Shown piece after piece: positions 1 to 64,000 of a DNA stretch of 64,000 nt. Position 1 is the stretch's first letter, and each line of letters starts with the position of its first letter. Under the pieces are notes generated by a model that worked only from the letters and a program-made list of their open reading frames with translations, searched no databases and was not told the DNA's origin. A program made the translations under genes and the position numbers. Origin of the DNA: Methylomonas sp. (lineage in GTDB: Bacteria; Pseudomonadota; Gammaproteobacteria; Methylococcales; Methylomonadaceae). The DNA lies in contig JALSLW010000080.1 in assembly GCA_026988155.1 (NCBI GenBank), positions 1 through 64,000 of the forward strand, in the 5' to 3' direction.

Positions 1-1
1 A

Positions 2-307
2 AAGCAGCGTATTGCAATTGCCAGAGCATTTTTGGAAAAAGCACCGATTGTGGTGTTGGATGAAGCGACCAGTGCGTTAGACTCATTGACTGAACAACAA
101 ATTCAGGTAGCTATTTTTGATTTACTACAACATAAAACAGCCATAGTGATCGCGCATCGGCTTTCGACTATTTTACGGATGGATAGAATTATCGTTTTGG
201 AGCAGGGCAGAATTATAGAGCAGGGGACACACAAGCAATTATTAGAGCAACAAGGTCGATATTACCAAATGTGGCAACACCAGAAGGGGGAATTTTTAGG
301 TGATTAA
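2..307 (+). CDS. ABC exporter ATPase, C-terminal fragment (runs off left edge)
   Basis: This is the last ~101 residues of an ABC transporter nucleotide-binding domain; the gene begins outside the window. Visible are the residues that follow the ABC signature (KQRIAIARA), Walker B plus D-loop (IVVLDEATSALD) and the switch histidine (IAHRLSTI). The C-terminal end (YYQMWQHQKGEF) is typical of fused permease-ATPase exporters of the MsbA/multidrug type, so the full protein probably had an N-terminal six-helix membrane domain and exports lipids, peptides or drugs. The substrate cannot be told from this part. The reading frame is open from base 2, and the stop at 305-307 is followed by about 185 bp with no convincing gene. 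Confidence 0.9.
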   Translation, partial: KQRIAIARAFLEKAPIVVLDEATSALDSLTEQQIQVAIFDLLQHKTAIVIAHRLSTILRMDRIIVLEQGRIIEQGTHKQLLEQQGRYYQMWQHQKGEFLGD

Positions 308-492
308 TCTGTTGTTCTTACGTTCTGCGTGGTAAGCATACAGCGCAGTCAGCCGTTGATAGTCAAGAAAGGGCATAGGGAATTTGAACCAATAGCTTGC
401 ACTATAAGCCCGCGGCCAACTGATATTCCAGGTTAAAGGGGAGCTTTTTTAATGAATGCTGCAATCGGCAACCCAAGAAACCATGAATTGCT

Positions 493-843
493 TTAATTAT
501 TGTCAAATGACATGAATAAAATAATAAAGAAAATTAGAGCTAGTACAGGCCAAAAATAGGGTGCCACAATAAAAATGCCCAACATGCCGAATACTGATGC
601 TGCTATAAACATAAACATGCCAACACCCAAAAAGGCTAAAAGCATAAGCGCGCTGGTAAGCAGCATGACTATGAGAAATGCAGGAATTGCTGCAAAACGG
701 GTTAAAGGCTCTGCAACAGGCTCCCCGTTTATAATAATGCTAAATTGTCCAACTCCCGGATGAAAAAAGTAAACAAGACATGCAATGGAAGCTCCTATAA
801 CTAGAGTTTTTAAGATTAAATCATTATTTCGCTGTTGAGACAT
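493..843 (-). CDS. Small membrane protein, unknown function
   Basis: A 116-residue protein dominated by hydrophobic stretches: one membrane segment at about residues 11-28, then a dense hydrophobic region from about 50 to 112 that could hold two or three more. The short N-terminus is polar (MSQQRNND) and the C-terminus ends in acidic and asparagine residues. I do not recognise the family. It is the last gene of the leftward group led by the H+-ATPase and phosphorylase, 79 bp downstream of the MgtC-like gene, and may be cotranscribed. The opposite strand also carries an open frame here, but its composition looks like an antisense shadow. Confidence 0.6.
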   Translation of the reverse strand: MSQQRNNDLILKTLVIGASIACLVYFFHPGVGQFSIIINGEPVAEPLTRFAAIPAFLIVMLLTSALMLLAFLGVGMFMFIAASVFGMLGIFIVAPYFWPVLALIFFIILFMSFDNN

Positions 844-922
844 ATTTACTATCCTTTTCTAGGGTTATCTTTCATTGGCAATGGGATTCTATTTCTACAC
901 TTGGTAAAGAATATTATTTAGG

Positions 923-2176
923 TTAAACAAGATAAAATGCATAAAAAATAGAAAAGACAAACAAACACAGCAGCCAGATGACTGCATCCATTACTGAACG
1001 GTTTCGAGACAGTAATGCTGCGTATATCGCCTTTAACAAATTATTACTGCCACTGGCGATAATGATAGCGGAGACAATGGCATTTTCTGGAACTGAAAAT
1101 TTACCTGATAGCAAAGACAGGATAAACGGATCAATATCAGTAAAGCCGACGGCAATGGAAAGAAAATTAAGCCCTTGGTTACCAAAATGGCTGATGATGT
1201 ATTGAGTGATAAAAGCAAAAAATACAAACATTAAGGCAAACAGAATGGCTGTTGATAATTCCAGGGGATGCCTACTTGCATCAGCAGGCGGCTTGGCGGC
1301 AATGCAGTTATTTAAACGCAGCAAACTCATAACAGCCAGGCAGGAAAGCAAAATAAAAATAGCAAAAGGTATAAACAGCTGTTTGCCTAAAGCGGTATTA
1401 AGAAAGAAAATAATAACCAGCAGTCTGAGGTACATCATGGCGGTGGCCATTATCAACGCCGAAGAAACGCTACTGCGCTCATTGGCCATATGCTGTGCCC
1501 GTCGACTAATGACTACTGACGTTGCTGTGCTGGAATAAAGGCCGCCAAGTATTCCCGTAATCAGCAAGCCCCGCGCTTTAAAAAAATAAGTTTGGGCGAG
1601 ATAGCTTAGATAAGAAAATCCAGATACCACAAGAACAGCTAGCCAAACTTTATAATACGTTACCGGCAATTCTGCGGACAGCTGTTTATCAGGTAGTAAC
1701 GGTAAAATTACACCCGATAAAATCAAAAATTTGCCTAGAGTTACAATTTCATTACTAGCTAGACTTTCTGAAAACTGATGAATCAGCGGTTTTTCTCCGA
1801 GCATCAGCACGAGTAGGACGACAAACAGCACTAAAAACCAGCTAGGGAAATGAATAGTCACCGGCCCGATCAAAAAAACCAGTAGTGTCAATATAATTTC
1901 AAGCAATGAAAAGTGTTTTTTTGCTGCTCGGCGCCAGTAATAAATACCTAGCATAGCACCAAGTATTCCCATACCTATTGCAAAAAATAATCCCTCTGTA
2001 TTTAGCTGATATAAAAGAAAGCCTAGTATGCTTACCAGCACAAAAGTGCGTGTACTGCCAAAATCATATTGATATTGGTTGATACGCAGATAGCTATGAA
2101 ATTCCAGCCCAACAATAAATGAAAATGCTGTTGTCATGATAAATTGAAGCAGCAGCGGCGGTATGGATTCCAACAT
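923..2176 (-). CDS. MgtC/DUF4010-family membrane protein
   Basis: A 417-residue polytopic inner-membrane protein. The N-terminal third matches the MgtC/SapB fold: a start near LLLQFIMTTAFSFIVGLE, then SYLRINQYQYDFGSTRTF, the region where MgtC-like proteins carry a conserved Gly-x-Arg-Thr. The remaining two thirds fit DUF4010, with about eight hydrophobic segments and a GGLYSSTATSVVISRRAQ motif. Family members are linked to acid or low-Mg adaptation and membrane energetics, but the transported solute or partner is not established. It follows the phosphorylase gene by 26 bp on the same strand, which suggests cotranscription with it and with the upstream H+-ATPase. Family call good, function uncertain. 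Confidence 0.75.
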   Translation of the reverse strand: MLESIPPLLLQFIMTTAFSFIVGLEFHSYLRINQYQYDFGSTRTFVLVSILGFLLYQLNTEGLFFAIGMGILGAMLGIYYWRRAAKKHFSLLEIILTLLVFLIGPVTIHFPSWFLVLFVVLLVLMLGEKPLIHQFSESLASNEIVTLGKFLILSGVILPLLPDKQLSAELPVTYYKVWLAVLVVSGFSYLSYLAQTYFFKARGLLITGILGGLYSSTATSVVISRRAQHMANERSSVSSALIMATAMMYLRLLVIIFFLNTALGKQLFIPFAIFILLSCLAVMSLLRLNNCIAAKPPADASRHPLELSTAILFALMFVFFAFITQYIISHFGNQGLNFLSIAVGFTDIDPFILSLLSGKFSVPENAIVSAIIIASGSNNLLKAIYAALLSRNRSVMDAVIWLLCLFVFSIFYAFYLV

Positions 2177-2202
2177 TTGTTTATACTATTTCTAATTCAG
2201 CT

Positions 2203-4719
2203 TTAACGATACCATTTTATATGTGCTTCTTCAGCAGGAATATTGGCATGGCGATGACTAGCTAATAGCCGTGGCGTGTAATCATCAGCCGGATGGTCAG
2301 CTGGGACAGTTATCTCATAGATGTAACCATTTACGGCTCCCTGTAAAGCTGATTTTTGTTCCATAATCTGACAAAAAGGTTCATTGTTGCCCTGTCCCTC
2401 GGCGTAAATTTCAACACTCACATGTTCCGCCGATAAATCATCTAGATATACATGCAGGCAAAAGCGGTGTTCTGAGTCGGATGATTCAACCTGAAGGTTT
2501 TGCATATAAATGGCTGGCCAGTGCTGTTCCAGCCGCTGCTGCCATAGCACCAATTCTTTTGCTGTTCCTGCATGATCGGTGATACGCTGGTGATTTAGAC
2601 GCGCTGAAGGGAGGTAATATTTTTCAACATAGTCACGTAACATTCTATTGCTGCTATATTCAGGTGCCAATGTTGCTACACTGGCTCGAATCCGGGCAAC
2701 CCACTTCTCGGGTATTCCAAGTTTATTACGCTGATAGAATTCAGGAACAACGTGTTCTTCCAGTAAACGATAAAGTTGGTCGGCTTCGACAGCATCCCAT
2801 TCTGGTTCTGAATGAGTTTGGCCATCACCTAATGCCCAGCCAACTTCAGGCGTGTAGGCTTCTGCCCACCAGCCATCCAATTCAGACAGGTTAAGCCCCC
2901 CATTAGCCAGCAGTTTCATGCCACTGGTTCCACAGGCTTCCCATGGCCTGCGCGGTGTATTGACCCAGACATCTACTCCCTGTACAAATTGTTCAGCCAT
3001 TGCCATATCATAATCTGCCAGAAACACCATGTGTTTACGAACTTCCGGCCTGCGGACAAAGTTAGCCATCTCCTGAACAAGTCCCTGACCTACGCCATCA
3101 GCCGGGTGAGCTTTTCCTGCAATAACAAGCTGTACTGGATAACGCGGGTTAGTCAGTAGCTTTATTAAACGTTCTGGGTCGTGGAGCAGCAGGTTTGGAC
3201 GTTTGTATTCTGCAAAACGACGAGCAAATCCCAAGGTTAGTGTATTGGGATCGAAAATATTTTGTACTGAGGCCTGCTCTTCATAAGGTGCCTGCCGTAA
3301 CTTTAATTTTTCAATAATACGCTGACGGATATAGCTCACTAGGTTTTCTCGACTTTCACCACGAAATGTCCATATGGTTTTGTCTTTAATCGCTTCTATT
3401 TTCTCACGCAGATCATCGACTTTTCCTGACCAGCGTCCTTTGCCGCAGAAGTGCGTCCATAAAGCATCTGCAAAACTGGAATCCCAAGTGGGTACATGAA
3501 CCCCATTAGTAACATAACCCACAGGGACCTGTTTTATAGGCCAGTGCGGATAAAGCTGCTGAAACAGCTGTTGGCTGACTTGACCATGAAGACGACTGAC
3601 ACCATTAGCAACTGAGCAGGTTCGCAAGGCAAAATAAGTCATATTAAATGACTCTTCGGGAGACTCTGCCGATGTTTGTCCTAGCGACAGGAAATGTTCT
3701 AAAGAAATACCCAGCGATTGAATAGTTCCACATAGGTACTGTTTGATTAATTCTGGACTAAAACGATCAAAACCGGCACTGACAGGGGTATGTGTGGTAA
3801 ATACATTGCCTGCTCTGGTTGCCCATAGAGCCTCTTCAAATGTGACGGCCTGTTCCCTTTGGAATGAACTGATGCGTTCCAAAGCGACAAATGCCGCATG
3901 GCCTTCATTCAAATGACAAAGGTCTGGCTGTATTTCCAGCTTTTCCAGTAAACGCCAGCCACCAATTCCCAGAACAATTTCCTGCAGCAAACGTTTTTCC
4001 TGACCGCCTCCGTATAATTCTGCCGTAATCGCTTGATCAACGGGGCTGTTCATCAAATCATTACTGTCCAGCAGATAAAGAGAAATGCGCCCAACCTGTA
4101 CCTCCCAAACACGCAGAAACAACTCACGCCCCGGTAAATCCAATGTAATAACCAGTCGGTTGCCCTGTTTATCCATTGCAGGCTTAATGGGCAAGCTGGC
4201 TGGTTCGTTGTATGGATAAAAAGCCTGTTGCGCACCTTGAGCATCAATCATTTGCCGAAAGTAGCCTTGCTGATATAGTAAACCGATGCCGACTAAAGGT
4301 AAGTTCAAATCACTGGCTGATTTTAATAAATCCCCTGCCAAGATACCTAAACCGCCCGCATAGATTGGCAGTGCTTCACCGAGTCCATATTCCATACTGA
4401 AATAGGCAACTGTTCCCAATTGGCTGTCAGGGTATTCAGACTTAAACCAGCCCTGTTGATTATAATATTCAATTCGCTCCTGTTTTAATGCCTCTAACTT
4501 AGCCAAAAATGCCCTGTCTTTAACCAGCGATTCAAGACGCTCACTGCTGACATTTTGCAACAGCATCCATGGATTCCGTGTTTTTTTCCAGATTTTAGCA
4601 TCAATTAATTCCCATAATGCATCACCAGCATGGCTCCATGTCCAGCGTAGATCAAGTGCAAATTCTGCTAATATTTCCAGCTTAACCGGAAGCGAACGGG
4701 GTAAGTATGGATGTTGCAT
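2203..4719 (-). CDS. glgP: Alpha-glucan (glycogen/starch) phosphorylase, DUF3417 type
   Basis: An 838-residue phosphorylase of the bacterial alpha-glucan phosphorylase group. It releases glucose-1-phosphate from storage glucan or maltodextrin using pyridoxal phosphate. The N-terminus carries the DUF3417 extension (FALDLRWTWSHAGDALWELI), followed by YFSMEYGLGEALPIYAGGLG, the LNEGHAAF motif and EYKRPNLLLHD. The PLP region is EACGTSGMKLLANGG, whose lysine is the expected Schiff-base residue. The C-terminal ~110 residues (after about 725) are a less conserved beta-rich extension common in this subgroup. It sits 64 bp downstream of the H+-ATPase gene and 26 bp before the MgtC-like gene, all leftward, so glycogen breakdown may be coregulated with pH or ion stress. 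The name glgP covers both classes; this one is the shorter, non-allosteric bacterial form. Confidence 0.9.
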   Translation of the reverse strand: MQHPYLPRSLPVKLEILAEFALDLRWTWSHAGDALWELIDAKIWKKTRNPWMLLQNVSSERLESLVKDRAFLAKLEALKQERIEYYNQQGWFKSEYPDSQLGTVAYFSMEYGLGEALPIYAGGLGILAGDLLKSASDLNLPLVGIGLLYQQGYFRQMIDAQGAQQAFYPYNEPASLPIKPAMDKQGNRLVITLDLPGRELFLRVWEVQVGRISLYLLDSNDLMNSPVDQAITAELYGGGQEKRLLQEIVLGIGGWRLLEKLEIQPDLCHLNEGHAAFVALERISSFQREQAVTFEEALWATRAGNVFTTHTPVSAGFDRFSPELIKQYLCGTIQSLGISLEHFLSLGQTSAESPEESFNMTYFALRTCSVANGVSRLHGQVSQQLFQQLYPHWPIKQVPVGYVTNGVHVPTWDSSFADALWTHFCGKGRWSGKVDDLREKIEAIKDKTIWTFRGESRENLVSYIRQRIIEKLKLRQAPYEEQASVQNIFDPNTLTLGFARRFAEYKRPNLLLHDPERLIKLLTNPRYPVQLVIAGKAHPADGVGQGLVQEMANFVRRPEVRKHMVFLADYDMAMAEQFVQGVDVWVNTPRRPWEACGTSGMKLLANGGLNLSELDGWWAEAYTPEVGWALGDGQTHSEPEWDAVEADQLYRLLEEHVVPEFYQRNKLGIPEKWVARIRASVATLAPEYSSNRMLRDYVEKYYLPSARLNHQRITDHAGTAKELVLWQQRLEQHWPAIYMQNLQVESSDSEHRFCLHVYLDDLSAEHVSVEIYAEGQGNNEPFCQIMEQKSALQGAVNGYIYEITVPADHPADDYTPRLLASHRHANIPAEEAHIKWYR

Positions 4720-4783
4720 AATGGTATCCTTTAAAAGGTTGTTTAGTGTGTTTTGAAGCTGGCTATAAGAAACTCACCCATAT

Positions 4784-7303
4784 TCAGCGCAAATGAAAGC
4801 GAAAGTGCAAAGAACCTTTAAGTCGACTAAGAAAGGTGTGATGTTTTTTGGTTCTATATTCCAAATGACGATAGACCAGTAATTTTATGCCATCTTCGAT
4901 AAAGACCCAAAACAGACAATAAGCCCAGATCAATCCAATATATTCCCAGGAAATAGGCGTTACAAACCAGCCAAATTTAGCAATGAACACTGCCACGATT
5001 TGGGTGCTGATAATTGCAAATAAAAGCAAAGGTGCGGGAAATGGACGCGTAAGAAAACAATGACGGGTACGGGCAACAAATAATGTTAAGTGTCCGGCAA
5101 CGGCCAATTTAAGAAAAATAATGGTTTGCAGCTGCTCAATGCTGACATGAAAATGATTTTTGGCAATCATTAATAATAAAAAAGTTTCGATAACACCGAG
5201 CACACCCAGAAAAGTTGCAACAGTCAAGACTTTACGCATATCCCAGCGTACCGGGCTATGTGGTAAATGGGTATTGTCTTTGGCAATCGTTAAAATCGGC
5301 AGGTCATTCAATAATGCCAATAGAATAATCATCACTGCTGTAATCGGATAAAAGTTGTAAACTAGTATTGCTGTGACCATAAATAACATAATGCGAATGG
5401 TCTCAGTGATGCGATAAATGGCATACGCATTCATACGCTCAAAAATACGACGCGCTTCTTCAATGGCATTAATAATAACCCCCAGTCCTGTCCCTGTCAG
5501 CACCAGGTCAGCAGCCGCTCTTGCTGCATCGGTAGCACCAGATACGGCTATTCCCACATCGGCCTGTTTTAAAGCAGGCGCATCATTGACGCCATCCCCC
5601 GTCATGCCAATTAAATGATTATTTGCCTGCAAGTCCTTTACCAGCCAGTATTTATGCTCAGGAAACACTTGTGCGAAGCCATCCGCCCTTTCTGCACACT
5701 GAGCGATATTATGCGTAATATCTTGCTTGTTTTTAGCATTGATAATTTGTTCGGCCAATAGGATGTTTTGTCCTAACCCCAGTTCTCCTGCTGTTTGTTT
5801 GGCGATCGCAATATTGTCTCCAGTCACCATTTTTATATCGACACCATGTGCTTTTGCTTCTTCTATCATACTGGCGGCATCTTCACGGGGTGGATCAAAT
5901 AATGACAAAATGCCTAGAAAAACCCACTGTCCTTTTTCATCTGTTTTAGCGACGCCTAAAGCACGATAGCCTTTGAGAGCGAATTCATTGACTGTTTGTT
6001 CAGCACGTTCGCGCATGGCAGTATCTGGCAGACATAAATCCAGAACAACCTGAGGTGCACCTTTGCTAACTTTAAAAAGATGGCCTTCTTCGGGTTTGAT
6101 GGTTGCTTCGGTACGCTTCTGTACCGGGTCAAAAGGCATAAAATGCTGCTGATGAAAAGGGCTTAATATTGTTTTGTCATCAAGGTTTTGTAAAATAGCC
6201 GTATCAATTGCATCCGGATTTTCGGCATTAGAAGCCAGTGATGCTGCTAGAATAATGCCATGCTCATTTGCACCGTTAAATACTACTGGTTTGCCCAGAG
6301 TCAATTTGTTTAGCGTTAATGTACCGGTTTTGTCAGAACACAGAATATCCATTCCCGCCAACTCTTCAATAGCTTCTAAACGAGAAACAATCGCTTTTAA
6401 TTTTGCAAGTTTTATAGCACCCACAGCCATGGTAACTGATAACACAGCAGGCAAGGCAACAGGGATGGATGCCACCGTTAAAATCAACGCAAACTGGACT
6501 AACTCCATCAGTGGAAGTTGTCGTTCAAACCCAACCAGTACCAGAACCACAACTAAAGCCAGACTTATAAAAATCAGGTAATCTCCAATTTGCATGACGG
6601 CTTTTTGAAAATGTGATTCCGTTTTGGCTGAACTAACTAATTTAGCTGTTTGACCAAAATAGGTATGTGCTCCCGTACTAGTTACAACACCTGTCATTTC
6701 CCCTTGTTTGGCAATAGAACTAGAAAAAATCAAATCTCCTGTCCGTTTGTCTACTGGCAGAGATTCCCCCGTTAGTGCAGATTGATCGATACTAAGATAT
6801 TCACCTTCAAGCAGTGCAATATCGGCAGGTACAACATCACCTAAACGAATTTTCACTTGATCGCCAGGCACTAACTCAGTAGCATCAATAGTGAGCCATT
6901 GCCCATCTCTTAATACTCGGGCTTTTAAGGCCAGATTCTTTTTTAACTGTTCAATGGCATTGCCTGCCTGGTATTCTTGCCAGAACCCGACGATAGCGTT
7001 AAAAAATAGCATAAAAACAATAATAATAAAGTCTTCGGTATGGTGAACAATAGCCGATAGAATAGCTGCTATTTCAATCATCCATGCAATCGGTCCCCAA
7101 AAATAGGATAAGAATTTCAGCAGATTGCTTTTATGTTTTTCCTGAATGGTATTGAGACCATAAAAATCAAGGCGAGCTTGAGCTTCTGTAGAAGAGAGTC
7201 CATTCTCATTGCTTTCTAGGTAGTTCAAAAGTGCTTCAGCCTCCAGTGAACGAACTTTATCGGCATCCATAGGGGGTGGAAATGCCTGACTATTTTTTTT
7301 CAT
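4784..7303 (-). CDS. Plasma-membrane H+-exporting P-type ATPase (type IIIA)
   Basis: An 839-residue P-type ATPase resembling fungal and plant proton pumps. The actuator motif TGES is at about 178-181, the M4 motif PVALP at 281-285, the phosphorylated aspartate in DKTGT at 324, then KGAPQ and the hinge MTGDGVNDAP. The M6 stretch LLNDLPILTIAKDN resembles the H+-ATPase subgroup rather than Ca, Cu or K pumps. An N-terminal cation ATPase domain (about 20-90) and roughly ten membrane helices are present. It would expel protons at the cost of ATP and maintain pH or membrane potential. Downstream lie the phosphorylase and MgtC-like genes; upstream is an HdeD-type remnant, and HdeD proteins are associated with acid resistance, so an acid or energy-stress unit is plausible inference. 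Confidence 0.88.
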   Translation of the reverse strand: MKKNSQAFPPPMDADKVRSLEAEALLNYLESNENGLSSTEAQARLDFYGLNTIQEKHKSNLLKFLSYFWGPIAWMIEIAAILSAIVHHTEDFIIIVFMLFFNAIVGFWQEYQAGNAIEQLKKNLALKARVLRDGQWLTIDATELVPGDQVKIRLGDVVPADIALLEGEYLSIDQSALTGESLPVDKRTGDLIFSSSIAKQGEMTGVVTSTGAHTYFGQTAKLVSSAKTESHFQKAVMQIGDYLIFISLALVVVLVLVGFERQLPLMELVQFALILTVASIPVALPAVLSVTMAVGAIKLAKLKAIVSRLEAIEELAGMDILCSDKTGTLTLNKLTLGKPVVFNGANEHGIILAASLASNAENPDAIDTAILQNLDDKTILSPFHQQHFMPFDPVQKRTEATIKPEEGHLFKVSKGAPQVVLDLCLPDTAMRERAEQTVNEFALKGYRALGVAKTDEKGQWVFLGILSLFDPPREDAASMIEEAKAHGVDIKMVTGDNIAIAKQTAGELGLGQNILLAEQIINAKNKQDITHNIAQCAERADGFAQVFPEHKYWLVKDLQANNHLIGMTGDGVNDAPALKQADVGIAVSGATDAARAAADLVLTGTGLGVIINAIEEARRIFERMNAYAIYRITETIRIMLFMVTAILVYNFYPITAVMIILLALLNDLPILTIAKDNTHLPHSPVRWDMRKVLTVATFLGVLGVIETFLLLMIAKNHFHVSIEQLQTIIFLKLAVAGHLTLFVARTRHCFLTRPFPAPLLLFAIISTQIVAVFIAKFGWFVTPISWEYIGLIWAYCLFWVFIEDGIKLLVYRHLEYRTKKHHTFLSRLKGSLHFRFHLR

Positions 7304-7356
7304 ATAAAATCACCTTTTTTAGTTATAACGCGTTAATTGAAAAGGAGAGCAAAAAA

Positions 7357-7944
7357 TTAGGCTTCGGAGTCTGTTCTATGATGCAAACTAAGATTTAGCA
7401 AAGATCAGCCCATAAAAAGTATATTAATACCCTGTATCAATCCTAATACCCAAGATGCAATTTCTGGCCAGCCTGCCCAAACAATAATAGCTAGCAGCAA
7501 TGATGTGAAACCGTTAAAAAATAACTGTTCCCATCGTACCAGTGGGCGAATCATGAAAGCCAGAAAAATTTTTACAGTACCTTCTAAAGTGAAGAATAAG
7601 ATGAGCAGCATAGTCAGAGGTACCCTTCCTTTTGAGGGGGCAGTTATCAAAAAATATCCAATCATCGCCTGTAACAAACCGATAAAAAATTACAGATTAA
7701 ACCCTGACATACTAATCATACTTAATGCTCAAGTAATTTGAAAGGCAGAGCCTATCACTAATAACAGTCTAAAAAACAGCACTATACCAATACTTAAAAC
7801 TTGAGGAATAATAATAGCTGTGCTCCCCAGAATAATGAAAAATACACCTTCTGCCGCAAACAATTTCCAGTGCTTCTGTAAATAGTTCTGGATATTTTGC
7901 TGTACTTCCCGTATCTCAATATTGATATTAAAATGTTTATTCAA
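7357..7944 (-). pseudogene. HdeD-family membrane protein, broken by frameshift and nonsense codon
   Basis: Two pieces in different frames together resemble one HdeD-type acid-resistance membrane protein of ~190 residues. The N-terminal piece (7729-7944, 71 residues) contains HWKLFAAEGVFFIILG and ends with a TGA right after AFQIT. The C-terminal piece resumes near 7689 in another frame (GLLQAMIGYFLITAPSKGRV) and reads to a TGA at 7405-7407. Past that TGA the same frame continues SLLNLSLHHRTDSEA to a TAA at 7357-7359; at this position the family normally has Trp (Gly-Trp-Ser), so TGG to TGA is the likely lesion. About 40 bp between the pieces are unreadable in any single frame. It lies directly upstream of the H+-ATPase gene. 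A sequencing error could explain one break but hardly both. Confidence 0.7.
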
Positions 7945-8072
7945 GGTTGCTACTCTTTATTACCAGCTTAGGGATCATTTATTTGATGTTATTAAATATG
8001 ATAAAAGCATTAACCATGCCAAAGAATAAGACCTTTATTTTCTAGTAAATACAGTGATTGATAGTTATTTTC

Positions 8073-8118
8073 GGCCAATTTGGCCACTTTGTAGGTTCTT
8101 AGCCGGTCAAAATAGCCG
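8073..8118. repeat. Possible IS21-type terminal remnant
   Basis: A GGCCAATTTGGCC palindrome (8073-8085) is followed 15 bp later by AGCCGGTCAAAATAGCCG. Repeated GGCCA/GCCGGTCAAA words of this sort resemble the transposase-binding repeats near the ends of IS21-family elements. No istA or istB reading frame is present, so this could only be a relic. It lies in the 568-bp gap between the HdeD pseudogene and hsdR, where a mobile-element scar would be expected. The resemblance is from memory of the motif style and is weak. Confidence 0.22.
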
Positions 8119-8203
8119 TTTAGAGTAAGATGCAATACTCTGTAGTGGGTAATCAGGATGTTTTTTTATTAACGAATCTTTGTGCAAGTAAGGCTACTAT
8201 ATA

Positions 8204-8293
8204 ATGACAACTCCCTCTGAACCCACCAATTTATTACAACAGATTGAACAGGCAAAAAAACATCCGCTGATTTCGTATAACACTGGAATCTAA
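8204..8293 (+). CDS. 29-residue ORF, probable truncated gene start
   Basis: ATG at 8204 opens a 29-codon frame (MTTPSEPTNLLQQIEQAKKH and nine more residues) with normal protein-like composition: a polar N-terminus and then an amphipathic helix. It ends at TAA 8291-8293, four bases before a perfect inverted repeat. It reads like the first codons of a longer protein cut off when the restriction locus was inserted, not a complete gene. I do not recognise the protein. Upstream TTGTGCAAG and TATATA stretches could be a promoter, but no clear ribosome-binding site is seen. Confidence 0.25.
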   Translation: MTTPSEPTNLLQQIEQAKKHPLISYNTGI

Positions 8294-8296
8294 GAG

Positions 8297-8322
8297 ACCA
8301 TGAAAAAGCAATTTTTCATGGT
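8297..8322. repeat. Perfect 11-bp inverted repeat, loop GCAA
   Basis: ACCATGAAAAA (8297-8307), a GCAA loop, then TTTTTCATGGT (8312-8322). The stem is perfect. The A-run and T-run are inside the stem and no T-tract follows, so it is not a classic terminator; it may still end transcription of the short ORF just before it, or mark an insertion junction. The remaining sequence up to hsdR (8323-8512) is AT-rich with no gene recognised. Confidence 0.55.
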
Positions 8323-8512
8323 AATATCTGACATCAGATACTATTATAGGTGTGATTAAATCGAGGTTTTAAATAGCAGAATGTAAGTCGTTGCTTAGTT
8401 TGATTTTAGATATATCGCAGTACTTTCTAAGCGCCTAAGGTTTTGTATACTGAAATAGTTTTCACATCAGCCAATAAGTTGATAACCACATAGAGAATAG
8501 TAATCTCAGCAA

Positions 8513-10879
8513 ATGGACAGCAAAGAAAAAAAAGAACTCAGCGAAATAGACATCTGTGATCTATTCATCACCCCGTCTATTATTAAAGCAGGTTGGGATC
8601 AACTAAAGCAAATAAGGCGCGAGGTGACGCTTACCCCGGGCCCTGTTATCGTGCGGGGCAATATGTCCTCCCGTAATAAGAAAAAGAAGAAATTTGCAGA
8701 CTATGTTCTCTCATGGGAGGCAGGTGTTCCCGTTGCCATTGTAGAAGCTAAAGAAAACAACAAAACCGTCAGTCATGGAATGCAACAAGCGCTAGGTTAT
8801 GCTGATATTCTACAAGTCCCCAGTGCATTCAGTTCTAACGGTGATGCCTTTGCCTCACACAACAAAGTAGCAGCCGATGGTGAAGATATAGAAGTAGAGT
8901 TTCCGCTTGAAAACTTTCCAGCCCCTAATGAACTATGGCAACGCTACAAAACCTACCGGGGTATAGAAGACGAAAATGAAGCGCTGGTAACAGTACCATA
9001 TTACACAGATAATTCAGGCAAAGAGCCACGTTATTATCAAACAGAAGCTATCAATCGCACAGTTGAAGCTGTCGCTAACGGTCAAAAACGTATCTTGCTA
9101 GTCATGGCAACAGGCACAGGCAAAACCTACACCACCTTTCAGATTATCTGGCGCTTATGGAAAGCAAAAAAGGTTAAACGGATTTTATTTTTGGTTGATA
9201 GAAATATCCTCGCCGATCAAACGCTGGTGAATGACTTTAAGCCCTTTGGCTCAGTCATGACCAAAATTAAAAACCGAAAAATTGATCCATCATACGAAAT
9301 TCATCTAGGGCTTTACCAAGCCATGACAGGCACAGATGAAGCAGACAAAATATTCAAAAATGTATCGCCAGATTTTTTTGATTTGATTGTTATCGACGAG
9401 TGTCACCGTGGCAGTGCGGCTGAGGATTCTGCATGGCGCGAAATTCTGGACTATTACTCAAGTGCTATCCATCTAGGCTTAACCGCCACACCGAAAGAAA
9501 CAAAATACATTTCCAGTATTGATTATTTTGGCGAAGCTATTTACACCTACAGTTTAAAACAAGGCATTGAAGACGGCTTTCTTGCACCCTACAAGGTCGT
9601 TCGTATAGATATTGATAAAGACATCCTCGGCTGGACACCACCGCAAGGCATGAAAGATGATCTTGGTAATGAAATAGAAAACCGCACCTACAACCAACAA
9701 GATATGGATCGCATACTGGTTTTAAATCAGCGCACCAAGTTAGTCGCCAAACGTGTGATGAAACTGCTCAACGCGACCGACCCCTACTCAAAAACCATTA
9801 TCTTCTGTGAAGATATAGACCACGCCGAGCGAATGCGTAAAGCCATCGTCAATGCCGCTGGTAAAATAGCCACTGACAACCCAAAATACGTGATGCGAAT
9901 CACGGGTGACAGTGTCGAAGGCAAAGCAGAATTAGATAGCTTTATTGATCCAGAATCCAAATTCCCCGTCATCGCCACAACATCAGAGTTATTAAGCACA
10001 GGCGTAGATGCTAAAACTTGCAAAGTTATCGTGTTAGATAAAAACATTAGCTCCATGACCAGCTTTAAGCAGATTATCGGGCGCGGTACACGCATCGACG
10101 AAGAGCACAATAAATACTACTTCACCATTATGGATTTCAAAAAAGCCACCGAGCTTTTCCGTGACCCTGATTTTGATGGCGAACCTGTTTCAATCTATGA
10201 GCCGCAAGGCGACGATGATGACCCCGTACCGCCAGACCCAGAAAATCCAGATGATGATGACGAAGATGATGATGACGGTGAATCAGGCAGTATAAAAGTT
10301 TACGTCAAAGGCGTTGCAGTAAAAATAATTTCCGAGCGCGTAGAGTATATCGGAGCAGATGGTGACTTAATTACAGAGTCCTACCGCGACTATAGCCGTA
10401 AACAAATCCAATCAGAGTTTGAGTCTTTAGATGATTTTCTAAAACATTGGGGCGAAACCAAAAAGAAAAAAGCCATTGTTGACCTGTTTGAAGAACATGG
10501 CGTAATTTTTGATAACCTTGCAGAAGATATTTACAAAGGTGGCAAAGGCAAAGAATACGGTGTATTCGATATGATTTGTCATATTGCCTACGACCAGCCA
10601 CCACTCACAAGAAAAGAACGCGCCAACAACGTTAAAAAGCGTAACTACTTTACTCAATATGGAGATCAGGCGCGCGCAGTGCTTGAAGCCTTGCTGGATA
10701 AATACGCCGATGAAGGCTTAAGCACCTTAGAAAGTAACAAAGTCTTACAGCTACAACCCTTTAGCGAAATGGGCGCACCCATGGAAATTGTAAAAAATGC
10801 CTTTGGTAACAAAGCCGCTTACGATCAAGCCGTTCAAAACCTAGAACAAGAGTTATTCAGGCAAGACGAAACAGCATAG
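8513..10879 (+). CDS. hsdR: Type I restriction enzyme, R subunit (EcoEI-like)
   Basis: A 788-residue restriction and translocation subunit. The nuclease domain is N-terminal with a PD-(D/E)xK-like core: Asp63 (FADYVL) and Glu78-Ala-Lys80 (VEAK). Superfamily 2 helicase motors follow: Walker A ATGTGKT near residue 205, DECH box (VIDECHRGS), TATPKET, and motif VI QIIGRGTRID. After about residue 560 comes a strikingly acidic, proline-rich linker made mostly of Asp and Glu, then a C-terminal domain that would bind the HsdM/HsdS core. Length and layout fit the EcoEI branch. It would cut unmethylated DNA after ATP-driven translocation. Start ATG 8513 has only a weak ribosome-binding site. hsdM and hsdS follow after an intervening toxin-antitoxin pair. 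Confidence 0.95.
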   Translation: MDSKEKKELSEIDICDLFITPSIIKAGWDQLKQIRREVTLTPGPVIVRGNMSSRNKKKKKFADYVLSWEAGVPVAIVEAKENNKTVSHGMQQALGYADILQVPSAFSSNGDAFASHNKVAADGEDIEVEFPLENFPAPNELWQRYKTYRGIEDENEALVTVPYYTDNSGKEPRYYQTEAINRTVEAVANGQKRILLVMATGTGKTYTTFQIIWRLWKAKKVKRILFLVDRNILADQTLVNDFKPFGSVMTKIKNRKIDPSYEIHLGLYQAMTGTDEADKIFKNVSPDFFDLIVIDECHRGSAAEDSAWREILDYYSSAIHLGLTATPKETKYISSIDYFGEAIYTYSLKQGIEDGFLAPYKVVRIDIDKDILGWTPPQGMKDDLGNEIENRTYNQQDMDRILVLNQRTKLVAKRVMKLLNATDPYSKTIIFCEDIDHAERMRKAIVNAAGKIATDNPKYVMRITGDSVEGKAELDSFIDPESKFPVIATTSELLSTGVDAKTCKVIVLDKNISSMTSFKQIIGRGTRIDEEHNKYYFTIMDFKKATELFRDPDFDGEPVSIYEPQGDDDDPVPPDPENPDDDDEDDDDGESGSIKVYVKGVAVKIISERVEYIGADGDLITESYRDYSRKQIQSEFESLDDFLKHWGETKKKKAIVDLFEEHGVIFDNLAEDIYKGGKGKEYGVFDMICHIAYDQPPLTRKERANNVKKRNYFTQYGDQARAVLEALLDKYADEGLSTLESNKVLQLQPFSEMGAPMEIVKNAFGNKAAYDQAVQNLEQELFRQDETA

Positions 10880-10993
10880 CAAGCAATCCTCAAACAATGT
10901 ATGATTATGATGTACAATTACATCCGGAAGTGAGCCTTCAGGCTCGCCCAAATTATGAATCAGCTTGAGATAACTACTTAAAAGGAGGTAGTC

Positions 10994-11218
10994 ATGCACA
11001 GAACTCAACTCTACTTTGAAGAAGACCTCTTCTCCGAAATAAAAAAAACTGCCAGTAAAAAGAGCCTGACAGTCTCTGCCTACATCCGCGAGGTATTAAG
11101 AAAAGAACTAGAAGCCCAGAAAAAGAAAGCGCAAGCTCCCGACTTTTCAGACTTCTCTGGCATGTGGAAAGACAGCGACATCACCCAACAAAACCTGCGT
11201 GAGAAAGCGTGGAAATGA
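10994..11218 (+). CDS. Ribbon-helix-helix antitoxin (VapB/CopG-like)
   Basis: A 74-residue protein with an N-terminal ribbon-helix-helix DNA-binding pattern: the strand RTQLYFEEDLFSEIKK, then a helix-turn-helix stretch SLTVSAYIREVLRKELEA. The C-terminal tail (PDFSDFSGMWKDSDITQQ) is the kind of extended acidic-aromatic segment that inserts into a PIN toxin. It has a near-perfect Shine-Dalgarno sequence, AAAGGAGGT, at 10981-10989, five bases before ATG. It overlaps the downstream PIN gene by ATGA. It would neutralise that toxin and repress its own promoter. A GAGCC-TTCA-GGCTC hairpin lies in the 114-bp gap behind hsdR. The exact family name is uncertain; the pairing is clear. Confidence 0.85.
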   Translation: MHRTQLYFEEDLFSEIKKTASKKSLTVSAYIREVLRKELEAQKKKAQAPDFSDFSGMWKDSDITQQNLREKAWK

Positions 11219-11583
11219 TACTGCTAGACACCAATGTTCTGATAGAAATACTCAAAGACAACCCCAAAACCCAGCAGAAACTAGCCAGCTTGCAAGCGCC
11301 TTTTTCTATCTCATCCATTACCGCAATGGAGCTAATCTGCGGCGCAAGAAACAAACGCGAAACACAAAAGCTCAGCCAGTTTCTTCAATTATTTGATCTG
11401 GTGCAGGTCAATGAGTTCATTTCAGCAACCGCATTACAGCTAATCACCCAATATGCCAAAAGCCATACGCTGGATATTCCAGATGCACTGATAGCCGCAG
11501 CGGCACTTGAAAACAACGCCAGTCTATTGACCTACAATGTGAAAGACTTTAAATACATCCCACAATTAATACTTATCAAGTAA
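11215..11583 (+). CDS. vapC: PIN-domain toxin (VapC-like ribonuclease)
   Basis: A 122-residue PIN-domain protein. Acidic active-site residues appear in the expected order: Asp in MILLDTNVLIE, Glu in AMELICGARN, Asp in LDIPDALIAAAAL, and a final Asp/Asn in LTYNVKDFKYIP. PIN toxins cleave RNA, often initiator tRNA or rRNA, in a Mg-dependent manner. The ATG at 11215 overlaps the antitoxin stop (ATGA), the usual translational coupling of such pairs; a GTG six bases upstream is in frame but less likely. The pair is inserted between hsdR and hsdM, all in one direction. Confidence 0.9.
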   Translation: MILLDTNVLIEILKDNPKTQQKLASLQAPFSISSITAMELICGARNKRETQKLSQFLQLFDLVQVNEFISATALQLITQYAKSHTLDIPDALIAAAALENNASLLTYNVKDFKYIPQLILIK

Positions 11584-11607
11584 GTCACAATCCATGAGTA
11601 ATAAACG

Positions 11608-13107
11608 ATGAGCAATGTTTCAGGCATCATAAAATCCATCCAAGACATCATGCGCAAAGACGTAGGTGTCGATGGCGATGCACAGCGTATTAGCCAATTA
11701 GTCTGGATGTTTTTCCTCAAAATATTTGATGACCGCGAAGCCGAGCTAGAATTTCTCGCTGATGACGACAAGCCCTATGAATCCCCCATCCCCGATCATT
11801 TACGCTGGCGCAACTGGGCAGATAATGCAGAAGGCATCACAGGTGATGAGCTGGCAGATTTTATCAACCTGCAACTGTTCCCCACCCTAAAAGACAAACT
11901 CACCACTCAAGGCGAACAAGGCAAACGCGCACAAGTGATTCGTGATCTATTTGAAGACACCTACAACTACATGAAGTCAGGCACACTCACGCGCCAAGTT
12001 ATCAATAAAATCTGTGAGATAGACTTTAACACCCAGCAAGACCGCCACACCTTTGGCAATATTTACGAGCAAATCTTAAAAGACCTGCAAAGCGCAGGCA
12101 ATGCAGGCGAATTTTATACACCACGCGCCATTACCGAATTTATCGTCAACCGCGTCAACCCACAATTAGAAGAAAAGGTGCTGGACCCCGCCTGTGGAAC
12201 GGGTGGCTTTTTAAGCAATGTAATTGAGCACAAACGCCAATCAGTCAACAACCCAGAAGATGAAATCAAGCTACAACAATCACTTCACGGTGTAGAGAAA
12301 AAATCACTGCCCTATATGCTCTGCGTGACCAATATGATTTTGCACGGCATCGACACGCCCAGCAATATTCGCCACGACAACACTCTCAGCAAACCTTATA
12401 CAAGCTACAGCGAAAAAGACCGCGTACACGTTATTATCACCAACCCACCCTTTGGGGGCATGGAAGAAGACGGCATCGAAAACAACTTCCCCAGCACCTT
12501 ACGCACCCGCGAAACCGCTGATTTGTTTATGGCACTGATTATCAAACTGCTCAAAAACGAAGGTCGCGCCGCCGTCGTTTTGCCCGATGGCTTCCTGTTC
12601 GGCGAAGGCATGAAAACCCGCTTGAAACAAAAATTGCTGGAAGAATGCAATCTACACACCATCGTGCGCCTGCCCAATGGCGTGTTTGCACCCTATACCA
12701 GCATAAAAACCAATCTGCTGTTCTTTACCAAAGGCACCGCTACCGAACACATCTGGTATTACGAACACCCCTATCCAGACGGCGTAACAAGCTACAACAA
12801 AACCAAACCGATGCAGTTTAAAGAATTTGCAACCGAGATAGACTGGTGGGGCGATGAGGCAGACGGCTTTGCCAAACGCGTAGAAACCGAACAAGCATGG
12901 AAAGTGTCACTGGATGATATAAAAGCCAGCAACTACAACCTCGATATTAAAAACCCGCATGTGGGCGAACAGATAAATCACGACCCAGCCGAACTGTTAC
13001 AGCAATATCAGGCACAACAAGCCACCATTACCGACTTGCGAAGTGAGCTAAAAGATATATTACAAAAAGCACTTAGTGGAAACACTGGCAAAAGTGGAGA
13101 AGCGTAG
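11608..13107 (+). CDS. hsdM: Type I modification methyltransferase, M subunit
   Basis: A 499-residue N6-adenine methyltransferase subunit. An N-terminal helical HsdM domain (about 1-140, with VWMFFLKIFDDRE) precedes the catalytic domain. AdoMet-binding motif I is DPACGTGGF from residue 193, and catalytic motif IV NPPF is at 279-282. The C-terminal part ends in a helical tail for docking to HsdS. With HsdS it would methylate adenines in a bipartite recognition site; with HsdR it forms the restriction complex. It starts 24 bp after the toxin gene and its TAG is directly followed by the hsdS ATG. Its DNA is visibly richer in G+C than the flanking chromosome, consistent with acquisition. Confidence 0.96.
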   Translation: MSNVSGIIKSIQDIMRKDVGVDGDAQRISQLVWMFFLKIFDDREAELEFLADDDKPYESPIPDHLRWRNWADNAEGITGDELADFINLQLFPTLKDKLTTQGEQGKRAQVIRDLFEDTYNYMKSGTLTRQVINKICEIDFNTQQDRHTFGNIYEQILKDLQSAGNAGEFYTPRAITEFIVNRVNPQLEEKVLDPACGTGGFLSNVIEHKRQSVNNPEDEIKLQQSLHGVEKKSLPYMLCVTNMILHGIDTPSNIRHDNTLSKPYTSYSEKDRVHVIITNPPFGGMEEDGIENNFPSTLRTRETADLFMALIIKLLKNEGRAAVVLPDGFLFGEGMKTRLKQKLLEECNLHTIVRLPNGVFAPYTSIKTNLLFFTKGTATEHIWYYEHPYPDGVTSYNKTKPMQFKEFATEIDWWGDEADGFAKRVETEQAWKVSLDDIKASNYNLDIKNPHVGEQINHDPAELLQQYQAQQATITDLRSELKDILQKALSGNTGKSGEA

Positions 13108-14955
13108 ATGCTGGACGTAATCACCGACCATCTGGATATTTGGACAACAGCGCAAAAACAGAAAAAAGCCGTGGGGCGCGGTAGCGCTAAAAAAGAAGAA
13201 GGCTATGGGATTAAAAAACTGCGTGAGCTGATATTGGAATTAGCCGTGCGCGGAAAGCTAGTGCCACAAGACCCGAAGGATGAACCTGCTAGTGTTTTAT
13301 TGGAGAAGATAGCGGAGGAGAAACAACGCTTAATTGATGAGGGGAAGATTAAGAAGCAGAAGGTTTTGCCTGATATTCTTAACGAAGAAGAAACATTTTT
13401 CTTACCAGATGGCTGGATCAGAGTTAGGCTTGATGATATTGGAAATACAAATATTGGATTAACTTATTCTCCAAAAGACATAGCCGACAAAGGGACACCT
13501 GTTTTACGATCTAGTAATATTCAGAATGGGAAGATTGATTTACTTGATTTAGTAAGAGTTGATAAAAAAGTTAAAAGTAACGTATTGGTAAACGAAGGTG
13601 ACCTTCTCATATGTGCCCGAAATGGAAGCAAAGCGCTCGTTGGTAAGACTGCAATGATTTCTGATCTTAAAGAAGATATGGCATTTGGTGCTTTTATGGC
13701 TATTTTCCGCTCAACTTTTAATGAATATGTTGAGGTTTTTCTAAAATCACCCGTGTTTAGATTCTTTTTGGAAGGTGTTAGTACGACAACGATAAACCAG
13801 ATTACACAGAAAAATCTTAGGAATACATTTATACCACTCCCACCCCTAGCCGAACAACACCGCATAGTCGCCAAAGTCGATGAACTGATGGCACTCTGCG
13901 ACCAACTGGAACAGGAGCAGGCAGACCATCAAGCCACCCACCAGACACTGGTTAAAACCCTGCTAAACGGACTGATCGAAACCGCTACCCATCGACCCAT
14001 CGACCCTTCAACAGGCTCAGAACTCACGGCTCAGGATGAGCAAGCCAGCATCCAACACCCTGTTCACCCTAAATCTATCGAAGGGAAACCACCTGAAGCA
14101 CAAACCACCGCCGACTACTTCAATCAACTCATCGCCCAACACTTCGACACACTCTTCACCACCGAAGACAGCATCGACCAGCTCAAACAAACCATCCTGC
14201 AACTCGCCGTTATGGGTAAACTCGTCCCCCAAAACCCCAAAGACGAACCCGCCAGCGTCCTACTGGAAAAAATAGCCAAAGAAAAAGCCAAACTAATTAA
14301 AGAAGGCAAAATCAAAAAACAAAAAGCCTTACCTGAAATTACAGAGGATGAAAAACCGTTTGGGTTACCTGATGGGTGGGAGTGGGTAAGATTGCCAGAT
14401 ATAGGGGAACTAGCAAGAGGAAAGTCTAAACATCGCCCAAGAAATGCTCCATTTCTCTATGATGGTGGAACAATTCCTTTAGTTCAAACTGGTGATGTTG
14501 CTAGGGCTGATCCTTTAGTACTTACTTATACGGCTAAATATAATAAAGTTGGTTTAGAACAAAGTAGATTATGGCATACAGGTACATTATGTATAACTAT
14601 AGCTGCCAATATTGCTGATACTGGAATACTTAGTTTTGATGCCTGTTTTCCAGATAGTGTAGTTGGATTTAACTGTTTTGAAACAGATATGAATGTAGCA
14701 TATTTTGATTATTTTATAAGAACTGCAAAAAATCATCTTGAAGACTATGCCCCATCTACAGCTCAAAAAAATATAAATTTAGCAATACTGGGAAGTTTAC
14801 TTGTACCTTTACCTCCTTTAAACGAGTTAAATAGAATTGTCACCAAAGTAAACCAACTCCTAAGCCTCTGCGACACTCTAAAAGACAATCTTAATCAGGC
14901 ACAAATCACCCAAACCCAACTCGCCGATACGATTGTCAAACAGGCGGTGAATTAA
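13108..14955 (+). CDS. hsdS: Type I specificity subunit, two target-recognition domains
   Basis: A 615-residue DNA-recognition subunit, longer than the usual 400-450. It has two similar halves. Each begins with a conserved helix (LRELILELAVRGKLVPQDPK at about 38; LKQTILQLAVMGKLVPQNPK at about 359), then KDEPASVLLEKIA, a KIKKQK segment, LPDGW and a target-recognition domain ending in PLPPL. Each recognition domain is followed by a helical spacer with a VDELMALCDQLEQ-type coiled coil. The recognition domains (about 13380-13840 and 14350-14810) are AT-rich, while the conserved helices are C-rich, a mosaic expected from domain swapping. The extra length comes from the linker at about residues 290-350, part of which looks repeat-derived. 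Confidence 0.95.
   Translation: MLDVITDHLDIWTTAQKQKKAVGRGSAKKEEGYGIKKLRELILELAVRGKLVPQDPKDEPASVLLEKIAEEKQRLIDEGKIKKQKVLPDILNEEETFFLPDGWIRVRLDDIGNTNIGLTYSPKDIADKGTPVLRSSNIQNGKIDLLDLVRVDKKVKSNVLVNEGDLLICARNGSKALVGKTAMISDLKEDMAFGAFMAIFRSTFNEYVEVFLKSPVFRFFLEGVSTTTINQITQKNLRNTFIPLPPLAEQHRIVAKVDELMALCDQLEQEQADHQATHQTLVKTLLNGLIETATHRPIDPSTGSELTAQDEQASIQHPVHPKSIEGKPPEAQTTADYFNQLIAQHFDTLFTTEDSIDQLKQTILQLAVMGKLVPQNPKDEPASVLLEKIAKEKAKLIKEGKIKKQKALPEITEDEKPFGLPDGWEWVRLPDIGELARGKSKHRPRNAPFLYDGGTIPLVQTGDVARADPLVLTYTAKYNKVGLEQSRLWHTGTLCITIAANIADTGILSFDACFPDSVVGFNCFETDMNVAYFDYFIRTAKNHLEDYAPSTAQKNINLAILGSLLVPLPPLNELNRIVTKVNQLLSLCDTLKDNLNQAQITQTQLADTIVKQAVN
14004..14085. repeat. Palindromic-repeat-like segment inside the hsdS linker
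   Basis: Within hsdS the DNA contains CCCTTCAACAGGCTCAG near the left end and TATCGAAGGG at the right, with CCCTGTTCACCCTAAAT between. CCCTTCGACAGGCTCAG-type words are a common dispersed palindromic repeat in many gammaproteobacteria, so this looks like such a repeat captured in frame. It encodes a Ser/Pro/Gln-rich linker between the two halves of the specificity subunit. Identification of the repeat family is from memory. Confidence 0.4.
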
Positions 14956-15000
14956 GCCTATGTCAGCAACGCAACGTAAATTCTACGGATGCGGTGCTTC

Positions 15001-15060
15001 AACACGTAAGACGGAACTGTAACACGTAAGACGGAACTGTAACACGTAAGACGGAACTGT
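15001..15060. repeat. Three perfect 20-bp tandem repeats
   Basis: The unit AACACGTAAGACGGAACTGT occurs exactly three times with no spacer, beginning 46 bp after the hsdS stop. There is no spacer sequence, so it is not a CRISPR. It directly abuts a palindromic dispersed repeat. It may mark the right edge of the restriction locus or be a slippage-generated array; no function can be read from it. Confidence 0.95.
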
Positions 15061-15158
15061 AGGTTGGAATAGCGATAGCGTTTTCCGACATGATAGACGC
15101 GATAATTTACAGGCGTTCGGTATTCTGACGGAATGCGCTGCCGCTTTTCCATCCTACC
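15059..15158. repeat. Degenerate palindromic repeat (GTAGGTTGG family)
   Basis: The left end GTAGGTTGGAATAGCGATAG and the reverse complement of the right end (GGTAGGATGGAAAAGCGGCA) match imperfectly over about 30 bp. The same family occurs in a near-perfect form at 22402-22482. It has no coding capacity and is likely a non-autonomous, REP-like or miniature transposable element. Confidence 0.7.
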
Positions 15159-15593
15159 TTAAAACAGTTCATCCCAGGCCTTTTCCATCCGCTTTGACGA
15201 TATGGGATAAGCAGTTTTTAATTGTGACTAGGGGGTAGGCCTAGACTGTCGAATTGGATTTTTCAATAAATGGTTGCTGGGTTTTATAAAGACTTTTTTT
15301 ACTTATTAAAATAATAACTAACAGCTACTAGTGAGGATAAAAAGTGATTTTAGTGGCTGTAATAAAATTTAATTTACTCTAAGACATTGATTGTTTATTG
15401 AGGATTTGTCAGGTTTCACGACGTTATACCATGATTTTTTAAAAGGTCAGCCCGAAACATATCAGGTGATTTCTATATAAAGATCAGCTTGAGAAAAGGA
15501 AGTTTAGTTATTAATTTAAGTTCCAAACAATTATCTTCATGCTAAAATCTTGGTGCATTTGATGGGAAGCTATAAAATTATTTTAGCTAAATA
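15159..15593. other. 435-bp stretch without a recognisable gene
   Basis: AT-rich sequence with several short T-runs. I see no ORF with protein-like composition, no tRNA-like cloverleaf, and no strong terminator hairpin. It separates the restriction locus from the small-ORF and lipoprotein region. Confidence 0.6.
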
Positions 15594-15815
15594 CTAAACA
15601 AAGACCAGTTGCAGAGATCCCGTCATTACAGCATGCTCTAAGCAGGAATTTAATTTCTTAAACGTTGATTTCCGATAGGATGTTTCGTAAATGACTTGGG
15701 CATATTGTGTTGGGGTTACTTCAGCCTTTATTTTGTTTAACACGGCAGGAACATTTCGGTAATCAGCAAAAGAAATGATCCGAACGGCATTATAAATATT
15801 TCTTACACTCATCAT
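15594..15815 (-). CDS. 73-residue hypothetical protein
   Basis: A short leftward frame starting ATG ATG AGT. The product has mixed helical composition (ADYRNVPAVLNKIKAEVTPT) and no membrane segment or known motif. It lies divergent to the lipoprotein gene, 21 bp apart, with no clear ribosome-binding site. Its composition is more protein-like than most chance frames, but nothing else supports it. I do not recognise it. Confidence 0.35.
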   Translation of the reverse strand: MMSVRNIYNAVRIISFADYRNVPAVLNKIKAEVTPTQYAQVIYETSYRKSTFKKLNSCLEHAVMTGSLQLVFV

Positions 15816-15836
15816 ACTATTTATTGGTAATACACT

Positions 15837-16211
15837 ATGAGCAGTTTAACTAAAATTATTCAAATGCAAGCGGTTGCTTTTTTCTATACATTATTGTCTG
15901 TAGTTCTAATTTCCTGCTCAGCAGAGCAAGATACCAATAAGCACGTTTATGACCACTTTCATGCAGAAAATACAGATATGGAAAAGCATCTTTTTGAACA
16001 CGAATTTGCTCAGCAATGCGTTATCAAGAAAATGGCTGATCTGAATTATAAAAAAGCCGATTCAGAACTTATTTCTGAGCAGTGCATGTGCATTGCTACC
16101 TACCTATTTAAAGATTTTACAGCCAAAGATTCTTATATACTCTTAAACGATAAAAAGCATGTGCAGCTGTTGGCGAAAAAATATGAGCAAGCTACTAAAC
16201 AGTGCATGTAA
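15837..16211 (+). CDS. Putative lipoprotein, unknown function
   Basis: A 124-residue protein with a signal peptide whose hydrophobic core (FFYTLLSVVL) ends in a lipobox LISC at about residue 28, so the mature protein should be lipid-anchored at the cysteine. The rest is small, charged and helical, with three or four further cysteines (ECAQQCVIKK-like region QQCVIKK, SEQCMCIATYL, and a C-terminal TKQCM) that could form disulphides in the periplasm. No family is recognised. It stands alone, 115 bp upstream of the sensor gene on the same strand. Confidence 0.7.
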   Translation: MSSLTKIIQMQAVAFFYTLLSVVLISCSAEQDTNKHVYDHFHAENTDMEKHLFEHEFAQQCVIKKMADLNYKKADSELISEQCMCIATYLFKDFTAKDSYILLNDKKHVQLLAKKYEQATKQCM

Positions 16212-16326
16212 AAGTTTATCAATTACTATAGTTCTGCACTCAACCTATTTTTCTAGCATTATGAAACTTTAGTTATTGTGTTTATAGCCTATACTTATTT
16301 GGTGTAAGTTTGAGGAAAGGAAAATT

Positions 16327-19059
16327 GTGATAAAGATTGGGAAAGTTCTAATTTTTTGCAGCCTGATTGGGCTATGCATTTATGCTTATGAACAATATTT
16401 CTTGTTCGAAAAACAAAAAAAGACTGAGCAAGCGGTCCCTTTAAAACCAATACAGCTCACAGAAGAAGAACAGCAGTGGCTTAAAGCTCATCAGCCTATT
16501 AGAATAGCCTTTGAGGGAGATTTTCCTCCCTATAGTTTTATTAATGAAGCAGGACAATTGGAGGGCATTTCTTACGATACAATTCGCTTGATAAGTAAAA
16601 AACTTAATATTGAACTTGAGATCGACAAGCGGGTTGTCTGGGAAGAAATTTATCAGGCTGCTCTTGATAAACAAATTGATGTTATTGCCACGATGGTTGA
16701 TAGGCCAGAACGTGAGTATCAATTTGCTTTTACCCGTCCCTATGTTTTTAAATCATTGGTAATTGTTACCCATGAAATGAACACTCAAATAAAAGGGCGC
16801 AATGACCTTTCTGGTAGAATCGTTGCCTTAGTTAAAGGCTATCAGTACTCAGTAGATATTTTAAAAGCTTTTCCTGAGATTACACCTTTCTATGTGGATA
16901 ATATGCATGATGCACTGGTTGCTGTTGAAACTCAGCAGGCGGATGCTGCAATTAGCTATTATGCGGCAACTTATTTTATTCAAAATAAATATCTTTTAAG
17001 TCATATCAAAGTGGCTGCATTTTATGATCGCAATAGTGCAAACGAAAGTATTGCGGTACGAAAGGATCAACCCATTTTGGCCGAAATTTTTCAAAAGGGA
17101 CTTGGTTTAATTACCGAAACTGAAGTTCAGGCAATTAAAAGCAAATGGTATCCGCCTATTAAAGTGCCAAATGACTATAAGGCAATTAGGCAAATTGTTA
17201 GTATATTTTTAGGTGTTTTAGGCGTTATGATTTTATGGATTGGCCAAATAAAGTATCAGAGCCGAAAACTTAAAAAGACTAAAAATAAATTATTGGTGAC
17301 TAATAGCGAATTGAATGAGCTAAAAGGAAACCTTGAAACTCAGGTTTTCCAGCGTACTAAACAGTTGCAAAATAGTGAGCAGAAATACCGGAGTCTGGTT
17401 GAAAACTTAAGGGATGAATATTTTTTCTATAAACATGATTTAAACGGGGTCATTACTTATTTAAGTCCTTCATTTACCAGTATTTTAGGTTATAAAACTA
17501 ACGACTGTATGCAAGACTTCAGCTATTTTCTTTCAGATCATTCAGATAATAGTAAAGTAGTTGATTACAATGCCCGCTCTATAAAAGGTGAAAAAGTACC
17601 CGCATATGAAATAGAAGTGGTTGATAATCATGGCTATAAACATAAACTGGAAATACTGGAAACGCCTCTTTATGATGATCAGGGCCTATGTATTGGAGTG
17701 GAAGGCATTGCTCATGATATAACGCTGTTAAAGCAGACACATGAGCGGTTAAATTGGCTATCTTATTATGATGAATTAACAGGATTAGCCAATAGACGGC
17801 TTTTCAAAGAGCGTTTTGAACAAATCATTGCCTTGTCGCATCGAAGCAACCAGTCTATGGCATTGCTGTTTTTGGATCTTGATCGGTTTAAAACAGTAAA
17901 TGACAGTTTAGGTCATGCAGTCGGGGATGAGGTACTTAGAGAAACTGCGGGTAGATTGAAAACGCAATTACGCGACTCTGATATTTCAGCCCGTATGGGA
18001 GGGGATGAATTTACCTTGATCTTGCCTGATACTGGCGCTGACGCGGCAGAAAATGTCGCTAAAAAAGTAATTGAAAGTTTATTGGCTCCCTATGTTTATA
18101 ATGATCAGCAATTTATTCTTGGTACCAGCATAGGAATTGCAATCTATCCGCAGGATGGGGAAGATGCAGATACATTATTGCAGCAGGCTGATGCCGCTAT
18201 GTATGTTGCTAAAAAAACAAAAGAGGGCTATACATTTTGCTCGTCAGATTTAAATCAGATAAGTAATCGTCGTTTGGATGTAGAACAGGCTCTGCGCAAA
18301 GCACTGAATGAAAATTGCTATGATGATGATTTCGAACTGAGCATGGTTTTTCAATCGAAGCATGATGTACTGACAAATGAAATACAGGGATATGAAGCGC
18401 TTATGCGATGGAGGCACTCTGAGTTAGGCGATATTTCACCTATAGAATTTATTCCGCTTGCTGAAGAGACAGGGTTGATTGTTGAGCTCAGTCGCTGGGT
18501 TATCACCCGAGTTTGTATGCAGGCTGTTCATTGGTCGGAAATAGGGTTTCAGTTTAAAAAAATAGCCATAAATATTTCTGCTGTTGAATTGATAAATTAC
18601 GAGTTGGCTAAAAATATTATTGAACAGGTTGATGCAACAGGTGCTTTAAGGGAATGGATTGAAATTGAAATTACAGAAAGTGCATTGATGAAGGCATTGG
18701 ATGTGGCTATTAAAGTGATGAAGGAATTGGTAGAGGCCGGTATTTTAATAGCGATTGATGATTTTGGTACAGGCTATTCATCGTTAGCCTATTTGAAAAA
18801 TTTGCCCGCTTCCTATATAAAAATAGATCAGTCTTTTATCCGTAATTTGCTTGATAATCCAGAGGATCAGGCTGTTGTGAAAGCTGTTGTAGCAATGTCC
18901 CATGCGTTAGATAAAAAAGTGATTGCCGAAGGTGTGGAAACACAGGAACAATTAAAGTTTTTATTGGAAAATGGCTGTGATATTGTACAGGGCTATTTGT
19001 TTTCCAAGCCTGTTACAGTGATGGAACTAGCACGGGATGCTAATTGGAACAGGTCATGA
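16327..19059 (+). CDS. Solute-sensing GGDEF-EAL protein (SBP3-PAS-GGDEF-EAL)
   Basis: A 910-residue membrane signalling protein. Order: N-terminal membrane anchor or signal (about 5-22); periplasmic bacterial solute-binding family 3 domain (about 48-275, with IRIAFEGDFPPYSF); membrane helix (about 288-308); coiled coil; PAS domain (about 345-475); GGDEF domain with intact GGDEF at 558-562; EAL domain with EAL at 690-692, plus the DDFGTGYSS and EGVET motifs. It should sense an amino-acid-like ligand outside the membrane and make and/or degrade cyclic di-GMP. Both catalytic signatures look intact, so direction of activity is not predictable. The GTG start at 16327 has the ribosome-binding site GAGGAAAGG. 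A terminator follows at 19090. Confidence 0.93.
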   Translation: MIKIGKVLIFCSLIGLCIYAYEQYFLFEKQKKTEQAVPLKPIQLTEEEQQWLKAHQPIRIAFEGDFPPYSFINEAGQLEGISYDTIRLISKKLNIELEIDKRVVWEEIYQAALDKQIDVIATMVDRPEREYQFAFTRPYVFKSLVIVTHEMNTQIKGRNDLSGRIVALVKGYQYSVDILKAFPEITPFYVDNMHDALVAVETQQADAAISYYAATYFIQNKYLLSHIKVAAFYDRNSANESIAVRKDQPILAEIFQKGLGLITETEVQAIKSKWYPPIKVPNDYKAIRQIVSIFLGVLGVMILWIGQIKYQSRKLKKTKNKLLVTNSELNELKGNLETQVFQRTKQLQNSEQKYRSLVENLRDEYFFYKHDLNGVITYLSPSFTSILGYKTNDCMQDFSYFLSDHSDNSKVVDYNARSIKGEKVPAYEIEVVDNHGYKHKLEILETPLYDDQGLCIGVEGIAHDITLLKQTHERLNWLSYYDELTGLANRRLFKERFEQIIALSHRSNQSMALLFLDLDRFKTVNDSLGHAVGDEVLRETAGRLKTQLRDSDISARMGGDEFTLILPDTGADAAENVAKKVIESLLAPYVYNDQQFILGTSIGIAIYPQDGEDADTLLQQADAAMYVAKKTKEGYTFCSSDLNQISNRRLDVEQALRKALNENCYDDDFELSMVFQSKHDVLTNEIQGYEALMRWRHSELGDISPIEFIPLAEETGLIVELSRWVITRVCMQAVHWSEIGFQFKKIAINISAVELINYELAKNIIEQVDATGALREWIEIEITESALMKALDVAIKVMKELVEAGILIAIDDFGTGYSSLAYLKNLPASYIKIDQSFIRNLLDNPEDQAVVKAVVAMSHALDKKVIAEGVETQEQLKFLLENGCDIVQGYLFSKPVTVMELARDANWNRS

Positions 19060-19089
19060 CTGACAGATTAAAGCAAGAATATTAGGCGA

Positions 19090-19137
19090 CTGGAAACAAT
19101 TAGCTAATTATAGATAATTGTTTCCAGCTATTTTTTT
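19090..19137. terminator. Bidirectional terminator hairpin
   Basis: CTGGAAACAATTA (19090-19102) pairs perfectly with TAATTGTTTCCAG (19115-19127) and is followed by CTATTTTTTTC. It lies between the converging GGDEF-EAL gene and the narK-type gene, so it probably ends transcription from the left, and possibly the leftward nitrate cluster as well. Confidence 0.88.
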
Positions 19138-19189
19138 CAATTCAACCTAAAAGTTCTCTTAAATAATGGTTTATTTAGGTTTATGGGAA

Positions 19190-20494
19190 TTAAACATCTT
19201 CTAACATTTCAGGCAATGATTTAGGTCCTTGCATTTCTGGGTGCAGTCTTTTATCTGAAATGATAATGGCAAAATGCATCCAGACTAATGAAATGGCAAC
19301 AATAGTAAATAACAGCATAAAACAGCTGGTCCATATTCCTACGAAGTCATTCATTAAACCAAAACAGATGGGTAGGATAAATCCGCCAAGACCGCCAATT
19401 AAACCGACTAGGCCGCCAACAGCCCCGACATGGCCAGGATAATAAACAGGAATATGCTTGTAAACGGCCGCCTTGCCTAAAGACATACAGAAACCAAGAA
19501 AAATGGTAAGAATAACAAAAGGAACTAAGCCTATAGCTATGCTAAATTTAATAGGACCTTCAATGCCATGAACTGTATAGTCAGTTGCTGGATATGATAA
19601 AAAGAACAGGCAAGATAGACAGCCAATAAAAGTAATGTACATTACTTTTCTAGCACCCCATTTATCCGATAGCCATCCCCCTAGCGCTCTAAAAATACTG
19701 CCCGGCAATGCATAGCAAGCAGCCAGCATGCCCGCTGTTTGAATTTCCAGTCCATAAACGCCCATATAATAGCGAGGAAGCCAAAGCGCTAGTGCCACAT
19801 ATCCGCCAAATACGAAGAAATAATAAATGGCAAAACGCCAAACGCGGGCGTGCTTTAAAGGCTCCATTTGCATTAAAGCAGGCCTTACCTTTTCGCCACG
19901 TTCTTTTCTTGCTTTTGTTGCGGGGTCTTCTTCGGTAGTAAACCAAAAAATAAGTGCCATAACAAATAAAACGACAGAATAAATTTTAGCTACATTTTCC
20001 CAGCCATAGGCAACTAATAGGAAAGGAGCGCCAAAGTTTGTTATTGCAGCGCCTACGTTGCCCATACCAAAAATGCCTAGGGCAGTACCTTGTTTATCGC
20101 TTTCATACCAGCGCGAAACATAGGCAATACCTACAGCAAATGAGCCACCGGCTAAACCGACTCCTAATGCAGCAACCAGATACATTTCGTAAGTTGAAAC
20201 GGTAGAAAGGAGCCAGGCCGCAACTGAGGTGGTTAGCATTAAACAGAAGTAAACGATGCGACCGCCAAATTGGTCTGTCCATATGCCTAGAAAAATACGG
20301 CTTAATGATCCTGTCAATATCGGGGTGGCAACGAGTAAGCCGAATTGGCTGTCAGATAGTCCTAAGTTTTGCTTGATTTTTATTCCAATGATGGAAAAAA
20401 TCGTCCAGACTGCAAAACATACCGTAAAGGCAATGGTGCTGACTGCTAGACTTTTTGTTTGCTGGCCGCTAGTGATGCCATCAAGTTCGTGCAT
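19190..20494 (-). CDS. narK: NarK-type nitrate/nitrite MFS transporter (434-residue form)
   Basis: A 434-residue major facilitator of the nitrate-nitrite porter family with twelve predicted helices. It shows the MFS loop 2-3 pattern (RIFLGIWTDQFGGR) and the glycine-rich helix LGVGLAGGSFAVGIAYVSRW typical of this family. Its length and short N-terminus resemble the NarK1-like subgroup thought to be nitrate/H+ symporters, distinct from the 537-residue relative at 29230. It is the last gene of the leftward nar-nirK block, 131 bp downstream of nirK. A ribosome-binding site AGGAG precedes the start. The 20495-20625 gap holds only AT-rich sequence; I could not find a full FNR box. Confidence 0.9.
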   Translation of the reverse strand: MHELDGITSGQQTKSLAVSTIAFTVCFAVWTIFSIIGIKIKQNLGLSDSQFGLLVATPILTGSLSRIFLGIWTDQFGGRIVYFCLMLTTSVAAWLLSTVSTYEMYLVAALGVGLAGGSFAVGIAYVSRWYESDKQGTALGIFGMGNVGAAITNFGAPFLLVAYGWENVAKIYSVVLFVMALIFWFTTEEDPATKARKERGEKVRPALMQMEPLKHARVWRFAIYYFFVFGGYVALALWLPRYYMGVYGLEIQTAGMLAACYALPGSIFRALGGWLSDKWGARKVMYITFIGCLSCLFFLSYPATDYTVHGIEGPIKFSIAIGLVPFVILTIFLGFCMSLGKAAVYKHIPVYYPGHVGAVGGLVGLIGGLGGFILPICFGLMNDFVGIWTSCFMLLFTIVAISLVWMHFAIIISDKRLHPEMQGPKSLPEMLEDV

Positions 20495-20625
20495 AAGTAT
20501 CTCCTGGTAAATAAAAGTTGGTAATTTGTATTTTTGTCTTTAACCTTGATGCGGTAATTTATTATCACTTAATAGATATAGATTACCTTAACTTAAAGGT
20601 AGTTGTGCTTGATATAAAAGCAAGG

Positions 20626-21804
20626 TTAGTGTTCTTTATGATGTGCATTATCATCATCGGAAAAATCCGAATCTCCAAAGTAAAGAGAATCGTTTTTTTC
20701 TCCGGTAACATGTAATATCCCCCAGGCACCTCTGTCAGCCCGTGCTAAAGCATGGTCAACTAAAACATAGTCTCCAGGGTAATCGACCTTAAATTCAACG
20801 ACAGTTGCTCCGCCCGCAGGAATCAGTGTGGTTTGTATGTTTTTTATAGGGCTGCTTAAACCTGCTTCTGGATAGACTCGGTCAAAAATTTCACCAATGA
20901 TGTGGAATGAGCTCACTTTAGTGACACCTGCATTGCCGATAAACATTCTGATCTTATCGCCTACTTTTGCATTCAGTTGACCATCTTTGACCAGTGCTCC
21001 TGTACGGCCATTGAACACTATATATTCTGGATGTTCATCAAGCATTTTTTGACTGCTAAATTTTTGGTATCCTTTTTTTCCCAATCTTCCATGAGTATAT
21101 AGCTCACCTTGCATAATGTAATACTCATGATCTACTTTAGGCAGTCCCTGTTTGGGTTCAACTAAAATTAGACCGTACATGCCGTTGGCAATGTGAGTTG
21201 CAGGGTTTCCAGCAGCGCAGTGATAAATAAATAGGCCGGGGGCTGTTGCGTTAAAGGTAAGCGTTTTTGTATCGCCCGGTTCAGTTTTTGTAACAGCCAT
21301 GCCTCCGCCTGGGCCAGTGACCGCATGTAAATCTATGCCATGACTGTGGCTGCTGGATTTGTCATTATGCAGTGACAGCACAACAGTGTCATTTTCTCGG
21401 ACCCTTAAAAATGGCCCTGGAACTGTTTTGTTAAAAGTCCAGTAATGATAAAGAATGTTAGGGGCAATTTTAGAAATAACTTCGAAAGCCTCAAGTTTGA
21501 TTTCCACTATTTCTGACTGCTTTCTATTAAGTGGCTTAGGTAAGTCAGAGGCCAGTTTGCTAATATTTTTGACTTTCTTGTATTCAGACAAGTTTATAGC
21601 CATATTATGCTGATAATGATCCCCTGGACCAAAATTAGTCAATTTTTTTGATGAATGCTTGCCCGAATGATGCTGACTGCTCTCATTAGCATGGACGGGA
21701 AAAGCAGCTAAGGAAATGAAAAGCAATGCAGAAAAAAAATTTACGATATTATTTATTCTGGAATTATTCATTAGACTTTTTTTAATTATTCTATTCGTCT
21801 TCAT
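20626..21804 (-). CDS. nirK: Copper nitrite reductase, NO-forming, AniA-like
   Basis: A 392-residue two-cupredoxin nitrite reductase that reduces nitrite to NO in the periplasm. A signal peptide ends near VHA-N (about 39-40); a second ATG at residue 12 is an alternative start. Copper ligands by alignment of motifs: type 1 His155, Cys196, His204, Met209 and type 2 His160, His195, with the third His in SSFHIIGE. Catalytic Asp158 is present. The short Cys-to-His spacing (eight residues) and HIANGMYGLILVEPK match the AniA/class II subgroup. The C-terminus is an acidic, His-containing tail. It lies downstream of narGHJI and a hemerythrin gene and upstream of a NarK gene, so the product of nitrate reductase is its natural substrate. 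No NO reductase is in this window. Confidence 0.95.
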   Translation of the reverse strand: MKTNRIIKKSLMNNSRINNIVNFFSALLFISLAAFPVHANESSQHHSGKHSSKKLTNFGPGDHYQHNMAINLSEYKKVKNISKLASDLPKPLNRKQSEIVEIKLEAFEVISKIAPNILYHYWTFNKTVPGPFLRVRENDTVVLSLHNDKSSSHSHGIDLHAVTGPGGGMAVTKTEPGDTKTLTFNATAPGLFIYHCAAGNPATHIANGMYGLILVEPKQGLPKVDHEYYIMQGELYTHGRLGKKGYQKFSSQKMLDEHPEYIVFNGRTGALVKDGQLNAKVGDKIRMFIGNAGVTKVSSFHIIGEIFDRVYPEAGLSSPIKNIQTTLIPAGGATVVEFKVDYPGDYVLVDHALARADRGAWGILHVTGEKNDSLYFGDSDFSDDDNAHHKEH

Positions 21805-21835
21805 GGTGAATCTCCATGGTACTTTTATACATTTA

Positions 21836-21860
21836 TCACCGCCTAATGAGTGGGCGGTGA
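21836..21860. promoter_or_regulatory. Hairpin between hemerythrin gene and nirK
   Basis: TCACCGCC (21836-21843) pairs with GGCGGTGA (21853-21860). No T-run follows in the leftward direction, so it is more likely an mRNA stability or processing element within the operon than a terminator. Confidence 0.45.
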
Positions 21861-21865
21861 GTAAA

Positions 21866-22387
21866 TTAAGCAGTTAAATGCCTTATCTGTGACATTTTTT
21901 CTCCTGCCTGTTTTAATTGCTGATCAGTTAGTATTTTTTTTATTAAGGGTGAAAAGTCCTCATCTTCGCGGGTTAAATGATCTCTTAGTATTTTTTCAAA
22001 CTCTATAGTTATATGTAAAAAATGATCAAAGTTTGTGATTTTTTCAGGGTGGCTCAATCGAGTTGATAGCGTTGCCCAGGATTCTTCTATTTCTTCGTGA
22101 TCCATAATCAGGCGTTCGATCATGCCGACCACCAGGCTAGACTGGTCAACTAATAATGGAAATAGGCCTTCTTCTTCATCTTTATGATGTAGCAATGTGG
22201 CATGTGAGTAGTGACAGTACATATTTATGCATTGGTTGGCTAAATCCTCTGTCATGCCCTGCTGTTTTATCTCTTCAGCCAAAATGATTAGTTGAAGCCC
22301 CCTAGCAAGAAAATCTTGATGGTAGTCAGTTATAACTTGTAAGCCACTTGAAAAATCAGTAGCTGGGTCGGTAAATTTAAATTCCAT
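21866..22387 (-). CDS. Hemerythrin HHE-domain protein
   Basis: A 173-residue helical protein with a hemerythrin-like diiron pattern: an early helix histidine (ITDYHQDFLARG), the pair LLHHKDEEEGLFPLL, then MDHEEIEESW and RDHLTREDEDFSPLI. This HHE form resembles domains that bind oxygen or NO or respond to nitrosative stress, but no partner domain is fused. It lies between narI and nirK on the same strand, so protection from or sensing of NO or oxygen around nitrite reduction is the likely role. That role is inferred from position; the fold call is from the motifs. Confidence 0.82.
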   Translation of the reverse strand: MEFKFTDPATDFSSGLQVITDYHQDFLARGLQLIILAEEIKQQGMTEDLANQCINMYCHYSHATLLHHKDEEEGLFPLLVDQSSLVVGMIERLIMDHEEIEESWATLSTRLSHPEKITNFDHFLHITIEFEKILRDHLTREDEDFSPLIKKILTDQQLKQAGEKMSQIRHLTA

Positions 22388-22401
22388 AGATATAAAATAA
22401 C

Positions 22402-22482
22402 GTAGGTTGGATGAGCGATAGCGTAATCCGACAATGGGTTTTAATGTTAATGGCGGATTACGCTATCGCTCATCCAGCCTAC
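22402..22482. repeat. Near-perfect palindromic repeat (GTAGGTTGG family)
   Basis: The left arm 22402-22430 and the right arm 22454-22482 are 29-bp inverted repeats with a single mismatch, starting GTAGGTTGGATGAGCGATAG, separated by 23 bp. It would form a very stable hairpin in the leftward transcript between narI and the hemerythrin gene. A diverged relative is at 15059. It looks like a REP-like or miniature mobile element and could also reduce read-through from narGHJI into nirK. Confidence 0.92.
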
Positions 22483-22494
22483 ATGATTTATCGC

Positions 22495-23190
22495 TTATCT
22501 TTGTTTTACAAATTTAGTTCTCACTATCTGATAAGGTCTAAACATATAGCCTAAAGGCATACTCCAGACATGCACCAAACGGCTAAAAGGAAACAGAAAG
22601 AATACGGACATGCCTAAAAATAGGTGAAGTTTGTAGATAAAGCCTACATTATTCAGCAGTGATGCATCCGCATTAAGGGATAAAGTTGCCTGCGCCCAAT
22701 CTGCTAAGGCTATCATTGCTGAGGTGTCACCGCTTGATGCATGATAGATAGATACAGGAATGGTAAGCAAGCCAACACCTAGTGTGACTAATATCCAGTT
22801 AAGAATAAACAGATCCATAAAACGGCTGTTGGCTCTGACTCTGGGATGGAACATACGGCGCTTCCATAAAATGACGCCGCCCATCATGCATAAAGAGCCG
22901 AAAGCTGCACCCGCAGAGATGGCGACAATTTGGTGCATCATGTCAGACACACCCAAAGATAAAAACCATGAATGCGGGGTTACCAATCCGGCAAAATGTC
23001 CCATAAACAGAGCAAGCACACCGATATGAAACAGAATACTGCCTTTTTGCAGCTGTTCTTTCTCAAATATCTGACTGGAATCGGCCTTCCAAGTGTACTG
23101 TTCTCTGTCAAAACGAATTAAACTGCCTACAAAAAATGTAGTCAGGGCGATATAGGGGTAAATCCCAAAAAGTAAATTTGATAAGTTCAT
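22495..23190 (-). CDS. narI: Respiratory nitrate reductase, cytochrome b gamma subunit
   Basis: A 231-residue membrane cytochrome with five predicted helices that takes electrons from quinol and passes them to NarH. Histidines lie in the expected places for two b haems: helix 2 (LFHIGVLALFMGHFAGL), LHLFLGMSVFFLFPFSRLVH near the C-terminus, and MMHQIVAI. The length matches the family. It starts 8 bp after narJ and completes narGHJI. The ending (YMFRPYQIVRTKFVKQR) is typical of NarI, whose positively charged tail stays in the cytoplasm. Confidence 0.95.
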   Translation of the reverse strand: MNLSNLLFGIYPYIALTTFFVGSLIRFDREQYTWKADSSQIFEKEQLQKGSILFHIGVLALFMGHFAGLVTPHSWFLSLGVSDMMHQIVAISAGAAFGSLCMMGGVILWKRRMFHPRVRANSRFMDLFILNWILVTLGVGLLTIPVSIYHASSGDTSAMIALADWAQATLSLNADASLLNNVGFIYKLHLFLGMSVFFLFPFSRLVHVWSMPLGYMFRPYQIVRTKFVKQR

Positions 23191-23198
23191 AATGAGTC

Positions 23199-23726
23199 CT
23201 ATGCTGCAATATCTTCAACATGCCCGTGACGAGCCACCATTCTGACCAGTGGCGCGTATGGACTTTCATTTTTTTCCAGATTGCTGGCAATAATATCGGC
23301 GGCCTGTGATGTTTGCTGCAAAAATGCATGTGCACTCGCTTCATCATCCATAGTCGAGACATATTCCAGAATCAATGGGAGATAATCGGGCAACTCACCG
23401 CTGCCAATTTCAAAACCTGTAGATTTATAGAGTTCTGACAGTTCAATTAGGGCAGGTCCTCTATCCCGGTCTTGTTCATCAAATAAATGATAAGTTAGAT
23501 AAAGTGAGTTTTCGGCCGTCATATCAAAGTTATTAACATATTCTGCCTGAAACTTTGTTAAAGATAGGCTAGATGCCCAGAGGGTAAATCCTCTGAGTAT
23601 TTTTTCATCTTCAGCCGACAGATTGGGCAGTTCGTTTATGAGATGATTCATATCATCCCAATGAGCAGTTAAATCCTTAGTCGGATATTCCAGCAGAACG
23701 GAAAGTACCTTGTAGACCTGCGTCAT
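23199..23726 (-). CDS. narJ: Nitrate reductase assembly chaperone
   Basis: A 175-residue cytoplasmic all-helical chaperone of the TorD/NarJ family. It is needed for molybdenum cofactor insertion into NarG and docking of the NarGH pair on NarI, and is not part of the final enzyme. The stretches VLLEYPTKDLTAHWDDM, FDEQDRDRGPALIELSELY and LPDYLPLILEYVS are characteristic. Its start overlaps the narH stop (ATGA), and narI follows after 8 bp. Confidence 0.93.
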   Translation of the reverse strand: MTQVYKVLSVLLEYPTKDLTAHWDDMNHLINELPNLSAEDEKILRGFTLWASSLSLTKFQAEYVNNFDMTAENSLYLTYHLFDEQDRDRGPALIELSELYKSTGFEIGSGELPDYLPLILEYVSTMDDEASAHAFLQQTSQAADIIASNLEKNESPYAPLVRMVARHGHVEDIAA

Positions 23727-25294
23727 GCTTTTTCTCCATCAGAACGCTTAGCGGCAGGGTGATAGCGTACAAACTCCAAATTATCAGAAGTCTTTTTGCG
23801 TTTATCAGGAAATAGCGAAGCATTAGGGCTAATGCTGCATCCATCATTGCCAAAGGTGAATCCATTTTGTCCCTGAAAGGTATGGAAGTCTTCCTGGCGC
23901 AACTCTTCATGGCTGGTTGGAATAACAAAACGGTCTTCATAATTGGCAATTGCCATATACCGGTACATGTCATTGACCTGATCTTCAGTTAAGCCAACTT
24001 CTTCCAATACCGCCAAATCTGTTTTACCTTCAACATTTTTGGAACGGTAAAAGCTACGCATAGCAATCATGCGCTTTAAGGCTGCAACAATTGGTTTTTC
24101 ATCACCTGCAGTAAACATATTGGCCAAATATTTCATCGGTAAACGCAAGGTTTCTATACTTGGAATTGCACCATCTGCCATGGTTGACAGGTTGCCCTGA
24201 TCAATTTGTGACTGTACCGGTGATAGAGGCGGTACATACCAGACCATCGGTAAAGTACGGAACTCAGGGTGTAATGGGAATGCCACTTTCCAGTCTACAA
24301 TTAATTTACGAATCGGCGATTTACGTGCAGCATCCATCCATGATTCAGGAATGCCATCTTCCTTAGCCTGTTTAATGACTTCAGGGTCATTTGGATCAAG
24401 GAATAAATCAAGTTGTGCCTGATATAAATCCTGGTCATTTTCTACAGAAGCTAGCTCTTCAATACGGTCAGCATCATAGAGCATCACACCGTTATAGCGA
24501 ATACGGCCAACACAAGACTCAGAACATACCGTTGGCAAGCCGGATTCTACACGCGGATAACAGCCAGTACATTTCTCAGCTTTTCCAGATTCCCAGTTAT
24601 AGAACATTTTCTTATACGGACAGGCACTTATACACATGCGCCAACTTCGGCATTTGTCCTGGTCAACCAGCACAATTCCGTCTTCCTCACGTTTATATAA
24701 GGAACCGGAAGGGCAGGCTGCAACACAGGCTGGGTTAACACAGTGGTTACACATGCGTGGCAAATACATAAGGAAAGTCTGTTCAAACTCGCCATAGATC
24801 TGTTTTTCCATGTTGCTGAAGTTGGTATCTTGTCCCCGGTGTTTAAATTTGCCGCCTAAATCATCTTCCCAGTTTGGTCCCCATTCAATTTTTTCCATGC
24901 GAGTGCCGTCAACTAAAGAGCGCGGCCTTGCTGTCGGCGTTGCCTCAACTAACCCGCTATTCTGTAATGTGGCATAGTCATAAGTGAAGGGTTCGTAATA
25001 ATCATCAATAGTAGGCATATTCGGATTCATGAATATGTTCTTTAAGATATTACGGCGGCTTCCCGATTTTAATTGCAGTTTGCCATTAACTAATTCCCAG
25101 CCTCCATTCCATTGTTCCTGGTCTTCCCAGTTTTTGGGATAGCCAATGCCAGGTTTTGATTCGACATTATTAAACCAAGCGTATTCAACCCCTTTACGGT
25201 TGGTCCAGACGTTTTTACAAGTCACTGAACAGGTGTGGCAGCCGATGCATTTATCGAGATTCATCACCAGTGAAAAATTTGCTCTTACTTTCAT
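23723..25294 (-). CDS. narH: Respiratory nitrate reductase, iron-sulfur beta subunit
   Basis: A 523-residue electron-transfer subunit carrying three [4Fe-4S] and one [3Fe-4S] clusters. The first cysteine group is C16-C19-C22-C26 (CIGCHTCSVTC). The others are CNHCVNPACVAACP, CRSWRMCISACPYKK (Trp replaces a cysteine, as expected for the 3Fe cluster) and EKCTGCYPRVESG/CSESC. It accepts electrons from NarI and passes them to NarG on the inner face of the membrane. It starts 3 bp after the narG stop and overlaps narJ. Start ATG 25294 gives the usual MKVRA N-terminus. Confidence 0.97.
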   Translation of the reverse strand: MKVRANFSLVMNLDKCIGCHTCSVTCKNVWTNRKGVEYAWFNNVESKPGIGYPKNWEDQEQWNGGWELVNGKLQLKSGSRRNILKNIFMNPNMPTIDDYYEPFTYDYATLQNSGLVEATPTARPRSLVDGTRMEKIEWGPNWEDDLGGKFKHRGQDTNFSNMEKQIYGEFEQTFLMYLPRMCNHCVNPACVAACPSGSLYKREEDGIVLVDQDKCRSWRMCISACPYKKMFYNWESGKAEKCTGCYPRVESGLPTVCSESCVGRIRYNGVMLYDADRIEELASVENDQDLYQAQLDLFLDPNDPEVIKQAKEDGIPESWMDAARKSPIRKLIVDWKVAFPLHPEFRTLPMVWYVPPLSPVQSQIDQGNLSTMADGAIPSIETLRLPMKYLANMFTAGDEKPIVAALKRMIAMRSFYRSKNVEGKTDLAVLEEVGLTEDQVNDMYRYMAIANYEDRFVIPTSHEELRQEDFHTFQGQNGFTFGNDGCSISPNASLFPDKRKKTSDNLEFVRYHPAAKRSDGEKA

Positions 25295-25297
25295 TGT

Positions 25298-28200
25298 CTA
25301 TTTCTCCGACTCATCTGTGCAAGTGTACGGTGCCTGCGGCACGCCTTCAGGATTCAGCTGCTTTTCTTTTTCGGCAGTTAACGGCTCTTCTAGCCACTGA
25401 ACATCCTGGTTTTCTAATTTATGCAAGATGACATACTCATCCCGTTGTGAACCTACCGTTCCATAATAGTTAAACCCATAGCTTAATTGAGCATATCCGC
25501 CAATCATATGGGTTGGTTTAACCGTTACACGGGTTACACTGTTTAAAATGCCACCTCGCTTCCCTGTAGTATTTGAACCGGGTACGTTGATATGTTTTTC
25601 CTGTGCGTGATACATCATCGCCATTCCATCTGGTATACGCTGACTGACAACCACTCTGGCTATAGTTGCACCATTTATATTGAGTGCTTCGATCCAGTCG
25701 TTATCCTCCAGGCCAACTTTTTCTGCATCAGTTTCAGAAATCCAAAGATGTGGTCCTCCCCGCGATAGTGTCAGCATGCGGTGGTTATCATGATAGGTAC
25801 TATGAATACCCCATTTTCCATGCGGCGTGATCCAATTGAGTTTTAAATGCGGCTTTTTACCTACACGTTTCATCATTTCTGCGGTTGACAGCATATCAAC
25901 TGGTGGTTTATAGCAGCAGAATGCCTCCCCAAAATCGCGCATCCATTGATGATCCTGATAGAACTGAGCACGTCCTGTTATTGTACGGAAAGGAATATGT
26001 TCATGAATATTGGTGTAGCAAGCGTTATAGCTTACTTTTTCAGATTCAATTCCACTCCACGTCGGTGCCGTAATGATTTTGCGTGGCTGTGCTTTAATAT
26101 CACGGAAAGTGATTTTGTCATCTTCACGTGGCAGAGCCAGGTGAGTATGGTCTACCCCTGTTTTAGTGCTTAACGCTTTCCAGGATTTAACAGCTACTTC
26201 ACCGTTGGTTTCTGGCGCTAAAGAAAGAATTGTTTCACAGACACTAATATCATCTTCTAACGAAGGCATCCCTTTGGAGATGCCTTCCTCTTTAATGGTG
26301 TAATTAATATCTTTCAGATGCTGGTATTCTTTTTCCGTGTTCCAATCAATACCTTTAATATTGTTGCCCTGTTTCGGAAGCAAAGGTCCTAAAGAAGTAT
26401 ATTTTTTATAAGTATTGGCAAAATCGCGCTCAACTACTTTTAATACGGGCATTGTTTTGCCAGGAATGGGCTCGCATTCACCACGTTTCCAATCTTTAAC
26501 ATCCATCGCTTGCGCCAGTTCAGCAGGCGTATCATGCAAAAGAGGCAGTGCAACAACGTCTTTTTGTATGCCTAAATGTTTCTCGGCTAAATCTGAGAAT
26601 GTTTTAGACAGCGTTTTAAAAATCTGCCAGTCAGAACGTGACTCCCAGCCTGGGTCGACAGCCTGGGTTAATGGGTGGATGAATGGATGCATATCGGTGG
26701 TATTCAGATCATTTTTCTCATACCAGGTTGCGGTAGGTAAAACAATGTCAGAATAAGCGCCCGTTGAATTTAAACGAAAGTTAATATCAACCATTAAATC
26801 CAATTTAGCGATTGGAGCATCTTTATGCCATTTAATTTCCTGACCTTCCGCTTCAGGAAGTACATCCTGCATTACGCCATTTTGAGCGCCCAGTAAATGT
26901 TTAAGAAAATATTCATGGCCTTTAGCACTACAGCCGATTAGGTTGGCACGCCAGACAAATAAGTTACGCGGATGATTTTCTGGAGCATCAATATCTTCTC
27001 CCGCAAATTTAATATCACCTGATTTTAATTGCTCAACTAAATAGTCAGATACGCCTTTTTCATCAGTTGCGCCTGCAGCTTCCGCATCTTTAACAATGTC
27101 AAGCGGATTCTTGTTAAAGTGAGGCGAAGAAGGCAGCCAGCCTAAACGTTGAGAAACCACATTGTAATCAGCTAAATTGTGGCCCTTATAGGTTGCTTGT
27201 GCTGTTGATGTCATTAAAGCATCTGCTTCTATTTTTTCATAACGCCATTGATCAGTATGAAAATAGAAATAGGTTGTGCCATTCATGTGACGAGGCGGTT
27301 TTTGCCAATCCAATGCAAAAGCAATAGGTGCCCAGCCAGCTTGTGGCCGTAACTTTTCCTGTCCCACATAATGACACCAGCCACCGCCACTTTGACCAAT
27401 ACATCCACACATATGCAGCAGGTTCATAATGGCACGGTAATGCATATCATTGTGATACCAGTGATTTAAACCGGCACCCAGGATGACCATTGATTTACCC
27501 ATGGTCTTCGATGCATTATCAGCAAATTCACGGCCACTGCGGATAATATCTGCCTGTTTTACACCAGTGATTTTTTCAGCCCAGGCTGGGGTGTTCGGAA
27601 TGCTGGCGTCATCGTAACCGCTAGCGATATCGCCGCCTAATCCTCGGTCTAGGCCGTATTGAGCAAGCTGTAAGTCAAATACTGTAGCAACAAGAACTTC
27701 TTTGCCATTTAAAGTGACTTTTTTAACAGGCACGTTACGTTTCATAGATACGTCAACACCTGTTTGATAATCTGGCAGTAAAACTTCAACTACATCATCG
27801 TTATCAAAAATTAAGCTAAGACGCGGTTTAGTATTTCTTCTGCCTTTTTTAGGCACTAAGTTCCATTTGCCTTCTTCACCCCAGCGGAAACCGATTGAAC
27901 CGTTAGGTGCAATAATATCGCCTGATTTTTCATCAATAACGACTGTTTTCCAGTCTGGGTTGTTTTTTTCGCCTAGTGAGTCATCAAAATCGGCTGCACG
28001 AAGAAAACGACCGTTAATATACGATTTATTGTGTTTTTCCAATATGACCAGCATCGGCATATCAGTATAAGTACGTGTATATTCTTCAAAATAGGCATCC
28101 TGGCTATCAATGAAGAATTCTTTTAAGGCAACGTGCCCCATAGCTAAAAAGATGGCTGCATCTGTACCCTGTTTAGCCGGCATCCAAAGATCGGCAAATT

Positions 28201-29068
28201 TTACGTATTCAGCATAATCAGGGGAAATGGCAACGACTTTTGCACCCTTATAGCGAACTTCAGCATAGAAATGTGCATCAGGTGTTCGGGTCATTGGCAA
28301 GTTGGAACCGGCAACGACTATATAGGTTGAGTTGTACCAGTCAGCAGATTCAGGTACGTCCGTCTGCTCCCCCCAAGTTTGCGGTGACGCAGGCGGCAGA
28401 TCACAATACCAATCATAAAAAGATAAAACAGCGCCGCCAATTAATGATAAATAACGGCTTCCGGCCGCGTAACTGATCATCGACATGGCAGGAATAGGGG
28501 AGAAGCCGGCTATTCTGTCAGGACCATGTGCTTTAATGGTGTATATGTTAGAGGCTGCAATTATTTCAGAAACTTCTTCCCAGTCAACCCGAACAAAACC
28601 GCCTAGGCCACGGACAGCAGTGTATTTTTTACGTTTTTCTGGATCTTCCTGAATGGCCGCCCAGGCTTCAACAGGGTCTTTGCCAGCATCACGTTCTTCT
28701 CTATATAAAGAGACAAGACGCTCACGGATAAGAGGGTGCTTTACGCGCAATGGACTATATAAATACCAGGAGAAACTCGCGCCACGCGGACAGCCGCGCG
28801 GTTCATGATTAGGCATGTCAGGTCGCGTTCGGGGGTAGTCAGTCGCTTGCATTTCAAAAGCAACCAAGCCATTTTTAACATGGATGTTCCACGAACAGCT
28901 GCCGGTACAGTTTACGCCATGCGTAGAACGTACAACTTTATCGAAACGCCAGCGGTTACGGTAACCGTCTTCCCATTGGCGATCTTCGTTAGTGACTATT
29001 CCGTGCTTACCCGAAAAGGTACTCTGGACTTTTTTGAAAAAATTAAGACGGTCTAAAAAATGACTCAT
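25298..29068 (-). CDS. narG: Respiratory nitrate reductase, molybdopterin alpha subunit
   Basis: A 1256-residue catalytic subunit, the usual NarG length, reducing nitrate to nitrite on the cytoplasmic side with a bis-MGD molybdenum centre. The proximal [4Fe-4S] site follows the HxxxCxxxC pattern (His50, Cys54, Cys58 in HGVNCTGSCSW). The molybdenum-ligand region TRTPDAHF is present, as is the inactive Tat-like N-terminus of cytoplasmic NarG (no signal peptide). Other family markers: NHEPRGCPRGASFSWYLYSP and DMHPFIHPL. The ribosome-binding site AGGAG is 8 bp upstream. It heads narGHJI, 161 bp downstream of the NarK gene. No narXL regulators are in the window. Confidence 0.97.
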   Translation of the reverse strand: MSHFLDRLNFFKKVQSTFSGKHGIVTNEDRQWEDGYRNRWRFDKVVRSTHGVNCTGSCSWNIHVKNGLVAFEMQATDYPRTRPDMPNHEPRGCPRGASFSWYLYSPLRVKHPLIRERLVSLYREERDAGKDPVEAWAAIQEDPEKRKKYTAVRGLGGFVRVDWEEVSEIIAASNIYTIKAHGPDRIAGFSPIPAMSMISYAAGSRYLSLIGGAVLSFYDWYCDLPPASPQTWGEQTDVPESADWYNSTYIVVAGSNLPMTRTPDAHFYAEVRYKGAKVVAISPDYAEYVKFADLWMPAKQGTDAAIFLAMGHVALKEFFIDSQDAYFEEYTRTYTDMPMLVILEKHNKSYINGRFLRAADFDDSLGEKNNPDWKTVVIDEKSGDIIAPNGSIGFRWGEEGKWNLVPKKGRRNTKPRLSLIFDNDDVVEVLLPDYQTGVDVSMKRNVPVKKVTLNGKEVLVATVFDLQLAQYGLDRGLGGDIASGYDDASIPNTPAWAEKITGVKQADIIRSGREFADNASKTMGKSMVILGAGLNHWYHNDMHYRAIMNLLHMCGCIGQSGGGWCHYVGQEKLRPQAGWAPIAFALDWQKPPRHMNGTTYFYFHTDQWRYEKIEADALMTSTAQATYKGHNLADYNVVSQRLGWLPSSPHFNKNPLDIVKDAEAAGATDEKGVSDYLVEQLKSGDIKFAGEDIDAPENHPRNLFVWRANLIGCSAKGHEYFLKHLLGAQNGVMQDVLPEAEGQEIKWHKDAPIAKLDLMVDINFRLNSTGAYSDIVLPTATWYEKNDLNTTDMHPFIHPLTQAVDPGWESRSDWQIFKTLSKTFSDLAEKHLGIQKDVVALPLLHDTPAELAQAMDVKDWKRGECEPIPGKTMPVLKVVERDFANTYKKYTSLGPLLPKQGNNIKGIDWNTEKEYQHLKDINYTIKEEGISKGMPSLEDDISVCETILSLAPETNGEVAVKSWKALSTKTGVDHTHLALPREDDKITFRDIKAQPRKIITAPTWSGIESEKVSYNACYTNIHEHIPFRTITGRAQFYQDHQWMRDFGEAFCCYKPPVDMLSTAEMMKRVGKKPHLKLNWITPHGKWGIHSTYHDNHRMLTLSRGGPHLWISETDAEKVGLEDNDWIEALNINGATIARVVVSQRIPDGMAMMYHAQEKHINVPGSNTTGKRGGILNSVTRVTVKPTHMIGGYAQLSYGFNYYGTVGSQRDEYVILHKLENQDVQWLEEPLTAEKEKQLNPEGVPQAPYTCTDESEK

Positions 29069-29114
29069 CGATTTTTCTCCTGGATTTTAGGATTGAAACA
29101 ATTCTATCTGGAGC

Positions 29115-29150
29115 AGATTGGTGCGGATAATGTTAACTATGCACCAATCT
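29115..29150. promoter_or_regulatory. Long hairpin between the 537-residue narK and narG
   Basis: AGATTGGTGC (29115-29124) pairs perfectly with GCACCAATCT (29141-29150), 16-base loop. It lies ~47 bp upstream of the narG start. Without an adjacent T-tract it is better read as a processing or stability element, or a protein-binding palindrome, than a terminator. A TTGAT half-site for FNR follows at 29150-29154 but its partner half does not match. Confidence 0.5.
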
Positions 29151-29229
29151 TGATAGAAATTGGTTAGAAATAGGTGCTACCTTCTAATTTTAGACTATAG
29201 AGCATACTTTATGCCATTATTATTGCTGT

Positions 29230-30843
29230 CTATGGATTATAAAATTCGCCATCTTTGCGTAAGTAGAACCACCAGTTGATCATAATGCATACAATATAAA
29301 AGGAAGCAAAGCCCATGAGCGCCACTTCAGGTGTGGCCGCTTTAATTTGTTCGCCGAATACTTTAGGGATATAAAAGGCACCGTATGCCGCTACTGCTGA
29401 TGTCCAGCCAAGTACGGGGCCAACCTGTTCTTTAGGAAAAACCTGGGAAATAGTTCTGAAAGTAGAACCGTTGCCAATGCCTGTAGCTGCAAATAAAATT
29501 AAAAATAAAATTAAGAAAGGCACAAAAAACTCTTCTGGTGTAGCTGAGGAATAAGCGGCTTTCATGTAGTAGGCAACACCGCCGGCACTCAGTACCATGA
29601 TAAAAGAGCAGATATGGGTGACCCAGGCACCGCCAAATTTATCAGCAATCATGCCTCCAATTGGGCGAATCAAGGCACCAATAAAGGCGCCTGTCCAGGC
29701 ATACATCAAAGCACTGGGGCCGTTAGGGTTTGGGATGTCATGATTCATCACGCCATCAACTAGCAGATGCTGATAGCCAAAAATAACCTTAATTGCCAAA
29801 GGAAAGCAGGCAGCAAAGCCTATAAAGGAACCAAACGTCATGGTATAGATGATGCTCATTACCCAGGTATGCTTGTTATCAAAAATCTGATATTGACGGC
29901 CTAGGCTTTCACCAATTTGACCTGGAATAATTTTTAATAATGAAACGGTAAGGGCAATAACTATAAATAGCGCAATTTCTTTAGGTACCTGAAAGCCAGA
30001 ACCGTTAACAGTTTCAGGCAGCATGAGCCAAAGACCAAAAATAGCACTGATAAAACCGATTAGAAGCATAAGGCTCATCATGCTGAAACATGTAAGTGGG
30101 CTTCTAATAGTTGGAGAAACATGTTCGGTACGGATATTGTTCATTCCAAACCAAGTGAAGAAGGCAAGGGGAACAAGGAATAGCAGCCAGATAAAGCCAG
30201 CATTTTGTATATACGTTTCAGTTCCGGCAGGGATTTTTCCAATCAGTGTGCCTGAAGTGGTTTCAAGAATCATAGGTTCGCCACCCAAAGCTCCAAATAA
30301 GCCAAAGGTCATAGAAAGCGGGATTAAAATTTGCATGGTGGTAACGCCAAAGTTACCTAAACCGGCATTTAATCCGAGTGCTAAGCCCTGTACTTTCTTC
30401 GGAAAGAAAAAACTGATGTTAGACATGGAGGATGCAAAGTTACCGCCGCCAAATCCAGAGAGCAAAGCTAAAATCTGAAACACCCAGAAAGGAGTGTTTT
30501 TATCCTGCAATGCAATACCTGCGCCTAATGCCGGAAGTATTAACAGAATAGTAGTGAAGAAAATAGTGTTTCGGCCTCCACATAATCGAATAAAAAAACT
30601 GCTGGGAATTCGTAAAGTTGCCCCGGTTAAACCGGCAATCGCCATCAAAGTAAATAATTGCGATTTTTCATAAGGAAAGCCAAGGTTTAGCATCTGTACC
30701 GTAATAATGCCCCAGTATAGCCAAACCGCAAAGCCGTTCAGTAAACTGGGAATAGAAATCCAAAGATTACGGTTGGCTATTGTCTTGCCTTCAGACTCCC
30801 AAAATTCCTCGTCTTCGACATCCCATTTATGTAGATCAGACAT
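29230..30843 (-). CDS. narK: NarK-type nitrate/nitrite transporter (537-residue form)
   Basis: A 537-residue major facilitator of the nitrate-nitrite porter family, longer than the copy at 19190. Features: GGGNFASSMSNISFFFPKKV (nitrate signature 1 type), NAGLGNFGVT, GALIRPIGGMIADKFGG and AATGIGNGSTFRTISQVFP (second signature). It resembles the E. coli NarK/NarU-like nitrate-nitrite antiport subgroup. The N-terminal ~28 residues are a charged cytoplasmic tail (KWDVEDEEFWESEGK). It is the most upstream gene of the leftward cluster, with a GAGGG ribosome-binding site, so the promoter for the block should lie in 30844-31043. Together with narGHJI it would bring in nitrate and export nitrite. Confidence 0.93.
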   Translation of the reverse strand: MSDLHKWDVEDEEFWESEGKTIANRNLWISIPSLLNGFAVWLYWGIITVQMLNLGFPYEKSQLFTLMAIAGLTGATLRIPSSFFIRLCGGRNTIFFTTILLILPALGAGIALQDKNTPFWVFQILALLSGFGGGNFASSMSNISFFFPKKVQGLALGLNAGLGNFGVTTMQILIPLSMTFGLFGALGGEPMILETTSGTLIGKIPAGTETYIQNAGFIWLLFLVPLAFFTWFGMNNIRTEHVSPTIRSPLTCFSMMSLMLLIGFISAIFGLWLMLPETVNGSGFQVPKEIALFIVIALTVSLLKIIPGQIGESLGRQYQIFDNKHTWVMSIIYTMTFGSFIGFAACFPLAIKVIFGYQHLLVDGVMNHDIPNPNGPSALMYAWTGAFIGALIRPIGGMIADKFGGAWVTHICSFIMVLSAGGVAYYMKAAYSSATPEEFFVPFLILFLILFAATGIGNGSTFRTISQVFPKEQVGPVLGWTSAVAAYGAFYIPKVFGEQIKAATPEVALMGFASFYIVCIMINWWFYLRKDGEFYNP

Positions 30844-31043
30844 GTTTTCCCTCGCTAAAAATATTCAAAATAATTCTGCCACAAAGTATACGCTTATTTT
30901 TTTAAATAACATAGAGATGATAAGGGATAAGGCACGTTAAATTAGTATCATAATTGTTGTTAATGAATTTTTTTTTAGGTTACAATTCGAATATGGTTTA
31001 AGTTTTTAACCATGTTTTTTTTAATGTAATTTAGGGTGTAAAA

Positions 31044-31211
31044 ATGGCAAAATATAAATGTAAAACTTGTGGTCATATCTATGATGAAGCAAAAGGTGAT
31101 CCAAAAAGTGGCATTGCTGCAGGAACGGTTTGGGCTGACGTGCCTGATGATTGGGAATGTCCTGATTGCGGTGCAGCAAAAGTGATGTTTAAAAAAGTAC
31201 CGGGCAGTTAA
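31044..31211 (+). CDS. Rubredoxin
   Basis: A 55-residue single-iron electron-transfer protein. It has the two CxxC-type iron knuckles, Cys6/Cys9 (CKTCG) and Cys39/Cys42 (CPDCG), with the usual spacing and the aromatic core residues Tyr4, Tyr13, Trp30 and Trp37. It likely supplies electrons to rubrerythrin-type peroxidases or, in some organisms, to AlkB-type hydroxylases; both kinds of partner are in this window (32659 and 46219). It has its own terminator at 31221 and reads away from the nitrate cluster. The upstream region is AT-rich with two T-runs, so the promoter is probably shared in the divergent space. Confidence 0.95.
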
Positions 31212-31220
31212 ATCTCTGCT

Positions 31221-31241
31221 AGGCCAAGGATGGCCTTTTTT
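31221..31241 (+). terminator. Rho-independent terminator after rubredoxin
   Basis: AGGCCA-AGGA-TGGCCT followed by a T-run to 31241, starting 10 bp after the rubredoxin stop. This is a textbook intrinsic terminator. Confidence 0.9.
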
Positions 31242-31321
31242 GTTTTAATTGGTACTATTTTTCCGTATTGGTAAAGACCGGTTAACTTAGGTGAAAATTA
31301 CTTACTCAACATTATTTTAAA

Positions 31322-32488
31322 ATGAAATTATTTCATTTTTTAAAATACTTAACGATTGATCCTGTCAATTTAAGTATCAAATTCAAGCTGCTTTCTCTCC
31401 TTGCCTGTTTCTGTTCAATTTTTTTTATTGCCTTACTCACTAAAATAATATCTCCATGGCCAGGCTACCCTATGATTGTCGCCTCAATGGGAGCTTCGGC
31501 AATTATTCTTTTTTTTATACCCAGCAGTCCTTTGGCCCAGCCCTGGCCATTCGTTGGCGGACAATTGATTTCAGCTATTGTTGGCGTGGCCTGCGCTTTA
31601 AATATTTCTGAAACATCTACAGCGGCTGCAACAGCAGTAGGAGGCTCTGTTTTTTTGATGCTAGCCTTTCGCTGTCTACATCCGCCGGCTGCGGCCACAA
31701 GTCTAACCCCCATTATGGCCGGAGAATCGTTAACCTTTTTAGGCTATTCTTTTGTTCTTGTTCCCGTTGCCATTAATGTTATTACTATGTTATTTCTGGC
31801 GATCATTATTAATCGCTGGGTGATGAAGAGAAACTATCCCAGTGTACTGCCAGTTAAAAAAGAAATTAATCAGCGCCATAGCATTGTACAGCCAAGTCAC
31901 CGGATAGGTTTTTCAGAGCAGGATTTAAGTATGGCTTTAGAAAAAAATGATGTATTTATTGATATGACACATGCTGAATTAAGTAAGCTGTTAACTCAGG
32001 TTGAATTGAACACTTTTCAGCGTATAAAAGGGGCAATTTTCTGCTCCGATATTATGATTAAAGATGTTATTGCTGTTGAGTTTGGGACAGAGGTCGAGGA
32101 TGCATGGGAGATTATGCGCACCCATAAACTTAAAGCAATGCCTGTGATTGATAGTGCCAGGCGGGTTATAGGCATTATTACCTGGAATGATTTTTTTAAA
32201 TGCATTGATTTAAATGCATATGACAGTTTTCAGGATAAATTTCGGAATTTTATTCGGCGTACAGCGCATTTATCAGCCTCAAAACCAGAGGCTGTTGGCC
32301 TTATTATGACCACCGCAGTAATTAGCTTGCCGGATACTACCCATATTGCTGATCTCATTCCATTGATGTCTTCTCATGGCATTCGGCAGGTCCCCATTAT
32401 CAATTCAGAAAAGCGTTTGACGGGAATGGTTTATCAGGCAAATTTAATAGCAGCCCTTTATAATGAACAATTGGCACATAAAATATAG
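31322..32488 (+). CDS. HPP-family membrane protein with two CBS domains
   Basis: A 388-residue protein. The N-terminal half (about 20-180) has four or five membrane helices and the HPP motif (CLHPPAAATSLTPI) that names the family; some plant and cyanobacterial HPP proteins transport nitrite. The C-terminal half holds two CBS domains (about 240-297 and 325-385), with ELSKLLTQVELN just before, which bind adenine nucleotides and act as an energy-sensing regulatory module. Close to a nitrate/nitrite respiration block, a nucleotide-gated nitrite channel is a reasonable guess, but only from the family and neighbours. The CBS halves show ELI-V-x-x-T-D-like core positions such as KAMPVIDSARRVIGIITWND. 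Confidence 0.85.
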   Translation: MKLFHFLKYLTIDPVNLSIKFKLLSLLACFCSIFFIALLTKIISPWPGYPMIVASMGASAIILFFIPSSPLAQPWPFVGGQLISAIVGVACALNISETSTAAATAVGGSVFLMLAFRCLHPPAAATSLTPIMAGESLTFLGYSFVLVPVAINVITMLFLAIIINRWVMKRNYPSVLPVKKEINQRHSIVQPSHRIGFSEQDLSMALEKNDVFIDMTHAELSKLLTQVELNTFQRIKGAIFCSDIMIKDVIAVEFGTEVEDAWEIMRTHKLKAMPVIDSARRVIGIITWNDFFKCIDLNAYDSFQDKFRNFIRRTAHLSASKPEAVGLIMTTAVISLPDTTHIADLIPLMSSHGIRQVPIINSEKRLTGMVYQANLIAALYNEQLAHKI

Positions 32489-32506
32489 AATCTTAGGGAG
32501 GTGATA

Positions 32507-32578
32507 ATGGATGATTATTTATTTCTAACTCCATTAATGTTACATCCTGGAAAATTTGCGAAAATCAATTTTTTTTAA
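32507..32578 (+). CDS. Possible 23-residue ORF with near-perfect ribosome-binding site
   Basis: Eighteen bases after the HPP-CBS stop, GGGAGGTGAT (one mismatch to the full anti-Shine-Dalgarno complement) is followed by ATG at 32507 and 23 codons to TAA. The peptide (MDDYLFLTPLMLHPGKFAKI plus three residues) is hydrophobic-basic. The signal is striking, but no homology can be claimed. It could be a microprotein, a leader ORF, or an evolutionary leftover. Confidence 0.35.
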   Translation: MDDYLFLTPLMLHPGKFAKINFF

Positions 32579-32658
32579 GGTTAAGAATAACTTATATAAC
32601 TATTTTTAAAAGGTATTTCCATTGTTTAATAGCTGATTTATTATTAGGAGTTAACAAA

Positions 32659-33237
32659 ATGTCTAAAAGTATTGTTGGATCGCAAACAGAAAAGAACCTA
32701 TTGATAGCGTTTGCTGGAGAATCACAGGCAAGAAATAGATATACTTATTTTGCAGGTGCGGCCAAAAAGGAAGGTCTGGTTCAGATTGCTGATATATTTG
32801 AAGAAACGGCAAATCAGGAGAAGGAACATGCTAAACGTCTTTTTAAATTTCTTGAAGGTGGCAACGTTCAGATTACCGAAACTTTTCCTGCAGGAAAAAT
32901 CAATTCGACTCTTGAAAATTTACGGGAAGCCGCGGGTGGAGAAGATCATGAATGGATGGTGATGTATCCCGCTTTTGCTAAAGTAGCCAGAGAGGAAGGT
33001 TTTGATCATATAGCTGAAGCATTTGAAGCTATATCGGTTGCCGAAAAGCAACATGGAAAACGATACAAAGACCTTGCTGATAACCTGGAAGCCGGTAGAG
33101 TCTTTAAAAGAAATGGCAAGGTAGTTTGGCGGTGCAGAAATTGCGGTTATCTGCATGAGGCGGAAGAAGCACCAGAAGTTTGCCCTGCCTGTTTGCATCC
33201 ACAGGCACATTTTGAGCTCCTTGGTGAAAACTGGTAA
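32659..33237 (+). CDS. Rubrerythrin
   Basis: A 192-residue diiron peroxidase that detoxifies hydrogen peroxide. The N-terminal ferritin-like four-helix domain shows the glutamate/histidine pattern (FAGESQARNRY, ANQEKEHAKRLFKFLEG, AISVAEKQHGKRY). The C-terminal rubredoxin-like domain has its iron cysteines at 159, 162, 175 and 178 (CRNCG, CPAC). Length and domain order match classic rubrerythrin. The usual electron donor is rubredoxin, encoded 1.4 kb upstream. It is followed by bacteriohemerythrin after 63 bp, so an oxidative-stress pair is likely. Ribosome-binding site TTAGGAG precedes the ATG. Confidence 0.95.
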   Translation: MSKSIVGSQTEKNLLIAFAGESQARNRYTYFAGAAKKEGLVQIADIFEETANQEKEHAKRLFKFLEGGNVQITETFPAGKINSTLENLREAAGGEDHEWMVMYPAFAKVAREEGFDHIAEAFEAISVAEKQHGKRYKDLADNLEAGRVFKRNGKVVWRCRNCGYLHEAEEAPEVCPACLHPQAHFELLGENW

Positions 33238-33300
33238 TGTTTGGAAAAAGACTTGAAAGTTTATAATATAAAAAATTTTTCTGAGAAGGAATAAGGAATC

Positions 33301-33723
33301 ATGAAAGGTAGTAATGTTTTAGAGTATGAGGATATTCCTCAGGTAGCAATGGATGCAATGAATGATGTACATCGGGAAGAACTTGAGATTGTGAATGCCA
33401 TTCATTCTGCGATCATAGCTGAAAATGAAGTTGAAATCTCTCAATTATGTCAGCAGTGGCTTGAACACACGAAAGCTCATTTTGACAAAGAGAATTCAAT
33501 GATGGAAAAATATGGTTTTCCAGCCTACCATTGTCATCATGGTGAGCATGTTGAAGCCCTGCAAGGGTTGGAATCAATTATCGAGGATTGGAATGAAGGG
33601 CATGACATTCAAAGTTTAACCGCTTATGTGAAGGATACCTGGCCGCAGTGGTATATCAGTCATATTTCCACTATGGATATGGTGACCTCAGCATTTATAA
33701 AGCAGAGCATGCTGAATGAATAG
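33301..33723 (+). CDS. Bacteriohemerythrin
   Basis: A 140-residue single-domain hemerythrin that binds oxygen at a diiron site. Ligand motifs are in order: MNDVHREELEIV (first His), LEHTKAHFDKENSMME (HxxxE), YHCHHGEHVEAL and ISHISTMD (HxxxxD). In methanotrophs a hemerythrin can deliver oxygen to membrane methane monooxygenase, but that is known only for specific proteins; here the neighbour is rubrerythrin, pointing to oxygen storage or stress. It reads with rubrerythrin, 63 bp downstream. The sequence differs from the 173-residue HHE protein at 21866, which belongs to a different subgroup. Confidence 0.92.
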   Translation: MKGSNVLEYEDIPQVAMDAMNDVHREELEIVNAIHSAIIAENEVEISQLCQQWLEHTKAHFDKENSMMEKYGFPAYHCHHGEHVEALQGLESIIEDWNEGHDIQSLTAYVKDTWPQWYISHISTMDMVTSAFIKQSMLNE

Positions 33724-33912
33724 TATAGGGCGAAGGTATCTTCATGTTAGCCGGTATTGAATTTTGCATATTTTGTTCTGGTATGCTTAAATCTGCTCAA
33801 TGCTTTGGCAATCATTGTATCTGCTAGGTATTTTATGTTGAGTTTTGTGGCATTGCCTCTCTGCAGAACCAACTAATAATCATTAATGAGGTGAGAATTT
33901 GGAGATTTTGAT

Positions 33913-34440
33913 ATGAATGGTCTTACCGCACTCTCTATGAGTATTGGTGTTTTAGCTGGGTTGGCAACGTTTTTGGCTGTAGGGCCGCTTGCCGGTGTTT
34001 TTTTTATATGGGCTTTAACCATTTCATGGGCGGCTTATTTTGCTTTGGGCGGTAATGATGAAGCGGCTAAAAATACGGCAATTTGCAGTGTGTTTGGCGT
34101 GGCTATGGCTTGGTATGCGGCAGTTCAATTAACTAATATTCCTGCTGATGCTGCGCTTGGTTTTCCTTTTATGGCCGCTATTGTAGTAACCATTTCAGTT
34201 ATCGTTTCATGTTTAGCTGCAAATATTAAGGTTCTTTCGTGTATTCCTGCAACAGTGCTTGGCTATTCAGCTACTTTTGCATACATGCTGCAGACGCCTG
34301 ATATTTTGAATAAGGATGTCTTGCTGGGTATGGCTTGGAATAATCCTTTACTTGTCATTTCTTTCTCCCTTGTTCTTGGTGTCGGTTTTGGTATTGCTTC
34401 TGGAAAATTAGCGGCGAAATGGACAACAATAGAAGGTTAG
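33913..34440 (+). CDS. DUF1097 inner-membrane protein
   Basis: A 175-residue protein with five or six hydrophobic segments and little else. Patterns such as LSMSIGVLAGLATFLAVGPL, FIWALTISWAAYFALGG and a glycine-rich last helix (LVLGVGFGIASGKLA) match DUF1097 proteins of enterobacteria, whose function is not established. It has a GAGGTGAGA-type ribosome-binding region some 20 bp upstream plus a nearer GGAG. It lies 189 bp after the hemerythrin gene, so it is probably its own unit, and it ends at a shared terminator facing ispG. Confidence 0.78.
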   Translation: MNGLTALSMSIGVLAGLATFLAVGPLAGVFFIWALTISWAAYFALGGNDEAAKNTAICSVFGVAMAWYAAVQLTNIPADAALGFPFMAAIVVTISVIVSCLAANIKVLSCIPATVLGYSATFAYMLQTPDILNKDVLLGMAWNNPLLVISFSLVLGVGFGIASGKLAAKWTTIEG

Positions 34441-34459
34441 TCTGCTGAACTAATAAAAT

Positions 34460-34493
34460 TGTAGGGGCAAACTCAAGAACCTCAGCCCCTACA
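34460..34493. terminator. Bidirectional terminator hairpin
   Basis: TGTAGGGGC (34460-34468) pairs with GCCCCTACA (34485-34493), 16-base loop, between the converging DUF1097 and ispG genes. An A/T-rich stretch is present on the left (AATAAAAT read in reverse gives ATTTTATT), which suits leftward termination of ispG. Confidence 0.75.
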
Positions 34494-34511
34494 TAATAGT
34501 GTTAAATCTTC

Positions 34512-35732
34512 TTAATGCGTTCCGTAATGAGACTCGATATAACGCTCTACCAGTTCCTGAAATTCTTCAGCTATTTTATCGCCTTTCAATGTTACTGTTT
34601 TTTCGCCATCTTCATAAACTGGAGCTACAGGTGTTTCACCGGTGCCAGGAAGGCTGATGCCTATATTTGCATTTTTGCTTTCACCGGGGCCGTTGACAAC
34701 ACAGCCCATTACTGCAACTTCCATTTCTTCAACACCTTTATATTTTCCTTTCCAGACAGGCATTTGGTGGCGTAAGAAAGACTGGATATCTTGAGCTAAT
34801 TTTTGAAAATAATCGCTAGTTGTTCTGCCACAGCCTGGGCAGGCAATAACCATAGGTGTAAATGACCGGAACCCCATAGTCTGCAGCAGCTCTTGAGCAA
34901 CGATGACTTCATTGGTTCTATCGCCACCTGGCTCAGGTGTTAATGAGATTCGAATGGTATCTCCAATACCCTGCTGCATAAGCACGGATAAGGCGGCAGA
35001 TGATGAAACGATACCTTTTGATCCCATACCGGCTTCAGTTAACCCTAGGTGCAAAGCGTATTCACAGCGTGCCGCCAAATCCTGATAGATATTGATTAGC
35101 TCCTGAACATTACTGATTTTACAGGATAAAATAATCTTGCTTCCATCCAGGCCATATTCCTGAGCTTTAGCGGCACTTTCCAGTGCTGAAACAACAATGG
35201 CTTCGCGGGTAATGGCTGGAAGCTCCTGCGGAGTGTCTTTAAGCCTATTTTCGTCCAATAAGCGCATTAAAACAGATTGATCAAGACTTCCACCGTTAAC
35301 GCCAATGCGAACAGGTTTGTCATATTGACATGCAAACTCAATCATTTGCTGGAACTGCGGGTCACGATTTTTACCGCGCCCAACATTGCCTGGGTTAATT
35401 CTATATTTTGCCAGCGATTGGGCACACTCAGGGTATTTTTCTAACAGTTTATGGCCGTTAAAATGAAAATCACCGACTATAGGTACAGAAAAGCCTTTTT
35501 GTACCAATTGATTGTGGATTTCAGGTACAGCTTTTGCCGCCTCTTCTGAGTTGACAGTAATTCTAACGAGTTCTGACCCTGCTCTGGATAATTCCATGAT
35601 CTGTTTGACTGAACCTGCTATATCAGCAGTGTCGGTGTTAGTCATGGATTGAACAACAATAGGCGCGCCACCGCCGACTTTAATATTGCCAACCAAAACT
35701 TGGTTTGTATGTTTTCTGGGACTAATTGACAT
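34512..35732 (-). CDS. ispG: 4-hydroxy-3-methylbut-2-enyl diphosphate synthase (MEP pathway)
   Basis: A 406-residue [4Fe-4S] enzyme (GcpE) that converts methylerythritol cyclodiphosphate to HMBPP, the penultimate step of isoprenoid synthesis and a source of precursors for hopanoids and carotenoids. The TIM-barrel half starts [20 protein letters not shown]. The cluster cysteines are in [13 protein letters not shown] and [11 protein letters not shown], and the tail matches [14 protein letters not shown]. The length is standard for the bacterial two-domain form. It stands alone, divergent from the phosphoesterase gene; the 92-bp gap holds the promoters of both. In many gammaproteobacteria ispG lies near hisS and rodZ; here it does not. 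Confidence 0.96.
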
Positions 35733-35824
35733 GTTGGTTTTTTTGAAGCGCTAAGCTAATAAATATGTAAGATGATATACTTAGAAATTATACTCCATCC
35801 TCAATAGTCATTAAGAGTTAAATT

Positions 35825-36553
35825 GTGCGGATAAATTATTTTTCTGATGTTCATTTAGAATTTGGCCCCCAGGCTTCACCGGATAACGATGCTGACATTA
35901 TTGTGGCAGCAGGCGATATTGGTATTTTTAAACAGGGCATTGACTGGCTCAAACAGCTAAATAAGCCTGTTATCTATGTTGCAGGTAATCATGAGTTTTA
36001 TACTCAGGAATACAATCAGACTTTAAAGGCATTGCGTAAAGAATGTGCAGGCAGTTCTATTCATTTTCTTGAAAATGATATTTTCATATTTAAAGGCATA
36101 CGTTTTTTAGGGTGCAGTTTATGGGCGGATCTTTTTTTAGAGGGTGAAAAAACAGCGAATGCCTTGGGAAAGGTTTTAAATGACTTTAGAAAAATTAAAT
36201 TTAATAATGAACCTTTTAACCAAAGGGCTTTTAGCAGGCTTCATTATTATTCCAGAGCATGGCTGGAAAAGGAATTGGCTAAACCGTATGAAGGAAAAAC
36301 CATTGTGGTTACACATCATGCGCCGACAGAATGGAGCTGGGATAATTCCAGAAATAAACTGAAGAAAATGGCTTATTGTACTGACCTCAAATATCTTTTT
36401 CATGAATATGCTATAGAAGCCTGGTTTCATGGCCATATCCATAGTCCAGGTGACTACAGAATTGCGGGAGCAAGGATATTAAGCAACCCAAGAGGGTACG
36501 TCGGCAAAAAAGTTGTTGATAGTTTTGATCAAAATAAGATTGTAGATATATAG
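35825..36553 (+). CDS. Calcineurin-like metallophosphoesterase
   Basis: A 242-residue dimetal phosphoesterase with the full signature set in order: SDVHLEFG (first metal), AAGDIG (bridging Asp), AGNHEFYTQ, VTHHAPT and FHGHIHSP. It probably hydrolyses a phosphomonoester or diester in the cytoplasm, but the substrate is unknown; relatives include nucleases and cAMP-type phosphodiesterases. Start GTG 35825 is preferred because no in-frame ATG lies close upstream, though its ribosome-binding site is weak. A hairpin (GCATAAAC-TATG-GTTTATGC, 36553-36572) overlaps the stop and may end transcription. Confidence 0.88.
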   Translation: MRINYFSDVHLEFGPQASPDNDADIIVAAGDIGIFKQGIDWLKQLNKPVIYVAGNHEFYTQEYNQTLKALRKECAGSSIHFLENDIFIFKGIRFLGCSLWADLFLEGEKTANALGKVLNDFRKIKFNNEPFNQRAFSRLHYYSRAWLEKELAKPYEGKTIVVTHHAPTEWSWDNSRNKLKKMAYCTDLKYLFHEYAIEAWFHGHIHSPGDYRIAGARILSNPRGYVGKKVVDSFDQNKIVDI

Positions 36554-36616
36554 CATAAACTATGGTTTATGCCGACAAGAAAACTGGCGCCTACTTTTGT
36601 AATTTAGAATGAGTAC

Positions 36617-36797
36617 AAGTTCTTGAACTGCCTACTTTTTTTATCCGTCTTCTGCGCTGTATAACTAGCTGTCTGGCCCATTACGCGTACAATTTATCTG
36701 TCTTGGCAATAGTTCTTGTATTACTCTGCCTGGTCACATCCATATATTGATGGCCGAATACCAATAAAAAGCCTGCACCAGCTGTCCAAGTTATTCT
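36617..36797. repeat. Diverged palindromic element, copy A
   Basis: The left end AAGTTCTTGAACTGCC and right end GCTGTCCAAGTTATTCT form an imperfect inverted repeat. Inside are TTTATCCGTCTTCTGCGCTG on the left and GGCCGAATACCAATAAAAAG on the right. It resembles the element at 45989 along its whole length and shares the CTTTTTAT-CGTCTT core with the element at 54749. It fills most of the gap between the phosphoesterase and sensor genes; no gene lies in 36573-36935. Confidence 0.7.
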
Positions 36798-36935
36798 GTG
36801 TGCGTTCCATTAATTTCTTATTCATAAATGAGAAATTGAACCCTATATAGAATAAAATAAATCTTGGCAGATTCTTCAGAGCTTCTTTTTGTTGCTTAAA
36901 AATCTAATTAATCAAGTTTTTAGCTATGTAAACAA

Positions 36936-39900
36936 ATGCTGACAAAATATAAGTATTTTGCTATTAATAGGCCATTGATTTTAGTTTGCTGTCTTGAAGG
37001 GGTTATGCCACTAACATTGTTTCTCAAACTTGGCGTATTGTTTTTTTGTTTATCCGGCACATCTTTTTCTGTTGAAAAAAGCAAAGATGTAAGTGAACTT
37101 GAAACAGTACGTCTGCAGTTAAAAGGTTTTCATACCTTTCAGTTTGCTGGCTATTATGCCGCTAAAGAGCAGGGTTTCTATGAAGAAGAAGGCCTAAATG
37201 TTCATATTCTTGAACGAAACCCAAAATTAAGTGTTGTCAACCAAGTTGTTTCCAATGAGGTTCAATATGGGGTTGAGGATATGGGCATCATCACTGAGTA
37301 TGCTAATGGGGCTCCCATTAGTGTTTTGGCTGCAATATTTCAGCGCAGCTCTGTTGTTTTTATCAGTAAACAGTCTTCAGGTGTTGACTCTCCGAAAGAT
37401 TTCATTGGCAAACGCATCATGATGAACTATGCAGAGGCTGATAATCTGGCACTGCGTATACTGCTGAGTGACAATGGATTATCTGAAGATGCATATACTC
37501 TCATCCCTCATTCATTTGGCTATCAGGCGCTTATTGATGATAAAACAGATGTTATTGCATCTCATTTAACAGACCAGTATTTTTTCTTTAAAAGAAATAA
37601 TTTAAAGATAAATGTTATTGATCCTCAAAACTATGGGGTTGATTTTTATGGCGATATTTTATTTACCAGTCGGTCTGAGCTAACTGACCATCCAATCCGT
37701 GCCGAATGTTTTAGACGAGCATCTTTAAAAGGCTGGCAATATGCCTTGGATCACCCGAAAGAAATTATTCGGCTTATCAGCTCAAAATATAATGCCAGCT
37801 CAAGTCTTGATCAGTTGCGTCTTGAGGCGAAGGTAATTCGAAATCAGATTATGCCAGATGCTATTCCTCTGGGGACGGTCGATGAAATACGTTTGCGAAA
37901 GGTATCTGATTTGATTGCAAAAGTAAAGTTTTCTAGATATTTAACAGATTCGGAGCTTCATGAGTTTATTTTTGATCAGCCTCGGCCCGGTAGCTTTTCG
38001 ATTAAAGACCAAAACTGGTTAAAGAAAAATCCAGTTATCCGTCTGGGCATAGATCAAAACTTTGCACCTTATGAATGGTTAAATAATGAAGGTGAATATA
38101 CAGGCATTACTATTGATTATATCAGGCTGCTGGAACAGCGATTAGGCGTTAAATTTGACTTTATTAAGGATAAAAAGTCTTGGCCTGAGCTATTGGATGC
38201 AGCCAAAAATAATGAGCTGGATATGTTATTTAGCCTTATAAAAACACCAAAGCGATCAGAATATTTAAATTTTACTTCACCTTATTTTATTAGCCCCGTC
38301 ACCATTATTAGCGGGCAGGCCCAAGGGTATATAGGATCTTTGAAACGGCTAAATGGAAAGCTGGTTGCCATTCAGAACAATCACTCTGCAGAAGAGCTGC
38401 TGGCTCTGCACTACCCTGAAATTTCCGTTATATTGACTGATAGTATAAAAGAGGCATTGCAGTTGGTGGCACAAGGCGAAGCACATGCTTATATTGGAGA
38501 TGCTATTTCTGCTGACTATATTATGCGGCAGGAAAATAGACATAACTTAATGTTTTCTGGCCAAACAGAATATCAAAGTAAATTTCGCATTGGCGTTGTA
38601 AAAAATAATCCAGAACTGTTTTCTGTGATGAAAAAAGCACTGGCAAGTATCAGTGATAAAGAAAGAAATGAAATATCACGTCGATGGCTAGAACGTAAAC
38701 CTGTTCAGGAAACAAGTTTTGATACTGCTTTTCAATTTATTGCAGTTGCATCCCCGGTATTTATTTTGTTTTGCTGCTGGGTTTTCTGGCTGCGTAAATC
38801 AAGATTGGCAATACGGAGAAATGAAGATTATTTAAAGGCAATTTTTGATGCTGAAATGGAAAGTGTTAAAGTCATTTCTTCTGAAGGAAAGCTGATGCAG
38901 ATTAATCCGGCAGGACTGGCGTTGCTGGATTATCAAGATAAGCCTTCAGAAATAATTGGACAAAAGTATCAGCAATGGGTTGTGCTTGAAGACCGTCTAG
39001 CTTATCTAAAAATGAATAAGCGTGTTCAGCAAGGTGAATCGGCAGAGCTAATTTACCAAATTGAAAATATAAATGGCCGCCGCTGGCTGGAAACACAGGC
39101 GGTTCCTTTAGTAGATCCAGAATCAGGTAAAACTTCAATTCTTGCTGTTTCAAGGGATATTACCGAGAAAAAAAATGCTGAAAAGCAAATTTGGAAACAT
39201 GCCAATTTTGATTCCTTGACGGATTTGCCGAATAGGAGAATGTTTCATGATCACCTGGTACAAGAAATAAAAGCTTCTCATAGAAACTCATTGTCATTAG
39301 CGCTGCTGTTTCTTGATCTCGATCATTTCAAGCAGATAAATGATGAATTGGGGCATCAAGTTGGTGATCTTCTATTGAAAGATGTAGCCGCCAGGGTTGT
39401 TTCCTGTGTCAGAGAATCTGATATTGTTTCTCGATTAAGCGGCGATGAATTTACGGTGATTTTATCTGAACTAGAACATAAAAAATCTGCGGAGCATATC
39501 GTTAATAAAATTCTTCATGCTCTTAAAAAGCCCTTTATGCTGGGTGATGAAAATGCTTATATATCCGTCAGCATAGGTATTGCATTTTATCCCGAAGATG
39601 CAGAAGACAGCCAAAAGCTAATTCAAAAGGCCGATATGGCAATGTATTCTGCCAAAGAGATGGGACGTAACCGGTTTAGCTATTTTACTCAATCTATGCA
39701 AGATGCCGCACTGTATAGGCTGCAGATGCTCAAAGACCTGCATGTAGCTCTTCGGGAAGACCAGTTTCAACTGCGATACCAGCCCATTGTTGAATTATCT
39801 ACAGGTAGAATACATAAGGTTGAGGCTCTGTTGAGCTGGAACCACCCAACACGGGGACAAGTCAATACCGAAGAGTTTATTCGGCTTGCTGAGGATTCTG

Positions 39901-40493
39901 GGCTTATAAAAAAAATTGGTGACTGGGTGTTTGAGGAAGCAATCAGAAAACTTAGCCTATGGCAGCAAACATATGATACTGATATTCAGCTCAGTATTAA
40001 TAAGTCACCTATCCAGTTTAATATGAAAAAAAGCCATTATGATTGGCTGCATCTATTAGATAAATATCATATAAATGGGGAGCAGATTGTAATTGAGATA
40101 ACTGAAAGCTTATTGCTGAACAGTACAAAAAATGTACTTGAACGATTAGAAAAGTATCGTGAAAGGGGGATTCAAATTGCCGTTGATGATTTTGGCACTG
40201 GGTATTCAGCACTGTCATATTTAAATAAATTTAATTTGGATTATTTAAAAATTGACTGTTCTTTTACAGAAAATATAATAACAGACGCTAGTGCTATGGC
40301 TTTAACCGAGGCCATTACAGTGATGGCTCATAAATTGGGGCTGAAAGTTATCGCAGAGGGCATAGAAACTGAGGAACAGCTTAAGGTTTTAAGAGCTGTG
40401 GGCTGTGAGTATGGACAAGGGTTTATATTTGATAAACCGCTGCTTGCTAAAGATTTTGAGCTAGTGCTAGAGAAAATGACCTGCAAAACTTAA
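36936..40493 (+). CDS. Dual-receptor GGDEF-EAL protein (NMT1-SBP3-PAS-GGDEF-EAL)
   Basis: An 1185-residue membrane signalling protein with two different periplasmic receptors. Order: signal/anchor, NMT1/THI5-like domain (about 55-340, with YYAAKEQGFYEEEGL), solute-binding family 3 domain (about 375-590, with VIRLGIDQNFAPYEW), membrane helix (about 598-620), PAS (about 635-750), GGDEF domain with SGDEF at 835-839, and EAL domain with EAL at 963-965. The first position of the GGDEF motif is Ser; such variants can still be active, so this is undecided. The EAL domain keeps DDFGTGYSA and EGIET, so it is a good phosphodiesterase candidate. A second in-frame ATG at 37005 follows AAGGGG closely and begins right before a signal-peptide-like stretch, so it may be the true start. 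Confidence 0.92.
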   Translation: MLTKYKYFAINRPLILVCCLEGVMPLTLFLKLGVLFFCLSGTSFSVEKSKDVSELETVRLQLKGFHTFQFAGYYAAKEQGFYEEEGLNVHILERNPKLSVVNQVVSNEVQYGVEDMGIITEYANGAPISVLAAIFQRSSVVFISKQSSGVDSPKDFIGKRIMMNYAEADNLALRILLSDNGLSEDAYTLIPHSFGYQALIDDKTDVIASHLTDQYFFFKRNNLKINVIDPQNYGVDFYGDILFTSRSELTDHPIRAECFRRASLKGWQYALDHPKEIIRLISSKYNASSSLDQLRLEAKVIRNQIMPDAIPLGTVDEIRLRKVSDLIAKVKFSRYLTDSELHEFIFDQPRPGSFSIKDQNWLKKNPVIRLGIDQNFAPYEWLNNEGEYTGITIDYIRLLEQRLGVKFDFIKDKKSWPELLDAAKNNELDMLFSLIKTPKRSEYLNFTSPYFISPVTIISGQAQGYIGSLKRLNGKLVAIQNNHSAEELLALHYPEISVILTDSIKEALQLVAQGEAHAYIGDAISADYIMRQENRHNLMFSGQTEYQSKFRIGVVKNNPELFSVMKKALASISDKERNEISRRWLERKPVQETSFDTAFQFIAVASPVFILFCCWVFWLRKSRLAIRRNEDYLKAIFDAEMESVKVISSEGKLMQINPAGLALLDYQDKPSEIIGQKYQQWVVLEDRLAYLKMNKRVQQGESAELIYQIENINGRRWLETQAVPLVDPESGKTSILAVSRDITEKKNAEKQIWKHANFDSLTDLPNRRMFHDHLVQEIKASHRNSLSLALLFLDLDHFKQINDELGHQVGDLLLKDVAARVVSCVRESDIVSRLSGDEFTVILSELEHKKSAEHIVNKILHALKKPFMLGDENAYISVSIGIAFYPEDAEDSQKLIQKADMAMYSAKEMGRNRFSYFTQSMQDAALYRLQMLKDLHVALREDQFQLRYQPIVELSTGRIHKVEALLSWNHPTRGQVNTEEFIRLAEDSGLIKKIGDWVFEEAIRKLSLWQQTYDTDIQLSINKSPIQFNMKKSHYDWLHLLDKYHINGEQIVIEITESLLLNSTKNVLERLEKYRERGIQIAVDDFGTGYSALSYLNKFNLDYLKIDCSFTENIITDASAMALTEAITVMAHKLGLKVIAEGIETEEQLKVLRAVGCEYGQGFIFDKPLLAKDFELVLEKMTCKT

Positions 40494-40571
40494 GAGCAGC
40501 TCCTGCTTCTTATACCTAGGGGGGATGCGGTGAGGTAAACTTCATGGTAATAATTCAGCATCAGAAGAGAG

Positions 40572-40643
40572 TAAGGCAACTCGCAATAAATAACCCACCA
40601 ATCCTACGCAATCTGGGTAGGTTATTTAATGCGCGTTACCTAA
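40572..40643. repeat. Short palindromic element (GGCAACTCGCAATAAATAACC family), deleted copy
   Basis: It begins TAAGGCAACTCGCAATAAAT and ends GTTATTTAATGCGCGTTACC plus TAA, the same two ends as the 165-bp element at 54749. The central hairpin is missing, so the two arms are almost joined. It lies in the 276-bp gap before the B12-radical SAM gene. The sharp loss of the middle suggests deletion between repeat arms. Confidence 0.9.
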
Positions 40644-40769
40644 AAGCATAGAGAAAAATCAGAGTATTTCTTTTCTTTTTTACCCCCTGCAAGCAAGACT
40701 ATGGAGGTCAACTTTGATAAGGTGTTATTATCATGCTTAATTCTGAGGAAAACAGAATGAGGCATAAGA

Positions 40770-42419
40770 ATGATTAAACAAATTGCTCGCAAGGCTGTGC
40801 TGATTTATCCTGAATTTGATACCCAGGATACTTTCTGGAGTTATGCCACAAGTTTAAAAATGTACGCACAGGCCAGTGAGTTTGGCTTGCCAAAAAGATT
40901 GCTGCCACCTCTAGGGTTAATGGGTTTATTTAATCATCTTAAGCCCTATTACCAATCATTGTCTTTGGTTGATAAAAATATTGATCCTCGCCCCCTGAAA
41001 GAATTAATCAACGATGCTGACCATATTTTTATGGGTGGGATGCTGGCCCAGGAACAAAGCTTATTTAAGCTTGCTACAGAAGTAAAGCTGGCGGGCAAGT
41101 TATTGATCGTTGGCGGAACTGCCGTCACAACTCAATCGCCGTTAATGGGGTTAGCAGATCATTTAATAGAAAATGAAGCGGAAGGGGTGATTGATGAATT
41201 ATTGCAAGGCTTAAGTACAGGAAAGGCAAGAAAATATTATAAAGGACATTTTGTCTTATCCGAGAATTTTTTTCAGCCAGATTATGCCTCAATCAATATG
41301 CAAAATTATATGCATATGGCGGTACAGATTAGTCGCGGCTGTCCAGAGAACTGTGAATTCTGTGATATTCCTTCCCGGTTTGGTAAAGCCTTTCGAGTTA
41401 CTCCTTTTAAAAAAACGGCAGCTTCATTTCAACAAATGAAAGAACTGGGCTGGACAGGGCAGGTATTCGTTGTTGATGATAATTTTATTGCCAATCCTAG
41501 AAAAGCACTTGATGTGCTGAAAGGTCTATATAGAATAGGTGAGGATATTGGCTACCATCATCCCAAATATACAGAGTTAACTTTACGGTTGGCCGATGAT
41601 TCAGCCATTATGGCAGAATTGAGGCATTGGTTCCGCAAAGCTCATTTCATTAATGGTTTCTATGGAGTTGAGACACCGAATAGAGCTTCATTGCTAGAAA
41701 CAAATAAGCGTCAAAATTTGCGAGGTCAGCGAAGTTTAGTGGATAAATTACGTTTTATTTCTGAGCAGACTGGAGCGGGTGTAATGATGGGAATGATTTA
41801 CGGCTTTGACCATGATACTGATGACTCTGTGGAAGAGTTTATTGATTTTGTTAATGCCACTCATGCGCCTATTGTAATGGCTGGGCTATTAAACGCCTTG
41901 CCTTATACAGGTCTAATGGCAAGGCTAGATGCTGAGGGCCGTTCCATTCAGATGAGCAGTGGCAATAATTCAGATGGGGTTATTAACTTTATTCCCTTTC
42001 ATTTTTCAGTAAAACGGGCAGAACAGAATTATCTACGTATTTTGGAAGGTATTTACCATCCAAAGGCTTATTTTAACCGGGTACTAAGGCATCTGTCATT
42101 GATAGACCCAGATTTACAAAGCCATTATCGTTCAGGGAATAAAAACCTTAGTCTTTTAGCTAAAATTCTATCCCGGAAGCATGCTCTTGTTTATTGGCAA
42201 TATTTACCTAAAGTGATGGAAGTCGCTAAAAGCCGCTGCGGTTCTAATCAATCTAGGTATGGTGCAATACTGGCAGAATATTTTTCACTCTGCGGACAAT
42301 ATACACATTTTGTCGCTCAAATTAATGTGCGACGAAAACAGATACTTCTACGAGAATATGCTGAAAATCAAAAGTTTTCATGGAAGGAATTACAGGCCGC
42401 AGCAAGGAAGGTTGGGTGA
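40770..42419 (+). CDS. B12-binding radical SAM protein (DUF4070 family)
   Basis: A 549-residue enzyme. An N-terminal cobalamin-binding-like domain (about 1-150) opens with AVLIYPEF and DTFWSY, a motif shared with the hopanoid methylases HpnP/HpnR and relatives. The radical SAM core has Cys191, Cys195 and Cys198 (CPENCEFC, CxxxCxxC), then FVVDDNFIANPRKALDVL and TELTLRLADD. A DUF4070 C-terminal domain follows. Enzymes of this class usually methylate unreactive carbons or rearrange a carbon skeleton. Orthology to a hopanoid methylase is not assured. It heads a tightly coupled trio: the downstream gene starts inside its stop codon. GAGG at 40758-40761 is a plausible ribosome-binding site. Confidence 0.9.
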   Translation: MIKQIARKAVLIYPEFDTQDTFWSYATSLKMYAQASEFGLPKRLLPPLGLMGLFNHLKPYYQSLSLVDKNIDPRPLKELINDADHIFMGGMLAQEQSLFKLATEVKLAGKLLIVGGTAVTTQSPLMGLADHLIENEAEGVIDELLQGLSTGKARKYYKGHFVLSENFFQPDYASINMQNYMHMAVQISRGCPENCEFCDIPSRFGKAFRVTPFKKTAASFQQMKELGWTGQVFVVDDNFIANPRKALDVLKGLYRIGEDIGYHHPKYTELTLRLADDSAIMAELRHWFRKAHFINGFYGVETPNRASLLETNKRQNLRGQRSLVDKLRFISEQTGAGVMMGMIYGFDHDTDDSVEEFIDFVNATHAPIVMAGLLNALPYTGLMARLDAEGRSIQMSSGNNSDGVINFIPFHFSVKRAEQNYLRILEGIYHPKAYFNRVLRHLSLIDPDLQSHYRSGNKNLSLLAKILSRKHALVYWQYLPKVMEVAKSRCGSNQSRYGAILAEYFSLCGQYTHFVAQINVRRKQILLREYAENQKFSWKELQAAARKVG

Positions 42420-44170
42420 AATACTATATTGGCCTTTCTGTTACCTATCATGACCCCGCAATAGCTATTGTCGATGAAAAAGGCAAGGTGCTATTTGCCG
42501 AAGCTACAGAACGCTACATGCAAAATAAGCGGGCGTTGAACTGTGTTGCAGATCCGTTGCTCAGGGTGCAAGACTTATTGGCACAATATTGCCCATCTGC
42601 TGATGAGTTTATTATTGCGATCAATTGGAGAAGAAAGCGCCCATTGTATGAAAATATAATCTCAGCATTAGGCTGTTTAACAGCTACAGGACTGACCAGA
42701 ACAGGCATTAAACGGTTGCGTTCACCGCTTGAAAATTACCAGCTTCACCATATGATAGCGAGTCAGCGCAATAGTATTTCCAGTGCGGGGCTAAATTTGG
42801 CGCGTATTATTGCGGAATATTACCCCAACTGTACTGTCAGGCATGCCGATTATCAGCACCACTTAACCCATGCAGCAACTGCTTGTTACAGCAGTTCTTT
42901 TTCTGAAGCAGCCTGTGCTGTCATTGATTCTTTTGGTGAAAAAGGCTCAATGGCGTTCTATCATTTTAAAAATCAGCGGTTTGAGTGCCTTTATGAAACT
43001 AAAGGTACAGGAAGCCTAGGCTTTTATTATATGAAGATTACTGAACTATGTGGCTTTAACTGGCTAAAGGGAGAAGAGTGGAAAGTAATGGGCCTGGCTC
43101 CTTATGGCAAGCTTAATCCGGAGCTGTATGAGCTATTAAAATCTACTGTTACAGTGCAGGGGTTTGACTGTTTACACGATTCTAAAAACCTGTTTCTCAG
43201 TATAGACATGCTAGAGCGCTTTAAACGGCATGGTCTAAATTCTATCGAACAGGCTGCTGATTTAGCTTTTACCGGACAATATTTTTTTGCTGAATTAATG
43301 AGTAAGCTGCTACAGTATTTGCAGCAGGTAACTGGATGTAAAAATCTGGCTTTAGGCGGTGGCTGTGCATTAAATTCAGCCTTTAATGGGCAAATAAAAA
43401 TAAGGACGGATTTTGAACAGATTTTTATTCCCTCTGCACCTGCTGATGATGGTACTGCACTGGGGGCCGCTTGGCTGGCTTTTCAGCAGGCACAGCCTGC
43501 GCTGCCTTTAACTGATGACAATAAACTGTTATCTCCTTATCTAGGGTCTGAGATCAATAATGCGGAGGTAGAAAGACTGATTCAAAATAATCATTGTCTG
43601 GACATACAATATTTACCTGATAGTATTTGTGAGGTTACTGCAGAACTGCTTGCAAAAGGCCAGCTGGTAGGCTGGGTACAGGGTAGGGCAGAATATGGTC
43701 CAAGGGCATTGGGCAATCGCTCTATTCTGGCAGATCCTCGACAGGCGGTAACAAAGGATATAATTAATCAGAAAATTAAGTTTCGGGAAAGCTTTCGTCC
43801 TTTTGCTCCCTCGGTTTTACATGAGCATGCAGACAGTTTTTTTGAAAACTATCATGAATCTCCTTATATGGATAAAACCCTGAAACTGCGTGATTCCATG
43901 CAAGAACAGGTAGCGGCTGTCTGTCATATTGACGGAACAGCACGGTTGCAATCGGTTACCCAGGAGAGGAATGAACGTTTTTACAGTTTAATTAATCTTT
44001 TTTATCAGCGGACTCAGGTCCCTATGCTATTGAATACCAGCTTTAATGTGATGGGGAAACCATTGATTCATTCATTGGATGATGCCATTTCTGTTTTTTT
44101 AACTACAGGTCTGGATGTTTTGGCTATTAATGATTATTTGATTGCTAAGCCACAAAATGAAAAAGTATAA
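42416..44170 (+). CDS. Carbamoyltransferase, NodU/CmcH family
   Basis: A 584-residue O-carbamoyltransferase that activates carbamoyl phosphate with ATP and transfers it to a hydroxyl of a small molecule. The Kae1-like N-terminal domain has the HHLTHA motif (His148, His149, His152), CAVIDSFGEKGS, LALGGGCALNSAFNG and APADDGTALGAAW. The C-terminal domain has GRAEYGPRALGNRSILADPR and MLLNTSFNVMGKP. GTG 42416 is chosen as start because it overlaps the upstream stop (GTGA) and follows AAGGAAGG, and the product then opens KYYIGLSVTYHDPA. This family works in nodulation factor and antibiotic tailoring, so a modified secondary metabolite or lipid is expected. It overlaps the next gene by 14 bp. Confidence 0.93.
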   Translation: MKYYIGLSVTYHDPAIAIVDEKGKVLFAEATERYMQNKRALNCVADPLLRVQDLLAQYCPSADEFIIAINWRRKRPLYENIISALGCLTATGLTRTGIKRLRSPLENYQLHHMIASQRNSISSAGLNLARIIAEYYPNCTVRHADYQHHLTHAATACYSSSFSEAACAVIDSFGEKGSMAFYHFKNQRFECLYETKGTGSLGFYYMKITELCGFNWLKGEEWKVMGLAPYGKLNPELYELLKSTVTVQGFDCLHDSKNLFLSIDMLERFKRHGLNSIEQAADLAFTGQYFFAELMSKLLQYLQQVTGCKNLALGGGCALNSAFNGQIKIRTDFEQIFIPSAPADDGTALGAAWLAFQQAQPALPLTDDNKLLSPYLGSEINNAEVERLIQNNHCLDIQYLPDSICEVTAELLAKGQLVGWVQGRAEYGPRALGNRSILADPRQAVTKDIINQKIKFRESFRPFAPSVLHEHADSFFENYHESPYMDKTLKLRDSMQEQVAAVCHIDGTARLQSVTQERNERFYSLINLFYQRTQVPMLLNTSFNVMGKPLIHSLDDAISVFLTTGLDVLAINDYLIAKPQNEKV

Positions 44171-45995
44171 GCATGTTTTTGATCCTGAATTATCAATGCC
44201 GTTTATCCAACAATATAAGGACAGTTTTGATTGCAATTTAGATAGCCGATGGCTATTTTACCAACTAAACCAGCCATGTCATCAGCAGCACGCTATGCCT
44301 TCTGCATTTGGTTTTGTTAGAGAAGTATTAAAGGATGCAGAGCAAGTTTATTCTCCTTTGCTTATTAAAGACTATAGTTTAGATAAATTGGTTGCTTTGC
44401 AAACTTCAAGTATCGATGCTTTGTCTAAGTCTCGGCTAAACCAGAAAAATCAGTTTGAATGTATTAGGCAAACCGCTGCGATACAGTTAACTCAACCCCA
44501 TTGGCTGCAGAGCACCTTTCAAATTAACTGTAATCAGACTGAAATAGCTGTACAGCTGATGTCTATTTTTTTACAGCTGACACAGAAACAGAAAGGAAAT
44601 ACGGAACTAAAAAGGTTATACCACTCTCTGCTGCTTAATGAGGGGGTTAAAATGCCTGTACTACACAGTTATGACTATAGTCATAACTGTGGAATCATCT
44701 CTGAGATAATTCAATTTGCCACAATACAGCTTGCTTTAAGTCTATTTCCCCGTGTGCTATTGCCTGAAATTCTCGGTTTTACATTAGCTTATTGTCAGTT
44801 GCCGACATTGATTGAAATCTGCTTTCCAGATCATCAATTGCCCACCCGCTTCTTTAAGAAACGTCACCAAGTTCTAGTAAAACAATTAAAACCGATAACA
44901 AAATGTATTCAGGCGTTTCTGGATCTTTCACACCAGAAGCAACAGCAGGCTTTATGGCATAGGATACAGCACGGTTTTTGGCTTTATCAGCTGTTAATGC
45001 AGCGTTGCAGAGACAGGTTTAATCAGACATTGATACAGGAACCATCTTCCAGGCAAAATATTACCAGACTATTTGAGCAACAAAAGCAACAGGTAAACTA
45101 TGCAAAACTATCGACTAGAGAGCTTTATTACTATCTGATTAATGCGGATTTATTTCCAGATGTTTTGGCTGTTGCCAGCACTAAAGCTGACAAATGGTTG
45201 CGAATGAGTGCATTATTCAATCCACTTCCTTTTAAACATTATAGTCATCAGCAGCTTGATACCTACATAGATGATATTTATAAAGCAGAAGTGAGTGCCT
45301 ATCAGCCATTGCAAGGGAAGCCGCAAACTTCCAAAGCGGCCTATATATGGGGAATAGAGCAGATAGCACCAATGATATTAATTGATGGATGCTGGCTGCA
45401 AAATTCTTTGGCTTTGCAACATGTCAATTCTGAGATTTGTGATATTTTGTTCAGTATTTATGCAGATGAAATAGGGAACGGTCATTTGCAAAAGAATCAC
45501 TGCTACATATTTCAGCAATTGCTGAATAGCTTATCTATCAGGGTTCCGCCTATATACACTGCTGAATTTATAAAATACCCAGGATTTATTAATAGTGCTT
45601 TTGACTTGCCGGTCTATATGTTGGCTCTGTCCTATTTCCCGATAAAATTTTTGCCTGAATTATTAGGCTTGAATATGGCGATAGAATTAAGTGGTCTGGG
45701 GAAAGATTATATGCGACTGGTCGATGAATGGAATTATTGGGGGATTGACTCCACTATAGCAGACATTCATATTTCTATTGACAATTATGCTACAGGGCAT
45801 ACCTTACTGGCAAAAAAAGCGATTCAGCTTTACATGGATGATGTTTCAAAGCGAACAGGTGATGCTAAAATGCTGGATAGACACTGGCGGCGAATTTATA
45901 GAGGCTATATTTCATTACAGTTTGTTGGTAGAAGATTTAAGCTGAGTCTTCCAATTTATTATTTGATTAACACGTTAGGAGCGTGTACAAAATAA
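44157..45995 (+). CDS. Duplicated haem-oxygenase-like diiron protein
   Basis: A 612-residue protein with a C-terminal domain of the iron-containing redox enzyme / haem-oxygenase-like oxidase type. Candidate metal ligands: Glu438 (DEIGNG), His448 (KNHCY), His538, Asp542 and His548 (IHISIDNYATGH). The family includes UndA-type decarboxylases and N-oxygenases. The N-terminal half repeats the fold (LFPRVLLPEILGFTLA resembles YFPIKFLPELLGLNMA) but lacks these ligands, so it looks like an inactive copy. ATG 44157 is chosen; an upstream TTG is in frame. It overlaps the carbamoyltransferase gene by 14 bp, and a repeat element begins at its stop. Its substrate is unknown. Confidence 0.8.
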   Translation: MKKYKHVFDPELSMPFIQQYKDSFDCNLDSRWLFYQLNQPCHQQHAMPSAFGFVREVLKDAEQVYSPLLIKDYSLDKLVALQTSSIDALSKSRLNQKNQFECIRQTAAIQLTQPHWLQSTFQINCNQTEIAVQLMSIFLQLTQKQKGNTELKRLYHSLLLNEGVKMPVLHSYDYSHNCGIISEIIQFATIQLALSLFPRVLLPEILGFTLAYCQLPTLIEICFPDHQLPTRFFKKRHQVLVKQLKPITKCIQAFLDLSHQKQQQALWHRIQHGFWLYQLLMQRCRDRFNQTLIQEPSSRQNITRLFEQQKQQVNYAKLSTRELYYYLINADLFPDVLAVASTKADKWLRMSALFNPLPFKHYSHQQLDTYIDDIYKAEVSAYQPLQGKPQTSKAAYIWGIEQIAPMILIDGCWLQNSLALQHVNSEICDILFSIYADEIGNGHLQKNHCYIFQQLLNSLSIRVPPIYTAEFIKYPGFINSAFDLPVYMLALSYFPIKFLPELLGLNMAIELSGLGKDYMRLVDEWNYWGIDSTIADIHISIDNYATGHTLLAKKAIQLYMDDVSKRTGDAKMLDRHWRRIYRGYISLQFVGRRFKLSLPIYYLINTLGACTK

Positions 45996-46152
45996 TTTGA
46001 ACAGCAGACTTTCTTTTTATTCGTCTTACGCGCTGTATAACCACTTGCGCAGCTCACGACGAGGTAATCGCGCCTGTATTATTCTACCTACACTTATCCA
46101 TGTGTTAGCCGAATACGAATAAAAATCCCGCATCAGTTGTCCAAGCTATTTT
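45989..46152. repeat. Diverged palindromic element, copy C
   Basis: The left end (AAATAATTTGAACAGC) overlaps the stop of the preceding gene; the right end is GTTGTCCAAGCTATTTT. Inside: CTTTTTATTCGTCTTACGCG and, near the right end, CGAATACGAATAAAAATCCC. It matches copy A at 36617 in order and spacing. It separates the trio from the AlkB-like gene. Confidence 0.72.
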
Positions 46153-46218
46153 GGGTGCGTTTCTTAGACATAATTTATCGGGGTAAGTAAAATCGATCAT
46201 TTAAAATATTTATCCTGT

Positions 46219-47244
46219 TTGGCATTTCCTGCTTGTGTCGTATGGTTTTTATACACCGGCCCCCATGATGCAGTATCTGCACTTCTTTGGACTATCCCTC
46301 TTTGGGTGCTGGTTTTAATTGACTGGCTGAGCCCGAAAGTTAACCCTAATATGCAAAAAACTGTTGTTTCCAGTTGGTTTTACGATGCCATTTTATATGG
46401 TTTAACTCTCTTGCAATTTATAATCATAAGCTTGCTGCTTATTTACGCAAGCCAACTGCAATGGGGAGACATACCTGAAATTGCGACTTCTTTGGTCAAC
46501 CTTGTTGTCATGAGGATTTTAGTTGGAACGACTTCCGGTAGTTCGGCGATTATTGTAGCGCATGAATTAATACATAGAACTAAAATCCATCAGCGCATTT
46601 TAGGTAGATTATTGCTATATACCGTATGCTATGAACATTTTGTTATCGCCCATTTATATGGCCATCATCATAATGTGGCAACTCTTGAGGATATAGCGAC
46701 AGCTCGGCTAGGGGAAAGTTTTGAAACATATTGGAAAAGAGTAACTATCGGGCATTTCAAATATGCCTGGAACTTCGAAAGGAATCGCCTCGGATTAACT
46801 CAGGCACCTGCGTTTCATTATAAAATGCTCGCAAATTCAGTTTTGCAAGGCGTGGCAGTTGAAATGGCAATACTTATATTGATATTTATTGTATTTGGCT
46901 GGGCTGCAGTTTTTATTTTTATATACCAGGCATTTTCAGCTGTCCGCTTGCTGGAAACAATCAATTATTATCAGCACTGGGGATTGGAGCAAGGACGGTC
47001 GGAAAATATTTTAGCATGGGTAAACCGCTCTATGGTGACTGAATATGCATTATTTGGATTGTCTAACCATATAGAACATCATAACAATGCTCGGACTTTT
47101 TTTTACCAAACTCCTTTTTCAAACGAAGGCCCAGATATGCCTTATGGATATTTTGTAACCAATCTATGGGTAAAGCTAAATAATGCGTCATATCGAAGAG
47201 TATCAGCAGAAAAGATAAAGGAATTTTATAGGAACCTAGCTTAG
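46219..47244 (+). CDS. AlkB-family membrane diiron hydroxylase
   Basis: A 341-residue integral-membrane nonhaem diiron enzyme of the alkane monooxygenase/desaturase superfamily. The histidine boxes are HELIH at 115-119, EHFVIAHLYGHHHNVAT at about 139-155, NYYQHWGL and NHIEHHNNA, in the same order as AlkB. The second box continues LEDIATARLGESF, very close to AlkB's pattern. Five or six membrane helices are present. It would insert oxygen into a hydrocarbon or lipid chain. The start is uncertain: TTG 46219 is used, but the in-frame upstream sequence (SKIDHLKYLSC) looks coding and begins at a GTA codon at 46183. Rubredoxin, a common AlkB partner, is at 31044. Confidence 0.87.
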   Translation: MAFPACVVWFLYTGPHDAVSALLWTIPLWVLVLIDWLSPKVNPNMQKTVVSSWFYDAILYGLTLLQFIIISLLLIYASQLQWGDIPEIATSLVNLVVMRILVGTTSGSSAIIVAHELIHRTKIHQRILGRLLLYTVCYEHFVIAHLYGHHHNVATLEDIATARLGESFETYWKRVTIGHFKYAWNFERNRLGLTQAPAFHYKMLANSVLQGVAVEMAILILIFIVFGWAAVFIFIYQAFSAVRLLETINYYQHWGLEQGRSENILAWVNRSMVTEYALFGLSNHIEHHNNARTFFYQTPFSNEGPDMPYGYFVTNLWVKLNNASYRRVSAEKIKEFYRNLA

Positions 47245-47476
47245 GAGTGAGAGTTCAATAATACCTGAGTTTGACTTGTCTTTTGACTCCACAGCGATAC
47301 TGTCGAATATTGTTAGACCCTTATTCTTTAATCTAAATGATAGGTTTATGCAATAAGACCTTTTCTAAATCCTCTTTTTATGAGATAAGTACTGTGTGAG
47401 CCTGAAATTATTATCATAATAATTATAAAAAATCAACAGGCCTGGTCTTTTTTATTCCATTGAGGAGAAAATTAAG

Positions 47477-47929
47477 ATGAAACACAATCAGAAAGTATTC
47501 GCACAAAGTTTTATATCATCACTAATTATAATGGTGTCATTAAGCTATGGAGCATTGGCGTACGCAGGAAAAAGCGACTGTTGGGCCGAGTTTTATGAGG
47601 ACTCTCAGTTTAAAGGCAAGAGTTTTCGTGTTCAAGGACCTGCATATAAAAAAAATTTAGTAGACGAAAAAGGTGAGAACTGGGACAAAAGAATTGAGAG
47701 CATTATAATTGGCCCAAAAGCGACAGTCACTGTGTATGAAAACAAAAATCTAAAGTTAACTTTAAAGGAGATGGCTAAACATCCTGTTTTGATGAAGTCT
47801 TTAGGCATTACTAAACAGGATATTCTTGAAGATTCAGAAATAATTCTTCATCCTAATTCCAAGATCCATAGTTTCGGAGAGTATAATTTTTTTCATAAAA
47901 TACGTTCATTAAAAATTGAATGTAAATAA
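47477..47929 (+). CDS. Secreted beta/gamma-crystallin-like protein
   Basis: A 150-residue protein with a signal peptide (SFISSLIIMVSLSYGALAYA-G, cleavage about residue 31). The mature part opens with CWAEFYEDSQFKGKSFRV, the aromatic-Glu-x-x-Phe-x-Gly Greek-key pattern of beta/gamma-crystallins, and ends with a second half (SFGEYNFFHKIRSLKIEC). Cysteines near both ends could pair. Some bacterial members bind calcium in an N/D-N/D-x-x-S/T-S site; I do not see a clear one here, so calcium binding is not claimed. Function unknown. Ribosome-binding site GAGGAGAAAA is 7-14 bp upstream of ATG. The gene stands alone between intergenic stretches. Confidence 0.68.
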   Translation: MKHNQKVFAQSFISSLIIMVSLSYGALAYAGKSDCWAEFYEDSQFKGKSFRVQGPAYKKNLVDEKGENWDKRIESIIIGPKATVTVYENKNLKLTLKEMAKHPVLMKSLGITKQDILEDSEIILHPNSKIHSFGEYNFFHKIRSLKIECK

Positions 47930-48061
47930 CGATAAAAAACTTTATTTTTGCATGAGTAATGCAATATTTTGGAGTGTTCAAGGATTTATAGGGAACTAAG
48001 ATTATATTGATACTCGGACAGCAAAGGCATACTGCTCTGCTCAGGCGGTTATTGTAATTAG

Positions 48062-48694
48062 TTAAACAGAGATATCTATAAGTGAGCCTGGGGCGGGTGT
48101 TAATTCAACTGCGTCACTAGGCTCAGTTTCATCTGTATTGTCTATTAGGTCTTCTTTGACTGTTTTTTTAGCAACTGTTATTTTCTTTTCTTCTTCCTGG
48201 GCCAGCTGAATTAGGTCTGTTCTGGCTTTCTCTGCCATTGCACTAGCTTTAGAAGCAACTTTCTGGTCCTGCGCAGAAGGATTGGCAGGCGCAAGAGCTG
48301 CACGACGAATGGTGTCAGCCTTTCTAATTGTAGCCGCCGGATCTCCGCTAATGGGTGAAGTATCAATATTTACTTCACCCCCTATGGCATAGCGTACACC
48401 ATTGGGTCCTTTAGAATAAGTGAAACTGGCATCGCCAGTAGCAAGAGACCCGGCAGCGCTTAAATGAGCCTGCTCATGTGTTTTGACTTCACGGTCTCTA
48501 CTTTTGAGCTTCTGGATCTGTTTTAAGTCTTGCTGGTTTTGTGACGTTTCCTGAATGGGGGTTGATGATTCAGATTTAATTGCGTCGTCATCTTTTTTCT
48601 CTAAATCAGTAGCATGCTGGCTGGTATCAGTCACGCTATACTGAAAAATATAGCTACTAGGTATTGCCTGTGAGTTAGATACTGATGTCAGCAT
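48062..48694 (-). CDS. SprA-related putative metalloprotease
   Basis: A 210-residue protein. The central part matches the SprA-related/CJM1_0395 family: DREVKTHEQAHLSAAGSLAT contains a zinc-binding HExxH (HEQAH), followed by ASFTYSKGPNGVRYAIGGEV, then DTSPISGDP, and IRKADTIRRAALAPANPS. The N-terminal 80 residues are low-complexity and charged, and the C-terminus is acidic. HExxH and the family's conserved block suggest a peptidase, but its target is unproven. There is no clear signal peptide. It lies 60 bp downstream of psd on the same strand. Confidence 0.8.
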   Translation of the reverse strand: MLTSVSNSQAIPSSYIFQYSVTDTSQHATDLEKKDDDAIKSESSTPIQETSQNQQDLKQIQKLKSRDREVKTHEQAHLSAAGSLATGDASFTYSKGPNGVRYAIGGEVNIDTSPISGDPAATIRKADTIRRAALAPANPSAQDQKVASKASAMAEKARTDLIQLAQEEEKKITVAKKTVKEDLIDNTDETEPSDAVELTPAPGSLIDISV

Positions 48695-48754
48695 AAGTGT
48701 TACTTTTGAAGAATGATAGCTTTATATTTAGTTCAAGTTTTGTAAAATATCAAG

Positions 48755-49609
48755 TTATGAATGGCCTATCATTTCGCCTAATTGAACTTTCTTTCCTGCT
48801 GTAAATTCAGATTCCCACTTAACCTTGTCTTTCCCAAACAATACTATAATGGTCGACCCCATATTAAACCGTCCCATTTCTTCGCCTTTTTCTATAACAG
48901 GTGCATTATCCTGATATTGCCATGAGCGTACTGATTCAATAGATGGCGGCGTAACTACGCCGTGCCAAGTTGTTTCAATACTGGAAACAAAAATAGCACC
49001 GACCAGAATTAAGGCCATTGGCCCCAATTCTGTATCAAACAGGCAGGCAACTCGTTCATTTCTGGCAAAAAGGCCAGGTACCGAGTTTACAGTGGCACCG
49101 TTAACGCTAAATAGTCGGCCAGGAATATGAATCATTTCGGTTAAAGTGCCTTTAATCGGCATATGTAAACGGTGATAATCTTTTGGCGATAGATAAATAG
49201 TCGTAAATGATCCATTTTCGAAAGGTTTAGCCGTTTCCGCATTGCCACCTAGCAAGTCAACTGCAGAAAATGATTTGCCTTTCGCCTGAAAAATTTCTCC
49301 CTGCTCAATTAACCCTGCCTGACTGACTGCTCCATCAGCAGGGCAAGCGATAGCATTGGGAGAGGAGGTGATAGGTCTTGCCCCAGCTTTTAATTCACGG
49401 GTAAAAAAATGATTAAAGCTGGCAAAGTTATTAATGTCCTGTTCTTTGGCTTCAGACATATTGACGCCATAGATTCTTATAATTTGACTGATCATCAGAT
49501 TTTTCCAGACCTTAATTTTGGAATGGGTAAATTTTGACATTACTTTTGAAAGAAAATGGTGGGGTAAAATGTATTGTGGCAGTGTTGTTAATGCTTCTTT
49601 AAATGTCAT
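48755..49609 (-). CDS. psd: Phosphatidylserine decarboxylase proenzyme
   Basis: A 284-residue membrane-associated enzyme that makes phosphatidylethanolamine. The self-cleavage site is Gly251-Ser252-Thr253 (FNMGSTIIVLF), where the serine becomes the pyruvoyl cofactor. The catalytic residues of the fold are in ACPADGAVSQ (Asp), DYHRLHMPIKG (His) and ETTWHGVVTP. The length is typical of the E. coli-type enzyme. Starting at ATG 49609 gives the expected N-terminus (ALTTLPQYILPHHFLSKVM). The upstream 368 bp (49610-49977) is AT-rich, with a 7-bp-stem hairpin (GGCTTGG/CCAAGCC, 49781-49813) and no other gene recognised. Confidence 0.96.
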   Translation of the reverse strand: MTFKEALTTLPQYILPHHFLSKVMSKFTHSKIKVWKNLMISQIIRIYGVNMSEAKEQDINNFASFNHFFTRELKAGARPITSSPNAIACPADGAVSQAGLIEQGEIFQAKGKSFSAVDLLGGNAETAKPFENGSFTTIYLSPKDYHRLHMPIKGTLTEMIHIPGRLFSVNGATVNSVPGLFARNERVACLFDTELGPMALILVGAIFVSSIETTWHGVVTPPSIESVRSWQYQDNAPVIEKGEEMGRFNMGSTIIVLFGKDKVKWESEFTAGKKVQLGEMIGHS

Positions 49610-49977
49610 ATTTAGTGGTGCAGGAAGGTCAATGCTTAAGAGGAAATTGGGGGAAATATGCTTTTTGACTGATGAATGCTTATAAGTTCATTTACTGTTA
49701 AGGGTTCAAATTGTTTTTGTGGTTTATCTTAACTAAAAGCCTCAGCAAAAAGCTAACGCTATACTAAGGTTAATTGATATGGCTTGGCAATTATTTTTTA
49801 CAGGTACCAAGCCTTATTCAATTATTATAAGTAGGTTTTTTTAGTAAAAACTAAAATTCAAACAGTTGATCCCCTTGTAAAACTAGGAAATTCTTGTTTT
49901 GATTCTAATAAAGTTACATTTTTCAAATATTTCAGAAACTAAATGTTCATCTTGTTTTGTAAAAAAGATTATCCGAC

Positions 49978-50023
49978 AAAAACACCTCGGAAATGCAGGA
50001 AAGAGCAAAATAGAGGTGTTTTT
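49978..50023. terminator. Terminator-like inverted repeat after the FlhB-like gene
   Basis: AAAAACACCTC (49978-49988) pairs perfectly with GAGGTGTTTTT (50013-50023), 24-base loop. Read leftward it follows the FlhB-like gene immediately and the stem's far arm gives a T-rich run, so it probably ends that transcript. The stop codon of the gene overlaps its edge. Confidence 0.65.
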
Positions 50024-50303
50024 ATTCTCTATCAGGCTTTTTTCCTCTCAGAAAATAGGCGAAGGAAATAACCTCGGCTACTGCGACATAAAGGCTTTGC
50101 GGAATTTCCTCTCCTAATGGCACTTCGGCTAATATTTTTGAAAGCTCTGGATTGCTTTGCAGTGGAATGCCATGTTCTTCAGCAATTTCAAGTATTTGTT
50201 CCGCGGATACTCCCGTTCCTTTGGCGGTAACTTTAGGAGCCCGTTCCCCATCGTATTTTAAGGCGACGGCAACATCGCTAGTATAAAAGGTTTTTCCAGC
50301 CAT
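50022..50303 (-). CDS. Orphan FlhB/YscU-type export switch C-terminal domain
   Basis: A 93-residue soluble protein matching only the cytoplasmic C-terminal domain of the FlhB/YscU/HrcU export gate. VALKYDGERAPKVTAKGTG and GIPLQSNPELSKILAEVPLGEEIP are the recognisable part. The NPTH autocleavage site of real FlhB is absent because the domain starts after it. Such orphans (often called FhlB) exist in many flagellated bacteria and may regulate hook-to-filament switching, but no flagellar genes are in the window. It is separated from smc by a 155-bp divergent region. Confidence 0.9.
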   Translation of the reverse strand: MAGKTFYTSDVAVALKYDGERAPKVTAKGTGVSAEQILEIAEEHGIPLQSNPELSKILAEVPLGEEIPQSLYVAVAEVISFAYFLRGKKPDRE

Positions 50304-50458
50304 AAATTTAAGTTTGATGAACAGGGTGGTGGAGTTGTCTGTTTTTTTCAGTTTATAGTACTGATATTTCTAAATATTTAAAAAAATGTCGAAACTCGCG
50401 TTAATATGGTGAATAATACGCGGTTATTTCAAAAAATACACGGGATATTCTACCAGTA

Positions 50459-53400
50459 ATGAAACTGGATAAAATTAAACTTTCCGGATTTAAATCCTTT
50501 GCTGATCAAACCACCATTACCATTAAAGGTAATTTGACTGCAGTTGTTGGGCCTAATGGCTGTGGCAAATCTAACGTGATTGATGCGGTGCGCTGGACGA
50601 TGGGGGAGAGCTCTGCCAAGCATTTGCGTGGCGGCAGTATGGCCGATGTTATTTTTAATGGCTCATCAGGCAGAAAACCGGTCAGTACAGCTTCTGTGGA
50701 ATTAATCTTTGATAATAGCGAAGGTAAAGCGGGGGGCGAGTATTCTAAATACAGCAGTATTTCGATAAGAAGGCAGGTGAGCCGGGATGGTCATTCTCAA
50801 TATTCGCTTAATGGTACAAAATGCCGACGCAAAGATGTTACCGATTTATTTTTAGGTACAGGTTTAGGTGCACGCAGCTACGCCATTATTGAACAGGGCA
50901 CCATTTCCCGAATGGTAGAGTCTAAACCTGAGGATTTACGGATACATATTGAAGAAGCGGCCGGTATTTCTAAATATAAGGAACGCAGACACGAAACTGA
51001 AACGCGGATAAGACATACTAGGGAAAATTTGGAGCGTCTGGATGATTTGCGGGAAGAAGTTGAAAAACAGCTGGAAAATTTAAAGAAACAGTCGGCAAAA
51101 GCTGAAAAATTTACTGATTTAAAAAGGCAGGAACGTCAATATAAGAAGGAACTGCTGGCTATCCGCTGGAATAGCTATCATCAGTCAGCTGAACAGTTGG
51201 AAAGCAAGTTGCAGGACATTGCTACCGAACATAATCGTTTGTTTGTTTTGCTGCGCGAAACAGATAAGTCGATTGACAGTAAGCGAATTGATCAAAAAAA
51301 TCAGCAGCAAGCGTTAGATTCAGCCCAAGAGGAATATTATCATTTAGTTGCTGAAGTCAGCCGTTTACAGCAGGCCATTAAGCATAATGAAACCAGTCAT
51401 GAGGAAACTTTGAATGAAATTGCCCGATTAACCCAGCAGGCAGAGCAGGCAAATAATGAATATGAACAGGATATGCAGGAACTGGAGGAAATCAAAGAAA
51501 CCTTGATGGAAACAGAAGAAAGCCAGATTGCAGCTGCAGAGCAGGCAGAAGAGAGTACGTTAAGACAGCAAGAACTGATTCAGACCAAAACAGCATGGCA
51601 AAAACAATGGGAAGACTACCTTGCGGAAAGTTCTAAATATAAAGAGCTGGCGGAAATACAGAAAGTTAAACTTTCACATTTAAACAGCCAGTCGCAGCAG
51701 TTGCAGCAACGTCTGGAGAAATTGCAAATTGAGCGTGGTGAATTATCAAATACTGATTTATTGGCAGAAATAGAGTCACTGGATAGCAGTATTGAGATGA
51801 TTGAGAGCGATAGGGAAGATCTTCAGGCTCAGCTTGAAGCAATTTATGCTCAGATTATTGAGCAGCGTCAGAAAGTTAAAGCGTTTCATAATCAATTGCA
51901 TCAAGATCGTGCTGAACAGCATAAGGTTAACGGCAAAATTACCTCTCTGGAATTATTGCAGCAGCATGCGATGGGTAAGGATAAAAAAGAGCTTGTGCAA
52001 TGGCTGAATAAAATGGATTTATCAAACAATCAGCGGCTAGCAGAATTTTTAGAGGTGGAAGACGGCTGGGAAAATGCGCTAGAAACAGTATTAGGCAGCT
52101 ATCTTGAAGCAATCTGTGTAGATGATGCAGATCAGCTAGTGCAAGGATTGCAATATTTAACCAAGCAGTCGGTTATTTTGTTTGAAACTCAGGTGCCGGC
52201 AAGACCGGAAAGCACTAACAAAAATGCATTATTGGATAAAGTGGCATGTCCCTGGAATTTGAACGGTTTATTGACGGGGATTTATTGTGCAGATGATATT
52301 GAATCTGCAAAACAGCAAAGTTCCGATTTGCGAGCTTATGAATCCATTATTACCAAAGCAGGTGACTGGGTTGGGCCTAATTGGGTTAAGACTTCCAGAA
52401 GCATTGATAATAAAAGTGGTGTATTACAGCGTGGGAAGGATTTGCGTGACTTAAAACAGCGACAGCTTGAGTTGCAAGAAGCCATCGAGAACAATGAACA
52501 GCATTTGGAGCAGACAGAGGCAGCATTAAAGAGTGCTGAAGAAAATAGAGAGCGCCTGCAGCAGAGAGATAAAGTGCTAGGTTCAGAGTATTCAGCAAAA
52601 AGTGCGCAGTTTAGTGCCTACTCAGCTAAACAGGAACAGCAGCAGCAGCGCTTAAACCAAGTCAGTCAGGATATTGAAGATGTGATTGCTGAAACTGAGG
52701 ACATTGCTGAAATAGCCAATGAAGCAGAGGAATCAAAACAGTTGGCCGAAGAAACTTTGGCGCAATTAGCTGAAACAAAAGAGCAGCTGGATCAGCAAAA
52801 TCAGCAATTGCAAACTCTGCAATATAATAATGATTTAAGTGTTAATGAAGCACAGAGAAATGTTCATGCGCTACAGGGGAAAATTGAGTCGCTAAAAGCA
52901 TCAGAGGCATTGACCGAAAAGCAGATAGAACGGCTGCAGATACAAAATCAGCAATCAGCCGAGCGTATTGCAGAGCTGCAAACTAAATTAAATTCATCAC
53001 TTATGCCGTTAGATGATGAAAAAATGCAATTGGATGAGTTTTCTGAAAATAAAGAAAACTTAGAAAATAAGCTGCTGGCAGAACGCGCTTTGCAGCGGCA
53101 GACTGAGGAACAGATCACCGATTTGGCAGAGCAGCATACACATACTCAGAAGGCAATGGAAATGCAAAAAGAGCTGCTGGATAAAATTAGATTTGAACAG
53201 CAGGATAGTAAAGTTAGGCAGCAGACAATTACTGAACAGTTAGATGAGGTTGATGCTGATCCTGAACAGATATTGGAGCAATTATCCGCTGAGGCTGAAG
53301 AACAGGAATGGAAGTTGCGGTTGGAGAATTTTACTCGGCAAATAGACCGTTTAGGCTCTATTAATTTAACTGCGATTGAAGAGTATAAATCACAGGCTGA

Positions 53401-53965
53401 ACGGATGAACTTTCTAAATGAGCAGCATGAAGATTTGATTGAAGCATTGAATACGCTGGAGCAGGCCATCAGTAAAATTGACGCAGAAAGCAGGCGACGA
53501 TTTAAAGAAACATTTGATAAAATCAATACGGGACTGCAGCAAAAATTCCCTAAGCTATTCGGTGGAGGACAGGCTTATTTAGAATTGACAGATCAGGATT
53601 TATTGGAGGCAGGGGTCAATATTATAGCCCGTCCGCCAGGCAAGAGAAATAGTTCTATTCATTTGCTGTCAGGCGGGGAAAAAGCCCTTACGGCTGTGGC
53701 ACTTGTTTTTTCCATTTTTGACTTAAATCCAGCCCCCTTCTGCCTGTTGGATGAAGTTGATGCCCCCTTAGATGATGCCAATGTGGTACGATTCTCGCAA
53801 ATGGTTGAGGAAATGTCTGCAACAGTTCAGTTTTTATACATTTCCCATAACAAGGTAACTATGGAAATTGCAAAACAGTTGGCAGGTGTTACTATGAAAG
53901 AACCAGGTGTATCACGAATGGTTTCGGTTGATATTGAAGAAGCAGTAGAGATGGCAGAAAGCTAA
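50459..53965 (+). CDS. smc: Chromosome segregation ATPase SMC
   Basis: A 1168-residue SMC ATPase, full length. Head: Walker A GPNGCGKS at 31-38; Q-loop region near RQVSRDGHSQY; signature LSGGEKALTA near 1070; Walker B CLLDEVDAPLDDANV near 1103. Two long Gln/Glu-rich coiled coils (about 165-500 and 650-1010) flank a hinge (about 510-650). It would load and organise DNA with ScpA/ScpB. It directly precedes zipA (ATG overlaps the final A of the smc stop), the conserved gammaproteobacterial order. Codon use agrees with the surrounding chromosome. No scpAB genes are visible. Confidence 0.97.
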   Translation: MKLDKIKLSGFKSFADQTTITIKGNLTAVVGPNGCGKSNVIDAVRWTMGESSAKHLRGGSMADVIFNGSSGRKPVSTASVELIFDNSEGKAGGEYSKYSSISIRRQVSRDGHSQYSLNGTKCRRKDVTDLFLGTGLGARSYAIIEQGTISRMVESKPEDLRIHIEEAAGISKYKERRHETETRIRHTRENLERLDDLREEVEKQLENLKKQSAKAEKFTDLKRQERQYKKELLAIRWNSYHQSAEQLESKLQDIATEHNRLFVLLRETDKSIDSKRIDQKNQQQALDSAQEEYYHLVAEVSRLQQAIKHNETSHEETLNEIARLTQQAEQANNEYEQDMQELEEIKETLMETEESQIAAAEQAEESTLRQQELIQTKTAWQKQWEDYLAESSKYKELAEIQKVKLSHLNSQSQQLQQRLEKLQIERGELSNTDLLAEIESLDSSIEMIESDREDLQAQLEAIYAQIIEQRQKVKAFHNQLHQDRAEQHKVNGKITSLELLQQHAMGKDKKELVQWLNKMDLSNNQRLAEFLEVEDGWENALETVLGSYLEAICVDDADQLVQGLQYLTKQSVILFETQVPARPESTNKNALLDKVACPWNLNGLLTGIYCADDIESAKQQSSDLRAYESIITKAGDWVGPNWVKTSRSIDNKSGVLQRGKDLRDLKQRQLELQEAIENNEQHLEQTEAALKSAEENRERLQQRDKVLGSEYSAKSAQFSAYSAKQEQQQQRLNQVSQDIEDVIAETEDIAEIANEAEESKQLAEETLAQLAETKEQLDQQNQQLQTLQYNNDLSVNEAQRNVHALQGKIESLKASEALTEKQIERLQIQNQQSAERIAELQTKLNSSLMPLDDEKMQLDEFSENKENLENKLLAERALQRQTEEQITDLAEQHTHTQKAMEMQKELLDKIRFEQQDSKVRQQTITEQLDEVDADPEQILEQLSAEAEEQEWKLRLENFTRQIDRLGSINLTAIEEYKSQAERMNFLNEQHEDLIEALNTLEQAISKIDAESRRRFKETFDKINTGLQQKFPKLFGGGQAYLELTDQDLLEAGVNIIARPPGKRNSSIHLLSGGEKALTAVALVFSIFDLNPAPFCLLDEVDAPLDDANVVRFSQMVEEMSATVQFLYISHNKVTMEIAKQLAGVTMKEPGVSRMVSVDIEEAVEMAES

Positions 53966-54675
53966 TGGATAAAGATTTATTAAGAATAGTTATTATTTCA
54001 ATAGGTGCTGTTGTTATTTTGGGCATGGTGATATGGAGCATCGTAAAGAATAAAAATACTCGTCGAGATATTGATTTTTATGATAAAGGAAACCCCTTAG
54101 ATAACATAGATTCATCATTGATACTTAGTACAGAAAATGATGATTTTGATATTGTGCCTTTAGGGTCTGCTTTAGATGATCAGTATGAGCCCGACCCTAT
54201 TACGGCGGCAAGTGAGATTGATATTGAGCCAGAACAGGAATTAGAACCAGAAATTCAGCCTGCTCAGCCAGAGATTATTGAGCTCCCCAGCATTATTCAG
54301 TTCAGTATCGTTGCGTCGGCAGATAAAGGCTTTAACGGCAAGGTATTGGCAGATATGTTCCAGCGAGTAGGACTTAAATACGGCAGTATGAAAGTTTTTG
54401 AACGCCTGGATGATCAAAATAGGGTCGATTATGCTGTGGCCAGCATGGTTGATCCCGGTACTTTCCCAGAAACAGATCTAGAATCATTTAATTCACCAGG
54501 TATTGTTTTTTTTCTGCAGCCAGGCGAGCTGGATAGACCTCTGGAAATTTTTGATGATTATATTCAGACAATAAACTGGCTGGCCAATGAACTGGGCGGT
54601 GTTATGTGGGATCATAATCGTCAGCCTTTAACCAACGAAACAGTTAACGCATTTAGGATGAGTTTGTCAGCTTAA
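53965..54675 (+). CDS. zipA: Cell division protein ZipA
   Basis: A 236-residue membrane-anchored FtsZ tether. The N-terminal helix is at about 5-27 (LRIVIISIGAVVILGMVIWS), followed by an acidic proline/glutamate-rich linker (about 65-100, with repeated Pro-Glu) and the C-terminal FtsZ-binding domain (about 107-236, starting IIQFSIVASADKGFNGKVLA). The length is shorter than E. coli ZipA mainly because of the short linker. The start overlaps the smc stop by one base, so the two are translationally coupled. Usually ligA follows; here the next 449 bp contains only a repeat element and then a GGDEF-EAL gene. Confidence 0.95.
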   Translation: MDKDLLRIVIISIGAVVILGMVIWSIVKNKNTRRDIDFYDKGNPLDNIDSSLILSTENDDFDIVPLGSALDDQYEPDPITAASEIDIEPEQELEPEIQPAQPEIIELPSIIQFSIVASADKGFNGKVLADMFQRVGLKYGSMKVFERLDDQNRVDYAVASMVDPGTFPETDLESFNSPGIVFFLQPGELDRPLEIFDDYIQTINWLANELGGVMWDHNRQPLTNETVNAFRMSLSA

Positions 54676-54748
54676 ACTACTGTTTCTGTTACACTCATTT
54701 GGGCAGTGGAAATAAATGGTCAGCTATTTTTATTTCCGTGGCCCTGAG

Positions 54749-54913
54749 TTAAGGCAACTCGCAATAAATAACCTACCAATCTTGCTTGTCTTTTTATCCG
54801 TCTTCAGCGTTGCAACTTCGGTTACATAGCTTGCTATGCTCCCTTCGTTGCGCCTTGAAGACGAATAAAAATCCTGCGCAATCTGGGTAGGTTATTTAAT
54901 GCGCGTTACCTAA
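54749..54913. repeat. 165-bp palindromic element, full copy
   Basis: The left end TTAAGGCAACTCGCAATAAA and the right end TTTAATGCGCGTTACCTAA are inverted repeats carrying AATAACCTACC / GGTAGGTTATT. A second, inner imperfect palindrome spans CTTTTTATCCGTCTTC...GAAGACGAATAAAAATCC. The whole thing can fold into one long hairpin. A shortened copy with identical ends is at 40572. No reading frame is inside; it is a miniature inverted-repeat element. Apart from it, 54676-55124 has a weak hairpin (GGAAATAAA/TTTATTTCC, 54708-54737) and the promoter region of the next gene. Confidence 0.93.
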
Positions 54914-55124
54914 GAAATTTTTTTGTCCATTCCGCACAATGCTCTTGTGTTTCTATATGTCTATAAATCTTAAAAAACCGGCTACTCGCAGTTTTTAGAA
55001 ATTAAAGGGTATAGATTACGATAAACACCTGTTTTTCAGCTCCTTACTTGAACATTATCGAATGTCTACTAATATTATAGATATTGGAAAGTATGGCCTA
55101 ATATGACATGTAAGGAGAGTTTAT

Positions 55125-56780
55125 ATGGTTATAGCAATTGCAAATAACCTATTAAGTGAAAATGTTCGTGTTTTAAAAAGTGAAGTTTCCAGAACGGCCT
55201 ATCAGGCAGTTGCTGTTGCTGTTGCAAGTATAATTATTGCAACACTCCTGGTCTGTTATTATCAGAACGGTGAAATTTCACTCCAGGGAATAGTTGACGC
55301 GCAAAAAAATAATTTTGCTCTTTGGATCTTGGATGGCATTCCTTTTGTTTTTGGTTTCTGGGGGCAATATTCAAGTTCAATTATTGCCTATCAGGCGGGT
55401 GCGCTAATATTTGACCAGACCCAGGAGCTGCGGAGCAGGGCAGAGGACCTGGAAAAGAAGGCAACCTATACGGCGACTCATGATGTCATTACTGATTTAC
55501 CCAACCGGAGTCTATTTTATGACAGAGTAGAGCAGGGGATTATATCCGCAAATAATCAAAATAAGCATCTATCCATTTTGCTGGTTGAAATTGTTAACTT
55601 TAAAGAGGTATATGATACCTTAGGCAGAACCAGCAGTGATCACATAATCAAGCAGATTTCATCGCGTTTGCAAGGAGTCGTTCTTGGTGCTGACAGTGTA
55701 GCAAAGTTAGATGGAAATATTTTTAGCATTCTTATCACCGATCCTGCGGGCGAACAGGAAGCTGAGCTGGTAGCTGAGTACATTCAGAAAGTTTTGGAGC
55801 CGGCTCTGGTAGTTGAACGCCTATCTTTTGCAGCCCATACAAATGTCGGGATTGTACATTTTCCCGAACATGGAGAAGATGTTGATACACTGGTACAAAA
55901 AGCAGGTGTAGCACTTTATATGGCTAGCAAAGATAAGGATGGATTTGCTGTATATGAACCCTCATTTGATCAGCATAGTCCCCGCCGTTTAACATTGATG
56001 AGCGAATTGCGCCATGCAATAGAACGCAATCAGCTTGAGCTTTATTATCAGCCAAAGGTATCTATTCAGACGGGTGAATTGTATGGTGCAGAAGCTTTAG
56101 TACGTTGGCATCATCCTAAGCATGGCTTTATTTCTCCTGATGAATTTATCCCCATGGCAGAACGGACCCGGATGATAAAATCTTTAACTTTGTGGGTGTT
56201 AAAAGAAGCTTTTAAGCACTGTGCCGAATGGCATCGGCAGGGAAAAGAACTTATTATTTCAGTTAATATTTCTGCAAAGGATCTGCATGACCCCGAATTG
56301 CCAGACTTGATTGCTGGTGTAGCCGTATCTACAGGGATTAAGCCAGAGTGGGTCGTTCTTGAAATTACAGAAGGTTCAATCATAACTTACCCTGAACTGA
56401 CGCTGGAAATTATGGAAAGGCTAACAAAAATGGGCTACAAGCTTTCCATTGACGATTATGGAACTGGCTATTCATCGCTGGCATACTTGAAAAAAATGCC
56501 TCTGACTGAATTGAAAATTGACCGCTCGTTTGTACAGGATATTTTACATAGTGAAAGTGATGATGTTATTGTCAATGCAACCATTAACCTGGCACATAAC
56601 CTGGGGTTGCAGGTGACTGCTGAAGGTGTGGAAAATGAACAGATTATGGATAAGTTAAAATCATATGGCTGTGATATTGCTCAAGGGTTCTATTTGAGTA
56701 GACCCATTGCAATTACAGACTTTAATCAATGGATGGAAAGCAGTCAATGGCAAATGAAAGAGGAAGTCGCCCTAAATTAA
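55125..56780 (+). CDS. Membrane GGDEF-EAL protein with degenerate GGDEF
   Basis: A 551-residue protein with two predicted N-terminal membrane helices (about 28-46 and 65-90), then a linker, a GGDEF domain, and an EAL domain. The GGDEF motif is replaced by Asp-Gly-Asn-Ile-Phe at 196-200, which should abolish cyclase activity. The EAL domain is intact, with EAL at 323-325 and the DDYGTGYSS and EGVEN motifs, so it is probably a cyclic-di-GMP phosphodiesterase whose GGDEF part is a regulatory remnant. Ribosome-binding site AAGGAG precedes the ATG. It follows zipA after a repeat element, in place of the usual ligA, and is convergent with lpd. Confidence 0.92.
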   Translation: MVIAIANNLLSENVRVLKSEVSRTAYQAVAVAVASIIIATLLVCYYQNGEISLQGIVDAQKNNFALWILDGIPFVFGFWGQYSSSIIAYQAGALIFDQTQELRSRAEDLEKKATYTATHDVITDLPNRSLFYDRVEQGIISANNQNKHLSILLVEIVNFKEVYDTLGRTSSDHIIKQISSRLQGVVLGADSVAKLDGNIFSILITDPAGEQEAELVAEYIQKVLEPALVVERLSFAAHTNVGIVHFPEHGEDVDTLVQKAGVALYMASKDKDGFAVYEPSFDQHSPRRLTLMSELRHAIERNQLELYYQPKVSIQTGELYGAEALVRWHHPKHGFISPDEFIPMAERTRMIKSLTLWVLKEAFKHCAEWHRQGKELIISVNISAKDLHDPELPDLIAGVAVSTGIKPEWVVLEITEGSIITYPELTLEIMERLTKMGYKLSIDDYGTGYSSLAYLKKMPLTELKIDRSFVQDILHSESDDVIVNATINLAHNLGLQVTAEGVENEQIMDKLKSYGCDIAQGFYLSRPIAITDFNQWMESSQWQMKEEVALN

Positions 56781-56955
56781 AGGGCACGACCTCTGTACGA
56801 TTGAAATTGCAGTCTGGTTTCCGTTGGCTTTATCTGATTTCTCGACAATAGTTTCTTTCAACACTTTAATTCCACGTTCGTACTGATCTTTCTAGGTTGA
56901 AGTAATTAAACTATTCTATTGCAAAGCATGGAGTTAAGGAATATTAAGTGAGTGC

Positions 56956-58398
56956 TTAACTTGGCGGTATATGCAGCGCTCTATTATCTAAAGCTAGAGC
57001 AGCCTCATGCAAGGCCTCTGAAATAGAAGGATGGGCATGAATCGTTCTGGCCAAGTCTTCTGCACTGGCTGAAAACTCCATTGCCAAGACCGCTTCTGCA
57101 ATAAGTTCAGAGGCTTGATCGCCAATAATATGTACACCTAATATCAGGTCTGTTTCAGCATGGGTTATTATTTTAACCAAACCTTCAGTTTTACCCGAGG
57201 CATTTGCACGGGCTGACGCTGAAAATGGAAAAAGGCCTATTTTGTAATGTTCTCCAATTGCCTTCAGTGCCTGCTCAGTTTGTCCCACCCAGGCTATTTC
57301 CGGAGAGGTATAAATAACGCTGGAAATAATGTCATAATTGATAGGGCTATCTATTCCTGCGATTTTTTCGGCAACAAACACACCTTCCTCCAGACCTTTA
57401 TGCGCTAGCATAGGGCCTAAAGCAGATAAATCACCAATTGCATAGACGCCGGGCAACGTTGTGCCACAGTTTTTATCAACGTGAACAAAACCGCATTCAT
57501 CAAGGAGCAGATCTGCTTCAGCCGCCGCAATATTTTCAGTATTAGGTTCACGTCCTGAAGCAACGATAAGTTTATCAAGGTGAAGGGTGTGACTGCCTTC
57601 GTTGTCTTGGTATTCCAGTATTACTTTCTTAGAGCCTTTTTTGGCAGAAATTACACGGGCACCTAAGCGTATATCAAGTCCTTGCTGAGTAAAAATTCGA
57701 AATGCTTCATCAGATATCAGTTGATCAGGTGTGGTTAAAAATGTTTCCTGGGCCTCAAGCAAAATAACATTAGAGCCTAGGCGGTTCCATATGCCAGCAA
57801 GCTCAAGACCAATAATGCCTGCACCAATAATACCCAGTCTTTTAGGTATTTCTGTTAAATTTAAGGCATGGCTGGAGTCAATAATAAATTCATTATCTAC
57901 GGGCGCGCAGGGGAGCACAGAGGGATAAGAACCTGTTGCCAGAATGATATTTTCTGCCGTTAACTGGTGCTGTCTACCATCTTTTTTTTCAGTAACTTCA
58001 ACCTTTCCTGCGGTTAATAACTTACCGTGACCATGGATACAGTCAATTTTATTTTGATTAAATAGTTTAGTAATGTGATGGTTTAAAGAATCAATGATTG
58101 AATCTTTACGTTTTATCATTTGAGACAGATCTATTTCAAGGTTATCAATCTTAATGCCATGTGAATTAATATCATTATTAAGTAAATGATATATTTTTGA
58201 TGATTCTAATAGAGCCATGGAGGAAATACAGCCTGCATTGACAAAAGTGCCTCCAGGGCTAGGCTGGCCTTTACTGTTGCTCCAATTGTCAATGCAGGCT
58301 GTTTTAAATCCTAGCTGTGCACATCGAATGGCAGCCACATACCCGGCCGGACCAGCACCGATAACAATAACATCATATTGTGTGCTTGCTGTTGCCAT
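56956..58398 (-). CDS. lpd: Dihydrolipoyl dehydrogenase-like protein lacking a redox cysteine
   Basis: A 480-residue flavoprotein of the disulphide reductase family and the third gene of the 2-oxoglutarate dehydrogenase operon. The FAD-binding IGAGPAG (about 13-19), NAD-binding GIIGAGIIGLE, YAIGDLSALGPMLAHK and the C-terminal His456/Glu461 (HAHPSISE) are present. However, the redox-active CxxxxC is not: the first cysteine position is Phe52 (codon TTT at 58243-58245) and only Cys57 remains. The lysine that usually follows in CxPSK is Met61. It is thus unlikely to reoxidise lipoamide by the normal disulphide route. The start is 8 bp after sucB. Alternatives are a non-E3 role or a modified mechanism; a standard lpd may exist elsewhere in the genome. 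Confidence 0.88.
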   Translation of the reverse strand: MATASTQYDVIVIGAGPAGYVAAIRCAQLGFKTACIDNWSNSKGQPSPGGTFVNAGCISSMALLESSKIYHLLNNDINSHGIKIDNLEIDLSQMIKRKDSIIDSLNHHITKLFNQNKIDCIHGHGKLLTAGKVEVTEKKDGRQHQLTAENIILATGSYPSVLPCAPVDNEFIIDSSHALNLTEIPKRLGIIGAGIIGLELAGIWNRLGSNVILLEAQETFLTTPDQLISDEAFRIFTQQGLDIRLGARVISAKKGSKKVILEYQDNEGSHTLHLDKLIVASGREPNTENIAAAEADLLLDECGFVHVDKNCGTTLPGVYAIGDLSALGPMLAHKGLEEGVFVAEKIAGIDSPINYDIISSVIYTSPEIAWVGQTEQALKAIGEHYKIGLFPFSASARANASGKTEGLVKIITHAETDLILGVHIIGDQASELIAEAVLAMEFSASAEDLARTIHAHPSISEALHEAALALDNRALHIPPS

Positions 58399-58406
58399 TG
58401 TTGAGC

Positions 58407-59651
58407 CTATATATTAAGTAAAAGATGAGCCGGCGATTCCAGACATTCTTTGATGGTAACTAAAAATTGCACCGCATCTTTGCCATCAACCAAACGATGA
58501 TCATAAGATAAAGCCAAATACATGATTGGACGAATTACAATTTCCCCGTTTTCCACTACAGCACGTTCTCTAATGGCATGCATGCCTAAAATTGCGCATT
58601 GGGGCGGGTTTAAAATGGGGGTTGACAGCATGGAACCAAAAATGCCGCCATTGGTAATGGTAAATGTTCCGCCTGTCAGGTCTTCATAGCTCAACGAGCC
58701 ATCTTTAGCCTTGGTACCGTAATTGATAATGCTTTTTTCTATGCCGGCAAAGTCAAGCTGATCGGCATCTTTAATAACAGGAACGATAAGTCCTCGATCA
58801 GTTGACACTGCAATGCCCATATCATAGTATCCATGATAGATGATATCGTTATCATCAATTGAGGCGTTAATGGCAGGAAATTTTTTCAGCGCCTCTATTG
58901 ATGCTTTAATGAAAAATGACATAAACCCGAGTTTAACATCATGTTTTTTCAAAAAACGGTCTTTATATTGGTTTCTAAGGTCTATTACACTCTGCATATT
59001 AACTTCGTTAAAAGTGGTTAGCATGGCCGCATTCTGCTGAGCCTGCAGCAAACGCTCTGCCACTTTTGCTCTAAGACGAGTCATAGGAACACGTTGCTCA
59101 GGGCGAAAGTTTGCAGAAACTGGAGGTGTAAATGATGGAGTATCTTGCTGTCTTGTTTTAATCTGCTGCGGTTTTGCAGTTTGAGCTTGAACCGCTTGTT
59201 TCTGTTCTTTTTTCTGCTGATTGTCGATATACTCCTGAACATCGGCTTTAGTCAGGCGGCCTTTTTTTCCAGAACCATGAACTACAGCATGAGGGTCAAT
59301 ATTATTTTCTTGCAAAATCCGTCTGACAGCTGGGCTTAAAGGCATCTCCTCCTTTACTGCTGGCTGATCTGGATTTTTAGTCTCTGCCGGCGGAACTGAT
59401 GTTTCATCAAGTTCTTTTATTTCTAACAGGGCTAAAACATCACCAGAAACGACAGTAGCACCATTTTGCTGGATAATTTCAGTTAGAATGCCTGATTCAG
59501 GTGCAGGCACTTCAAGAACAATCTTATCCGTTTCTAAATCAACCAAATTATCATTTTTATTGACGAACTCGCCAGGCTTTTTGTGCCAGGTTGCTAGTGT
59601 GGCATCAGAAACGGATTCGGGCAGGCTGGGGACCAGAATTTCTAAACTCAT
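58407..59651 (-). CDS. sucB: 2-oxoglutarate dehydrogenase E2, dihydrolipoyl succinyltransferase
   Basis: A 414-residue E2 core subunit. One lipoyl domain (1-75) carries the lipoylated Lys43 (ETDKIVLEV). A peripheral-subunit-binding domain (about 105-143, [16 protein letters not shown]) follows after a flexible linker, then a Gln-rich linker and the catalytic domain with His385 and Asp389 (DHRLVDG). All residues needed for catalysis look intact, unlike its E3 neighbour. It overlaps sucA by ATGA and precedes lpd by 8 bp, so E1-E2-E3 are one operon. The length is normal. Confidence 0.96.
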
Positions 59652-62482
59652 GTTAAATTTCCTTCGTTGGCACCGTAAAGTGCTGCTTTAATGACTGCAT
59701 TTTGCTGTTCAATATGGACAATGTAATTGCCCACTGCTGGAGCGGCAGATGGTGCTCTACCAGCATAAAAGATAGTAATATCTTTATCTATATTATTATA
59801 AAAATGGTGTTTTGACTGATACCATGCCCCTTGGTTTTTGGGTTCTTCCTGACACCAGACTATATGCTCTACCTTGGGATATTTGTTGATTTCCGCCTTA
59901 AATAGATCATTGGGGAAAGGGTACAGCTGTTCAATGCGAATAATGGCTATATGGTCAAGTTCATCGTTTCTACGCGCTTCCAATAGATCATAATAAACTT
60001 TTCCTGAACACATGACTAGACGGGTAACATGTTTGGGATTGATTTCATCCTGTTCTGAGATGATGGGGAAAAACTCGCCATCGGTCAGGTCTTCCAATGT
60101 TGAAACGGCTAATTTGTGCCTTAGCAGGCTTTTTGGACTCATCACAATAAGAGGTTTGCGATAAGGTCTAAGCAGCTGTCGTCTGAGCAAATGAAAAATT
60201 TGAGCAGGGGTGGTCGGAATGCAAACCTGTATATTATGGTCGGCGCAAAGCTGTAAATAGCGTTCCAGTCTGGCCGATGAATGTTCAGGGCCTTGCCCTT
60301 CAAATCCATGAGGAAGCAGCATGACCAGGCCGCTTAAACGTCCCCATTTGGTTTCGGCCGAACTGATAAACTGATCAATAACAACTTGAGCGCCATTGGC
60401 AAAATCACCAAACTGAGCTTCCCAGATAACTAGCTTTTCCGGTTCAGTTGAACTGTATCCAAACTCAAACCCTAAAACGCCTGCTTCAGACAGCAGTGAG
60501 TCAAAAATTTGTGCTCGTCCCTGATTTTCAGACAGATGCTGTACAGGGAAGTATGTGTCGCCATTCAATTGGTTATGGACAGCAATATGCCGATGAGAAA
60601 ATGTACCCCGGCCGACATCTTGTCCAATTAACCTAATATCTTTTCCTTCTAGCAGCAGGGTGGCATACGCCATATTTTCAGCAAACCCCCAATCAAGCGA
60701 TAATGCACCGGCTGACATTTTTGCTCTGTTTTCCATAACTTTTGCTACCCGGGGGTGCAGCTCAAATTCAGCAGGCAGCTGAAGCAGCTTATCATTGCAT
60801 TGGCGAATTTCTTCCATTGATACGCGGGTATCGTGAGCAGCATCCCATTCTTGGCTGTAATATTTTTTCCACTGTTCAGAATAGGAGTAAATTGAATTGC
60901 TTAAAGTAGGACGGGAAACAGGGTTGCCTTCATCTAATAATTGCTGGTAGTCCTGTTCCATTTTTAATGCAGTCTGTTCGTCAACTATGCCTTCAGCCTG
61001 TAATTTTTGGGCATATAATTCGCGGACCGATGGCAGGGAACGAATAATTTTATACATCATGGGCTGTGTGGTGGCCGGTTCATCTGCTTCGTTATGGCCT
61101 AAGCGTCGATAGCAGATAAGGTCAATTACCACATCTTTGTGAAACTTCATCCGAAATTCCAAAGCCATCTGGGTGACAAATATAACGGCTTCCGGATCAT
61201 CACCATTAACATGAAACACGGGGGCATGAATCATGGTGGCAACATCAGTACAATATTGAGTTGAACGGGCATCAAACGGATTGCTGGTGGTAAAGCCGAT
61301 TTGATTGTTGATTACAATATGAATAGTGCCCCCGGTAGAAAAGGCTCTGGTTTCAGACATATTGAGTGTTTCCATCACAATGCCCTGACCGGCAAAAGCC
61401 GCATCGCCATGAATTAAAATGGGAATAATGGTATCTATGCTGCCTTTTCCACGGCGATCCTGTCTTGCTTTGACTGAGCCTTCAACTACTGGGTTAATAA
61501 TTTCAAGATGGGATGGATTAAAGGCAAGTGTCAAGTGAATGGGGACACCAGGGGTCGCTATATTAGATGAAAACCCCATATGATATTTGACATCGCCGGT
61601 AATGGCGCCTGGGGAGGATGTATGAGTTCCTTCAAATTCACCGAAAAGCTGAGCGGGACTTTTCCCTAAAATATTGACCAGAACATTTAAGCGTCCGCGG
61701 TGAGCCATACCAATAACAATTTCTTTAACCTGCTTTTCACCTGCACTTTGTACAAGTTCATCTAACACGGGAATTAAGCTTTCGCTGCCTTCCAATGAAA
61801 AGCGCTTTTGCCCTACATATTTTCGGTGCAGATATTTTTCAATGCCTTCGGCCGCCGTTAGCAGTTTTAAAATAGAAGCTTTCTTTTCTGCTGAATGGCT
61901 AGATACTTCAGGCCTGGTACTCTCCAATTTATTCTTGATCCAGCGTTTGGTTTCTGCATCAACAATATGCATATATTCTGTGCCGATGTTCCCGCAATAA
62001 ATCTCTTTAAGCGCCGAGATAATCTTTCTTAAAGGCAGTTTATTAATCCCATAAAGAGAGCCTGTATCAAAGACTGTGTCCATATCCGGCTCTGCCAAGC
62101 CGTAGAACGCTAGTTCCAGGTCTGGGGGGGTTGCTCTCTGTTTGCCCAAAGGATTATTTGTCGCAATTTGATGACCGCGAACTCTATAATGATTGATAAG
62201 CCTGGCAACTGCAGATTGCTTTTTGACGCTTTCTTCGGTGAAGCCCTGTAATTTTGCAAGCCTGCCTTGAGTTGTTTCAGCCAGTTTCTTAAAACGATTA
62301 ACAATAGGGCTATGGGCTATTTCGTATGATGACTGCTCATGCAGACTATTGAATTTTTCACGCCAGCTTTCAGAGACCGAATCGGGATTTTCAAGATATC
62401 GTTCGTATAGGTCTTCAATGAAATAAGCATTGCTTCCATAGAGCGCAGACGATTCTTGAAACAGTTTTAACAGATTGCTCAT
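59648..62482 (-). CDS. sucA: 2-oxoglutarate dehydrogenase E1
   Basis: A 944-residue thiamine-diphosphate E1. The start is set at ATG 62482 because the next 28 upstream in-frame codons look like leader sequence, GGAAAC lies 6-9 bp upstream, and the product then opens [20 protein letters not shown], the usual N-terminus with the E2-binding helix. Conserved blocks: [18 protein letters not shown]-like ([20 protein letters not shown]), HMGFSSN, the THDP/Mg region GDAAFAGQG and the C-terminal ELYPFP-type stretch (EQLYPFPND). It commits 2-oxoglutarate to succinyl-CoA. Translationally coupled to sucB (ATGA). Divergent from the DUF2914 gene over 156 bp. Confidence 0.96.
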
Positions 62483-62638
62483 GTTGTTTCCGATATTTCC
62501 AATAGTTGTGGACGATATAGTAGAGCTAAAGTGGTATATTACCAAATGAAAGTATAGATGAAGCAAAAAATTAATGCCCAGATTTAAGTCTTTATCAAAT
62601 TGGAATTAGATTAACTAAAATAACAAAAGAGTAAATTG

Positions 62639-63373
62639 ATGGAAGAAAGCAATAAAATCGTCGTCAAAGTAAAATACCAGGGTCTAAAAAAAGAACAGAA
62701 AGATATTTCTCAGCCACAGATAGTGACTGAATGGCATATGCAGAGAATATTCGCCGCAATTGCAATGCTTATTATTTTTATAATACTGCCTTTTTATTAT
62801 TTTAGCGGTCAATCTATTGAGTCAGTTGAACAGACAGGACCTGAATTAAAAACGGTAGAAAAATTGCCAGTAAAGCAAAATACGCAGATTGCTGATTCCA
62901 GAGCCAAACCCAAACCGGCTGATATAGCAGCAAAAAAAGAAACCGCTGCTATCGCTATCGCCCCCCCCAAGCTTACAAAGAAAGAAACTGTTAAAAAAGA
63001 AGTTATTGCAAAACCAGTATTGGATTCTAGTATATTAACCAGCCAGAAAATTGTAAGGGCATTATTAACAACAGACCTTGATAATAAAGAACCCGTTGAT
63101 AATATAGCAACTCTCAGTGTCAATAAGGATAAGGCAAGCAAAGTTTATTACTTTACAGAAATCATTGATATGAAAGGGCAGGTTTTGTATCACCGCTGGT
63201 TAAGAAATGATCAGCTAATATTTAAAAGAGAAATTAATATATTGGGCAATAGATGGAGAGCGGCAACAAGTAAATTGATAACCTACTCAAAGGCAGGATT
63301 ATGGACCGTCAGATTAGAAGATAAGCAAGGTGCTGTTTTAAATGAAATAAAATTTGAAGTAATAAAGGAATAA
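62639..63373 (+). CDS. DUF2914-domain membrane-anchored protein
   Basis: A 244-residue protein. The N-terminal ~30 residues are cytoplasmic and basic; one membrane helix lies at about 41-57 (AAIAMLIIFIILPFYYF); then a Lys/Ala/Pro-rich periplasmic linker (about 70-120); and a C-terminal DUF2914 domain (about 150-243) with VYYFTEIIDMKGQVLYHRW and NRWRAATSKL, ending GLWTVRLED. The fold suggests binding or a structural role in the envelope; the function is unknown. ATG 62639 is chosen over the TTG just before it. It is divergent from sucA and 62 bp upstream of the H-NS-like gene, on the same strand. Confidence 0.82.
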   Translation: MEESNKIVVKVKYQGLKKEQKDISQPQIVTEWHMQRIFAAIAMLIIFIILPFYYFSGQSIESVEQTGPELKTVEKLPVKQNTQIADSRAKPKPADIAAKKETAAIAIAPPKLTKKETVKKEVIAKPVLDSSILTSQKIVRALLTTDLDNKEPVDNIATLSVNKDKASKVYYFTEIIDMKGQVLYHRWLRNDQLIFKREINILGNRWRAATSKLITYSKAGLWTVRLEDKQGAVLNEIKFEVIKE

Positions 63374-63435
63374 GTATTAATTATTTAATAGACTGATGAT
63401 ATACTTTTAATTTTATTTATATTGGTATAAGTGAT

Positions 63436-63750
63436 ATGACTGAATATAGCAAACTTTCAGAAACAGAATTACAGGCAGTTATTGATAAAGCAGAGAATGC
63501 TTTGAAAGAAAAAAAAACCAAAAAGCGAAAAGAAGTTATTGCTCAAATTAAAGAGCTGGCCGCTTCAATTGATGTAACTGTTGAAATTATTGAAGAGGGG
63601 GGCAAATCAGCTAGAAAGGGCAAAAAAGTTGCGGCTAAATACCGTAACCCGGACGATGCCTCTCAAACATGGACTGGCCGTGGTGTTTCTCCAAAATGGA
63701 TGCAGACATTAGTAGATGCCGGACATGATAAATCTGAATTTTTAATATAA
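63436..63750 (+). CDS. H-NS-family nucleoid protein
   Basis: A 104-residue small DNA-binding protein. The N-terminal helical part (LSETELQAVIDKAENALKEK) would form the oligomerisation coiled coil. The C-terminal domain ends in KYRNPDDASQTWTGRGVSPKW, the H-NS/StpA-type minor-groove motif (Trp-Thr-Gly-Arg-Gly). H-NS silences AT-rich foreign DNA, which could include the restriction island in this same window. The linker is basic (SARKGKKVA). It starts 62 bp after the DUF2914 gene; the inositol phosphatase gene follows at once. Confidence 0.92.
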   Translation: MTEYSKLSETELQAVIDKAENALKEKKTKKRKEVIAQIKELAASIDVTVEIIEEGGKSARKGKKVAAKYRNPDDASQTWTGRGVSPKWMQTLVDAGHDKSEFLI

Positions 63751-63763
63751 CTTAGGATTAATA

Positions 63764-64000
63764 ATGACCATTTCCGTCGCTGTTCTGGAAAAGATTGTTC
63801 GTGAAGCAGGTTCCATAGCAATGGACTATTTTAAAAACCTAGATAAAGTCGGTGTAATTAAGAAAAGCCCTAGAGATTTAGTAACCGATGCTGATGTAGC
63901 AGTAGAAGAATATTTAAAGAAAGCATTAGAAAATGCTTATCCAGAATATGGTTTCTGGGGGGAAGAAAGCGGTCAATCAGATAGTCAGACCAATCGCTGG
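63764..64000 (+). CDS. Inositol monophosphatase-family protein, N-terminal part (cut by right edge)
   Basis: The first 79 residues of a Mg-dependent sugar-phosphatase-fold protein. The N-terminus MTISVAVLEKIVREAGSIAM, then DLVTDADVAVEEYLKK and the metal-binding glutamates in FWGEESG (first metal site) match SuhB/CysQ/IMPase. Whether it acts on inositol phosphate, PAP or another phosphate cannot be told without the C-terminal half. AGGA lies 7 bp before the ATG. It follows the H-NS-like gene by 13 bp, so the two may be cotranscribed. Confidence 0.88.
   Translation, partial: MTISVAVLEKIVREAGSIAMDYFKNLDKVGVIKKSPRDLVTDADVAVEEYLKKALENAYPEYGFWGEESGQSDSQTNRW

Follow-up and report, generated by a model that had tools for sequence, protein, structure and literature searches.

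A conserved carbamoyltransferase, diiron protein and AlkB-like hydroxylase gene cassette in Methylococcales

Gene content and boundaries of the locus

A 64,000-nucleotide stretch of a Methylomonas sp. assembly (contig JALSLW010000080.1, positions 1–64,000; hereafter the window) carries consecutive genes for a radical SAM protein (rSAM), a carbamoyltransferase (CT), a two-domain diiron protein (DiFe) and, on the same strand downstream of DiFe, an AlkB-like membrane hydroxylase (Alk) (Table 1). The first three genes overlap: within a GTGA at 42416–42419 the TGA stop of the rSAM gene coincides with the start of the CT gene, and the DiFe ATG (44157) precedes the end of CT (44170), giving a 14-bp overlap. 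These overlaps, together with the CxxxCxxC cysteines at 191/195/198, were all claimed in the original prediction and were confirmed from the sequence. A longer listed open reading frame for CT arises from an in-frame ATG at 42380, and the mechanically called DiFe frame begins at TTG 44142, from which DiFe residue numbers are counted. The spacer between DiFe and the AlkB-like gene is ~200 bp in the window vs 10 bp in the nearest relative (G206), and the window gene lacks the ATG present in that relative; the candidate starts are ATC 46192, which aligns to the G206 ATG, and TTG 46219, the first standard start. A recent foreign island was rejected, as base composition shows no break at the locus, and a mobile or viral origin was rejected after scans of viral contigs, in which a pattern scan gave no confirmed DiFe relative, and of plasmid records, in which DiFe coverage never exceeded 49% among the 20 of 30 records listed.

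Table 1 Features of the cassette locus, in window coordinates
Feature	Coordinates	Strand	Evidence
Accessory 549-aa radical SAM protein containing DUF4070 and related to B12-type radical SAM enzymes	40770-42419	+	Pfam/NCBIfam; CxxxCxxC invariant 12/12
CmcH/NodU-family carbamoyltransferase (CT), GTG start in GTGA overlap	42416-44170	+	Pfam, homologues, motifs
Two-domain haem-oxygenase-like diiron protein (DiFe)	44157-45995	+	Pfam, structure model, homologues
DiFe N-terminal haem-oxygenase-like half, metal ligands not conserved	44361-45035	+	Model residues ~74-298
Site in DiFe missing ~105 residues (GHH...GPMFGVF module) of relatives	45075-45095	+	Absent in window protein and G206
DiFe C-terminal catalytic diiron half: E443, H453, E506, H543, D547, H553	45105-45992	+	Ligands invariant 40/40; structure matches
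112-bp stretch between 14-nt inverted repeats, 93% complementary	46014-46125	.	In DiFe/AlkB-like spacer
AlkB-like membrane diiron hydroxylase (Alk), start uncertain	46192/46219-47244	+	FA_desaturase match, homologues

Family assignment of the encoded proteins

DUF4070 and Radical_SAM in rSAM, the N- and C-terminal carbamoyltransferase domains, both present in CT, and Haem_oxygenas_2 in DiFe (PF14518; 44.2 bits vs a cut-off of 28.9) each scored above the Pfam cut-off. The predicted carbamoyltransferase motifs and haem-oxygenase-like diiron protein were upheld by Pfam, alignments and structure comparison. CT matches the solved novobiocin CT with an E-value of 1e-76, and the motifs HHxxHA and GPRxLGxRS are invariant in 12/12 aligned CTs. 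It shares both domains and the conserved motifs with the CmcH/NodU enzymes GdmN, TobZ and novobiocin CT, but falls below the NodU NCBIfam equivalog cut-off (165.8 vs 1000 bits) and differs from them in that its distances correlate with the DiFe distances. The family is broad, with its profile matched by 50/299 phylum genomes. Known CmcH/NodU-family CTs transfer H2N-CO to oxygen.

DiFe consists of two haem-oxygenase-like halves, of which the N-terminal is degenerate and the C-terminal carries a full set of six ligands, invariant across the aligned sequences. By fold, PF14518 membership and these ligands it belongs to the haem-oxygenase-like diiron oxidases/oxygenases (HDO). The structure model is of high confidence (pLDDT 91.9), with a low-pLDDT loop at residues 301–315 marking the site of the ~105-residue module that is usual in relatives. 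In structure comparison the C-terminal half scored highest against RohS (Z 22.7), HrmI (22.2) and SznF (21.3), with a range of Z 18–23 for RohS, HrmI, SznF and FlcD, 14.2 for UndA and BesC and 11.8 for PolF. The nearest solved structures are therefore N-oxygenases, with weak Foldseek E-values (best 8e-4, TM by query 0.28) and a marginal sequence profile match to RohS (0.036 and 0.38, over 32 residues only). The spacings E443–H453 and H543–D547 are the same as E215–H225 and H311–D315, the SznF ligand positions given in the accessible part of PMC11705231, and the final spacing differs (D547–H553, 6 residues; 3 in SznF by the same partial source). Compared with RohS, HrmI, SznF and FlcD, which share the fold of its C-terminal half and the six-ligand set, DiFe differs in being fused to a degenerate haem-oxygenase-like half, usually with the additional module, in its pairing with CT, in its last ligand spacing (vs SznF) and in the absence of a cupin detectable by Pfam in the window protein or in the relative at locus L080. 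On the modelled structure, the catalytic half appears to fit N-oxygenases better than the lipid-cleaving UndA. Because its nearest structural relatives oxidise nitrogen, N-oxygenation is the tentative assignment for DiFe by analogy, at odds a little short of even.

The AlkB-like protein matches FA_desaturase (76.3 bits vs 29.7) and PDB AlkB (8f6t; E 5e-31). Conserved histidines are common to it and AlkB alkane 1-monooxygenase, but at ~350 aa it is shorter than the solved AlkB chains (399–471), it has no NCBIfam match, and the AlkB-like genes of the order accompany DiFe in 85/89 genomes. Ten histidines are invariant in 12/12 homologues and are placed as in the AlkB histidine boxes. Alkanes are substrates of AlkB, which, together with the fold common to DiFe, UndA and BesC (Z 14.2), would be consistent with a fatty-acid route in which DiFe would cleave a C–C bond like UndA or BesC, the AlkB-like enzyme would hydroxylate the alkyl chain and CT would cap the alcohol. 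The closer match of DiFe to N-oxygenases (Z 18–23) and the E-x9-H spacing that it has in common with SznF, as far as the accessible text on SznF goes, argue against this route, which we consider improbable.

The rSAM protein had been predicted to be a methylase-like B12-radical SAM enzyme. The radical SAM part of this assignment is borne out by C191, C195 and C198, invariant in all 12 aligned homologues. The B12 part has indirect support, Pfam B12-binding matching 3/12 homologues but not the window protein, whose structure model is too poor for use (pLDDT 52), with an N-terminus of alternating strands and helices. The resemblance to hopanoid methylases is weak: rSAM reaches the NCBIfam cut-off of neither HpnR (26.2 vs 650 bits) nor HpnJ (22 vs 577 bits), and its identity as a hopanoid methylase was rejected on these wide shortfalls. 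The top solved-structure match is AprD4, whose family NCBIfam names a diol-dehydratase. Family placement is loose, since the profile also reaches RimO (0.0019) and a MiaB-type enzyme (0.0075). In common with AprD4, TokK, CysS, HpnR and PhpK the window protein has CxxxCxxC, DUF4070 (Pfam) and weak profile matches, but it reaches no curated family cut-off and has no detected B12 domain.

Distribution in Methylococcales and beyond

Among 251 sampled genomes of the order, taken as Methylococcales from their named relatives, DiFe was found in 91, CT in 86 and Alk in 89, with DiFe and CT together in 83, DiFe and Alk in 85 and all three in 79 (Fisher p for the three pairs 9e-53, 4e-54 and 3e-52, values inflated by shared ancestry). 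Genes were called at E<=1e-130 for CT and E<=1e-60 for rSAM, thresholds that drop some true members, such as one genome (G246) scored as lacking CT in which CT pieces lie at two contig ends. DiFe shares a contig with CT in 78/83 genomes and with Alk in 77/85, and in three sister genomes (G118, G138, G160) the rSAM-CT and DiFe-Alk pairs lie on separate contigs with all four genes retained. A chance neighbourhood was rejected by this co-occurrence, which is far above chance and agrees with the prediction of one functional unit, although the unit as predicted was incomplete, the AlkB-like gene having been missed. The conserved core comprises CT, the two-half DiFe and the AlkB-like membrane hydroxylase, and the cassette is almost certainly real, as a conserved and apparently undescribed gene set of Methylococcales, probably for small-molecule or lipid tailoring.

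The rSAM gene is a lineage-specific addition to this core. It was matched in 22/251 genomes, 21 of which carry DiFe (p 1.7e-9), the lone exception being a 123-residue match. The predicted neighbourhood rSAM-CT-DiFe occurs in full order in 11 of the 22, and 3 further rSAM genes adjoin a CT away from DiFe; the conserved trio is nevertheless CT-DiFe-AlkB-like, with rSAM in only 21/91 DiFe genomes. Across 39 loci of the order the only recurrent shared genes are CT, DiFe, Alk, rSAM and a CDP-alcohol phosphatidyltransferase, and the other flanks vary. The last adjoins the cassette in 6/39 loci, but it was rejected as a core member because carriers show no enrichment of its family (24/79 genomes bearing it have DiFe by hand count, vs 91/251 overall).

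The pairing of CT with the diiron protein extends far beyond Methylococcales. Among the best 80 of 197 DiFe relatives, CT lies near DiFe in 69/80 named-record loci and in 29/34 of those outside the order (order assigned by record title), including loci of Streptomyces, Pseudomonas and Nostoc. Neither the 39-locus nor the 80-locus count includes L005, a 3.4-kb contig, or L071, from Acinetobacter. In a distance comparison that took in 66 of the 80 loci and the window, CT and DiFe distances correlate across 27 outside loci (r 0.95, reached in 0/2000 permutations, inflated by shared ancestry). The long diiron protein also occurs in loci without a listed CT. Of four CT-side loci fetched from outside the order, only G352 has a DiFe relative near CT, 4–6 kb away; no diiron or AlkB-like match was found within 20 kb in G417 (the best CT among them) or G481, or in the 8-kb contig of G494.

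Outside the order the pair is accompanied by SGNH hydrolases and ligases, by LysE exporters and by a condensation domain, a setting that suggests amino-acid-derived rather than lipid products. In the Agrobacterium vitis pRvVAR031a cluster and similar CT-DiFe-SGNH loci, CT adjoins the long diiron protein as in the window, but the neighbours, unlike those in the window, are of amino-acid or assembly-line type, and neither an AlkB-like gene nor a window-type rSAM was found by annotation and script matches. The A. vitis pair adjoins a SidA-type monooxygenase and a 2,4-diaminobutyrate transaminase, and in 5 loci LysE-type genes separate DiFe from CT, consistent with a secreted metallophore or signalling molecule whose warhead would be N-oxygenated and carbamoylated. 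Further points in this direction are a Methylocaldum cassette (L124) near a TonB receptor, a P450 and a luciferase-like monooxygenase, and a related locus (L127) that adds an AMP-binding enzyme, an ABC ATPase and an FtsX/MacB permease. The restricted set of genes shared by the 39 order loci argues against such a product, which we regard as rather unlikely.

Proposed pathway and candidate products

Our preferred reading (probability roughly 60%) is that the cassette performs small-molecule or lipid tailoring, combining AlkB-type C-hydroxylation, diiron oxidation and O-carbamoylation of an amphiphile, with rSAM editing in some lineages. The AlkB-like enzyme would hydroxylate an unactivated carbon on a hydrophobic chain, and the C-terminal half of DiFe would oxidise the substrate, most likely at nitrogen, with the N-terminal half as a scaffold. 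CT would use carbamoyl phosphate to carbamoylate a hydroxyl, possibly an N-hydroxyl, and rSAM, where present, would edit an sp3 carbon by methylation or another reaction. Together these steps would yield an amphiphile that carries a carbamoyl group and is oxygenated at N or C. Of the carbamoylated, oxidised and radically modified compound originally predicted, the rSAM modification would apply to some lineages only. A membrane lipid as the substrate is possible, if somewhat doubtful. A broader proposal, on balance unlikely, is that a phylum-spanning module of CT and a split-domain N-oxygenase-type protein installs an undescribed group of N-oxy-carbamoyl type, to which methanotrophs joined AlkB, and some also a B12-type rSAM, so as to modify a membrane amphiphile.

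A lipid or hopanoid product, as first suggested, is possible. Type I methanotrophs, including Methylomarinum and Methylomarinovum, have yielded tentatively identified methylcarbamate-aminoBHPs (PMC5100885, PMC11844350, as far as accessible). These compounds, reported from marine type I methanotrophs, could arise if CT carbamoylated aminobacteriohopanepolyols and rSAM or another enzyme added the methyl group. The window genome encodes a squalene-hopene cyclase (886 bits vs a cut-off of 431), and in L035 and L040 the AlkB-like gene shares 4 bp with the gene for the CDP-alcohol phosphatidyltransferase. Yet the carbamate described in the accessible text is a methyl ester on nitrogen, unlike the O-transfer by known CTs, the cassette shows no tie to hopanoid genes, rSAM lies far below the HpnR and HpnJ models, and the CT-DiFe pair also occurs in Streptomyces and Acinetobacter and elsewhere outside the order adjoins ligases or amino-acid genes. 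We therefore consider this hopanoid modification very unlikely. Carbamoyl-BHPs are also reported in Alphaproteobacteria, with no gene named for them in the accessible part of PMC12583986.

In agreement with the prediction that the cluster is undescribed, no publication on a cluster of the same composition was found among the titles and abstracts listed from the literature (in two cases 20 of 153 and 15 of 270 matches); the genes highlighted in the accessible part of PMC11072679 include one for ornithine carbamoyltransferase and one for a haem oxygenase. With the core in 79/251 order genomes and the CT–diiron pair recurring in actinomycetes, cyanobacteria and proteobacteria, such wide conservation of an apparently undescribed set marks a gap in methanotroph chemistry, and the cassette opens an experimental path towards a new functional group or a lipid biomarker specific to its source. 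Its carriers include Methylococcus capsulatus strain Texas and symbionts of a deep-sea snail and of sponges.

Gene content and distribution in Methylococcales

The window genome (3.4 Mb, 107 contigs) carries the three genes of the original prediction, for a radical SAM protein (rSAM), a carbamoyltransferase (CT) and a haem-oxygenase-like diiron protein, whose existence and overlaps are borne out by the open reading frame (ORF) coordinates, together with a fourth, AlkB-like membrane hydroxylase gene on the same strand. The histidine placement of the AlkB-like protein resembles that of the AlkB histidine boxes.

Coordinates of the cassette and associated features (window unless a fetched locus, L, is given; G, sampled genome)
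Feature	Coordinates	Strand	Remarks
rSAM with DUF4070 (gene 1)	40770-42419	+	
CT, CmcH/NodU-type (gene 2)	42416-44170	+	
Haem-oxygenase-like diiron protein (gene 3)	44157-45995	+	
AlkB-like gene (fourth)	46192/46219-47244	+	Ten histidines invariant in 12/12 aligned relatives; solved AlkB match, E 5e-31; ATG of G206 aligns with ATC in the window
112-bp stretch between diiron and AlkB-like genes	46014-46125		14-nt imperfect inverted ends; shorter match on contig C55
Stretch with 68% similarity to the 112-bp stretch	36623-36806		
Large protein combining GGDEF/EAL with NMT1 and family-3 solute-binding domains	36936-40493		Just upstream of the operon, gap about 280 bp
Presumed phosphatidylserine decarboxylase-like ORF	48755-49609	-	Not far downstream
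Interrupted rSAM of G156	L059:12567-15772		456-aa ORF breaks the gene near its start
Repeat protein, many short S-G-V-x-K-Y-L type repeats	L036:481-2022		Also in L037, L039

Across 251 sampled genomes of the order, the diiron protein was found in 91, CT in 86 (E<=1e-130), the AlkB-like gene in 89 (E<=1e-40) and rSAM in 22 (E<=1e-60), with the first three co-occurring in 79. At these thresholds, eight genomes with the diiron protein lacked CT (among them G246, which has CT pieces at two contig ends) and six lacked the AlkB-like gene, while three genomes without the diiron protein had CT and four the AlkB-like gene. In the Bathymodiolus platifrons symbiont (L099 and L169), breaks or truncations affect the reading frames of the diiron protein and CT, and the cassette therefore seems to be decaying there.

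Around the better diiron protein matches (39 loci from 38 genomes, G048 twice), CT was present in 35 loci, the AlkB-like gene in 37 and rSAM in 9. The order in the family of the window genome is CT, diiron protein, AlkB-like gene, all on one strand; in other families the AlkB-like gene lies on the opposite strand in 8/8 fetched loci. By reading of the locus data, 11 of the 21 genomes that carry a substantial rSAM, window included, had the order rSAM-CT-diiron. Of the 79 genomes with the other three genes, 61 lack rSAM and 18 have it. One of the 11 (G156) has an rSAM interrupted by what we presume, from its look, to be a transposase. Elsewhere, rSAM and CT are separated by a 1.6-1.7 kb gap with small ORFs (G153, G171, G191 and G246, the locus being inspected further for three of them), by about 9 kb (G211) or by rSAM lying on a separate contig (G174); rSAM-CT and diiron-AlkB occupy different contigs in G118, G138 (both halves near contig ends) and G160, and in G250 rSAM reaches the contig end, so that its arrangement cannot be read. 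That genomes with a split operon still retain all four genes speaks for joint action. G118 and G160 belong to the genus of the window genome. The repeat protein adjoins the diiron-AlkB half operon in three same-genus genomes, and the one tested had no Pfam match above cut-off.

The diiron and radical SAM enzymes

The model of the diiron protein (pLDDT 91.9, from a 40-row alignment) comprises two all-helical halves. The N-terminal half resembles TenA/PqqC-type chains in structure comparison and is probably a scaffold, since its ligand-equivalent positions, assigned by simple offset, are not conserved except for glutamate E209 (34/40; numbering from TTG 44142). In the C-terminal half, E443, H453, E506, H543, D547 and H553 are invariant (40/40), and the best structures are RohS, HrmI, SznF and FlcD (Z 18-23), with 3bjd, from Pseudomonas and deposited under the title putative oxoacyl-ACP synthase, at 18.5 and lower scores for CADD (15.7), UndA and BesC (both 14.2) and PolF (11.8); Foldseek alone was weak (best E 8e-4). 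Compared with the SznF ligands given in PMC11705231 (E215, H225, E281, H311, D315, H318), two spacings are shared and the last differs. The stretch between the halves measures 126-155 residues in 20 of the 22 alignment rows listed and 26 in the window protein and in its counterpart from G206, the extra residues carrying a GHH...GPMFGVF pattern. As the G206 protein is 68% identical to that of the window and free of stops, the short form looks, on sequence, maintained rather than decaying.

The rSAM cluster motif, predicted to be intact, is invariant among 12 homologues. A Pfam B12 domain was matched in 3/12, the window protein not among them, and the best NCBIfam models all fell far below cut-off, the MJ_1487 type at 49 bits, PhpK at 43 and the ladderane type at 40. 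Solved-structure sequences matched were 6fd2 (5e-9), AprD4, and 9ccb (3e-8), followed more weakly by RimO (0.0019), a MiaB-type enzyme (0.0075), CysS (0.036) and TokK (0.076). Methylation by rSAM is therefore a guess, and dehydration, by analogy with AprD4, would be an equally good candidate.

The CT-diiron pair outside the order

The best 80 of 197 diiron protein relatives in named genomes were kept as loci, of which 69 contain CT, as do 29 of the 34 taken, from their record titles, as outside the order. An AlkB-like gene occurs in one of these 34 (L127), in a MAG labelled Methyloversatilis, a label that may be wrong because the locus resembles that of Methylocaldum (L124). Within the same best 80, recurrent neighbours of the outside pair include an SGNH/GDSL-type protein by clustering (14 loci; the one member tested scored under the Pfam cut-off) and, in 5 loci, a LysE exporter. 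In Nostoc and one Pseudomonas, the pair is accompanied by a second CT together with an ATP-grasp ligase. CT and diiron protein distances are correlated (r 0.95 for 27 outside loci and 0.89 for 67 sequences, each with 0/2000 permutations); a shared species phylogeny would raise r too. The link is looser seen from the CT side: the CT profile matches 50/299 genomes of the phylum, and a diiron relative was present at 1/4 fetched loci chosen by such a match. Long diiron proteins without a listed CT lie beside acyl-CoA dehydrogenases on Sinorhizobium and Streptomyces plasmids.

Proposed function

Our best reading is that the cassette forms a tailoring unit, in which the AlkB-like enzyme would hydroxylate a carbon, the diiron protein would oxidise the substrate, probably at nitrogen, CT would carbamoylate it and rSAM would add optional radical editing. 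The membrane hydroxylase, together with a CDP-alcohol phosphatidyltransferase adjoining the cassette in 6/39 loci, hints at a lipid substrate. For marine methanotrophs, the methylcarbamate-BHP reported in PMC5100885 and PMC11844350 would be an attractive candidate product. Neighbourhoods outside the order point instead to amino-acid chemistry. The phosphatidyltransferase family showed no enrichment in cassette carriers, and the window genome encodes it away from the cassette.

All the enzyme families are already known, while their combination and the CT-diiron module seem undescribed: the original prediction knew of no such cluster, and none appears among the matches listed from 5.39 million open papers.

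Near the cassette, L124 contains a TonB receptor, a P450 and a luciferase-like monooxygenase, and L127 an AMP-binding enzyme and ABC/FtsX parts, surroundings that are metallophore-like. On Agrobacterium vitis plasmid pRvVAR031a (L070), CT and a diiron gene lie with a 2,4-diaminobutyrate transaminase, a SidA-type monooxygenase, a ketosynthase III and a condensation-domain protein, in what is likely a natural-product cluster.
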